From Gammaproteobacteria bacterium (lineage in GTDB: Bacteria; Pseudomonadota; Gammaproteobacteria; Steroidobacterales; GCA-2729495), in assembly GCA_020851975.1 (NCBI GenBank), contig JADZBS010000099.1:1-39515 (forward strand): 39,515 bases of DNA, read 5' to 3'. Of this stretch, positions 1 to 39,515 are shown in pieces. The stretch's first letter is position 1. Each line of letters starts with the position of its first letter. The position numbers and the translations under genes were made by a program. The notes beneath the pieces were generated by a model. The model worked only from the letters and a program-made list of their open reading frames with translations, ran no database searches and was not told the origin of the DNA.

Positions 1-165
1 CGCCGGATCAGCACCCGTAGGAGCGACGCCAGTCGCGACCCGAATCCCGCGACCGCGCCGGATCAGCACCCGTAGGAGCGACGCCAGTCGCGACCCGAAT
101 CCCGCGACCGCGCCGGATCAGCACCCGTAGGAGCGACGCCAGTCGCGACCCGATTCCCGCGACCA
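1..165 (+). repeat. Three tandem 55-bp repeats with GTAG-type REP hairpin
   Basis: Three head-to-tail copies start at 1, 56 and 111. The first two are identical and the third differs at a few bases near its end (151-165). Each copy holds GTAGGAGCGACGCCAGTCGC, with GTAG at 17, 72 and 127. It folds as a GCGAC/GTCGC stem with a GCCA loop. A GTAG tetranucleotide followed by a short hairpin is the layout of REP elements in Stenotrophomonas and relatives (SMAG type), so family membership is likely but not proven. The array lies just downstream of the sucD stop and is cut by the window edge. It may act as the 3' end structure of the sucCD message. Confidence 0.85.
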
Positions 166-180
166 CGCCCGCCCGACCCG

Positions 181-1050
181 TCAGCCCAGCAGTTCCTTCA
201 TCGCGCTGCCGAGTTCGGCGGGTGAACGGACGGTGCGTGCACCGGCGGCTTCGAGCGCGGCGAACTTGGCCGCGGCGGTGCCGGCGCCGCCGGAGATGAT
301 CGCGCCGGCATGGCCCATGCGCTTGCCGGGCGGCGCGGTGACGCCGGCGATGTAGGCGACCACGGGCTTGGTGACGTGCTCGCGGATGAACGCCGCGGCC
401 GCCTCCTCGTCGCTGCCGCCGATCTCGCCCACCATGATGATGCCGTCGGTGGCCGCGTCCTGCTGGAAGAGCTCGAGGCAGTCGATGAAGTTCATGCCGC
501 GGATCGGGTCACCGCCGATGCCGACACAGGTGCTCTGCCCGAGCCCGGTGCGCGTGGTCTGGTGCACGGCCTCGTAGGTGAGCGTACCCGAGCGCGAGAC
601 GATGCCGACCCGCCCCGGCTGGTGGATGAAGCCCGGCATGATGCCGATCTTGCACTCCCCGGGCGTGATGATGCCGGGGCAGTTGGGTCCGATGAGCCGG
701 CAGCGCTGTTCGCGCAACACGGCCTTCACCCGCACCATGTCCTGCACCGGGATGCCCTCGGTGATGCAGACGATGAGTTCGATGCCGGCATCAGCCGCAG
801 CGAGGATCGCATCGGCCGCGGCCGGCGCCGGGACGAAGATCACGCTCACCGTGGCACCGGTGGCCCGCACGGCCTCCGGCATGGTGTCGTAGACCGGCAC
901 GCCGAGGTGGCTCTCGCCACCACGACCCGGCGTGACGCCGGCGACGATCTGCGTGCCGTACTCCAGGCACTGCGTGGCATGGAACAGGCCCTGCCGGCCG
1001 GTGAGGCCCTGGCAGATGACGCGGGTGTTCTTGTCGACGAGGATGGACAT
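181..1050 (-). CDS. sucD: Succinyl-CoA ligase (ADP-forming), alpha subunit
   Basis: This is the alpha subunit of succinyl-CoA synthetase, the TCA-cycle enzyme that converts succinyl-CoA, ADP or GDP and phosphate to succinate, CoA and ATP or GTP in the cytoplasm. The 289-aa product matches the usual length. It has an N-terminal CoA-binding Rossmann domain ([10 protein letters not shown] near residue 12), the [20 protein letters not shown] block, and the phospho-histidine motif GHAGAI with His at about residue 247. The ATG is 27 bases after the sucC stop, and that spacer is almost entirely a REP-like hairpin. No good Shine-Dalgarno sequence sits at normal distance, so translation may depend on coupling to sucC. 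It is last in the sucC-sucD operon. Confidence 0.97.
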
Positions 1051-1052
1051 GG

Positions 1053-1077
1053 GCGGGGATCGCGACTGGCGTCGCTC

Positions 1078-1081
<4 letters not shown>
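1053..1081 (-). repeat. Inverted copy of the GTAG REP hairpin in the sucC/sucD junction
   Basis: Read on the minus strand this is GTAGGAGCGACGCCAGTCGC followed by GAT, the same 20-base core as the tandem copies at 1-165 but in opposite orientation. The stem is 1062-1066 with 1071-1075 around a 4-base loop. The TAG of the GTAG is the sucC stop codon (1078-1080). The element fills nearly the whole spacer between sucC and sucD. REP hairpins between operon genes can stabilise upstream mRNA ends. That role is inferred here. Confidence 0.85.
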
Positions 1082-2250
<1,169 letters not shown>

Positions 2251-2284
2251 GGAATCGGCGGGTTCCGTGACGGGAAAGGCCGGT

Positions 2285-2312
2285 ATTGTGCGGGATGAGC
2301 GCCTTTAGTCAA
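2285..2312 (-). promoter_or_regulatory. Candidate sigma-70 promoter of sucCD
   Basis: On the minus strand, TTGACT (2312-2307) is followed after 16 bases by CACAAT (2290-2285). The boxes match 5 of 6 and 4 of 6 of consensus. Initiation would be near 2278, giving a leader of about 28 nt before the sucC ATG. Confidence 0.5.
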
Positions 2313-2423
2313 ACGGAAATCTCGCCTGCCTCGACCCTGCCCCGGCCCTGCACGGAGTCATGGCGACGCCGGGTCGAGACGACGTTTCGCGACGGAGATC
2401 ACACCTGCAGCCTGTCGATCCGA

Positions 2424-2429
2424 CATAAT
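2424..2429 (+). promoter_or_regulatory. Possible -10 box of pilSR
   Basis: CATAAT (5 of 6 to consensus) lies 26 bases before the pilS ATG, but I see no convincing -35 box 16-18 bases upstream. It is a weak call, included because the 205-bp gap between divergent sucC and pilS must hold promoters for both. Confidence 0.3.
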
Positions 2430-2454
2430 CCCTGCTTCCAACGGCGACGAGCAC

Positions 2455-4110
2455 ATGGCCCTCTCGGAGCAGACCCTGCCGGCACAGTTCCGGGCTGCGG
2501 TGAGCGATGGCACGCGACCCATCGCCCCGGACGCGTCCCGGCGCGTGGTGCGCCTGGTCGGCTACTTCCGCCTGCTCGCCGCACTCGTGCTGCTCGCCGT
2601 GTCGCTGGCCGCCGCCGACGTGCCGCTGCTCGCCGAGCGCTGGCCCGCGCTGTTTCGCGCCGTGGCCGCCGCCTACGCGGCGCTCGCCGCGGGGCTGCTG
2701 CTCTACCAGAAGCGCTACCCGATTCCGGGCCCCTATCGCGTGCCGTTCCTGCTGACGCTCGACATCGTCGCCGTCTCGGTCCTGCTGCACACCGGCGGGG
2801 GCGTGACGAGCGGCATCGGCGGCCTGCTCGTGGTCTTCGTCGGCGCGGCGGCGCTGACCCTGCCCGGGCGCCACGCCTTTCTCGCCGCGGCGCTTGCCAC
2901 CATCGCCGTGCTCGGCGAGCAGCTCCTGGCGTTCTCGCAGGGTTTCGGCGACACCAACGACTTCATCGCCTCGGGACTCCTCGGCACCATCGTGTTCGCC
3001 ATCGCCGCGGCGGCCTTCCCGCTGGCGCACCGGCTGGAGGAGAGCGAGGCGCTGGCGCACCAGCGCGGCATCGATCTCGCCAATCTCGCGCAGCTCAACG
3101 AGTACATCATCCAGAACCTGCGCGAGAGCATCGTGGTGGTGGATGCCGACAACGTCGTGCGCCTGATGAACCAGCCGGCGGCCGAGCAGCTCGGTTACCG
3201 CCTGCGCGTGGCCGGCCAGCCGCTGCGCCGGGTCTCGGCCGAACTCGAGCGACTGCTCGATGACTGGCGGCGCGGCACCGAACATGGCGCACAACTGCCC
3301 TCCTTCACCTCGGCCGACGGCAGTACCCAGATCAACACCTACATCGCCCCGCTGGAGGGCCGTCCCGACGGGCCGGTCCTGGTGTTTCTCGAGGACGCCG
3401 GCGTGCTCGCCGAGAAGGTGCAGCAGTCGAAGCTCGCCGCCCTCGGACGCCTGACGGCGAGCATCGCCCACGAGGTGCGCAACCCCGTGGGCGCCATGAG
3501 CCACGCCGGCCAGCTCCTCGAGGAGTCGCCGGCGATCGGCGCCGAGGAACGGCGCCTGCTGCAGATCATCCGCACCAATTCGCGCCGGGTGAGCGAGATC
3601 GTCGACAACATCCTGCAGCTCTCGCGCCGGGAGGCGAGCAAACCCGAACTCCTGTCGCTCGCCGCCTGGACCCGCGGCTTCGTCACCGAGTTCACCTCCA
3701 CCATGGAACTGTTCGAAGGCCAGGTCGCGGCGCTGACGAGCGAGGATGTCGAGGTGCGCATGGATCCCGGCCACCTGCATCAGGTGGTCTGGAACCTGTG
3801 CGAGAACGCCGTCAAGTACGCGAGCGAGGCCGCCGGCGGCATCAGCGTCGAGATCTCCTGGGGCCGCATGCCGGGCAGCCGCCGCCCCTATCTCGAGATC
3901 GCCGATCGCGGCCCCGGCATCCACGAGGCCATGCAGGATCGTGTCTTCGAGCCCTTCGCCACGGGCCCGAGCGGCGGCACGGGGCTCGGCCTGTTCATTT
4001 CGCGCGAACTTTGCGAGTGCAACCGGGCCGCGCTCCTGTACGAAGCGCGCAAGGGCGGCGGCAGCGTATTCCGCATCGTGTTCGCCGACCCGGCGCGCTG
4101 GGGAGCCTGA
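2455..4110 (+). CDS. pilS: Type IV pilus two-component sensor kinase PilS
   Basis: This is an inner-membrane histidine kinase that controls pilin transcription through PilR; in Pseudomonas it senses pilin levels in the membrane. The 551-aa product has about six hydrophobic segments in the first 190 residues (from LLAALVLLAVSLAAADVPLL), then a PAS-like region at about 210-310. The HisKA domain has the phospho-acceptor in IAHEVRNP (His339). The HATPase_c domain has an N box (NLCENAVKYA), G1 (DRGPGI) and G2 (GGTGLGLFIS). The ATG at 2455 gives a family-typical short cytoplasmic N-terminus. pilR starts 4 bases after the stop, so the two are co-transcribed. This topology and the adjacent PilR and pilin make PilS much more likely than a generic kinase. 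Confidence 0.95.
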   Translation: MALSEQTLPAQFRAAVSDGTRPIAPDASRRVVRLVGYFRLLAALVLLAVSLAAADVPLLAERWPALFRAVAAAYAALAAGLLLYQKRYPIPGPYRVPFLLTLDIVAVSVLLHTGGGVTSGIGGLLVVFVGAAALTLPGRHAFLAAALATIAVLGEQLLAFSQGFGDTNDFIASGLLGTIVFAIAAAAFPLAHRLEESEALAHQRGIDLANLAQLNEYIIQNLRESIVVVDADNVVRLMNQPAAEQLGYRLRVAGQPLRRVSAELERLLDDWRRGTEHGAQLPSFTSADGSTQINTYIAPLEGRPDGPVLVFLEDAGVLAEKVQQSKLAALGRLTASIAHEVRNPVGAMSHAGQLLEESPAIGAEERRLLQIIRTNSRRVSEIVDNILQLSRREASKPELLSLAAWTRGFVTEFTSTMELFEGQVAALTSEDVEVRMDPGHLHQVVWNLCENAVKYASEAAGGISVEISWGRMPGSRRPYLEIADRGPGIHEAMQDRVFEPFATGPSGGTGLGLFISRELCECNRAALLYEARKGGGSVFRIVFADPARWGA

Positions 4111-4114
4111 CGCC

Positions 4115-5437
4115 ATGGCAAGACCGCTGGCCCTGGTGGTGGACGACGAGCCCGACATCCGCGAACTGCTGGCCCTCACCCTGCAGCGCATGGACGTGGA
4201 GACGCGCACCGCCGCCGATGTCAGCAGCGCCAAGGCGCAACTGCGCAGCCGCGAGTTCCAGCTCTGCCTCACGGACATGCGCCTGCCCGACGGCGACGGC
4301 CTCGACCTCGTCGCCTGGATGCAGGCGCAGGGGCTGCGCACGCCGGTGGCCGTGATCACCGCGCACGGCAACGTGGAGACCGCGGTGCGGGCACTGAAAT
4401 CCGGCGCCTTCGACTTCATCTCCAAACCGCTCGACCTCGCCAACCTGCGCAAGCTGGTCGGCAATGCGCTGCGCCTGTCGGAGCCGGCCGCCGCACCGGC
4501 CACCACCGAGCGGGTGCGCCTGCTCGGCGAATCGGCGCCGGTGCAGAAACTCCGCGAGATGATCACGCGCGTGGCGCGCAGCCAGGCGCCGGTGCACATC
4601 ACCGGGGAATCCGGCACCGGCAAGGAACTGGTGGCACGCATGATCCACGAACTCGGCGCACGGGCCGCGGGACCCTTCGTGCCGGTGAACTGCGGCGCCA
4701 TCCCGGGCGAGCTGATGGAGAGCGAGTTCTTCGGGCACCGCAAGGGCTCCTTCACCGGCGCCGTGGGCGACAAGCCCGGCCTCTTCCAGTCGGCCGAGGG
4801 CGGCACGCTGTTCCTCGACGAGATCGCCGAGCTGCCGCTGCCGATGCAGGTGAAGCTCCTGCGCGTGATCCAGGAGAAGTCCGTGCGCCCGATCGGCCAG
4901 ACGCAGGAGGTGCCGGTGGACGTGCGCATCCTCTCGGCCACGCACAAGGACCTGCGCGCGCTGGTGGCGGCCGGGCAGTTCCGCGAGGACCTGTTCTACC
5001 GCATCGACGTCATCGAACTGCGCGTGCCACCGCTGCGCGAGCGCGGCGGCGACATCCTGCTGCTGGCGCGCCACTTGCTCGAGCGCCAGGCGCGCGAGCT
5101 CGGGCTGCCGGTGCCGGTGCTCGGCGCCGAGGCGGCGGCGAAGCTCGTCGCCCATGCCTTCCCCGGCAACGTGCGCGAGCTGGAAAACATCGTCGAGCGT
5201 GCCGTCGCGCTGTGTGCCGGCGGCACCATCGGCGGGGACGACATCGAGCTGCGGGGCGGCTCACTGCCGCCCGCCGATGAGGGGAACGCCCTCGGCGAGC
5301 GGCTCGACTCCGTCCAGCGCGACGCCATCCAGAAGGCGCTCGAAGCCAACCGGTGGAACAAGACCGCTGCCGCACGGCAACTCGGCCTCACCCTGCGGGC
5401 GCTGCGCTACCGCATGGAGAAGCTCGGCATGGAATGA
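4115..5437 (+). CDS. pilR: Sigma-54-dependent response regulator PilR
   Basis: This NtrC-family activator is phosphorylated by PilS and drives sigma-54 transcription of the pilin gene. The start at ATG 4115 gives MARPLALVVDDEPDI and 440 aa; the frame is open further upstream, but that part overlaps pilS and is not receiver-like. The domains are a receiver (acidic DD pocket near 10, acceptor Asp54 in LTDMRLPDG), an AAA+ ATPase (Walker A GESGTGKE at 164-171, sigma-54 contact loop GSFTGA at 211-216, Walker B FLDEI) and a C-terminal Fis-type helix-turn-helix (NKTAAARQLGL...RYRMEKLGM). The contact loop has Ser for the more common Ala, a variant I believe is normal in PilR proteins. A perfect sigma-54 promoter lies downstream before the pilin gene. 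Confidence 0.96.
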   Translation: MARPLALVVDDEPDIRELLALTLQRMDVETRTAADVSSAKAQLRSREFQLCLTDMRLPDGDGLDLVAWMQAQGLRTPVAVITAHGNVETAVRALKSGAFDFISKPLDLANLRKLVGNALRLSEPAAAPATTERVRLLGESAPVQKLREMITRVARSQAPVHITGESGTGKELVARMIHELGARAAGPFVPVNCGAIPGELMESEFFGHRKGSFTGAVGDKPGLFQSAEGGTLFLDEIAELPLPMQVKLLRVIQEKSVRPIGQTQEVPVDVRILSATHKDLRALVAAGQFREDLFYRIDVIELRVPPLRERGGDILLLARHLLERQARELGLPVPVLGAEAAAKLVAHAFPGNVRELENIVERAVALCAGGTIGGDDIELRGGSLPPADEGNALGERLDSVQRDAIQKALEANRWNKTAAARQLGLTLRALRYRMEKLGME

Positions 5438-5555
5438 CGGGCAGGCACCGCGCGCCCTGCCCCTGCGCGTCACATCCTGACGTCCAGCGTCAACCGCCCG
5501 CCGGGCAGCCGGGCACGATTATGTCGCGACGCGCCGGAGGCAGGTTGGCGGCATC

Positions 5556-5584
5556 GATGATTCATTCGCCAAATCATGTACTTG
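5556..5584 (+). promoter_or_regulatory. Candidate regulator/IHF site upstream of the pilin promoter
   Basis: Two overlapping signals lie 19-47 bases upstream of the -24 box. The first is an inverted repeat ATGATT (5557-5562) / AATCAT (5572-5577). The second is AATCATGTACTTG (5572-5584), which fits the IHF consensus WATCAANNNNTTR with one mismatch. IHF bending between an activator site and a sigma-54 promoter is standard for this class. PilR binding itself is not shown by the sequence. Confidence 0.4.
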
Positions 5585-5602
5585 ATGAGCTGCCTGCCGC
5601 AG

Positions 5603-5618
5603 TGGCACGCGGCTTGCA
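5603..5618 (+). promoter_or_regulatory. Sigma-54 (RpoN) promoter of the pilin gene
   Basis: TGGCACGCGGCTTGCA matches the -24/-12 consensus TGGCAC-N5-TTGCA exactly, with the GG and GC dinucleotides correctly spaced. Initiation is expected near 5629, about 50 bases before the pilin ATG. It fits control by the adjacent PilS/PilR. Confidence 0.93.
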
Positions 5619-5678
5619 ATTATCCCGCTCGACATGGTCTTTGCCATTCCTTTCCCATCCCTTCAACAGGAGTTACCC

Positions 5679-6182
5679 ATGAAGAAGATCCAGCAGGGCT
5701 TCACGCTCATCGAACTGATGATCGTGGTGGCCATCATCGGCATCCTGGCCGCCATCGCGATCCCGGCGTACCAGGACTACACCATCCGCTCGCAGGTGGC
5801 CGAGGGCATGACACTTGCCGCCGCTGCCAAGGCAGCCGTGGCCGAGTCGTTCTCCAGCACTGGCGATGCCCCGGCGGACCGGCTTGCAGCCGGTATGACG
5901 GGGAGCGCCACCGACACCAGCGGCAAGTACGTGGTGGGAGTCGAGGTCGCCAACGGTACTGTGACGGTCGAGTACGGCAACGAGGTGAACCAGGTGGTAC
6001 AGGGCCTGTTCCTGGCCCTCACGCCGTACGAGAGCCCGGACCTCAGCGTGTCCTGGCAGTGCGGTTATGCCGCGCAGCCGGCCGGCACCGCGCTGCTCGG
6101 TACGGCAGGCGGTGGCAACGTGGCTGTGGCAGGCACGACCGACGTGCCTCCGCAGTACCTGCCGGCTGCGTGCCGTTCGTAA
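5679..6182 (+). CDS. pilA: Major type IV pilin (PilA-like)
   Basis: This is the structural subunit of the type IVa pilus. ATG 5679 follows a clear AGGAG (5668-5672). The prepilin is 167 aa with a short 6-residue leader MKKIQQ cleaved before [19 protein letters not shown], giving the invariant mature Glu5 and an N-methylated first residue processed by PilD. The hydrophobic alpha-1 helix continues into a globular domain. Two Cys (in SWQCG and at the C-terminal PAACRS) can form the usual D-region disulfide. An in-frame ATG at 5634 is too close to the sigma-54 start site and would spoil the leader. The gene stands alone between its promoter and a strong terminator. Confidence 0.96.
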
Positions 6183-6209
6183 CGAGTGCAGGACCTCAGT
6201 CCTGAGCCG

Positions 6210-6239
6210 AAAGGGGCCCCTCGGGGCCCCTTTCCTTTT
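6210..6239 (+). terminator. Rho-independent terminator after the pilin gene
   Basis: A perfect 11-bp stem, AAAGGGGCCCC (6210-6220) with GGGGCCCCTTT (6223-6233), has a 2-base nominal loop (in practice a slightly larger loop) and is followed by CCTTTT. It lies 27 bases after the pilin stop and should isolate pilA from pilB. Confidence 0.93.
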
Positions 6240-6376
6240 CCGGGCCCGAAACCCGGCCTTGTGTCGAAATTGCGACGCCCGTTCGGTTGCGCCCGGCCGG
6301 GAACATCAGTAACACTACAACCTCTTCTGCGTGATTCTTCGGGAATTCCCCAAGGCGTGCGCGCCACCAGACACCG

Positions 6377-8098
6377 ATGGCTGTCAGCCCCACCAGGTCA
6401 CCGCTCTCCGGCCTGCCGCGCCGCCTGGTCCAGGACGGCATCGTCGGCGAGGACGTCGTCCTGCAGGCGCTGGCCAACAGCCGCTCGGATCCGGGTGGGC
6501 TCGTGCCGCACCTGGTGTCGCGCAGCCTCGCCGATGCCCGCCAGATCGCGATTGCGGCCGCCAGCGAGTTCGGCGTGCCGCTGCTCGATCTCGATGCCAT
6601 GGAGACCGACCTCGACGCGGTGAAGTCCGTGGACCGCCAGTTGCTGGCGCGCCACCGCGTGCTGCCGTTGCTGCTGCGGAGCAAGCGGCTGTTCCTCGGC
6701 ATGGCCGACCCGACCAACCTGCAGGCCATCGACGAGATCAAGTTCCAGACCGGCTTCCGGGTCGACCCGGTGGTGGTCGAGCAGAACAAGCTCGAGGAGA
6801 TCGTCAGCAAGGCGCTCGATGCCGTCGACACTTCCATGAGCAACATGGCGGACGACGACTTCGACCTCGAGAGCCTGGAAGTCACCGGCGGCGACGAAGA
6901 AGTCGCCGACGAGGCCGGCCGCGACGATGCCGTCGACGCGCCCGTGGTGCGCTTCGTGAACAAGGTGCTGCTCGACGCCATCAAGCGCGGCGCCTCCGAC
7001 GTGCATTTCGAGCCCTACGAAAAACACTACCGCGTGCGTACCCGCCTCGACGGCGTGCTCAAGCAGGTGGCCGCCCCGCCGCTCGCGCTCTCCTCCAAGG
7101 TGGTGGCACGCCTGAAGGTCATGGCGCGGCTGGACATCGCCGAGCGGCGCCTGCCGCAGGACGGCCGCATCAAGATGCGGCTGTCCAAGAACCGGGCGAT
7201 CGACTTTCGCGTCAACACCTGCCCCACGCTCTTCGGCGAGAAGGTGGTGCTGCGCATCCTCGACCCCTCGAGTGCCAAGCTCGGCATCGATGCGCTCGGC
7301 TACGAGGGCTTCCAGAAACAGCTCTACCTCGATGCGCTCGCCAAGCCCTACGGCATGATCCTGGTCACCGGGCCGACAGGCAGCGGCAAGACGGTGTCGC
7401 TGTACACCGGGCTGAACATCCTCAACACCGAGGACCGCAACATCTCCACGGCCGAGGACCCGGCGGAAATCAACCTGCCGGGTGTGAACCAGGTCAATGT
7501 CAACCCGAAGGTAGGTCTCACTTTCGCCGCCGCACTGCGCGCCTTCCTGCGCCAGGATCCGGACGTGATCATGGTCGGCGAGGTGCGTGACCTCGAGACC
7601 GCCGAGATCGCCATCAAGGCGGCGCAGACCGGCCACCTCGTGCTCTCCACGCTGCACACCAACGACGCGCCGAAGACGCTCACGCGCCTGGTCGACATGG
7701 GCGTGAAGCCCTACGCCATCGCCAGCACGGTGCACCTGATCATTGCCCAGCGGCTGGCCCGCCGGCTCTGTGAAAACTGCAAGGAAGTCAAGGACATCCC
7801 CGAGGAAGCCCTGCTTCAGGAAGGCTTTTCGGCCGACGACGTGCGCGGCGGGCTGCGCATCTACGGGCCGGTCGGCTGCAAGTCCTGCACCGACGGCTAC
7901 AAGGGTCGCACGGGCATCTACCAGGTGCTGCCCATGACCGAAGCGATCCAGCGCATCATCCTCGAGGGTGGCAGCGCCCAGGAGATCGCCGACCAGGCCG
8001 GGAAGGAAGGGGTCTGGGACCTGAGGCGCGCGGCTTTACAGAAAGTCAAGGACGGGCTTACCAGCCTCGAGGAGATCAACCGGGTTACGATCGACTAG
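6377..8098 (+). CDS. pilB: Type IV pilus extension ATPase PilB
   Basis: This is the cytoplasmic hexameric ATPase that powers pilus extension with PilC. The 573-aa protein has an N-terminal MshEN/T2SSE-N region (from LPRRLVQDGIVGEDVVLQAL to about 150), a variable acidic linker, and the secretion-ATPase core. The core has Walker A GPTGSGKT at about 332-339, an Asp box (STAEDPAEINLPGVNQVNV), Walker B (DPDVIMVGEVRD) and a His box (GHLVLSTLHTNDAP). It also has the tetracysteine zinc site CENC...CKSC. Retraction ATPases (PilT) are shorter and lack the MshEN region and zinc site. It heads pilB-pilC-pilD-coaE. Its promoter in 6240-6376 is not obvious. Confidence 0.96.
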   Translation: MAVSPTRSPLSGLPRRLVQDGIVGEDVVLQALANSRSDPGGLVPHLVSRSLADARQIAIAAASEFGVPLLDLDAMETDLDAVKSVDRQLLARHRVLPLLLRSKRLFLGMADPTNLQAIDEIKFQTGFRVDPVVVEQNKLEEIVSKALDAVDTSMSNMADDDFDLESLEVTGGDEEVADEAGRDDAVDAPVVRFVNKVLLDAIKRGASDVHFEPYEKHYRVRTRLDGVLKQVAAPPLALSSKVVARLKVMARLDIAERRLPQDGRIKMRLSKNRAIDFRVNTCPTLFGEKVVLRILDPSSAKLGIDALGYEGFQKQLYLDALAKPYGMILVTGPTGSGKTVSLYTGLNILNTEDRNISTAEDPAEINLPGVNQVNVNPKVGLTFAAALRAFLRQDPDVIMVGEVRDLETAEIAIKAAQTGHLVLSTLHTNDAPKTLTRLVDMGVKPYAIASTVHLIIAQRLARRLCENCKEVKDIPEEALLQEGFSADDVRGGLRIYGPVGCKSCTDGYKGRTGIYQVLPMTEAIQRIILEGGSAQEIADQAGKEGVWDLRRAALQKVKDGLTSLEEINRVTID

Positions 8099-8178
8099 GT
8101 TTCGTGCGGGTTCGGCCCGGGCCGGTGCGCGGCCGGGTCAGCGTTGTCGGTGGAATTTGTCAGGGCGTTGGTGCGGTC

Positions 8179-9396
8179 ATGGCTGAAAGCATCGCCAGCA
8201 AGCAGATTGCCTTCCTCTGGGAGGGCACGGACAGTCGCGGCAAGCGCGTGCGCGGCAAGAGCGTGGCGGCGACCGAGCTTGCCGTGCGGGCGGAACTGCG
8301 CAAGCAAGGCGTGGTGCCGGTCAAGATCCGCAAGCAGTCCGGGCTCTTCAAGGGCGGCGGCAAGGTGCAGCCCGGCGACATCGCCCTCTTCAGCCGCCAG
8401 CTCGCCACGATGCTCCAGGCGGGCATCCCGCTGGTGCAGGCGTTCGAGATCGTCGGCGCGGGGCACGACAACCCGGCGGTGCAGAAGCTGATCCTCTCCA
8501 TCAAGGCCGACCTCGAGGGCGGCACCGCGCTCGCCGAGGCGCTCGGCAAACACCCGCTGTACTTCGACGACCTGTACGTGAACCTGGTGGAAGTCGGCGA
8601 GCACTCGGGCTCGCTCGATGCGCTGCTCGACAAGGTGGCGACCTACAAGGAAAAGACCGAGGCCATCAAGAAGAAGATCAAGAAGGCGCTGTTCTACCCG
8701 GCCGCCGTGGTCGTGGTGGCAATCATCGTCACCGTGATCCTGCTGCTGTTCGTGATCCCGCAGTTCGAGGACCTGTTCAAGGGCTTCGGCGCCGACCTGC
8801 CGGCGTTCACCCGCATGGTGATCGACCTGTCCAACTTCATGCAGGAGCGCGGCTGGATCCTGCTCGTCCTGCTGGTGGCCGGCGTCTGGGGCTTCCTGGA
8901 AGCCAAGAAGCGCTCGCGCCGCATGCGCGAGGGACTGGACCGCGTGACCCTGAAGCTGCCCATCGTCGGCCCCATCATGGTCAAGGCGGCGATCGCGCGC
9001 TTCGCGCGTACGCTGTCGACCATGTTCAGCGCCGGCGTGCCGCTTGTCGAGGCGCTCGATTCGGTGGCCGGTGCCACCGGCAACATCGTCTACGAGAAGG
9101 GCGTGATGGACATGAAGGAAGAGGTCGCCACCGGCCAGCGCCTGCAGCGGGCCATGGAGAACACGGGCCTGTTCCCGAACATGGTGGTGCAGATGATCGC
9201 GGTCGGCGAGGAATCCGGCTCGCTCGATGCCATGTCGGCCAAGGTCGCCGACTTCTACGAGGCGGACGTGGACAACGCGGTCGATGCGATGAGCAGCCTC
9301 CTCGAGCCGATGATCATGGCGATCCTCGGCGTGCTGGTGGGCGGCCTGGTGGTGGCCATGTACCTGCCCATCTTCAAGATGGGCGCGGTGGTGTGA
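8179..9396 (+). CDS. pilC: Type IV pilus inner-membrane platform protein PilC
   Basis: This polytopic inner-membrane protein couples PilB to pilin assembly. I chose ATG 8179, giving MAESIASKQIAFLWEGTDSR and 405 aa, close to the family length; the in-frame upstream extension to about 8104 is GC-rich and unlike PilC. Two tandem GspF/T2SF domains are visible: one starts at FSRQLATMLQAGIPLVQAFE and the other at FARTLSTMFSAGVPLVEALD. Each is followed by a hydrophobic segment (VVVVAIIVTVILLLFVIPQF and a C-terminal IMAILGVLVGGLVVAMYLPI). It lies 80 bases after pilB. Confidence 0.95.
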   Translation: MAESIASKQIAFLWEGTDSRGKRVRGKSVAATELAVRAELRKQGVVPVKIRKQSGLFKGGGKVQPGDIALFSRQLATMLQAGIPLVQAFEIVGAGHDNPAVQKLILSIKADLEGGTALAEALGKHPLYFDDLYVNLVEVGEHSGSLDALLDKVATYKEKTEAIKKKIKKALFYPAAVVVVAIIVTVILLLFVIPQFEDLFKGFGADLPAFTRMVIDLSNFMQERGWILLVLLVAGVWGFLEAKKRSRRMREGLDRVTLKLPIVGPIMVKAAIARFARTLSTMFSAGVPLVEALDSVAGATGNIVYEKGVMDMKEEVATGQRLQRAMENTGLFPNMVVQMIAVGEESGSLDAMSAKVADFYEADVDNAVDAMSSLLEPMIMAILGVLVGGLVVAMYLPIFKMGAVV

Positions 9397-9424
9397 CCCG
9401 GCCTGCAGCGGTGCGGGTGCAGCC

Positions 9425-10300
9425 GTGCTGATGGCCGCCGTCGCCGCGCTATTCGGCCTCGTCATCGGCAGCTTCCTCAACGTCGTCATCCACCGCCTCC
9501 CGATCATGCTCGACCGGGAATGGCGCCGGCAGTGCCAGGAATTCTCCGCGCCTGGGCAGGAACCACCGGACCCGGGCCCGCGCTTCAATCTCGCGACCCC
9601 GGCCTCCGCCTGCCCGGCCTGCAGCACACCGATACGCGCGCGGCACAACGTGCCGGTGCTCGGCTGGCTGTGGCTGCGGGGCCGCTGCGCAGCCTGCGGC
9701 GAGCGGATCGCGGTTCGTTACCCGCTGGTCGAAGCCTTCACGGGGCTGGTGACCGCCGCGGTGGCGCTGCGCTACGGCCTGACCGTGGAGAGCGCTGCCC
9801 TCATGGTGCTGTGCTGGGCGCTGATCGCGCTCTCGGGCATCGACCTCGATCATCAGCTCCTGCCCGACGTCATCACGCTGCCGCTCATGTGGCTCGGCAT
9901 CGTGATGGCGCTGGCCGGGGAGCGGCTCGGGCTGGGCTTCGGGGTGATTCCGGACCTGGAGGCGAGCGTCCTTGGCGCCGTCGCCGGCTACGTCAGCCTG
10001 TGGAGCGTGTACCAGCTCCACCATCTCGTGACCGGCAAGGAAGGCCTGGGCTACGGCGACTTCAAGCTGCTCGCCGCGCTCGGCGCCTGGCTCGGCTGGC
10101 AGGTGTTGCACGTCATCATCCTGATGTCCTCGCTGGTGGGCGCCACCGTCGGCATCACGATGATCGTCGCGCTCGGGCGCGATCGCAGTCTTCGCATTCC
10201 CTTCGGACCGTACCTGGCGGCGGCGGGTCTCGTCACCCTGCTCTGGGGCAGGCAGGCCTGCCAGCTCACGAGCATCCTCTGTCCGTTCACCAGCCCATGA
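9425..10300 (+). CDS. pilD: Type IV prepilin peptidase / N-methyltransferase PilD
   Basis: This bifunctional inner-membrane aspartyl protease cleaves prepilin leaders and methylates the new N-terminus. The start shown is GTG 9425 (291 aa); ATG 9431 is two codons later and equally possible. The N-terminal domain has GLVIGSFLNVVIHRLP and two zinc-type Cys pairs (CPAC and CAAC). The protease domain has both catalytic Asp motifs, GIDLDHQLLPD and GYGDFKLLAALGAW, among about seven hydrophobic helices. It follows pilC by 28 bases, and coaE follows it. Confidence 0.95.
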   Translation: MLMAAVAALFGLVIGSFLNVVIHRLPIMLDREWRRQCQEFSAPGQEPPDPGPRFNLATPASACPACSTPIRARHNVPVLGWLWLRGRCAACGERIAVRYPLVEAFTGLVTAAVALRYGLTVESAALMVLCWALIALSGIDLDHQLLPDVITLPLMWLGIVMALAGERLGLGFGVIPDLEASVLGAVAGYVSLWSVYQLHHLVTGKEGLGYGDFKLLAALGAWLGWQVLHVIILMSSLVGATVGITMIVALGRDRSLRIPFGPYLAAAGLVTLLWGRQACQLTSILCPFTSP

Positions 10301-10312
10301 GGCGGGCGCCCC

Positions 10313-10930
10313 GTGCGTGAATATCGCGTCGGGCTGACTGGTGGGATCGCGAGCGGCAAGACTACCGTCGCCGGTCACTTCGCGGCGCTCGGCGTGCCGG
10401 TGATCGACACCGACGAGGTCGCACGGGAGGTGGTCGCCCCCGACTCGGCGGCGTTGCACGAGGTGGTGGCCGCCTTCGGGCCGGATTGCCTCACGACCGA
10501 CGGCACGCTCGACCGGCGGCGCCTGCGTGCCCGGGTATTCGCCGACCCGGTGGCGAGAGCCCGGCTCGAGGCCATCCTGCACCCGCACATCGCGCGCGCG
10601 ACCCTTGCCGCCTGCGCGCGGGCAGGCGGCCCCTACCAGGTCCTGGTGGTGCCGCTCCTGTTCGAATCCGGCTTCGACCGTCACGTCGATCGCATCCTGG
10701 TGGTCGACTGCCCGCAGGACGTGCAGCGCGCCCGCCTGCTCGCACGCGATGCCGAGACGCCGGAACAGGCCGATCGCATCCTCGCAGCCCAGTTGCCGCG
10801 TGCAACGCGGCTGCAGCGCACCGACGACGTGATCGACAACAGTGACACGCCGGAAACGGTCCGCGCCCAGGTGGTCCGGCTGCACGAACGCTACCTGGCC
10901 CTGTCACGGGAGCGTGCGGACCGGTCGTGA
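10313..10930 (+). CDS. coaE: Dephospho-CoA kinase
   Basis: This enzyme phosphorylates the 3'-hydroxyl of dephospho-CoA, the last step of coenzyme A synthesis. The 205-aa protein is of family length and starts at GTG 10313. The P-loop GLTGGIASGKTT lies at residues 7-18, followed by VIDTDEVAREVV. HPHIARATL and VVPLLFESGFDRHVDRILVV are CoaE signatures. It is the last gene of the pilB-C-D-coaE run, 12 bases after pilD, a conserved linkage in gammaproteobacteria. Confidence 0.95.
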   Translation: MREYRVGLTGGIASGKTTVAGHFAALGVPVIDTDEVAREVVAPDSAALHEVVAAFGPDCLTTDGTLDRRRLRARVFADPVARARLEAILHPHIARATLAACARAGGPYQVLVVPLLFESGFDRHVDRILVVDCPQDVQRARLLARDAETPEQADRILAAQLPRATRLQRTDDVIDNSDTPETVRAQVVRLHERYLALSRERADRS

Positions 10931-10942
10931 GCGCGTGCTCCG

Positions 10943-10971
10943 TTGCCCTGCCCGGTGGGCTGGCGCAGAAT
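10943..10971 (+). promoter_or_regulatory. Possible sigma-70 promoter of zapD
   Basis: TTGCCC (10943-10948), a 17-base spacer and CAGAAT (10966-10971) each match consensus at 4 of 6. It lies in the 124-base gap between coaE and zapD. Confidence 0.3.
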
Positions 10972-11054
10972 AGCCCGGCTGCAGCGTGCACCGCGGGCCG
11001 CCCGCTCGAGCGCCGCAGCCGGCCCCGACCAGACAGACCCGGATACGCCCTGAC

Positions 11055-11858
11055 ATGACGTCCACCGCCGAGGCGCTCCCCACGCCCTCAGCCGCGCCAG
11101 CCCCGGTGCTGTACGAACAGCCGCTCGCCGAGCGCATGCGGACGTTCCTGCGGCTGGAGGCGCTCTATCAGCAGTTCATGTTCCATGTCGGCGAACCGTC
11201 GCCATGGAGCACGCGCGCCGTGGTGGCGAGCCTGCTCGACATGGTGACCATCCTCAACCGCGGTGACGTGCGCAACGACGTGCTGAAGGAACTCGACCGC
11301 CAGCTCTTCGTGTTCGACCGTTACCAGAACGTACCCTCGGTGGACGACAGCCGGCTGAAGAGCGTGCTGCGCAACCTGCGCCAGTTGCGCGACGAACTCA
11401 TGGCGGTGGGGTCGCAGTACCTGCACCCGCTGCGCGAGAACGAGTTCCTGAGTGCCATCCGGCACCGCAGCGGCATCCCGGGCGGTGCCTGCGAATTCGA
11501 CCTGCCCGAGTACAGCCACTGGCTGCGCCGTCCGTATGCCGATCGCGTCGCCGACATCGAGCGCTGGGTGTCGACCGTGCGGCCCCTGTGCAACAGCGTG
11601 GCCGAACTGCTCTGGCTGGTGCGCGAGAGCACGCCACCAACCCAGCAGGTGGCGGTCAACGGTGCCTTCCATCACGTGCTGAGCAAGGAGAGCGCCACCG
11701 GGCTGCTGCGCGTGGGCCTGCCGCCGGGCTCAGCGCTGTACCCGGAGATCAGCGGCAGCCATCACCGCTTCACGATGCGCTTCATGCAGTGGTCCGACAC
11801 CCAGTCGCGCCCGGTGCAGACGACGCGCGACGTGCGCTTCCAGCTCACGATGTGCTGA
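11055..11858 (+). CDS. zapD: Cell division protein ZapD
   Basis: This is an FtsZ-associated protein (DUF1342/YacF) that bundles FtsZ filaments in the cytoplasm. ATG 11055 gives a 267-aa product; the in-frame ATG at 10986 adds a proline- and arginine-rich stretch unlike the family. Recognisable blocks are LYEQPLAERMRTFLRLEALYQQF near residue 16 (the family core), NRGDVRNDVLKELDRQ and the C-terminal RDVRFQLTMC. It sits after coaE as in many gammaproteobacteria, but the small zinc protein gene yacG that usually follows is not here. Its last 14 bases overlap convergently with mutT. Confidence 0.93.
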   Translation: MTSTAEALPTPSAAPAPVLYEQPLAERMRTFLRLEALYQQFMFHVGEPSPWSTRAVVASLLDMVTILNRGDVRNDVLKELDRQLFVFDRYQNVPSVDDSRLKSVLRNLRQLRDELMAVGSQYLHPLRENEFLSAIRHRSGIPGGACEFDLPEYSHWLRRPYADRVADIERWVSTVRPLCNSVAELLWLVRESTPPTQQVAVNGAFHHVLSKESATGLLRVGLPPGSALYPEISGSHHRFTMRFMQWSDTQSRPVQTTRDVRFQLTMC

Positions 11859-12267
11859 GCGGACCCCGGCCGAGCAGGGCCTCGACGATCGGGCGGTCGG
11901 CCTCGAGCAGTCCGGTTTCGAGCAGCCGGTCCACGGCTTCCCAGCGCAGCGGCTGGCCTTCCAGGCCGGACGGTTCGCCGTCGTAACGCTGCACCATCCA
12001 GACGTCGAGCAGCACCACCCGCCCCTGGTGCCCGTGCTGGTAGCGCAGCAAGGGCGCGGCATCACGCAGCTCGATGCCGAGCTCCTCACGCAGCTCGCGG
12101 CGCAGCGCCGCGAGCGGTGCTTCGCCGGCGGCGACCTTGCCGCCGGGGAAGTCCCAGTACCCGGCGAGTTCGCGCCCGGCGGTGCGCTGCGTGACGAGCA
12201 CGCGACCCTGACCGTCGCCGAGCACGCCGGCGACGACGTGCAGCCCGGCGGTGGCGCCGACGCTCAC
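11845..12267 (-). CDS. mutT: 8-oxo-dGTP diphosphatase (MutT family NUDIX hydrolase)
   Basis: This NUDIX hydrolase removes 8-oxo-dGTP to prevent A:T to C:G transversions. GTG 12267 gives VSVGATAGLHVVAGV and 140 aa. The frame stays open upstream inside secA, but the extension is not NUDIX-like. The Nudix box is complete: GGKVAAGEAPLAALRRELREELGI has the GX5EX7REUXEEXGU pattern. It follows secA on the same strand, as in E. coli, so identity as MutT rather than another NUDIX protein is supported by context. It starts 13 bases after the secA stop and ends overlapping zapD by 14 bases. Confidence 0.9.
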   Translation of the reverse strand: MSVGATAGLHVVAGVLGDGQGRVLVTQRTAGRELAGYWDFPGGKVAAGEAPLAALRRELREELGIELRDAAPLLRYQHGHQGRVVLLDVWMVQRYDGEPSGLEGQPLRWEAVDRLLETGLLEADRPIVEALLGRGPLSTS

Positions 12268-12280
12268 GCGGCAGCCGGAG

Positions 12281-15049
12281 TCACTGGTCGATGCGGCCGT
12301 GGCACTGCTTGAACTTCTTGCCGGACCCGCAGGGACAGGGCTCGTTGCGGCCGACCTTGCGCCCGTCGCGCACGAAAGGCGAACCGGCCGTCGCCGGGGT
12401 GACCGGAGTCGGCAGTCCGCGTCCCGCCGGGCGCGCCGGCGGCGATACATCCGGCGCCTGGGGCGGCGGCGCCACCGCCGACGGCGCCTCGGCGTGGGTG
12501 AACTGCATGCGTCGCTCGTCCGGGCGGTTGCCGTCGGTGACCGCCTCGACATCCTGCTCGGTGCGCAGCCGCGCCCGGGCCACGATCGAAACCACGTCGC
12601 GCTTCACCTGGTCGAGCAGCATGCCGAACATCTCGAAGGCTTCGCGCTTGTACTCCTGCTTGGGGTTCCTCTGGGCGTAGCCGCGCAGGTGAATGCCCTG
12701 GCGCAGGTAGTCCATGGCAGCAAGGTGCTCCTTCCAGTGGTGGTCGAGCTGCTGCAGCATGACCGCCTTCTCGAGCTGGCGCATCACGCCGGGGCCGATC
12801 TCGGTGCAGCGCTGTTCGTAGGCCTCGCGCATGCCGGTCAGGACACGCGAGCGCAGGCCGTCCTCGTCGAGCGTGCGCTCCTCGGCCAGCCACTCGCGCA
12901 CCGGCAACCGCGTGGCGAACTCGCGCTCGAGGGCCTGCTCGAGACCGGCCGGGTTCCACTGCTCGTCGGGCGTGCCGCGGGGTATGTGCTCGTCGATCAC
13001 GGCACCGACCACCTCGTCGCGGATGCCGTTGATGGCGTCGAGGATGTCCTCGGCGGCCATCAGCTCGTTGCGTTGCTGGTAGACGACCTTGCGCTGGTCG
13101 TTGGCGACGTCGTCGTACTCGAGGAGGTTCTTGCGGGCATCGAAGTTGTGCGCTTCCACCTTGCGCTGCGCCTTCTCGATCTGCCTCGACAGCATCTTGC
13201 TCTCGATCGCCTCGCCCTCGCGCATGCCAACCCGCGCCAGCAGCGCCTTGGTACGCTGCGGGTCGCCGAAGATGCGCATGAGGTTGTCTTCCATCGACAG
13301 GTAGAAGCGGCTCGAGCCGGGGTCACCCTGGCGGCCGGAACGCCCGCGCAGCTGGTTGTCGATGCGCCGCGATTCGTGCCGCTCCGTGCCGACGATATGC
13401 AACCCGCCGGCCGCGATCACCGCGTCATGGCGTTGCTGCCAGTCGCTGCGCCTGCGCGCCTTCTCCTCCTCCGTGGCCTCGGGGCCGAGGGCGGAGAGCT
13501 CGGCCTGCAGGTTGCCGCCGAGCACGATGTCGGTACCGCGGCCGGCCATGTTGGTGGCGATGGTCACGGCGCCCGGCCGGCCGGCATCGGCGACGATCAG
13601 CGCCTCGCGTTCGTGCTGCTTGGCATTGAGCACCTGGTGCGGGACGGATTCGTTCGCCAGCAGCCCCGCGAGGTACTCGGACGTCTCGATCGAGGTGGTG
13701 CCGACCAGGACCGGCTGCTGGCGCTGGCGGCAGTCGCGGATGTCCTCGATGATCGCCGCGAACTTGTCCTTCTGGGTCATGTAGACCAGGTCGGGGTGGT
13801 CGGCGCGGATCATCGGCCTGTGGGTGGGGATGACCACCACCTCCAGGCCATAGATCTGCTGGAACTCGAAGGCTTCCGTATCGGCCGTGCCGGTCATGCC
13901 CGACAGCTTGTCGTACATGCGGAAATAGTTCTGGAAGGTGATCGAGGCGACGGTCTGGTTCTCCGAGCGCACCGCCACGCCCTCCTTGGCCTCGATCGCC
14001 TGGTGCAGGCCATCGGACCAGCGCCGGCCCGGCATGGTGCGGCCGGTGAACTCGTCGACGATGACGATCTCGCCATCCTTGACGATGTACGCCACATCGC
14101 GCTTGTACAGCGCATGAGCACGCAGGCCGGCGGTGAGGTGGTGCATGAGGCGGATGTTGCCCGCGTCGTACAGGCTGTCACCCTCGGCGAGGAGGCCATC
14201 GCGCACCAGCAGCTCCTCGACCTTCTGGTGACCGGCCTCGGTGAGGAAGCACTGCCGGGACTTCTCATCCACGCTGTAGTCGCCCGGCCCGTCCTCGGTC
14301 TTCTGCGGCTCCAGCCGCGGGATCAGGCGGTTGATGCGGATGTAGAGCTCGCTGCCCTCCTCGGAGGGCCCGGAGATGATCAGCGGCGTGCGTGCCTCGT
14401 CGATGAGAATGGAGTCCACCTCGTCGACGATCGCGTAGGCGAGCGACCGCTGCATCTGGTCCTCACGCCGGAAGGCGAGGTTGTCGCGCAGGTAGTCGAA
14501 GCCGAATTCGTTGTTCGTGCCGTAGGTGATGTCGGCGCCATAGGCCGCCTGTTTCTCGGCATGGGTCAGGCCGGCGCGGATCACGGCCACGCTCATGCCG
14601 AGCGCGCGATACACCGGACCCATCCAGCCGGCATCGCGCTGTGCCAGGTACTCGTTGACCGTCACCACGTGCACGCCACGGCCCGGCAGCGCGTTCAGGT
14701 AGGCGGACAGCGTCGCCACCAGCGTCTTGCCCTCGCCGGTGCGCATCTCGGCGATCTTGCCCTCGTGCAGTGCCATGCCGCCGATGAGCTGGGCATCGAA
14801 GTGACGCATGCCGAGCTGGCGCCGCGCTGCTTCGCGCACCACGGCGAAGGCCTCCGGTACCAGCGAGTCGAGGGTCTCGCCGGCGGCGAGCCGGGCACGG
14901 AACTCCGCGGTCCGGCCCGCGAGCGCCTCGTCCGTGAGGGCCTGGACGCCTGACTCCAGGGCATTGGTACGCACCACGATGCCCCCGTAGCGGCGCAGGA
15001 GGCGCTGGTTGCGGCTGCCGAAAAGGCGGGTCAGGAAACTGGCGAACAA
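12281..15049 (-). CDS. secA: Preprotein translocase ATPase SecA
   Basis: This is the motor ATPase of the general secretion pathway, cytosolic and bound to SecYEG. The 922-aa protein has the standard N-terminus ([17 protein letters not shown]), Walker A RTGEGKT at 103-109, the DEVD helicase box ([17 protein letters not shown]), the preprotein cross-linking domain, the second nucleotide fold ([25 protein letters not shown]), and a C-terminal SEC-C zinc motif [14 protein letters not shown]. The start is TTG 15049 with GGAG (15061-15058) about 8 bases upstream. No ATG or GTG is in frame nearby, and the ATG at 15062 is out of frame. It lies between the M23 gene and mutT. No secM-like gene is seen upstream. 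Confidence 0.97.
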
Positions 15050-15154
15050 GCGTCGGGCTCCATGCGGTCTGCGGCGCGGGCTGTCTGCAAGGCCGCGAAA
15101 AATCGGCGTTCGGATCGGGCGGCGCGCACACCGCCCGGCGTCGTCGGGGCGCCT

Positions 15155-15160
15155 ATTCTA
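15155..15160 (-). promoter_or_regulatory. Possible -10 box of secA
   Basis: TAGAAT on the minus strand (5 of 6 to consensus) lies about 105 bases before the secA TTG. The -35 region is poor, so this is a tentative site. Confidence 0.3.
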
Positions 15161-15190
15161 AGGCTGTTCGGCGGCGGGCGGGAAAGCCGT

Positions 15191-15213
15191 CCGCCACGAC
15201 ACCGGCGTGGCGG
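15191..15213 (-). terminator. Stem-loop after the M23 peptidase gene
   Basis: A perfect 8-bp inverted repeat, CCGCCACG / CGTGGCGG, with a 7-base loop begins a few bases after the M23 stop codon (15217-15219). There is no clear U-run, so it could be a weak terminator or an mRNA-stabilising structure between the M23 gene and secA. Confidence 0.4.
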
Positions 15214-15216
15214 GAA

Positions 15217-16137
15217 TCAGGTGGACTGGCGAATGAAGCGACCTGGATCGACCGGACGGCCGTGGTGCCAGACCTCGAAGTGCAGGTTCGGGCCGGTGGC
15301 CCGCCCGGTGGCTCCCATCAGGGCGATGGTCTCACCCTGCTGCACGTGGTCGCCGACCGCCACCAGGTTGCTCAGGTTGTGGGCATAGCGCGTGAGGTAG
15401 CCATTGCCGTGGTTGATCTCCACCATGCGCCCGTAGCCCTGGCGCGGCCCCGACCAGGTGACGACGCCGGTGGCGACGGCGACGATCTCGGTGCCGCTGC
15501 GAGCCGCGAAGTCGACGCCCCGGTGGTAGCGCCGCTCGCCCGTGAACGGGTCGTTACGGCGGCCGAAGAAGCTGGAGATGTAGCCGCTGCGCACGGGTCG
15601 CCCGCGCGGGCTGACTTCCGCACTGAGCTTGCGGTCGACCAGGTAGTTCGACAGCAGCGAGAGCTGCAGTTGTTGCTGGTCCAGGCGCAGCCCGATCTCG
15701 TCGAGATCCTCGGCGAGCCCGGCGAGCATCACCGGGCCGGCGATCGTCTCCTCGGGACCGCCGATCGCCGGCGGCGAGGAGAAATCGAACTCGCCACCGC
15801 CGAGCTTGGCCATCTCCACCAGCCGGCTGCCAAGGGCATTCAGGCGGATCACGCTGGCATTGACATGGGCCACCCGGATGGCGAGCGCGGCCACACGATC
15901 CTGGGCGGACTGGCGTGCCGCGACGACCGCGCTACGCTGCGCATCGAGTTCCTCCTGCAGGGCGGCGATGCGCTCGTCGGCCGGCAGGAAGCCGCGCGCC
16001 CGCGCCACGCCATGACCGAGCCCGAAGCTGGCAGCCAGCAAGGCGAGCACCGCCAGGCCGAGACCGGCAAGCAGGGCAGGCGACAGCGCAAAGTGGCGCG
16101 TACCGCGGGTGCCGCGGCAGAAGACGATGAGGTTCAT
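15217..16137 (-). CDS. Membrane-anchored M23 (LytM-domain) peptidase-like protein
   Basis: This is a peptidoglycan endopeptidase family protein acting in the periplasm. ATG 16137 gives 306 aa starting MNLIVFCRGTRGTRHFALS; the open frame upstream runs through a riboswitch and is not coding. One transmembrane helix (ALLAGLGLAVLALLAASFGL, about 21-41) is followed by a coiled-coil-like stretch rich in Ala, Glu and Gln (to about 115), then a C-terminal M23 domain. The zinc-type motif HRGVD and the His of YAHN are present, but the HxH motif reads NLHFEV, with Asn for the first His. Zinc ligands are kept and one catalytic His is lost, so activity is uncertain. The location next to secA is conserved in pseudomonads. 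A GEMM riboswitch lies upstream. Confidence 0.88.
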   Translation of the reverse strand: MNLIVFCRGTRGTRHFALSPALLAGLGLAVLALLAASFGLGHGVARARGFLPADERIAALQEELDAQRSAVVAARQSAQDRVAALAIRVAHVNASVIRLNALGSRLVEMAKLGGGEFDFSSPPAIGGPEETIAGPVMLAGLAEDLDEIGLRLDQQQLQLSLLSNYLVDRKLSAEVSPRGRPVRSGYISSFFGRRNDPFTGERRYHRGVDFAARSGTEIVAVATGVVTWSGPRQGYGRMVEINHGNGYLTRYAHNLSNLVAVGDHVQQGETIALMGATGRATGPNLHFEVWHHGRPVDPGRFIRQST

Positions 16138-16196
16138 GGCGAGTGCCCCCCGCAGGCCGGCGGCCCTGGTTTCGCTCTTTTTCTGTCGGTGGCAGC

Positions 16197-16221
16197 GGCC
16201 CCGCCGGCAGACCGGTGGGCC
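16197..16221 (-). other. GC-rich hairpin in the riboswitch-M23 leader
   Basis: On the minus strand GGCCC-A-CCGG-TCTG-CCGG-C-GGGGCC forms a stem with one small internal mismatch and a 4-base loop, 40 bases after the aptamer. No U-run follows. It may be part of the riboswitch expression platform, acting on translation or Rho access, but I cannot define the switching partner. Confidence 0.35.
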
Positions 16222-16260
16222 CAGGTGCTCGTTCGGGCCGCGCACCCCGGCGCGCCCGCG

Positions 16261-16351
16261 TTCGGCAACCCCGCTATCATAGGAATGACTCCTGTAGACC
16301 GGTGGCTTTGCGTCCCCGCCTTTCGGCGGGTTTGCCTTTGTCGCTCCCGAA
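16261..16351 (-). promoter_or_regulatory. GEMM-I (cyclic di-GMP class I) riboswitch aptamer
   Basis: The minus-strand RNA carries the signature blocks GGCAAACC, GGGACGCAAAGCC and TAGCGGGGTTGCCGA in order. These match the Vibrio Vc2 aptamer nearly base for base as I recall it. P1 pairs TTCGG.AGC (16351-16343) with GTTGCCGAA (16269-16261), keeping the single mismatch seen in Vc2. One helix is CCGCC closed by a GAAA tetraloop. The second arm runs GCCACCGGTCTACAGGAG...TATGATAGC. The base at the ligand-specificity position (G20 in Vc2) appears to be G, favouring c-di-GMP over cGAMP. About 120 nt separate it from the M23 ATG on the same strand. Confidence 0.92.
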
Positions 16352-16380
16352 ACTATGCCCTGCGGATCGCCATATGACAA
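16352..16380 (-). promoter_or_regulatory. Candidate promoter of the riboswitch-M23 transcript
   Basis: On the minus strand TTGTCA (16380-16375), a 17-base spacer and CATAGT (16357-16352) match consensus at 5 of 6 and 4 of 6. The expected start (about 16345) would clip the first bases of the aptamer P1 stem. The true start may therefore be slightly earlier or the promoter elsewhere. Confidence 0.45.
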
Positions 16381-16419
16381 TAACGCGGCGTCACCATCCG
16401 GCCCCGGACCCCGTGATGC

Positions 16420-16734
16420 ATGTCACATAAAGCGCCACAGTCGCTCGCCGACCTGATCGGCCGGCCCGGGAGTGCCCTCAACGAACTCGCGACCCGGGCC
16501 GAGCGCTCACTCGACCTGGCCGCCACGTTGCGCCAGGGGTTGCCGGAATCCCTGGCGGGTGGACTCGATGCGGCGAGCCTGCATCCGGACGGCACGCTGG
16601 TGGTGACGGCGACGAGCCCCGCCTGGGCGGCGCGGCTGCGTTTCGAGGAAGCACGCCTGCTGGCGCTCTGTGCCGGGCGCGAGCCGCCGGCCATGCGCCT
16701 GCGCGTGCGGGTGACCGCTCCGGCCGCTGGCTAG
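16420..16734 (+). CDS. DUF721 / DciA-like protein
   Basis: This is a small 104-aa cytoplasmic protein of the DUF721 family, whose DciA members help load the replicative helicase DnaB in bacteria lacking DnaC. The visible family pattern is an N-terminal basic and helical region ([20 protein letters not shown]) followed by a KH-like core with [30 protein letters not shown]. The ATG at 16420 is the only sensible start. The gene is convergent with lpxC (4-base overlap at the stop codons) and divergent from the riboswitch-M23 unit. A DUF721 gene next to secA and lpxC is common in gammaproteobacteria. The helicase-loader role is taken from the family. Confidence 0.85.
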
Positions 16735-17642
16735 ACGGCTGCTGCCGGTGCGAGGAAGGCGATCGGGGCGCGCTCCTCGCCGTCGAACGTGACGATCTCC
16801 CAGGCATCGGGCGCGGCGAGCAGCGCACGGCAGAGCTGGTTGTTGAGCGAGTGGCCGGACTTGTAGCCGGTGTACTCGCCGATCAGTGCATGGCCGAGGA
16901 GGTAGACGTCACCGATGGCGTCGAGGATCTTGTGCTTGACGAACTCGTCCTCGAAGCGCAGGCCATCCTCGTTCAGGATGCGGAAATCGTCCAGCACGAT
17001 GGCGTTACCCATGTTGCCGCCGAGCGTGAGGCTGCGGGCGCGCAGCGCCTCGATCTCGCGCACGAAGCCGAACGTGCGGGCCCGGCTGACTTCCTTGAGG
17101 AACGACGTGGAGGAGAAATCCACGCTCGCCTCCTGGGAGTGACGCTTGAACACGGCGTGGTCGAATTCGATGCGGAAGTTGACGCGAAAACCCGCATAGG
17201 GTCGCAGCTCCGCCCACTTGTCACCGTCCTCGACGCGCACCGGGCGCCGGATGCGCAGGAAGCGCTTGGCGGCGGCCTGCTCCGTGATCCCCGCCGACTG
17301 CAGCAGGAACACGAACGGCGCGGCACTGCCGTCCATGATCGGCACCTCGGGTGCGGTCAGATCCACGTACGCATTGTCGATGCCGAGTCCGGCCATGGCG
17401 GAGAGCAGGTGTTCCACCGTGGCCACCTTCACGTCACCGCGGACCAGCGTCGTGCCGAGCATGGTCTCGCCGACGTGCCGCGCATCGGCCGGCACGTCCA
17501 CGGCCGGCTCGAGATCGACGCGACGGAAGACGATGCCGGTGTTCTCGGCCGCCGGCCGCAGCGTCATGTAGACCTTGCGACCCGTGTGCAGACCGATGCC
17601 GGTCGCACGGATGACATTCTTCAGTGTGCGCTGACTGATCAT
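16731..17642 (-). CDS. lpxC: UDP-3-O-acyl-N-acetylglucosamine deacetylase LpxC
   Basis: This zinc enzyme catalyses the committed step of lipid A synthesis. I chose ATG 17642 ([21 protein letters not shown], 303 aa) because it matches the family N-terminus and is preceded by GAGG; the ATG at 17657 adds five residues. Zinc-site elements are [16 protein letters not shown] (His78) and [15 protein letters not shown] (His and Asp ligands), with the catalytic His in SGHSLNNQL. It closes the dcw cluster, separated from ftsZ by 244 bases. The long leader suggests it has its own promoter. Confidence 0.96.
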
Positions 17643-17787
17643 GGATGACCTCGCCAACCCGGCTGTCGCGACGGCCGGACTTGTGGAGAATGGGCCTGTA
17701 GCACCAGCACCACAGAGTGGCTGCAGGAACCACTCGCAGGCGATCGTGGCGTGACCCGTGTTCGCGCGGCGATCAGTTGAACAAGTG

Positions 17788-17800
17788 CTTGAAAATCAAG
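17788..17800. other. 13-bp inverted repeat in the lpxC leader
   Basis: CTTGAAAATCAAG is a perfect 5-bp dyad around a 3-base centre, about 145 bases upstream of lpxC, in the AT-richest part of the ftsZ-lpxC gap. A second imperfect dyad, GAGTGG/CCACTC (17715-17735), is closer to lpxC. Neither matches an operator I know. I could not find a convincing -10/-35 pair in this gap. Confidence 0.3.
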
Positions 17801-17886
17801 CCCCCTGGAAGTCAGGTACCGCGCCCCGCCCGCACGAACGGGACGCACAGTACCATAGTTTGTGAAAAACCCGCAACACGACCCGG

Positions 17887-19077
17887 TCAGTCAGCCTGCC
17901 GGCGCAGGAACGCCGGGATGTCGAGCAACTCGAAGTTGGCTTCGGCCGTGGGTGCGGTCGGCGATTCGTTGACAGCGCGGCGGCGTACCGAGGGCTGCTC
18001 GTAGGCTCCATAGTTGGGGGAGACGGCTTCCACGGGCGCGGCCGCACCACCGGTCGCGCTGCCGGCCGCGGCAACCGGGCGCACCACGCGGATCGGCGGC
18101 GGCTCGGCGATGCGCACGGCCTCGCGGCCGAGTCCGGTCGCCACCACCGTGACACGGATGCTGTTGGACATCTCCGGATCGATCACGGTGCCGATGACCA
18201 CGGTGGCATCGTCGGAAGCGCACTGCTTGACGGTCTCGCCGACCTGATGGAACTCGCCGATCGCGAGATCCATGCCGGCCGTGACGTTGACGAGGATGCC
18301 GCGGGCGCCGGAGAGGTTGACCTCCTCGAGCAGCGGGCTCGAGATGGCCGCTTCCGCAGCCTCGCGTGCCCGGTCCTGGCCGGTGGCCGTGCCCGAGCCC
18401 ATCATGGCCATGCCCATCTCGGCCATCACGGTACGCACGTCGGCGAAGTCGACATTGATCAGGCCGGGCCGGGTGATCAGCTCGGCGATGCCCTGCACCG
18501 CGCCCTGCAGCACCTCGTTGGCGGCCCGGAAGGCGTCGAGCAACGTCGTCTGCGGACCGAGCACGGTGAGCAGCTTCTCGTTCGGAATGGTGATCAGCGA
18601 GTCGACGTACTTTGCCAGGTCGTGGATCCCCTGGTCGGACACGCCGAGACGCTTGCGGCCCTCCATCTTGAACGGCTTGGTCACGACCGCCACGGTGAGG
18701 ATGCCGAGTTCCTTGGCGACCTGCGCCACCACCGGTGCCGCGCCGGTGCCGGTGCCACCGCCGAGGCCGGCGGTGATGAACAGCATGTCGGCCCCGTCGA
18801 TCACCTCGATGATGCGGTCGCGATCCTCCATCGCCGCCTGGCGACCCACATCGGGATCGGCACCTGCGCCGAGGCCCTTGGTGATGTTGCAGCCGATCTG
18901 CAACGCAGTGCGCACATTGGATCCGCGCAGTGCCTGGGCATCGGTGTTGGCGCAGATGAAGTCCACGCCCTCGATGCCGCAGCTCGCCATGTGCCTGACG
19001 GCGTTGCCGCCGCCGCCACCCACACCGATCACCTTGATCACAGCGTTCTGGCTGTATGCATCCATGAGTTCAAACAT
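17887..19077 (-). CDS. ftsZ: Cell division GTPase FtsZ
   Basis: This is the tubulin-like GTPase that forms the Z ring. I chose ATG 19077 ([20 protein letters not shown], 396 aa) since GGAGG lies about 9 bases upstream; the in-frame GTG at 19086 abuts that Shine-Dalgarno sequence and is less likely. The GTPase signature GGGTGTG is near residue 105, followed by the T7 synergy-loop region ([11 protein letters not shown]). A variable Ala/Pro linker leads to the conserved C-terminal tail [13 protein letters not shown] that binds FtsA, ZipA and ZapD-type partners. It follows ftsA after a 61-base gap, the widest gap inside the cluster, and has the best ribosome-binding site there. Confidence 0.97.
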
Positions 19078-19138
19078 CGTCTTCACTCCTCCACAGGCAA
19101 CAACAACACACCCGGGGCCTCGACAGCCGGACCCCTTG

Positions 19139-20374
19139 TCAGAAATTTCCCTCGAACCAGGCCTTCATCCGGGCCCAGACGTCACGCACGCCGGCCGACA
19201 CCGGCGCATCGCCCTCGTGGCGGCGCGTGCGTTCGCGGGCGAACAGCAGCAAGCCGACTCCCGTCGCGTGGATGGGGTTGCGCACCACCTCGCCGAGGCC
19301 CCGCACGTGCTGCGGCAGCCCCAGTCGCACCGGCATGTGGAACACCTCTTCGGCCAGTTCCACCGCCCCTTCCATCTTCGCGCTGCCGCCCGTGAGGACC
19401 ACGCCGGCGGCGACCATGTCCTCGAAGCCGCTGCGGCGCAGTTCGTCGCGGATCATGCCGAAGAGCTCCGCGTAACGCGGTTCGACCACCTCGGCGAGCG
19501 TGTGGCGCGCCAGGCGCCGGGCCGGGCGATCCCCGACACTCGGCACCTCGATCGTTTCATCGGCGGTGGCGAGCTGCGAGAGCGCACAGGCGTACTTGAC
19601 CTTGAGCTCTTCCGCATACTGGGTCGGCGTGCGCAGCGTGATCGCGATGTCGTTGGTGACATGGTCGCCGGCGATCGGGATCACCACGGTATGGCGGATG
19701 GCGCCAGCGTTGAACACCGCGATGTCGGTGGTGCCGCCACCGATGTCCACCAGGCACACGCCGAGCTCCTTCTCGTCATCGGTGAGCACCGCGTAGCTCG
19801 AAGCGAGCTGCTCGAGGACGATCTCCTCCACCTCCAGCCCGCAGCGTTGCACGCACTTGACGATGTTCTGGGCGGCGCTGGCGGCACCGGTGACCATGTG
19901 CACGCGCGCCTCGAGCCGCACGCCGGACATGCCGACCGGCTCGCGGATGCCCTCCTGGCCGTCGATGATGAATTCCTGCGGCAACACGTGCAGGATCTTC
20001 TGGTCGGCCGGGATGGCGACCGCCTTGGCCGCCTCGATGACGCGGTCGACGTCGCCGCGCGTGACCTCGCCATCGCGAATGGCGACGATGCCGTGCGAGT
20101 TCAGGCTGCGCACGTGGCTGCCGGCGATGCCGGCGTACACGGCGTGGATCTCGCAGCCCGCCATGAGTTCGGCCTCCTCCACGGCACGCTGGATCGAGTT
20201 CACCGTGGATTCGATGTTGACCACCACGCCCCGCTTCAGTCCGCGGGAGGGGTGCGAGCCGAAGCCGATGACCTCGAGCGAGCCGTCCTCCTGCAGCTCA
20301 CCGACGATCGCCACCACCTTGGAGGTGCCGATGTCGAGGCCCACAACCAGCCGCTGATCCGTCTTCTTAGGCAT
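19139..20374 (-). CDS. ftsA: Cell division protein FtsA
   Basis: This actin-like ATPase tethers FtsZ to the inner membrane. ATG 20374 gives [20 protein letters not shown] and 411 aa. The nucleotide-binding motifs [30 protein letters not shown] and [13 protein letters not shown] are intact, as is the 1C domain between them. The C-terminus [14 protein letters not shown] forms the expected amphipathic membrane-targeting helix. The start overlaps the ftsQ stop by 8 bases, indicating coupling. Confidence 0.97.
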
Positions 20375-21152
20375 TCGGTTCCTGCTCCATCGTCGCAGTG
20401 GCCTGCACCGCACCGGCCCGTTTCCAGCCGATCGCGAAGCCGTTGGGATAGCGCATGTCGACGTAGTGCACCTCGCCCGGCAGGTGAGCGAGCGTGCTGT
20501 CGAGCGCATGGAAGAAGCGGACGATGCGTTCGTCGACGGCCTGCGACCCCAGGCGTACCTGCACCCCGCTGCTGGTGGTGAAGGTCCACGCCCCGCGCTC
20601 GTCGAGCTGCATGGTCACCGTGCCCATGCCACGGTGTTCGAGTTCGCGCTGCACGGCGTAGTAGCGTGCCGTCACCTGTGCCTCGGTCCCGCGGGGACCG
20701 GACAGGCGCGGCAGCTCCGCCGGCACGTGATCGGCCTCGGCGATGAACAGCTGCCCGTCGGCGTTGAGCAGACCGCGTTCGCCCCAGCACGCGACCGGTG
20801 TCTCCTCGCGCACCTCCACCAGCAGGGTCCCGGGCCAGCGCCGGCGCACTTCGGCACCGGCAACCCAGGGCAGGTCGACGAGATCGCGGCGCACGCCGGA
20901 GAGATCCACGTCGAGGAAGCCCACGCGCGTGTAGGGCTCGATCAGCGCCTCGAGCTGGATCGGCGAGATGCGCCGGAAGGTGCCATTGACCACCAGCGTG
21001 TCGATCGGCCGATTGAGCATGCGCACGATGCCGAAGTAGCCGCCGGCGAGCGTGGCGACGGCAGCCACCGCCACGACCAGCCCGCGCCAGTCGATGGCCG
21101 GCAGGCTCGGCACCACCCGCTCGCGCCGCTTGCGGTTGCGCCTACGGAACAT
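20367..21152 (-). CDS. ftsQ: Cell division protein FtsQ
   Basis: This bitopic divisome protein bridges early and late components with FtsB and FtsL. The 261-aa product has a short basic cytoplasmic tail (MFRRRNRKRRERV) and one transmembrane helix (about 26-46, GLVVAVAAVATLAGGYFGIV). The periplasmic POTRA domain starts at IDTLVVNGTFRRIS, and the beta domain contains LPRLSGP and VRLGS. Its start overlaps the ddl stop by 11 bases and its stop overlaps ftsA by 8. Confidence 0.95.
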   Translation of the reverse strand: MFRRRNRKRRERVVPSLPAIDWRGLVVAVAAVATLAGGYFGIVRMLNRPIDTLVVNGTFRRISPIQLEALIEPYTRVGFLDVDLSGVRRDLVDLPWVAGAEVRRRWPGTLLVEVREETPVACWGERGLLNADGQLFIAEADHVPAELPRLSGPRGTEAQVTARYYAVQRELEHRGMGTVTMQLDERGAWTFTTSSGVQVRLGSQAVDERIVRFFHALDSTLAHLPGEVHYVDMRYPNGFAIGWKRAGAVQATATMEQEPNA

Positions 21153-22113
21153 GGCTGTCCCGCCTCGTGACGCCCGCGAAGCTGGTTTCGAGGATCCGCC
21201 ACACCAGCTCGTCGAAACCGATTCCCGCCGCAGCAGCCGCCATCGGCACCAGGCTGTGGCTGGTCATGCCGGGCACGGTATTGATCTCGAGGACCTGCGG
21301 CACGCCGTCGGCCCCGACCATGATGTCGACGCGGCCCCAGCCACTCGCGCCCACGGTCTCGAAGGCCGCGGCGGCCACATCGGCGAAGCGCTGCTCCTCG
21401 GCCGCCGACAGGCCGCAGGGACAGAGGTAACGGGTGTCGTCGCTGAAGTACTTGGCCTGGTAGTCGTAGAAGATGGCACGCGCCTCGATGCGGATCAGCG
21501 GCAGCACGCGCTCCTGCAGGATGGCCGCCGTGTATTCGGCCCCGGCCACCCACTGCTCGGCGAAGACTTCGCCGCCGAAACGCGCCGCCGCGGCATAGGC
21601 ATGGGCGAGATCCTCGGCGCGCTGCACCTTGGTCATGCCGATGCTCGAGCCTTCGCAGGCGGGCTTGACGATGAGCGGCAGGCCGAGGTCGGCGAGCGCA
21701 CCGGCGAAATCGCGTTCGCCGCGCAGCACGCGGAATCGCGGCGTCGGCACACCCGCTGCTTCGAGCAGGCGCTTGCTGCGCAGCTTGTCCATGGCGATGG
21801 CAGAACCGAGCACGCCGCTGCCGGTGAACGGCATGCCGAGGCAGGCCAGCAGCCCCTGCATGGTGCCGTCCTCGCCGCCGCGCCCGTGCAGCGCGATCCA
21901 GGCGCGGTCGAACCCGCCCCGCAGCAGCGCGGCCGGAAAGTCGCTCGCCGGATCGACACGATGGGCGTCGACGCCCCGGCGCAGGAGGGCCTGGTGCACG
22001 GCCTCGCCGGTGAGGAGCGAAATCTCCCGCTCGGAAGACGACCCGCCGAGCAGCACGGCCACCTTGCCGAAACGCGCCGGGTCGCTCACCGGCTCCACCT
22101 GTACGCCATTCAT
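21142..22113 (-). CDS. ddl: D-alanine--D-alanine ligase
   Basis: This ATP-grasp enzyme makes the D-Ala-D-Ala dipeptide used by MurF. The 323-aa product is close to the DdlB length. Motifs are KVAVLLGGSSSEREISLLTG near residue 17, ALHGRGGEDGTMQGLLACLG, the substrate and ATP loops (FVVKPACEGSS-type, here LIVKPACEGSSIGMTKV), and the Mg site EINTVPGMTSHSL. The ATG overlaps the murB stop by 4 bases. Its position between murB and ftsQ is that of ddlB in the enteric dcw cluster. Confidence 0.96.
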   Translation of the reverse strand: MNGVQVEPVSDPARFGKVAVLLGGSSSEREISLLTGEAVHQALLRRGVDAHRVDPASDFPAALLRGGFDRAWIALHGRGGEDGTMQGLLACLGMPFTGSGVLGSAIAMDKLRSKRLLEAAGVPTPRFRVLRGERDFAGALADLGLPLIVKPACEGSSIGMTKVQRAEDLAHAYAAAARFGGEVFAEQWVAGAEYTAAILQERVLPLIRIEARAIFYDYQAKYFSDDTRYLCPCGLSAAEEQRFADVAAAAFETVGASGWGRVDIMVGADGVPQVLEINTVPGMTSHSLVPMAAAAAGIGFDELVWRILETSFAGVTRRDSHVP

Positions 22114-23018
22114 GACGCCTCCCCCGCCGTCTCGCCGATGACGTGCACCTCGGGCTGCAGGCGCACGCCGTGAACAGCCTCGACCGCGGCCTGCACGTGG
22201 CCGATCAGCGCCTCGATGTCAGCGGCGGTCGCCCGGCCGGTGTTGATGATGAAGTTCGCGTGTTTTTCGGAGACCTGCGCCCCGCCGATGCGATGCCCCT
22301 TCAGCCCGGCGGCCTCGATCAGGCGGCCGGCGAAATCGCCGGGCGGGTTGCGGAACACCGAGCCGCAGCTCGGCTTGCCGATGGGTTGCGTCTCCTGGCG
22401 CCGCTGGATCACGGCACGGACCGCATCCATGCTGGTCGGTCGCGCCGGGTCGAAACGCAGGCGCGCCGAGAGGAACCATTCGCCGGCCGGTCCCTGCACC
22501 TCGCGGGAGGCCACGCGGAAATCGCCCGGCGGACGGCGCCGCACCACGCCGGCGCCATCCACGGTTTCCACCTCCGCCCCGCACTGCCTGGTCTCCCCGC
22601 CGAAGGCGCCGGCATTCATCGCCAGCGCCCCGCCGACGGTGCCGGGGATGCCCGCGAAGAACTCGGCCGGACCCACCCGCCAGCGTGCGCAGTGACGGGC
22701 CAGCACGGTGCAGGGCACGCCGGCCTCGGATTCCACCAGGCCATCGCCGAGATCGCGCAGGTGTTCGAGACAGCCGGCCGTGGCGATGACGAGGCCACGC
22801 ACGCCGCCGTCGCGCACCAGCAGGTTGCTGCCGAGCCCGACCCAGTGCACCGGGGTGCCGGGCTCCCGTCGCTGCAGGAACTGCACCAGCTCGTCGCGCG
22901 AGCGTGGCTTGAAGTAGATGTCGGCCGGCCCGCCCACGCGCCATGACGTGTGGCGCGACATCGGTTCCCCGTAGCGCACGCGTGCCTTTTCCGGTGCTGC
23001 CATGGCCGTTGCCCTCAT
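22110..23018 (-). CDS. murB: UDP-N-acetylenolpyruvoylglucosamine reductase MurB
   Basis: This FAD enzyme reduces the enolpyruvyl group to give UDP-MurNAc. It is 302 aa with the FAD-binding blocks [30 protein letters not shown] and [20 protein letters not shown]. The catalytic-site region [20 protein letters not shown] has the Ser used as proton donor. The short form with this C-terminus looks like a type II MurB rather than the longer E. coli type I. The start at 23018 overlaps the murC stop as ATGA; an in-frame ATG at 23003 is an alternative. Confidence 0.95.
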
Positions 23019-24436
23019 GTGCGTCTCAGGCCGGCGCGCCGCGCGAGTGCCGCGGGCAGCTTCTGGGCGGCGGCGCCGATGTCGCCGGCACCGAGCGTGA
23101 GGACCACGTCGCCGTCCTGGAGCACGCCGCCGAGAAGCCGCGGCAGCCGGTCGAGCTTGGGCACGAACACGGGTTCGACCAGCCCGCGGCTGCGCACGGC
23201 GCGGCAGATGGCCCGGCCGTCGGCGCCGGCGATCGGGTCTTCGCCGGCCGCGTAGACCTCCGCGACCAGCAGCTTGTCGGCACCGGACAGGACCTCGGCG
23301 AAGTCGTCGAGCAGGTCGCGCGTGCGCGTGAAGCGGTGCGGCTGGAAGGCGACGACGAGACGCCGGCCGGGCCAGGCGTCACGCGCGGCGCGCATCGTGG
23401 CGGCGACCTCGGTCGGATGATGACCATAGTCGTCGACCAGCAGGACCTCGCCGCCGCCGATGTCGACCTTGCCGAGCACCTGCAGGCGGCGATCGATGCC
23501 CTGGAACTCGGCGAGGGCGCGCACCACGGCGGCGTCGTCGATCTCGAGTTCGTGCGCCAGCGCGATGGCGGCGAGTGCGTTCTGCACGTTGTGCCGGCCG
23601 GGCAGGTTGAGGGTCACTTCGAGCGGTGCGGCACGGCCGGGACGGAGCACCTGGAAATGCGAGCGCAGGCCGTCGGCGCGTACACCGGTGGCGCGCACAT
23701 CGACACCTTCGCCGAGTCCGTAGGTGATCGTCGGCCGCTGCACGGCTGCGGCGATGGCCGCCACCCCCGGGTCGTCGAGGCACAGCACGGCCAGGCCATA
23801 GAACGGCAGGTTGTGCAGGAACTCGACGAAGGTCTGGCGCAGGCGGCCGATATCCCCACCATAGGTGCCGAGATGATCGGAGTCGATGTTGGTGACGACC
23901 GCGATCATCGGCTGCAGGTGCATGAACGAGGCGTCGCTCTCGTCGGCCTCGGCGACGAGGTAGCTGCCGGCACCCAGCCGGCCGTTGGTATCGGCACTCT
24001 TCAGGCGCCCGCCGATCACGAACGTGGGGTCCTCGCCGGCCTCGGCGAGCACGCTCGCGACCAGGCTGGTCGTGGTGGTCTTGCCGTGGCTCCCCGAGAC
24101 GGCGATCGCGTAACGGAAGCGCATCAGCTCGGCGAGCATCTCGGCGCGGCGCACGATCGGCTTGCGCTCGGCCCGTGCCGCGATGATCTCCGGGTTGGTC
24201 GGGTCGATGGCGGTGGACACGACGATCACGTCGGCCGCCGCCACGTTCTCACCGCGATGGCCGATGAACACGCGGGCGCCGAGCCGGGCGAGCCGCGCGG
24301 TCATCGCCGACTCCTTGAGGTCGGAGCCCTGCACCTCGTAGCCCAGGTTGAGCAGCACCTCGGCGATGCCGCCCATGCCGACGCCACCGATGCCGATCAG
24401 GTGGATGCGGTGGATGCGGCGCATGCGATCCTTCAT
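23015..24436 (-). CDS. murC: UDP-N-acetylmuramate--L-alanine ligase MurC
   Basis: This is the first Mur ligase, adding L-Ala to UDP-MurNAc. ATG 24436 ([20 protein letters not shown]) gives 473 aa; an internal ATG 12 bases later is possible. The N-terminal UDP-binding Rossmann motif is [20 protein letters not shown]. The central ATPase P-loop is [14 protein letters not shown], followed by the DESDASF loop. The C-terminal domain has [18 protein letters not shown] and [12 protein letters not shown]. There are 4-base overlaps with murG upstream and murB downstream. Confidence 0.97.
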
Positions 24437-25512
24437 GCGGCCTCCCCCAGCTGCTGGCAGAGCGTGGCGATCTGCCCGGTGGCGCCGGGGCGCGCCAGCG
24501 AACGGGCCCGTGTGCAGCGCTCCAGCGCGATCCCGCGGTCGACGGCGGCAATCTCGGCGGCGAGGCGTGCGCTCGACAGCGTCGCCTGCGGCAGCAGCAC
24601 CCCGGCGCCGGCGGCGACGAAGTGCGCGGCGTTGCGCGTCTGATGGTCGTCGACGGCGCCCGGGAACGGCACCAGCAGCGCACCCAGGCCGGCCGCACAC
24701 AGTTCCGCAATGGTGAGCGCACCGGCGCGGCAGACCACGAGATCCGCCCAGCCGTAGGCCGCCGCCATGTCGCCGATGAAGGGCTCGACGCGCGCCGCCA
24801 CCCCGGCGGCCGCGTAGCCCTCGCGCGCCAGCGCCAGCGTGGCCTCGCCCGCCTGATGCCAGACCTCGGGCCGGGCCGACACCGGCAGCGAGGCCAGTGC
24901 CCGCGGGACGGTTTCGTTCAGCACGCGCGCCCCCTGGCTGCCGCCGAGGACCAGGAGGCGCAGCGCACCCTGTCGCCCCGCGAGCCTTTCCTCTGGCGCC
25001 GGCAGGGCCGCGATGTCGTCGCGCACCGGATTGCCGGTGAGCAGTGCGCCACGTCGGCCGGAAAAACTGCCCGGGAAGGCTTCCAGCACTTCCCGGGCGA
25101 GTCCAGCCAGAAGACGATTCGTGAGACCAGCCACGGCGTTCTGCTCATGGATGACGAGCGGCCGTGCGGTCAGCCAGGCCGCCACGCCGCCCGGACCCGA
25201 CGCGAAGCCACCCATGCCGAGCACGACCTTCGGCCGGCGGCGGCGCACCACGGCCAGCGCATCGGCCAGCGCGACGGCGAGCCGCCAGGGCGCGACCAGC
25301 CACGCGACGATCCCCTTGCGGCGCAGGCCGGCCACGCGGATGGTCTCCAGCTCGAAGCCCTCCGCAGGCACGATGCGCGCCTCCAGGCCCGTGCGCGTGC
25401 CGAGCCACACGACCTGCTCCTGGCGCGCACGCAGGGCACGTGCCACCGCCAGGGCCGGAAAGACGTGGCCTCCCGTGCCGCCTGCCATGATGAGCACCGG
25501 GGAGCGGTTCAC
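24433..25512 (-). CDS. murG: UDP-GlcNAc:lipid I N-acetylglucosaminyltransferase MurG
   Basis: This peripheral inner-membrane GT28 glycosyltransferase converts lipid I to lipid II. GTG 25512 overlaps the ftsW TGA as GTGA and gives 359 aa starting [20 protein letters not shown]. The G-loops ([21 protein letters not shown]), the [15 protein letters not shown] block and the donor-binding [20 protein letters not shown] are intact. The much longer open frame upstream lies over ftsW and is not coding. Confidence 0.96.
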
Positions 25513-26705
25513 GGCGCGCTCCTGCGCTCGGCCTGCAGGCGCCGGCGTCCAGGGCCGGTGCCGTTGCGGTTCTCGTGATCGATGCGCAACAGCAGCCCGA
25601 AGCCGACCAGCGTGACCAGCATGCTGCTGCGCCCGTAACTCACCAGCGGCAGCGTCAGGCCCTTGGTCGGCAGGATGCCCATGTTCACGCCGAGGTTGAT
25701 GAACACCTGCGCCACCTGCCAGGCGGCGAAGCCGAAGGCGATGCAGGTGGCGAACCAGCGCTGGCGCTCGCCCGCCTCCCGGGCGATGAGCAACGCACGC
25801 CAGGCCACGACGCCGTAGAGCGCGATCAGCAGGAGGCTGCCGACCAGCCCGAAGTCCTCGGCAATCACCGCGAAGACGAAGTCGGTGTGCGCTTCCGGCA
25901 GGTAGAACAGCTTCTGCACGCTGCTGCCGAGGCCGAGACCGAACCACTCGCCGGTGCCGATGGCGATCAGCGAGTTGGTGAGCTGAAAGCCGGTGTCGTA
26001 GGGATCCGTCCAGGGGTCGAGGAAGGACGTCAGTCGCACCACCCGGTACGGGGCGGCCACGGCCACCAGCGCGGCGACGGCCGCGACGCCGGCCACGCAC
26101 AGGCTGAAGTCCCGCAGACGCGCGCCGGCCACGAACAGCACGGCCAGCGTCATGACCATCAGCATCATCGCGGCACCGAAGTCCGGCTGCAGCAGCAGCA
26201 GCGCACAGGCGGCCGCACTGACCCCGAGCGGCCGGGCGAAGCCGGTGAAGCTCGTGCGCAACTCGGTGTTGCGGCGCACGGCATAGCCGGCGACATACAG
26301 CAGCAGCAGCAGCCGCACCGGCTCGGAAACCTGGATCAGGTTCATGCCCGCGACACTCAGCCAGCGGGTGCTGCCGTTGACGGTGCGACCAAGCCCGGGC
26401 AGGAGCACCGCCAGCAGCAGCGCGAAGGCGATAAGCGCCGTCACGGGACCGGCCCGCTCCCAGGCCGTGGTGGGAATCTGCAGCATGCACCAGGCGCCGA
26501 CCAGCCCGAATGCCACGGCGCCGAGCTGACGCCAGAAGAAGTAGAGCGGCCCGCCGAAGTCGCGCTCGGCGAGCGACATGGAAGCCGAGGCCACCATCAC
26601 CAGCCCGATGCCGAGCAGGGTCGCCACCGCGAGCACCAGCACGCGGTCGACGCCGGTGGCAGCCTCCTCGCGCCATGGCCGGATGAACTCCGCCCGCGCG
26701 CTCAT
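25509..26705 (-). CDS. ftsW: Peptidoglycan glycosyltransferase FtsW
   Basis: This SEDS-family polymerase works with FtsI to make septal peptidoglycan. It is 398 aa with about ten hydrophobic helices. Family marks are [52 protein letters not shown]-type sequence around 110-135, [18 protein letters not shown] and [20 protein letters not shown] near the C-terminus. The dcw position, between murD and murG, separates it from RodA. ATG overlaps the murD stop, and its stop overlaps the murG GTG. Confidence 0.96.
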
Positions 26706-28060
26706 TGCTGCCCTCCCTGCACGGCGTCGGCGAACACCTGGCCGCGATGCGCGTAGCTGTGGAACATGTCGAGGCTGCTGCAGGCAGGTGCGAGCAGCAC
26801 GCTGCCACCCGGCGCCGCGGCGGCGCGCGCCTGCCCGACTGCCTCGGGGAGGTTTGCGGCCAGCACGACCGTGCAGGTGCCGGCCAGCGCACGGGCGATC
26901 GCATCGCGGTCGCGGCCGATCAGGATGGCCGTCGCGTCGCGTCCGCGCAGTGCGGCGGCCAGCTGGTCGAACGCCTGGCCCTTGCCGTCACCGCCGGCGA
27001 TGAGGACCAGCGGGCCGGCGACGCCCCGGATGCTGGTGACCGCGGCGGCGACGTTGGTCGCCTTCGAGTCGTCGATCCACGTGATCCCGTCGCGGCTCGC
27101 CACCACCTGGCAGCGGTGCGGCAGGCCACGGAACTGCCGCAACGCCTGCAGGCAGGCGGCGCGCTCCACGCCGGCGGCCTGCGCCAGCGCGAGCGCGGCC
27201 AGGGCATTGGAGACGTTGTGCCTGCCGGTGGGGCCGAGTTCGCGCACGGGCAGCAGGATTTCCGTGCCACGCGCGAGCGACTCGCCGGCCGGTCCGACAC
27301 GCAGCCCGTAATCGCCCTCGGGTGCGGCGCCGAGGCCGTAGCCGATCACCGGCGTGCCGCGCGGCACGAGGTCGGCGAGTCCGGCCTCGTCGCGGTTGAC
27401 GATCGCCACGGCGCAGGCCGCGTAGATGCGTGCCTTGGCCGCCGTGTAGACGGCCATGGTGCCGTGGCGGTCGAGGTGATCCGGCGCGACGTTGAGGACC
27501 ACCGCCGCCTGCAGCGACAGCGGCGCGCTGCGCTCGAGCTGGAAACTCGACAGCTCCAGCACGTAGGCGCGCGCTGCCGCATCGAGCAGGTCGAGCGCCG
27601 GCGTGCCGAGGTTGCCGCCCACGCCGGCCTGCCAGCCGGCTGCCTGCAGCATGGCACCGACCATGCTGGTCACCGTGCTCTTGCCGTTCGAGCCGGTGAT
27701 GCCGAGCACCGGCGCGCGACACGCCTGCGCAAACAGATCGATGTCGCTCAGCACCGGCAGCCCGAGCCGGCGCGCATCGGCGAGCACCGGCAGGTCGAGG
27801 TCCGCACCCGGGGAAACGACCACCTGCGTGACACCGGCCGGCACGGCCGACGGCAGGGCACCTGGCATCAGGCCGGCTGCCGCCATGGCGGCGTGGATCG
27901 CGGCGAGCCCGGGCGGTGCCTCGCGCGTATCGGCGAACCAGGCGAGCTGCCCGCGCGCCGCCAGGTGGCGGGCGACGGAGGCGCCGGTGGCGCCCATGCC
28001 GAGCACCAGCACCGTGCGCACCGGGGCTGCCTGGCTGTCGGTCCTGCGCGCGGCCATCAT
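26702..28060 (-). CDS. murD: UDP-MurNAc-L-alanine--D-glutamate ligase MurD
   Basis: This is the second Mur ligase, adding D-Glu. It is 452 aa from ATG 28060, the first of two adjacent ATG codons, overlapping the mraY TGA. It has the N-terminal domain [18 protein letters not shown], the ATPase P-loop [15 protein letters not shown], and [10 protein letters not shown] with [11 protein letters not shown]. The C-terminal ligase domain includes [20 protein letters not shown] and [12 protein letters not shown]. The ATGA overlap with ftsW follows at the other end. Confidence 0.96.
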
Positions 28061-29139
28061 CGGATCTTCAGGCTCGAGAGCCCGACCAGGACGAGAATCA
28101 CGGTGATGATCCAGAAGCGCACGATCACCTTCGGCTCCGCCCAGCCCTTGAGTTCGAAGTGGTGGTGCAGCGGCGCCATGCGGAACACGCGCTTGCCGGT
28201 GAGGCGGAACGACGCCACCTGGATCATCACCGACAGCGTCTCGGCGACGAAGATGCCGCCCATGACGACCAGCACCAGTTCCTGGCGGACCACGACCGCG
28301 ACGGTGCCGAGCGCGCCGCCGAGCGCCAGCGCGCCGACATCGCCCATGAACACCTGGGCCGGGTAGCTGTTGAACCACAGGAAGCCGAGGCCGGCACCGC
28401 CCAGGGCGGCACAGAACACCAGCATCTCGCCGGCACCATCGACGTAGGGAATGCCGAGATAGCGGGCAAAGATCACGTTGCCGGCGGCGTAGGCGAAGAC
28501 CCCGAGGGCACCACCCACGAGGACCGCAGGCATCGTGGCGAGTCCGTCGAGGCCGTCGGTGAGATTGACGGCATTGCTGGTGCCGACGATCACCATCATC
28601 ACGAACACGACGTACAGCCCGCCGAGCGGAATGACTGCGCCCTTCAGGTAGGGCACCAGCAGCGCGGTTTCCTGCGGGCGATCGGCGAGTGCATAGAGCG
28701 TGCCGGCAGCCGCCAGCGCGATCAGGGTCTGCCACACGATCTTGGCCCGCGCCGACAGTCCCTTGGGATTGCGCTTCGTGAGCTTGCGATAGTCGTCGAC
28801 GAAGCCGATGGCGCCATAGCCGAAGGTGACGCCGAGCACGATCCAGAGATAGGCGTTGCGCGGGTTGCCCCACAGCAGCGCGCCGGCACCGATGGCGAGC
28901 AGGATCAGCGTGCCGCCCATGGTCGGCGTGCCTGCCTTCGTCAGGTGCGTACCCGGTCCGTCACTGCGCACCGTCTGGCCGATCTTGCGTCGCGTCAGCC
29001 AGTCGATGAGCCAGGGGCCGCAGACGAGCGAGATCACGAGCGCGGTGAGCGCCGCCATGATGGCCCGCATCGTGATGTACGTGAACACGTTGAAGCCCGA
29101 TACGAAGCGCGTGAGATATTCGGCGGCGAGGTACAGCAT
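28057..29139 (-). CDS. mraY: Phospho-MurNAc-pentapeptide translocase MraY
   Basis: This polytopic enzyme transfers phospho-MurNAc-pentapeptide to undecaprenyl phosphate, making lipid I. ATG 29139 gives 360 aa ([19 protein letters not shown]), the family length; the frame upstream lies within murF. Conserved sites are [26 protein letters not shown] (the paired Asp), [33 protein letters not shown] and [13 protein letters not shown]. It begins 2 bases after murF, the only non-overlapping junction between rsmH and ftsA. Confidence 0.97.
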
Positions 29140-29141
29140 GG

Positions 29142-30572
29142 TCAGCTCCGCGGCTCCGCCACCAGCGCCTGCACCACGCGCTCCATCCCGGAGGAGCGCG
29201 ACCCCTTCACCAGCACCGTGATGCCGGCATCGATCTCTCCCGGCAGGCGTGCAGCCAGCTCCTCCACCGTGGCGCACCAGTGGGCCGAGGTCCCGAATCC
29301 CTCGGCCGTGGCCCGGCTCTGCGTGCCGGCGCAGTACAGCCGGTCGATGCCGGCCGCGTGGGCGACCTCGCCCATCTCGTGATGCAGGGTAGTGCTGTCG
29401 GCACCGAGCTCGGCCATGTCGCCCAACACCAGCCAGCGCTCACCGGGCAGCGAGGCGAGGACCGCAATGGCCGCCCGCACCGAGCCGGGATTGGCGTTGT
29501 AGCTGTCGTCGTAGACCTGCGCATCGCCGCGACCGGGCAGGCGCCGCAGCCGCCCGGGCACGTTGCGCATGGCCGCGAGGCCCCGCGTGACGGCGCGCAG
29601 GTTCGCGCCGGCCGCCATGCCCGCCGCCGCGGCGCCGAGGGCGTTGACGACGTTGTGGGTGCCGGCCATGTCGAGGCTGATCGCCGCTTCGCCGGCCGGG
29701 GAGTGCAGCGTGAACTGCAGCCCGGCGCCGCCGCGCGCCGCCGCCTGGGTCACGGCACTGGCGCGGACATCGGCATCGACGTGCAGGCCGAAGCTGAGGC
29801 GCCGGCGCCCGGCGCTGCGCTCCCACCAGGACTGGAAGAAGCGGTCGTCGCGGTTGATCACCGCGGTGCCATCCGCCGGCAGCGCATCGTAGAGTTCGCC
29901 CTTCGTGGCGGCCACTTCCTCGATGCTGCCGAAACCCTGCAGGTGTGCCCGCGCCGCGTTGGTGACGATGCCGATCGTGGGCGCGGCGATGCGTGCGAGA
30001 TAGGCGATGTCGCCGCGCCGCGCAGCACCCATCTCGATCACTGCCGCCCGGTGGCTCGCATCGAGCCAGAGCAGCGTGCGTGGCATGCCGATCTCGTTGT
30101 TGAGGTTGCCCCAGGTGACGAGCACCGGATCGGCCTGCCCGGCCCCGCCGCGGCCCTCGATGCCGTAACCGCCGGTGATCGCCGTGCTGGTGCCGAACTG
30201 TTCGCGCAGGATGGCGGCGACCATTTCCTTCACGGTGGTCTTGCCATTCGAGCCGGTGATGCCGACGAGCGGGATGGCGAAGCGGGCCCGCCAGGCCCGC
30301 GCCAGCGCACCGAGCGCCGCACGCGTGTCGGCCACGACCACCTGCGGCAGGGCCACGTCCTGGCGCGCCGTGACGACGGCGCCGGCCGCACCGCGTCGCG
30401 CCGCCTCGGCGACGAACGCACCGCCGTCGTTGCGAGTCCCCGGCAGCGCGAAGAACAACTGCCCGGCGACGAGATCGCGCGTGTCGGTCGACACCGAATC
30501 GAACCCGGCATCGGACCCCTGCAGCGTTCCACCCACCGCCTCGGCCACCATGGAGAGCCGTCCCATGCTCAT
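29142..30572 (-). CDS. murF: UDP-MurNAc-tripeptide--D-alanyl-D-alanine ligase MurF
   Basis: This is the last cytoplasmic Mur ligase, adding the D-Ala-D-Ala made by Ddl. It is 476 aa. The N-terminal domain has [20 protein letters not shown], the P-loop is [19 protein letters not shown], then [13 protein letters not shown] and VIEMGA. The C-terminal domain has [17 protein letters not shown] and [10 protein letters not shown]. The start at 30572 overlaps the murE TGA; a second in-frame ATG two codons later is possible. Confidence 0.96.
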
Positions 30573-32059
30573 GGTCGCTGCGCCAGCGCGCGCCGCGCCG
30601 CCTCCCGGTCCGAGAACGGCCGCGCCTCGGTCCCGATCACCTGCACGGACTCGTGCCCCTTGCCCGCGATCAGCACGATGTCGCCGGGCCGTGCGGCGAG
30701 GATCGCGTGGCGGATCGCCGCCTCGCGATCGCGGATCACGGTGACGCCCGGCCCGCGCCCGGCGCCTTCGAGAATGGCCGCGACGATTGCCTCAGCGTCC
30801 TCGCGACGCGGGTTGTCGTCGGTGACGATCACCTCATCGGCAAGCTGGCGGGCGACAGCGCCCATCGGCGCGCGCTTGCCAGCGTCGCGTTCACCGCCGC
30901 AGCCGAACACGCACCACAGCCGGCCAGCCGCCTGGCCGCGCAGGGCCTCGAGCACCCGGCGCAGCGCATCGGGCGTATGGGCAAAGTCGACGATCACCTG
31001 CGGCCCTGGCGCACCACCCAGGGGCTCCATGCGCCCGGGTGGCGCGGTTGCCGCCGCCAGCGCCGCGGCGCTGTCCCTAATCCCGAATCCCGCCGCAGCG
31101 AGAATCCCGGCCGCCACCGCGACGTTCTCGGCGTTGAAGGCCCCGGGCAGGCACGAGTCGAAGGCCACTGCCTGTCCGGCGGCCTCGAGTTCCAGCCGCT
31201 GGCCACCGGGCGTGACCGAGAGCGTGCGCACGCGGATCCCGGCATCGGGGCAGGAACCGGCAGCGACTGCGACCAGGCGCGTCGTGCGCGGCAGGCGCGC
31301 GGCGAGACGGCGGCCGAACCCGTCACCGACATTGATCACGGCGCTGTCGACGGCGTGTTCGAGGAACAGCCGCGCCTTCGCCTCGCCATAGCGGGCAAGG
31401 TCGCCGTGGTAGTCGAGGTGATCGCGGCTCAGGTTGGTGAAGGCGGCGATGCGGAAGGCAACGCCGTCGACGCGCCCCTGGTCGAGCGCGTGCGAGGACA
31501 CCTCCATGGCCACCGCTTCGGCGCCGCGATCGGCAAGCTCGCGCAGGCGCCGGTGCACCGTGATGCAGCCGGGTGTGGTCAGCGCATCGGGCACCACTGC
31601 CGTGCCGAGCCCGAAGCCGAGCGTGCCCAGGTAACCCGCGCGCCGGCCGAGGTGAGCGAGTGCCTGCACGACCAGCCAGGCCACCGTCGTCTTGCCATTG
31701 GTGCCGGTGATGCCCGTGACGGCGAGCTGCGCCGAGGGCTGCGCAAAGAACTCGTTGGCGATGTCACCGAGGCGCCGGCCGAGGCCGGCCACCGGCAGGC
31801 CGGCCACGCCCGCCGGCAGGTCCGGCGCCTGCACGCCCTCGCCCGTCTCCCAGGCGACGGCACTGGCGCCGCGGCGCAGGGCATCGGGGAGGAAGGCGAG
31901 GCCGTGGCTGCGCGTGCCGGTGCAGGCGAGGAACAGGCCGCCCGGCACGACCTCACCACTGTGGGTGGCGACATCGACCACGTCCACCGCCGGGGGAGCG
32001 GGTGTCAGGCCAGGCAGCAGGCGGCGCAGGTCCATGTCGTTCGTCATCCCCACCGTCAT
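30569..32059 (-). CDS. murE: UDP-MurNAc-tripeptide synthetase MurE (meso-DAP type)
   Basis: This ligase adds the third stem residue. ATG 32059 overlaps the ftsI TGA and gives 496 aa. The ATPase P-loop is GITGTNGKTTVAWLV, followed by AMEVSSHALDQGRV and NLSRDHLDYHG. The C-terminal domain carries TDDNPRREDAEAI, where DNPR is the signature of meso-diaminopimelate-adding enzymes, so the wall is the Gram-negative A1gamma type. The upstream open frame antisense and overlapping ftsI is not coding. Confidence 0.96.
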   Translation of the reverse strand: MTVGMTNDMDLRRLLPGLTPAPPAVDVVDVATHSGEVVPGGLFLACTGTRSHGLAFLPDALRRGASAVAWETGEGVQAPDLPAGVAGLPVAGLGRRLGDIANEFFAQPSAQLAVTGITGTNGKTTVAWLVVQALAHLGRRAGYLGTLGFGLGTAVVPDALTTPGCITVHRRLRELADRGAEAVAMEVSSHALDQGRVDGVAFRIAAFTNLSRDHLDYHGDLARYGEAKARLFLEHAVDSAVINVGDGFGRRLAARLPRTTRLVAVAAGSCPDAGIRVRTLSVTPGGQRLELEAAGQAVAFDSCLPGAFNAENVAVAAGILAAAGFGIRDSAAALAAATAPPGRMEPLGGAPGPQVIVDFAHTPDALRRVLEALRGQAAGRLWCVFGCGGERDAGKRAPMGAVARQLADEVIVTDDNPRREDAEAIVAAILEGAGRGPGVTVIRDREAAIRHAILAARPGDIVLIAGKGHESVQVIGTEARPFSDREAARRALAQRP

Positions 32060-33792
32060 GGCGCGTTGGCCGCGGTGACGGCTGGCCCGAAAGCCGTGCC
32101 CGCCGGAGCCAGGCGGTCGGGCGCGATGGCGAGGATGCGCATGGCGCCCTCGACGACCCTGGCGAACACGGGAGCCGCGACGTCGCCGCCGTAGTAGGCG
32201 CCGGCACGCGGCTCGTCGACGATCACCACCACGGCGAGACGCGGCCGCGACACGGGCGCCACGCCGGCGAAGACCGCGGTGTAGCGCTCCTCGGAATAGC
32301 CGCCGACGTCGAACTTGCGGGCCGTACCGGTCTTGCCCGCCACGCGATAGCCGGCCACCGCGGCGCGCATGCCGGTGCCGCCGGGGCCGACCACCTGCTC
32401 GAGCATGGCGACGACCGCACGGGCATGCTCCGCCTCGACGACCCTGCGGCCGATCGGTGCCCGATCCACCCGCAGCAGCGATGCCGGGCGCATCACGCCG
32501 TCGGCCGCGAGCACGGCATAGGTCTGGGCGAGCTGCAACGGTGTGACCGACAGCCCGTAGCCGTAGGCGAGCGTGGCCTTGGCGATCGGGCGCCAGTTCT
32601 CGTAGTGGCTGAGCAGGCCTGCAGCTTCGCCGGGGAAGCCGCTGGAGGTCGGGCGCCCCAGGCCGAAGCGGTTGAGCACGCTCCACAACTGTTCGGAGGG
32701 CAGCGACATTCCGACCTTCACGGCGCCGACGTTGCTCGAGCGGGCGAGCAGCGTGGCGAGGTCGATCACGCCGAGGTTGTGCTTGTCCTCGATCACCTTG
32801 CGACCGACCTGGATCAGGCCCGGCGAGGTGTCGACGCGGCTGTCGGCCCGCCACTGGCCGCTCTCGAGGGCAGCGGCGACGACCAGCGGCTTGAGGCTGG
32901 ATCCCGGCTCGAAGAGATCCGTGATGGCACGGTTGCGGAACCGGCCGGGCGCGTACTGCGTGCGGTCGTTCGGGTTGTAGGCCGGCTGGTTGACCATCGC
33001 GAGCACTTCGCCGGTGTCGGCGTCGACCACCACGGCGGAGGCCGACAGGGCACGGTTCTGCTGCACGGCCGCCTTCAGTTCGCGGTAGGCCAGGTACTGG
33101 ATGCGCAGGTCGATCGAGGACGTCACCTGCCGGCCCGGGCTCGGCGGCTCGATGCGCTCGAGGTCCTCGATGACGCGGCCGAGCCGATCGCGCAGCACGA
33201 GCTTCCGGCCGGGCCTGCCACGCAGCCACTCGTCGAACTCGAGCTCCATGCCCTCCTGGCCCTCGTCGTCGACGTTGGTGAAGCCGACGAGGTGACCGGT
33301 CACTTCGCCGGCCGGGTAGTAGCGGCGGTACTCGCGCAGCACGTGCACGCCGGGAATGCCGCGGTCGAGCACGGCGCGGGCATCGGCCGGATTCATGTGC
33401 CGGCGCAGGTACATGAAGTCCTTGTCGACGTTGCGGGCGATCTGCCGTTCGAGCGTGCCGCGATCGAGGTCGAGCGCCCGGGCGAGGTCGCGGATCTGCT
33501 CGGGGGCGCGGGCGAGCTCCTGCGGGCTGACCCACAGGCTGTCGACCGGCATCGAGGCGGCGAGCGGCTCGCCATTGCGGTCGGTGATGACACCGCGGTT
33601 GGCGGAGATGCGCGCCGTGCGGACGTGGCGTGCGTCGGCCTGGCTGATCAGGAAGTCCTTGTTGAACACCTGCAGGTACACCGCGCGTGCGGCCAGCACC
33701 GTGCCGAGCAGCGCCGCGATGACACAGGCCGCCGCCCAGCGCCTGCCAAAGGCCGGGCCGGTCTCGCCGGGCCTGGTGCTGGTGTCGTTCAT
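32056..33792 (-). CDS. ftsI: Septal peptidoglycan transpeptidase FtsI (PBP3)
   Basis: This class B penicillin-binding protein cross-links septal peptidoglycan with FtsW. It is 578 aa. The layout is a short cytoplasmic tail, one transmembrane helix (about 19-40, AAACVIAALLGTVLAARAVY), a PBP dimer domain with RGVITDRNGEPLA, and a transpeptidase domain with SxxK in EPGSSLKPL (Ser298), SxN in ARSSNVGA and KTG in GKTGTARK. Start and stop overlap ftsL and murE by 4 bases each. The C-terminus ends in an Ala/Pro-rich tail. Confidence 0.97.
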   Translation of the reverse strand: MNDTSTRPGETGPAFGRRWAAACVIAALLGTVLAARAVYLQVFNKDFLISQADARHVRTARISANRGVITDRNGEPLAASMPVDSLWVSPQELARAPEQIRDLARALDLDRGTLERQIARNVDKDFMYLRRHMNPADARAVLDRGIPGVHVLREYRRYYPAGEVTGHLVGFTNVDDEGQEGMELEFDEWLRGRPGRKLVLRDRLGRVIEDLERIEPPSPGRQVTSSIDLRIQYLAYRELKAAVQQNRALSASAVVVDADTGEVLAMVNQPAYNPNDRTQYAPGRFRNRAITDLFEPGSSLKPLVVAAALESGQWRADSRVDTSPGLIQVGRKVIEDKHNLGVIDLATLLARSSNVGAVKVGMSLPSEQLWSVLNRFGLGRPTSSGFPGEAAGLLSHYENWRPIAKATLAYGYGLSVTPLQLAQTYAVLAADGVMRPASLLRVDRAPIGRRVVEAEHARAVVAMLEQVVGPGGTGMRAAVAGYRVAGKTGTARKFDVGGYSEERYTAVFAGVAPVSRPRLAVVVIVDEPRAGAYYGGDVAAPVFARVVEGAMRILAIAPDRLAPAGTAFGPAVTAANAP

Positions 33793-34079
33793 GGCCGCGG
33801 CTCCGGCGCGACGAGGCGCAGCTCGGCGGGCACCGGGCTGCGCATGTGCATCTCACCGCGCGCGAGCTGCTCCACGCGGGCGTGCGTGGACCAGGTGCTC
33901 TGCTCGATCTGCAGGCGGCTCCACTCCACTTCCAGCCGGTCGCGTTCCGCCGTCAGCGCCTGCGACTCGGTGAACAGCTTGCGGTTCTCGTGCTTGGCGT
34001 AGACGGCGGCAACGGCGCTGGCCATGACCACGACGACCAGGGCCGCGAAGGGCAGGTTGCGGCGCAGTACCGGGGTCAC
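33789..34079 (-). CDS. ftsL: Cell division protein FtsL
   Basis: This small bitopic protein forms a complex with FtsB and FtsQ and activates FtsWI. GTG 34079 overlaps the rsmH TGA and gives 96 aa. One transmembrane helix (LPFAALVVVVMASAVAAVYA, 9-28) is followed by a periplasmic leucine-zipper-like coiled coil (NRKLFTESQALTAERDRL...). The HMRSPVPAELRLV tail is near the C-terminus. Identity rests on position, size and topology, since FtsL sequence is poorly conserved. Confidence 0.93.
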   Translation of the reverse strand: MTPVLRRNLPFAALVVVVMASAVAAVYAKHENRKLFTESQALTAERDRLEVEWSRLQIEQSTWSTHARVEQLARGEMHMRSPVPAELRLVAPEPRP

Positions 34080-34999
34080 GCCAGGCGCTCCGCCACGCGC
34101 AGCACGGCGCTGCGGGCGCGCGGGTTGCGCGCGATCTCGGCCTCGTCCGCGTGGACGGCCCCACCCACCAGCCGCAACCGCGGCTCGGCCGCGGCCGGCA
34201 CCACCGGCAACGCCGCCAGGCGCGGATCCACCCGGCTGGCATCGCGCATGAAGCGCTTGACGATGCGGTCCTCCAGCGAGTGGAAACTGATCACGCAGAG
34301 CCTGCCTCCCGCAGCCAGCGCCTCGAGGGCCTGGGCGAGCCCTGCCTCGATGTCCTCGAGCTCGCGATTGACGAAGATGCGGATGGCCTGGAACACGCGC
34401 GTGGCCGGATGCCGGCCGCCGCGCGGCCGCCCGGCGGCGTGCAGCACGACGTCGGCGAGGTCTGCGGTGGTGAGGATCGGGCGCTCGGCCCGGCGACGCA
34501 CGATGGCACGCGCGACGCGCGTGGCCGCCGGCTCCTCGCCGTAGCGGCGCAGGACCTGGGCCAGTTCGCGCTCCTCGACGGCGTTGAGCCAGGTGGCTGC
34601 ATCCGGCGAACTGGCCGGATCCATGCGCATGTCGAGCGGGCCGTCGTGCTGGAAACTGAAGCCGCGCGCGGGCGAGTCGAACTGCGGCGAGGACACGCCG
34701 AGATCGAAAAGGATGCCGTCGACACGCTCCACGCCCTGCACTTCGAGAAACCGCCGCAATTGCCCGAATCTTTGTTGTTGTACGGCGAAGCGCGAATCTG
34801 CAACCTGCAGCTCGCGCGCCGCCGTCACCGCCTCGGGATCGCGGTCCATCGCGAGCAGCCGCCCGCCAGGACCGAGAGCCGCGAGAATCCGCCGGCTGTG
34901 CCCACCCCGGCCGAACGTGGCGTCGACGTAGGTGCCATCGGGCCTGATGGCGAGCCCCCGCAACACCTCGTCGAGAAGCACCGGAACATGGCTGTCCAC
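34076..34999 (-). CDS. rsmH: 16S rRNA (cytosine-N4)-methyltransferase RsmH
   Basis: This SAM-dependent enzyme methylates N4 of C1402 of 16S rRNA. I chose GTG 34999 (307 aa) because GGGGG lies 6 bases upstream; TTG 35005, two codons earlier, is the alternative and has that run against it. The product starts with DSHVPVLLDEVLRGL and has the SAM motif YVDATFGRGGHSRRIL. It also has GILFDLGVSSPQFD, RGFSFQHDGPLDMRMD and the late motif CVISFHSLEDRIVKRFM. It is the second gene of the dcw operon, after mraZ. RsmI, encoded at 37433-38275, modifies the 2'-O of the same base. Confidence 0.95.
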   Translation of the reverse strand: MDSHVPVLLDEVLRGLAIRPDGTYVDATFGRGGHSRRILAALGPGGRLLAMDRDPEAVTAARELQVADSRFAVQQQRFGQLRRFLEVQGVERVDGILFDLGVSSPQFDSPARGFSFQHDGPLDMRMDPASSPDAATWLNAVEERELAQVLRRYGEEPAATRVARAIVRRRAERPILTTADLADVVLHAAGRPRGGRHPATRVFQAIRIFVNRELEDIEAGLAQALEALAAGGRLCVISFHSLEDRIVKRFMRDASRVDPRLAALPVVPAAAEPRLRLVGGAVHADEAEIARNPRARSAVLRVAERLA

Positions 35000-35065
35000 C
35001 TCCAACCCCCAGCGTCACCGCGCGGTGAGCCGCACCTCACCCGCCAGCGAGGCTGCCGGTGTCGC

Positions 35066-35545
35066 TCAGAAAGACAGCTGCTCGAGGTCTGCCGGCAGCG
35101 CGATACCGTCGTCGGTGTCGTCCGCCAGCCAGCTCGCCCGGGTCTCGTTCCAGCGCGCCTCGTCCCACAATTCAAACTTGGCTCCCTGTCCGAACAGGAT
35201 CGCCTGCCGGTCCAGGGACGCGAATTCACGCAGCTCACGCGGGATCAGGATCCGGCCGTGGCTGTCGAGATCGAGCTCGGATGCATAGCCCACCATCAGG
35301 CGCTGCAGCCGCCGGGACTTGCGGTTGAGCGATGGCAGGCGCATCAGCTTGCGTTCGATTTCCTCCCAGTCCGGGAGCGGGTAGATCAGCAGGCAGTGAT
35401 CGGGATCGACCGTGCAGACCAGCCGGCCCTCGCAGCGCGCGGCCAGCCGGTCACGGTACCGGGCCGGGAACGCGAGCCGGCCCTTGGCATCCAGGGTGAT
35501 CTTGGTCGCCCCACGAAACACGGTGGTCTGGGCACGAAGGCCCAT
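35066..35545 (-). CDS. mraZ: Transcriptional regulator MraZ
   Basis: This DNA-binding ring-forming protein (two AbrB-like SpoVT domains) represses the dcw operon in E. coli. The shown start is ATG 35545 (159 aa), the first start codon after the predicted transcription start, but its GGAGG is only 2 bases away. GTG 35521 gives 151 aa beginning (V)FRGATKITLDAKGRLAFPAR, exactly where family members begin MFRG, and may be the true start. The repeats are ITLDAKGRLAFPARYRD and ELDLDSHGRILIPRELREF, both with the conserved D.KGR/D.HGR motif. The stop is 67 bases before rsmH. Confidence 0.94.
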   Translation of the reverse strand: MGLRAQTTVFRGATKITLDAKGRLAFPARYRDRLAARCEGRLVCTVDPDHCLLIYPLPDWEEIERKLMRLPSLNRKSRRLQRLMVGYASELDLDSHGRILIPRELREFASLDRQAILFGQGAKFELWDEARWNETRASWLADDTDDGIALPADLEQLSF

Positions 35546-35574
35546 TTCCTCCCACTTTCTACCACTTGCGGCCA
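35540..35574 (-). promoter_or_regulatory. Four 10-bp-spaced MraZ boxes
   Basis: On the minus strand TGGCC, TGGTA, TGGGA and TGGGC begin at 35574, 35564, 35554 and 35544, exactly 10 bases apart. E. coli MraZ binds TGGGN direct repeats separated by 5 bases, the same geometry. They lie just downstream of the -10 box and the last one covers the ATG at 35545, so bound MraZ should block initiation. Confidence 0.88.
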
Positions 35575-35602
35575 CTATAGTTTTGCGTGGCTGGAGCGTC
35601 AA
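35574..35602 (-). promoter_or_regulatory. Main sigma-70 promoter of the dcw operon
   Basis: TTGACG (35602-35597), a 17-base spacer and TATAGT (35579-35574) match consensus at 5 of 6 each. Transcription should start near 35567, among the MraZ boxes. This rules out any mraZ start upstream of that point. Confidence 0.88.
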
Positions 35603-35806
35603 CCAGAATTTGCAATTTAGTTGTTTGAGGACAGCGACTTAGCGGCGTGCAGCTCAGTCCCGGCTGAGCTTCGTCCAGGCGTCGACACGCAAATCATGGA
35701 GTTAGGATCAACTCCTTCGGGATCGTTGAATTGCCGCAGGACCGGCGGAGCGCCGGGTCGGGCGCCCGGAACGGCGCCGCGACGGGTGCGGTGCGCACCC
35801 GTCAGG
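35603..35806. other. Gene-free spacer with four perfect hairpins
   Basis: No coding frame is supported here. Four hairpins are visible: AGCTCAG/CTGAGCT (35651-35670), GGAGTT/AACTCC (35698-35715), GGCGCC/GGCGCC (35761-35778) and a 10-bp stem GACGGGTGCG/CGCACCCGTC with a GTG loop (35781-35803). None has a U-run in either direction. The spacing would suit a structured RNA or the 3' end of a lost gene; no known family is recognised. Confidence 0.45.
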
Positions 35807-35956
35807 TCAGGGAAAGCCCGGACCACCCATAACGCATCGCCGGTGCCCGCCGGCGGATGAGCTGCCGTTCCCGAATTGGAAGTTCCACGCGTTACCGGGA
35901 GTGTGCGCGTAGACCGTGCCCGACCGCAGGAAAAGTCCCGCGATGAATCTGTTCAT
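35807..35956 (-). pseudogene. Short frame, possible remnant of a DUF1566-like surface protein
   Basis: A 49-codon frame starts at ATG 35956 with a good GGAGG 7 bases upstream and reads MNRFIAGLFLRSGTVYAHTP then GNAWNFQFGNGSS. The segment resembles the end of DUF1566/Lcl-type domains (SS..YA..P..AW.V.F.NG). In the next frame the same DNA reads ALWVVRAFPDL, like the terminal V.VRCVR motif of those domains, so a frameshifted 3' remnant is plausible. The similarity is by eye and weak; it could equally be a chance small frame. The 260 bases beyond it toward vapB show only a C-rich run and no gene. Confidence 0.3.
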
Positions 35957-36186
35957 GGATTTGCCTCCGCTCGACGACTCTGATCGTTCTTGTGGCGGGG
36001 CAAGGCCTGGGGACAGGCCCCGATCCTTACGGCTTGGAATCTACGCCCCCCCCTCCCGACGTCTTGCCATCCCCCAAATGGGTGAGATTTTCCTTGACAT
36101 AACGCTCCGTCCCGCGAGCGGGACCCGTGCGGGCTTTCCGAGCGACCCGGCCTGGAGGCGCGGCCCGTGCATGCAGGGCAGGCTGA

Positions 36187-36215
36187 TTGACCAGACCCAC
36201 CCCCCTCGGTATGGT
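36187..36215 (+). promoter_or_regulatory. Promoter of vapBC
   Basis: TTGACC (36187-36192), a 17-base spacer and TATGGT (36210-36215) match consensus at 5 of 6 and 4 of 6. Initiation would fall at about 36222-36223, on the vapB ATG, implying a leaderless message. Confidence 0.6.
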
Positions 36216-36223
36216 TAGCCATA
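36210..36223. promoter_or_regulatory. Palindromic operator over the vapB start
   Basis: TATGG-TTAG-CCATA is a perfect 5-bp inverted repeat that covers both the -10 box and the first base of the ATG. Toxin-antitoxin pairs are commonly autoregulated by binding such palindromes, so this is the likely VapBC operator. Confidence 0.6.
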
Positions 36224-36468
36224 TGAAGACGACCATACAGATTCCTGACAGCGTGCTGGTCGACGCGCGCCGTATCGCCCGCCGCGACCGCACGACCCTG
36301 AAGGCGCTCGTGGAGCAGGGGCTGCGGCGGATCATCGCCGAGCGCAAGCAAAGCGAAAAATTTCGCCTGCGCCGGGTGACGTTCCGGGGGCAGGGCCTTG
36401 ACCCGCGACTGGCCAGCGCCTCCTGGGACCAGATTCGCGATCTGAGTTATGAAGGCCGCGGCGGTTGA
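36223..36468 (+). CDS. vapB: VapB-type antitoxin (DUF2191-like)
   Basis: This is an antitoxin that should neutralise the adjacent PIN toxin and repress the operon. ATG 36223 gives 81 aa. The N-terminal ribbon-helix-helix pattern MKTTIQIPDSVLVDARRIAR is followed by TTLKALVEQGLRRIIAER. The C-terminal toxin-binding tail ends WDQIRDLSYEGRGG, a tail typical of this family. In-frame ATG 36211 (adding MVSH) and 36187 (inside the -35 box) are less likely. There is no ribosome-binding site, consistent with a leaderless start. The stop overlaps the toxin TTG (TTGA). Confidence 0.88.
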   Translation: MKTTIQIPDSVLVDARRIARRDRTTLKALVEQGLRRIIAERKQSEKFRLRRVTFRGQGLDPRLASASWDQIRDLSYEGRGG

Positions 36469-36902
36469 TCGCCGTCGACAGCAACATCCTCGTCTATGCC
36501 CATCGTGAAGATGCGCCGTGGCACGATGCCGCATTCGCCAGCCTGGTGCAGCTCGCCGAAGGCCGCGCTCCGTGGGCACTGCCCTGGCCCTGCGTGCACG
36601 AATTCCTCGCGATCGTCACCCACGCCCGCATCTATTCGCCGCCGACTCCGGTCGCCATCGCAGTGGACCAGGTGCAGGCATGGCTCGAGTCGCCGAATCT
36701 GGTGCTCATCTCGGAAACCGGCGGGTACTGGGAGCAGCTGCAGGACATGATCGAGACGGGTCGGATCGCCGGACCGCTGGTTCACGATGCGCGCATCGCC
36801 GCGCTCTGCCTGCAGCACGGGGTCGCGGAATTGTGGACCGCCGATCGCGATTTCACGCGCTTTCCGGGATTGAAGACACGCAATCCACTCGTCGCCTCCT
36901 GA
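36465..36902 (+). CDS. vapC: VapC-type PIN-domain ribonuclease toxin
   Basis: This is a predicted Mg-dependent endoribonuclease toxin; the target RNA is not predictable from sequence. TTG 36465 overlaps the antitoxin stop and gives 145 aa starting (L)IAVDSNILVYAHRED. The acidic PIN residues are visible: Asp in AVDSNILVY, Glu in CVHEFLAIV, Asp in LVHDARIAALC and Asp in WTADRDF. All four expected positions are kept, so it is likely active. The pair is the only clearly accessory module in the window, lying between rnpB and the dcw operon. Confidence 0.9.
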   Translation: MIAVDSNILVYAHREDAPWHDAAFASLVQLAEGRAPWALPWPCVHEFLAIVTHARIYSPPTPVAIAVDQVQAWLESPNLVLISETGGYWEQLQDMIETGRIAGPLVHDARIAALCLQHGVAELWTADRDFTRFPGLKTRNPLVAS

Positions 36903-37027
36903 GGTGCAGGGCCGGGCATTCGGCAATCTGGGCCCGAGCGGGGGGGCAAGTGCCGGTGCCGCCGCCCACGCCGTGCACCATGGGCCGGACGTTTTTCCCG
37001 CCGCGGCCGACGACAGAGACAGAAGGT

Positions 37028-37396
37028 GGAGCCGGCCGATAAGCCGGGTTCTGTCGAGGACGATCATCCATCTGGGGCCGCTGTCACCAGCGGCCTCGAG
37101 CGACCTACCCGGAAGCCCGCGGGGCGACGGTGCGAAGACCGTTGCCGGCCCTCGCTGCTTCCCTATTTGGTCTTGCTCCAGGTGGGGTTTTCCGTGCCGC
37201 GGCGTGTTACCACCCGCGCGGTGCGCTCTTACCGCACCTTTTCACCCTTACCCCGGGCCCGAAGGCCCGTGGCGGTATATTTTCTGTGGCACTTTCCGTG
37301 GGCTCGCGCCCCCCAGGCGTTACCTGGCACCTTGCCCGCCGGAGCCCGGACTTTCCTCCCGCAGGTTGCCCCGCGAGCGATCGCCTGGCCGGCTCC
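37028..37396 (-). ncRNA. rnpB: RNase P RNA (bacterial type A)
   Basis: This is the catalytic RNA of RNase P, which trims the 5' leaders of tRNA precursors. The ends pair as P1: GGAGCCGGCC (37396-37387) with GGCCGGCTCC (37037-37028). Universally conserved blocks appear in order on the minus strand: GGGAGGAAAGTCCGGGCTCC, GGTGCCAGGTAACGCCTGG, CCACAGAAAATATACCGCC, GGTAAGGGTGAAAAGGTGCG, GTAAGAGCGCACCGCG, GACCAAATAGGGA and, near the 3' end, GACAGAACCCGGCTTATCGG. Length is about 369 nt. The gene lies just after rsmI. Ends are defined by the P1 pairing and may be off by a few bases. Confidence 0.97.
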
Positions 37397-37403
37397 AGGA
37401 GCC

Positions 37404-37432
37404 ACGGTAGCCCAAGGCGCGCCGGCGGGCAA
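37404..37432 (-). promoter_or_regulatory. Candidate rnpB promoter
   Basis: TTGCCC (37432-37427), a 17-base spacer and TACCGT (37409-37404) lie between the rsmI stop and the RNA. The match is moderate, but the predicted start falls at 37396-37397, the first base of the RNA inferred from structure. Confidence 0.45.
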
Positions 37433-38275
37433 TCAGCCGTCGTCGGTCGGCGCATGCCGGCTGGCCAGGCGGTAGGCCTCGCGCCGCGGCACGCCGGTCA
37501 GCCGCGCGGCGAGCGTCGCGGCCTGCGACGGCGGCAGCTCGGCGGCGAGGACGGCGACGACGCGCTCGATCTCGAGCTGTCCGGCCGGCACCTCCTCCGC
37601 GCCAGCCACGACGATGGTGAACTCGCCACGGTCGCCGGCCGGATCGGCGACCAGGGCGGACCTGACCGCAGCGAGCGAGCCGCCGTAGGTCGTCTCGTGC
37701 AGCTTGGTCAGCTCCCGGGCGAGAAAGGCACGGCGCTCGGCGCCGAAGATCTCCGCAAGATCGGCGAGGGTTTCGCCGATGCGGTGGACGGCTTCGTAGA
37801 ACACCTGGGTATCGGGCTCGTGTCGCAGTGCCTTCAGGCGTTCGCGGCGCGCTGCCGCACGCGCCGGAAGAAAGCCCTCGAAGCGGAAGCGATCCGTCGG
37901 CAGTCCGGCCACCGAGAGTGCGGCGATCGCCGCGCAGCAGCCCGGCACGGCCACCACGGCCAGCCCGCGCTCGCGCGCCGCGGCGACCAGGCGATAGCCG
38001 GGATCGCTGACGAGCGGCGTGCCGGCATCGCTCACCAGCGCCACCGACTCCCCCGCCGTGATGCGATCGAGGAGCGCCGCGACCCGCTCGGCCTCGTTGT
38101 GCTCGTGCAGGGCGCTGAGCCGAGTCGCCACACCGAGCCGCTCGAGCAACCGCCCGGTGCGACGCGTGTCCTCGGCTGCGACCAGGTGCACGCCGCGCAG
38201 GACGGCCACCGCGCGTGAACTGATATCATCGAGGTTGCCGATCGGCGTGGCGACGACGTACAGCGCCGCAGCCAT
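37433..38275 (-). CDS. rsmI: 16S rRNA 2'-O-ribose C1402 methyltransferase RsmI
   Basis: This SAM-dependent tetrapyrrole-methylase-fold enzyme methylates the 2'-O of C1402 in 16S rRNA, the partner mark to RsmH. ATG 38275 (MAAALYVVATPIGNLDDISS) gives 280 aa, the family length; an in-frame start about 22 codons upstream would cross the divergent LpoA gene. Motifs are VATPIGNLDDIS, AEDTRRTGRLL, the SAM loop LVSDAGTPLVSDPGYRLV, AVPGCCAAIAALSVAGLPTD and FYEAVHRIGETL. It is divergent from the LpoA gene with 35 bases between starts, as in E. coli. Confidence 0.96.
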   Translation of the reverse strand: MAAALYVVATPIGNLDDISSRAVAVLRGVHLVAAEDTRRTGRLLERLGVATRLSALHEHNEAERVAALLDRITAGESVALVSDAGTPLVSDPGYRLVAAARERGLAVVAVPGCCAAIAALSVAGLPTDRFRFEGFLPARAAARRERLKALRHEPDTQVFYEAVHRIGETLADLAEIFGAERRAFLARELTKLHETTYGGSLAAVRSALVADPAGDRGEFTIVVAGAEEVPAGQLEIERVVAVLAAELPPSQAATLAARLTGVPRREAYRLASRHAPTDDG

Positions 38276-38310
38276 GGGCTCGGCGTCCGGCCTCCTGTCG
38301 ATTTGATCCG

Positions 38311-39515
38311 ATGGCGTCACTGACAATCCCGACGGATACATGCGCACGCGGCCACGGCCGATCCGCCGGGGCGTTGGCCATGGCCTGCGCCATTGTCGCC
38401 GCTGCCTGCGGGCAGCTACAACCGGCCCCGGGCCCGCCGGCCGATCGCGTCGCGGAGCCGCCGGTACGACCGGCGGTGACGGCGCCAGCGATGCCGGCCA
38501 CCCCCTCCCACCGCCCCGAGGTGACACCGGCCACGCCCCGCATCGCCCTGCTGCTGCCGCTGTCGGGAGCGCAGCGCGCCGTCGCCGAAGCCGTGCGCGA
38601 CGGCTTCATCGCCGCCTGGCTCGCCGATGATGGCCCGGCGCGGGCACCGGTCATGGTGCTCGACGAGGAACAGGGCGGTGCGGTCGGGACCTATCGCCAG
38701 GCCCTCGATGCCGGTGCCGGCATCGTGGTGGGGCCGCTCCTCAAGGAGTCGGCGGCCCAGATCGCCACCGTGGCCGGCACCGTGCCGACGCTGGTGCTGA
38801 ACACCCTCGATGCCGCGACCCCACCGCCGCCCGGACCCTTCTTCCAGTTCGCACTCGCCCCGGAGGACGAAGCGCGCCAGGTGGCCGAGCGGGCCGTGGC
38901 GGAAGGACGGCGCCGCGCGCTCGCGCTCGTGCCGGACAGCGAATGGGGCCGGCGCCTGCTGGCGAGCTTCACCCCGGCGCTCGAAGCCATCGGCGGCACG
39001 GTCCTTGCCCATCACTACTACGACCCGGCCGCCACGGATTTCACCGCGGCGATCGAGCGGCTGTTGCACCTCGACGAGAGCCGCGACCGCCATCGCCGGC
39101 TCGTCGCGAATCTGGGCGTTGCGCTCGAATTCGAGCCTCGACGCCGTGACGACATCGACTTCATATTCATGGCCGCCAGCACCGCGACCGGGCGGCTGAT
39201 CCGCCCGCAACTGCGCTTCCTCGATGCCGGAGACATTCCGACCTATGCGACGTCGGTCATTTACCAGGCAGGCAGCGGCAGCGATGCCGACCTAGATGGT
39301 GTCATGTTCGCCGATGCTCCGGTGCTCGTCGCGCCCGACGAACACGGCCGGGCCATGCAGGCTGCCGTCACCGCACGCTGGCCGGCCGGCGCCATGGCGC
39401 GCCTGCGTTTCTTCGCGCTCGGCTACGACGCCTACGGCCTGGCGGCCTCGCTCGCCGCGGCCCCCGGCGTGCCGGCGGGCCTGGCAGGGCTGAGCGGCAT
39501 GCTCTCGTTCGACAC
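38311..39515 (+). CDS. lpoA: LpoA-like penicillin-binding protein activator (partial)
   Basis: This outer-membrane lipoprotein should stimulate PBP1A from the periplasm. The frame opens at ATG 38311 and runs off the window after 401 codons. A signal peptide ends at a lipobox-like AAAC (AMACAIVAAACGQ, Cys at about 33). A Pro/Ala-rich linker follows, then at about residue 75 the periplasmic-binding-protein fold of the LpoA C-domain: RIALLLPLSGAQRAVAEAVR, then VGPLLKESAAQIA, LVPDSEWGRRLL, DFIFMAASTATGRLIRPQL and FALGYDAYGLA. The N-terminal TPR domain of E. coli LpoA is absent, so this is the short form. It is divergent from rsmI as usual. Confidence 0.88.
   Translation, partial: MASLTIPTDTCARGHGRSAGALAMACAIVAAACGQLQPAPGPPADRVAEPPVRPAVTAPAMPATPSHRPEVTPATPRIALLLPLSGAQRAVAEAVRDGFIAAWLADDGPARAPVMVLDEEQGGAVGTYRQALDAGAGIVVGPLLKESAAQIATVAGTVPTLVLNTLDAATPPPPGPFFQFALAPEDEARQVAERAVAEGRRRALALVPDSEWGRRLLASFTPALEAIGGTVLAHHYYDPAATDFTAAIERLLHLDESRDRHRRLVANLGVALEFEPRRRDDIDFIFMAASTATGRLIRPQLRFLDAGDIPTYATSVIYQAGSGSDADLDGVMFADAPVLVAPDEHGRAMQAAVTARWPAGAMARLRFFALGYDAYGLAASLAAAPGVPAGLAGLSGMLSFD

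Follow-up and report, generated by a model that had tools for sequence, protein, structure and literature searches.

Introduction

How might an RNA that binds cyclic di-GMP (c-di-GMP) make itself felt at a gene for an M23-domain protein beside secA, and would it turn that gene off or on? These questions are raised by the window analysed here, a stretch of 39,515 nucleotides of gammaproteobacterial DNA, for which an initial annotation had proposed a GEMM-I riboswitch that would tie c-di-GMP directly to wall remodelling. Comparing sequences, we arrive at the following reading, to which we give a probability of about 0.6: the element would be a canonical class I c-di-GMP riboswitch with a promoter of its own, and it would control translation of the M23 gene through a relay open reading frame (ORF) in most relatives. 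That leader ORF, overlooked in the annotation, is likely to be the expression platform in most of these relatives. The features of the window are collected in Table 1; loci, genomes, contigs and families of relatives are cited by our own L, G, C and f numbers.

Table 1. Features around the aptamer in the window
Feature	Position	Strand	Basis
-35-like TTGTCA of the predicted riboswitch-M23 promoter	16375..16380	minus	read from sequence
-10-like CATAGT, 17 nt from the -35	16352..16357	minus	read from sequence
GEMM-I (class I c-di-GMP) aptamer	16260..16346	minus	RF01051 and RF03167 matches; covariation in 60 aptamers
Possible leader ORF, +1 frame relative to M23, 48 codons from ATG	16134..16280	minus	inferred
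M23 (LytM-type domain) gene, 306 aa, target	15217..16137	minus	ORF; PF01551 E 1.6e-34
secA, downstream neighbour of M23	12281..15049	minus	Pfam SecA domains
Divergent dciA (DUF721), bounds the promoter region	16420..16734	plus	PF05258 E 4.7e-10

The aptamer and its probable ligand

Is the aptamer real? We regard this as virtually certain. A direct search of the region with RF01051 gave a significant match on the minus strand, where the annotation had seen a GEMM-I aptamer; it spans 16346-16261 and scores 89 bits (gathering cut-off 35, E 2.6e-18). The span first proposed, 16261-16351, does hold the aptamer, but the end falls at about 16346 rather than 16351. When the whole window was given to cmscan, a single aptamer was reported, at 16345-16260 on the minus strand under the label RF03167 (c-di-GMP-I-GGC; 78.3 bits, E 4.1e-17, cut-off 59), with an overlapping hit from the same clan left off the list. 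The core AAAGGCAAACC has one exact occurrence and one more elsewhere with one mismatch; at up to one mismatch, shuffles lead one to expect 0.06 matches.

The helices tell much the same story, with some trimming. P2, which has a GNRA-type GAAA cap, and P3 are backed by covariation, with changes on both sides in 11 of 19 consensus pairs (RNAalifold, 60 aptamers), so that the check for covariation in relatives suggested by the annotation came out in its favour. The GAAA-capped helices that it described come down to one, the cap being found on P2 and on P2 only. Its pairing P1 is there in the cmscan alignment as three model pairs, but this short helix has a non-standard outermost pair and is missing from the RNAalifold consensus of the 60 aptamers.

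As for the pocket, we take its residues to be G20, A47 and C92, with columns assigned by Vc2 numbering; the window has G, A and C in these columns. Across the 60 aligned aptamers (the window and 59 relatives), the A47 and C92 columns are invariant as A and C, and the G20 column is A in L016, L021, L029 and L038. The RF03167 label, which came out on top in cmscan for the window and for part of the relatives, has to be read against this. Presumably, the “GGC” in its name means G in the A47 column, where the RF03167 consensus does have G, unlike the window and all 60 aligned aptamers. On that column we have rejected the variant label, although RF03167 scores above its cut-off, and we have treated the aptamer as the ordinary c-di-GMP type because the A is invariant. 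The genome encodes 16 GGDEF domains, which makes c-di-GMP plausible as the ligand, and we think it very probable that c-di-GMP is what the window's aptamer would bind.

Other GEMM copies

The genome holds five RF01051 matches, the window's included. The other four precede two genes with Ig/fibronectin-type domains, pilM and an AhpC/TSA-type redoxin gene, which is the usual kind of c-di-GMP target set. Long open frames run from the aptamers at G000:C23:56208-56311 and C93:8399-8484 towards pilM and an Ig-domain gene, and chance is a likely cause at this G+C.

GEMM copies elsewhere offered several observations in their own right. Tandem pairs, both on one strand and with starts some 206-244 nt from each other, occur at G011:C28, G025:C27, G059:C34, G074:C200, G032:C152 and G049:C5. 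Large sets are found in G006 (21 matches), G056 (16) and G009 (15), the last with several low-scoring copies that span about 113 nt and are perhaps a spreading variant. The M23-side aptamer of family f10 carries A in place of G20 in five of five genomes (L198, L199, L205, L206 and L208), and 13 other readable GEMMs of the f10 genomes keep G; L214 is odd, and 11 of 30 loci went unread by the pattern. The f10-type change of G20 to A is also listed for the four loci named above and for L110. The text available from two papers ties G20A to cGAMP binding (PMC6274999, PMC9262584).

Promoter and neighbours

A sigma-70-like pair, TTGTCA-17-CATAGT (16380-16352), places the predicted RNA start right where the aptamer begins. 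In the 50 nt before the aptamer, the pattern TTGnnn-16..18-YATWBT was found in 76 of 80 loci, where mononucleotide shuffles lead one to expect 0.9; the misses are L022, its duplicate L122, L094 and L103. A CATAGT-like block is recognisable in most of the 60 aligned rows.

Downstream, 122 nt lie between the aptamer's end and the M23 ATG, much as the annotation had it with its 120 nt, and its LytM/M23-domain protein beside secA holds up through PF01551 and the Pfam SecA domains. secA begins 167 nt past M23 on the same strand; in 52 of the 53 loci tested, secA could be identified downstream of M23, across gaps of 85-413 nt with terminator-like sites in some. Because a TAGAAT in the window's M23-secA gap (15155-15160, with no clear -35) could be a -10 box, secA may have a promoter of its own, and it is possible that it is transcribed separately from M23. 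Elsewhere in the window, 37024-37396 on the minus strand matches bacterial RNase P RNA class A at 310 bits.

Conservation of the pairing with the M23 gene

Does the aptamer keep company with this gene in other genomes? We took the best 80 of 244 M23-protein relatives in named genomes, a choice that favours close kin, and scanned upstream with Rfam. In 59 of these best 80, the aptamer stands directly upstream of M23 on the same strand (18/20, 18/20, 15/20 and 8/20), and among the 21 loci scored as aptamer-less, L034 and L060 hold less than 130 nt of upstream DNA. The 80 loci are titled Gammaproteobacteria, Woeseiaceae, Chromatiales, Proteobacteria and Rhodospirillaceae (five rows) and are not sorted by order. 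Within the window's own order, 105 of 147 genomes have an RF01051 match, and 136 of 147 have one for the M23 protein. From this order we drew 59 M23-locus stretches, mostly one per genus, and searched 58 (L149 left aside) with a model derived from the 60 aligned aptamers, asking for more than 50 bits upstream of M23. The aptamer was present in 38 of the 58, by our count in 29 of 48 genera; of these 38 loci, 27 are new and 11 had already appeared in the first set. RF01051 had no match in 14 control genomes, and in Teredinibacter (L078) and Natronospira (L086) the M23 gene is present with no aptamer match found upstream. One locus, L065, has a second, weaker GEMM-I (L065:1342-1455 minus, 54.5 bits) on the opposite strand, about 1.2 kb from the M23-side copy.

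Broken-looking copies in three loci suggest that some relatives have lost the switch. L015 and L019 keep the promoter and have an apparent broken aptamer in place (L019:2793-2879, 12.9 bits; in L015, upstream of 3001), with the +1 leader frame closed, and L104:2526-2609 holds an apparent decayed aptamer at the same place (19.3 bits). One might therefore ask whether the window's element is itself a decayed or chance likeness with no function, for which the copies in L015 and L019 are some precedent. We give this next to no weight, in view of its 89 bits, its retained pocket residues, the covariation and its conservation within the same genus.

In other words, the sequences indicate that the pairing of aptamer and M23 gene is conserved over many genera of related, mostly uncultured Gammaproteobacteria. 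The annotation had the aptamer directed at the M23 gene, and pairing kept across many genera, with covariation, speaks for that; we hold with considerable confidence that the M23 gene would be the target.

A leader ORF in the relatives

What, then, lies between the aptamer and its gene? In Woeseiaceae-like loci, the leaders measure 126, 123, 120, 105 and 156 nt, all divisible by three, with an exception of 98 nt in L050 and L056. We chose 36 such loci by hand and counted frames relative to M23, excluding the last +1 codon: the +1 frame is free of stops in 34, frame 2 in 1, and frame 0 in just 6, a number on which we rejected an N-terminal extension of M23 as a general explanation. The +1 frame is interrupted in L047 and in L020, where the stop precedes the start codon.

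Of 98 aptamer-bearing rows (59, the window and 38), 80 entered a count over all relatives. The excluded rows are those with a late M23 match (L065, L055, L077), with a 54-nt leader and no ATG (L076, L081), with other short leaders (L118, L123), with an M23 match not from residue 1 (L099, L107, L111, L126, L130) and duplicates (L095, L102, L121, L127, L128, L137). Five duplicates (L096, L098, L122, L139, L142) stayed in, and the assumed M23 start is not ATG in L110, L122, L131 and L143. With ATG, GTG or TTG scored as starts, an ORF that starts near the aptamer's end and stops at the M23 start is found in 72 of the 80 loci against 14.7 expected from dinucleotide shuffles, or in 67 of 75 when the five duplicates are removed. 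Its start falls at -2 to +3 from the aptamer's end in 64 of the 72, its stop is mostly in an ATGA or TGATG at the M23 start (in some loci 7-10 nt into M23), and its length is 31-50 codons, save for a single ORF of 90 codons. The SD-like sequence nearest the start, GCGGGG, forms the 3' strand of helix P3. Eight of the 80 (L047, L079, L089, L091, L093, L094, L131 and L147) have no leader ORF by this scoring.

The arrangement belongs to this gene rather than to GEMM aptamers at large. A start that abuts the aptamer, followed by an ORF of at least 25 codons, occurs in 66 of 80 loci here versus 8 of 38 GEMM loci at other places in the order's genomes (from 40, with the M23 locus L189 and the incomplete L153 excluded), which leaves the idea of a general feature of this order's GEMM switches unsupported. 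Over all 87 distinct aptamer-bearing loci, where an M23 start was not required, 67 have an abutting start; the 20 others include the window, L011, L012 and L145-L148, and also L076, L081, L118 and L123, whose leaders of about 40-55 nt have no room for a relay. Among 18 M23 loci that lack the aptamer (21 minus L034, L060 and L085, which have too little upstream DNA), we saw no frame preference, with open frames in 3, 4 (the +1 frame) and 3.

Is it the peptide that matters? Hardly any constraint was seen on it, with a pN/pS of 0.77 versus 0.87 and 0.85 over 32 pairs, and these values lend no support to a conserved leader peptide. The simplest reading would be a translated gate, in which selection acts on the passage of ribosomes and not on the peptide. 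We think it quite probable that such a leader relay operates in the group as a whole.

A simpler scheme deserves a hearing, in which ligand-driven refolding hides or frees the ribosome-binding site of M23 itself and the leader ORF is incidental. It has a well-known model: Vc2 of Vibrio cholerae, according to the text available from PMC9262584, is a translational OFF switch. The four loci with leaders too short for a relay fit it, and so does the window, whose leader ORF by itself is not above chance. An incidental ORF sits badly with the 72 of 80 loci and with the want of any frame preference where the aptamer is missing, and for 35 Woeseiaceae-like leaders (without L059) RNAalifold gave no conserved hairpin of note in the stretch from the aptamer to M23. 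Eight leaders from the genus of the window and the two named relatives closest to it also showed little agreement in a conserved fold. We judge this scheme unlikely, at something like one chance in a few, and prefer control through the relay ORF.

The window and its closest kin

The window is not the best place to see a relay. It was scored positive for the leader ORF only via a TTG that lies within the aptamer, and the positive scores of L011, L012, L145, L146 and L148 likewise depend on displaced starts. Its candidate start is an ATG at 16280, inside helix P3 with AGGAG before it, the alternative being the TTG at 16268; the TGA of the frame overlaps the M23 ATG as ATGA. The chance of an open frame for the window's leader alone is 0.73, hence not above chance.

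The same layout, GGAG followed after 7-8 nt by ATG in apical P3, is found in the window, in L145-L148 and L091 of the same genus and in the nearest named relatives, L011 and L012. The frame from the P3 ATG is open to M23, ending at ATGA in the window, L011, L012, L146 and L091; in L145, L147 and L148, it runs in frame into M23, and an N-terminal extension is possible there. The chance of an open frame is 0.26-0.73 per locus, with a product of 0.005 over sequences that are related. Because open frames are common at this G+C, we put forward a P3-internal start in this group as a suggestion only, and we are tentative, leaning somewhat against it, about a relay in the window itself.

How the switch might work

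The 3' strand of P3 would serve as the ribosome-binding site of a leader ORF that starts at the aptamer's edge. Bound c-di-GMP would lock P1 and P3 and so hide this site; the leader would go untranslated, and ribosomes would be kept from M23. At low c-di-GMP, the leader would be translated and M23 would follow by termination-reinitiation at the ATGA or TGATG overlap. In the window, the leader would have to start at the codon within the aptamer.

That is, c-di-GMP would turn the gene off, a direction that we favour because the putative ribosome site of the leader lies inside P3 and its start just after P1, and that we consider fairly probable. The reverse, in which c-di-GMP turns M23 on, draws on the fact that GEMM-I switches of both signs are known, a V. 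cholerae pair responding in opposite ways according to the portion of PMC6366702 at hand; the same placement of site and start points to OFF, and we rate the ON direction as rather unlikely.

Folding predictions lend the OFF relay slight help. With the leader kept open, the mean accessibility of the M23 ribosome site goes from 0.39 to 0.45, up in 12 and down in 0 of 31 loci. In the predicted folds of 31 loci without ligand, the leader's own site is 0.23 unpaired on average, and since P3 is mostly paired even without ligand, folding alone fails to explain the apo state.

Could the decision be made in transcription instead? The ligand might set read-through against termination, either at an intrinsic terminator or through Rho when the leader is untranslated. 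In favour, C. difficile class I switches use termination; against, the V. cholerae class I switches work without it, both by the partial text of PMC6366702. An untranslated leader may, by our reasoning, invite Rho. Terminator-like sites turned up in just 2 of 52 M23 leaders by a crude detector (it gave 5 of 39 in other GEMM loci), and we have rejected an intrinsic terminator as the general platform; control at this level as a whole strikes us as improbable. Control of translation through the leader ORF remains the reading that we prefer.

How does this compare with known systems? With Vc2 (RF01051), the window's element shares the aptamer fold, the pocket residues and its position in a leader; unlike in Vc2, the target here is an M23 gene beside secA, and most relatives have a leader ORF directly against the aptamer. 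A likeness to the relay itself comes from Mycobacterium tuberculosis, where, as the accessible text of PMC11260477 reports, the B12 riboswitch of ppe2 hides the ribosome site of an upstream ORF, uPPE2, and acts as a translational OFF switch; the frames overlap as AUGA, and by experiment ppe2 depends on uPPE2 mainly via termination-reinitiation (PMC11260477). Here, a candidate relay ORF runs from aptamer to target-start overlap in 72 of 80 loci, and in the window only from a start inside the aptamer. Unlike the experimental relay of ppe2, ours has another ligand and another aptamer and is read from sequence; its ribosome site would seem to lie within the aptamer, and many genera share the layout.

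The M23 protein

What would be gained by gating this protein? It has an N-terminal membrane segment and a coiled coil, as read from its sequence. Active M23/LytM endopeptidases have two motifs, HxxxD and HxH. In the window, the first is intact as HRGVDF, and the second reads NLH. At the first HxH position, a pattern search over 60 aptamer-bearing loci gave Asn in 54, His in 1 and no match in 5, which by their printed tails have Asn (L012) or His (L076, L079, L081, L089); in 20 aptamer-less loci, it is His in 14 and Asn in 5, with L074 unmatched. Phylogeny alone may be the cause of this split between NxH with the aptamer and HxH without. The replacement of the first His by Asn leaves the enzymatic activity uncertain, and the protein could be an enzyme of low activity, or else serve as an activator or in a structural role. 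Control of wall remodelling, as the annotation had it, keeps the M23 domain in its favour, but with that Asn the remodelling is a guess.

A link from c-di-GMP to a wall hydrolase has been described for EagA, an M23 endopeptidase of Erwinia amylovora; it is of the MepM/ShyB type with a LysM domain and sits at another locus, and the part of the paper available mentions no riboswitch at its gene (PMC7705223). Among the matches listed from open-licence literature, mostly titles and openings of abstracts without supplementary tables, none describes GEMM control at lpxC-dciA-M23-secA.

Implications

This locus offers a conserved candidate connection, open to testing, between c-di-GMP and a LytM-type protein in mostly uncultured Gammaproteobacteria. 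We would give about even odds to the broader picture of a widespread platform, in which the aptamer bears the ribosome site of a relay ORF, translation of that ORF rather than its peptide hands ribosomes to the target through an ATGA-type overlap, and c-di-GMP is wired to a LytM-type wall protein that neighbours the division and cell-wall gene cluster; in one family, this switch would have exchanged its G20, the residue linked to cGAMP selectivity, for A, with G kept in the readable other switches of those genomes. If the relay ORF is true, it would account for the lack of a visible terminator or conserved hairpin between aptamer and M23, and it would be a case of a riboswitch acting via a translated gate beyond the mycobacteria, over many genera.
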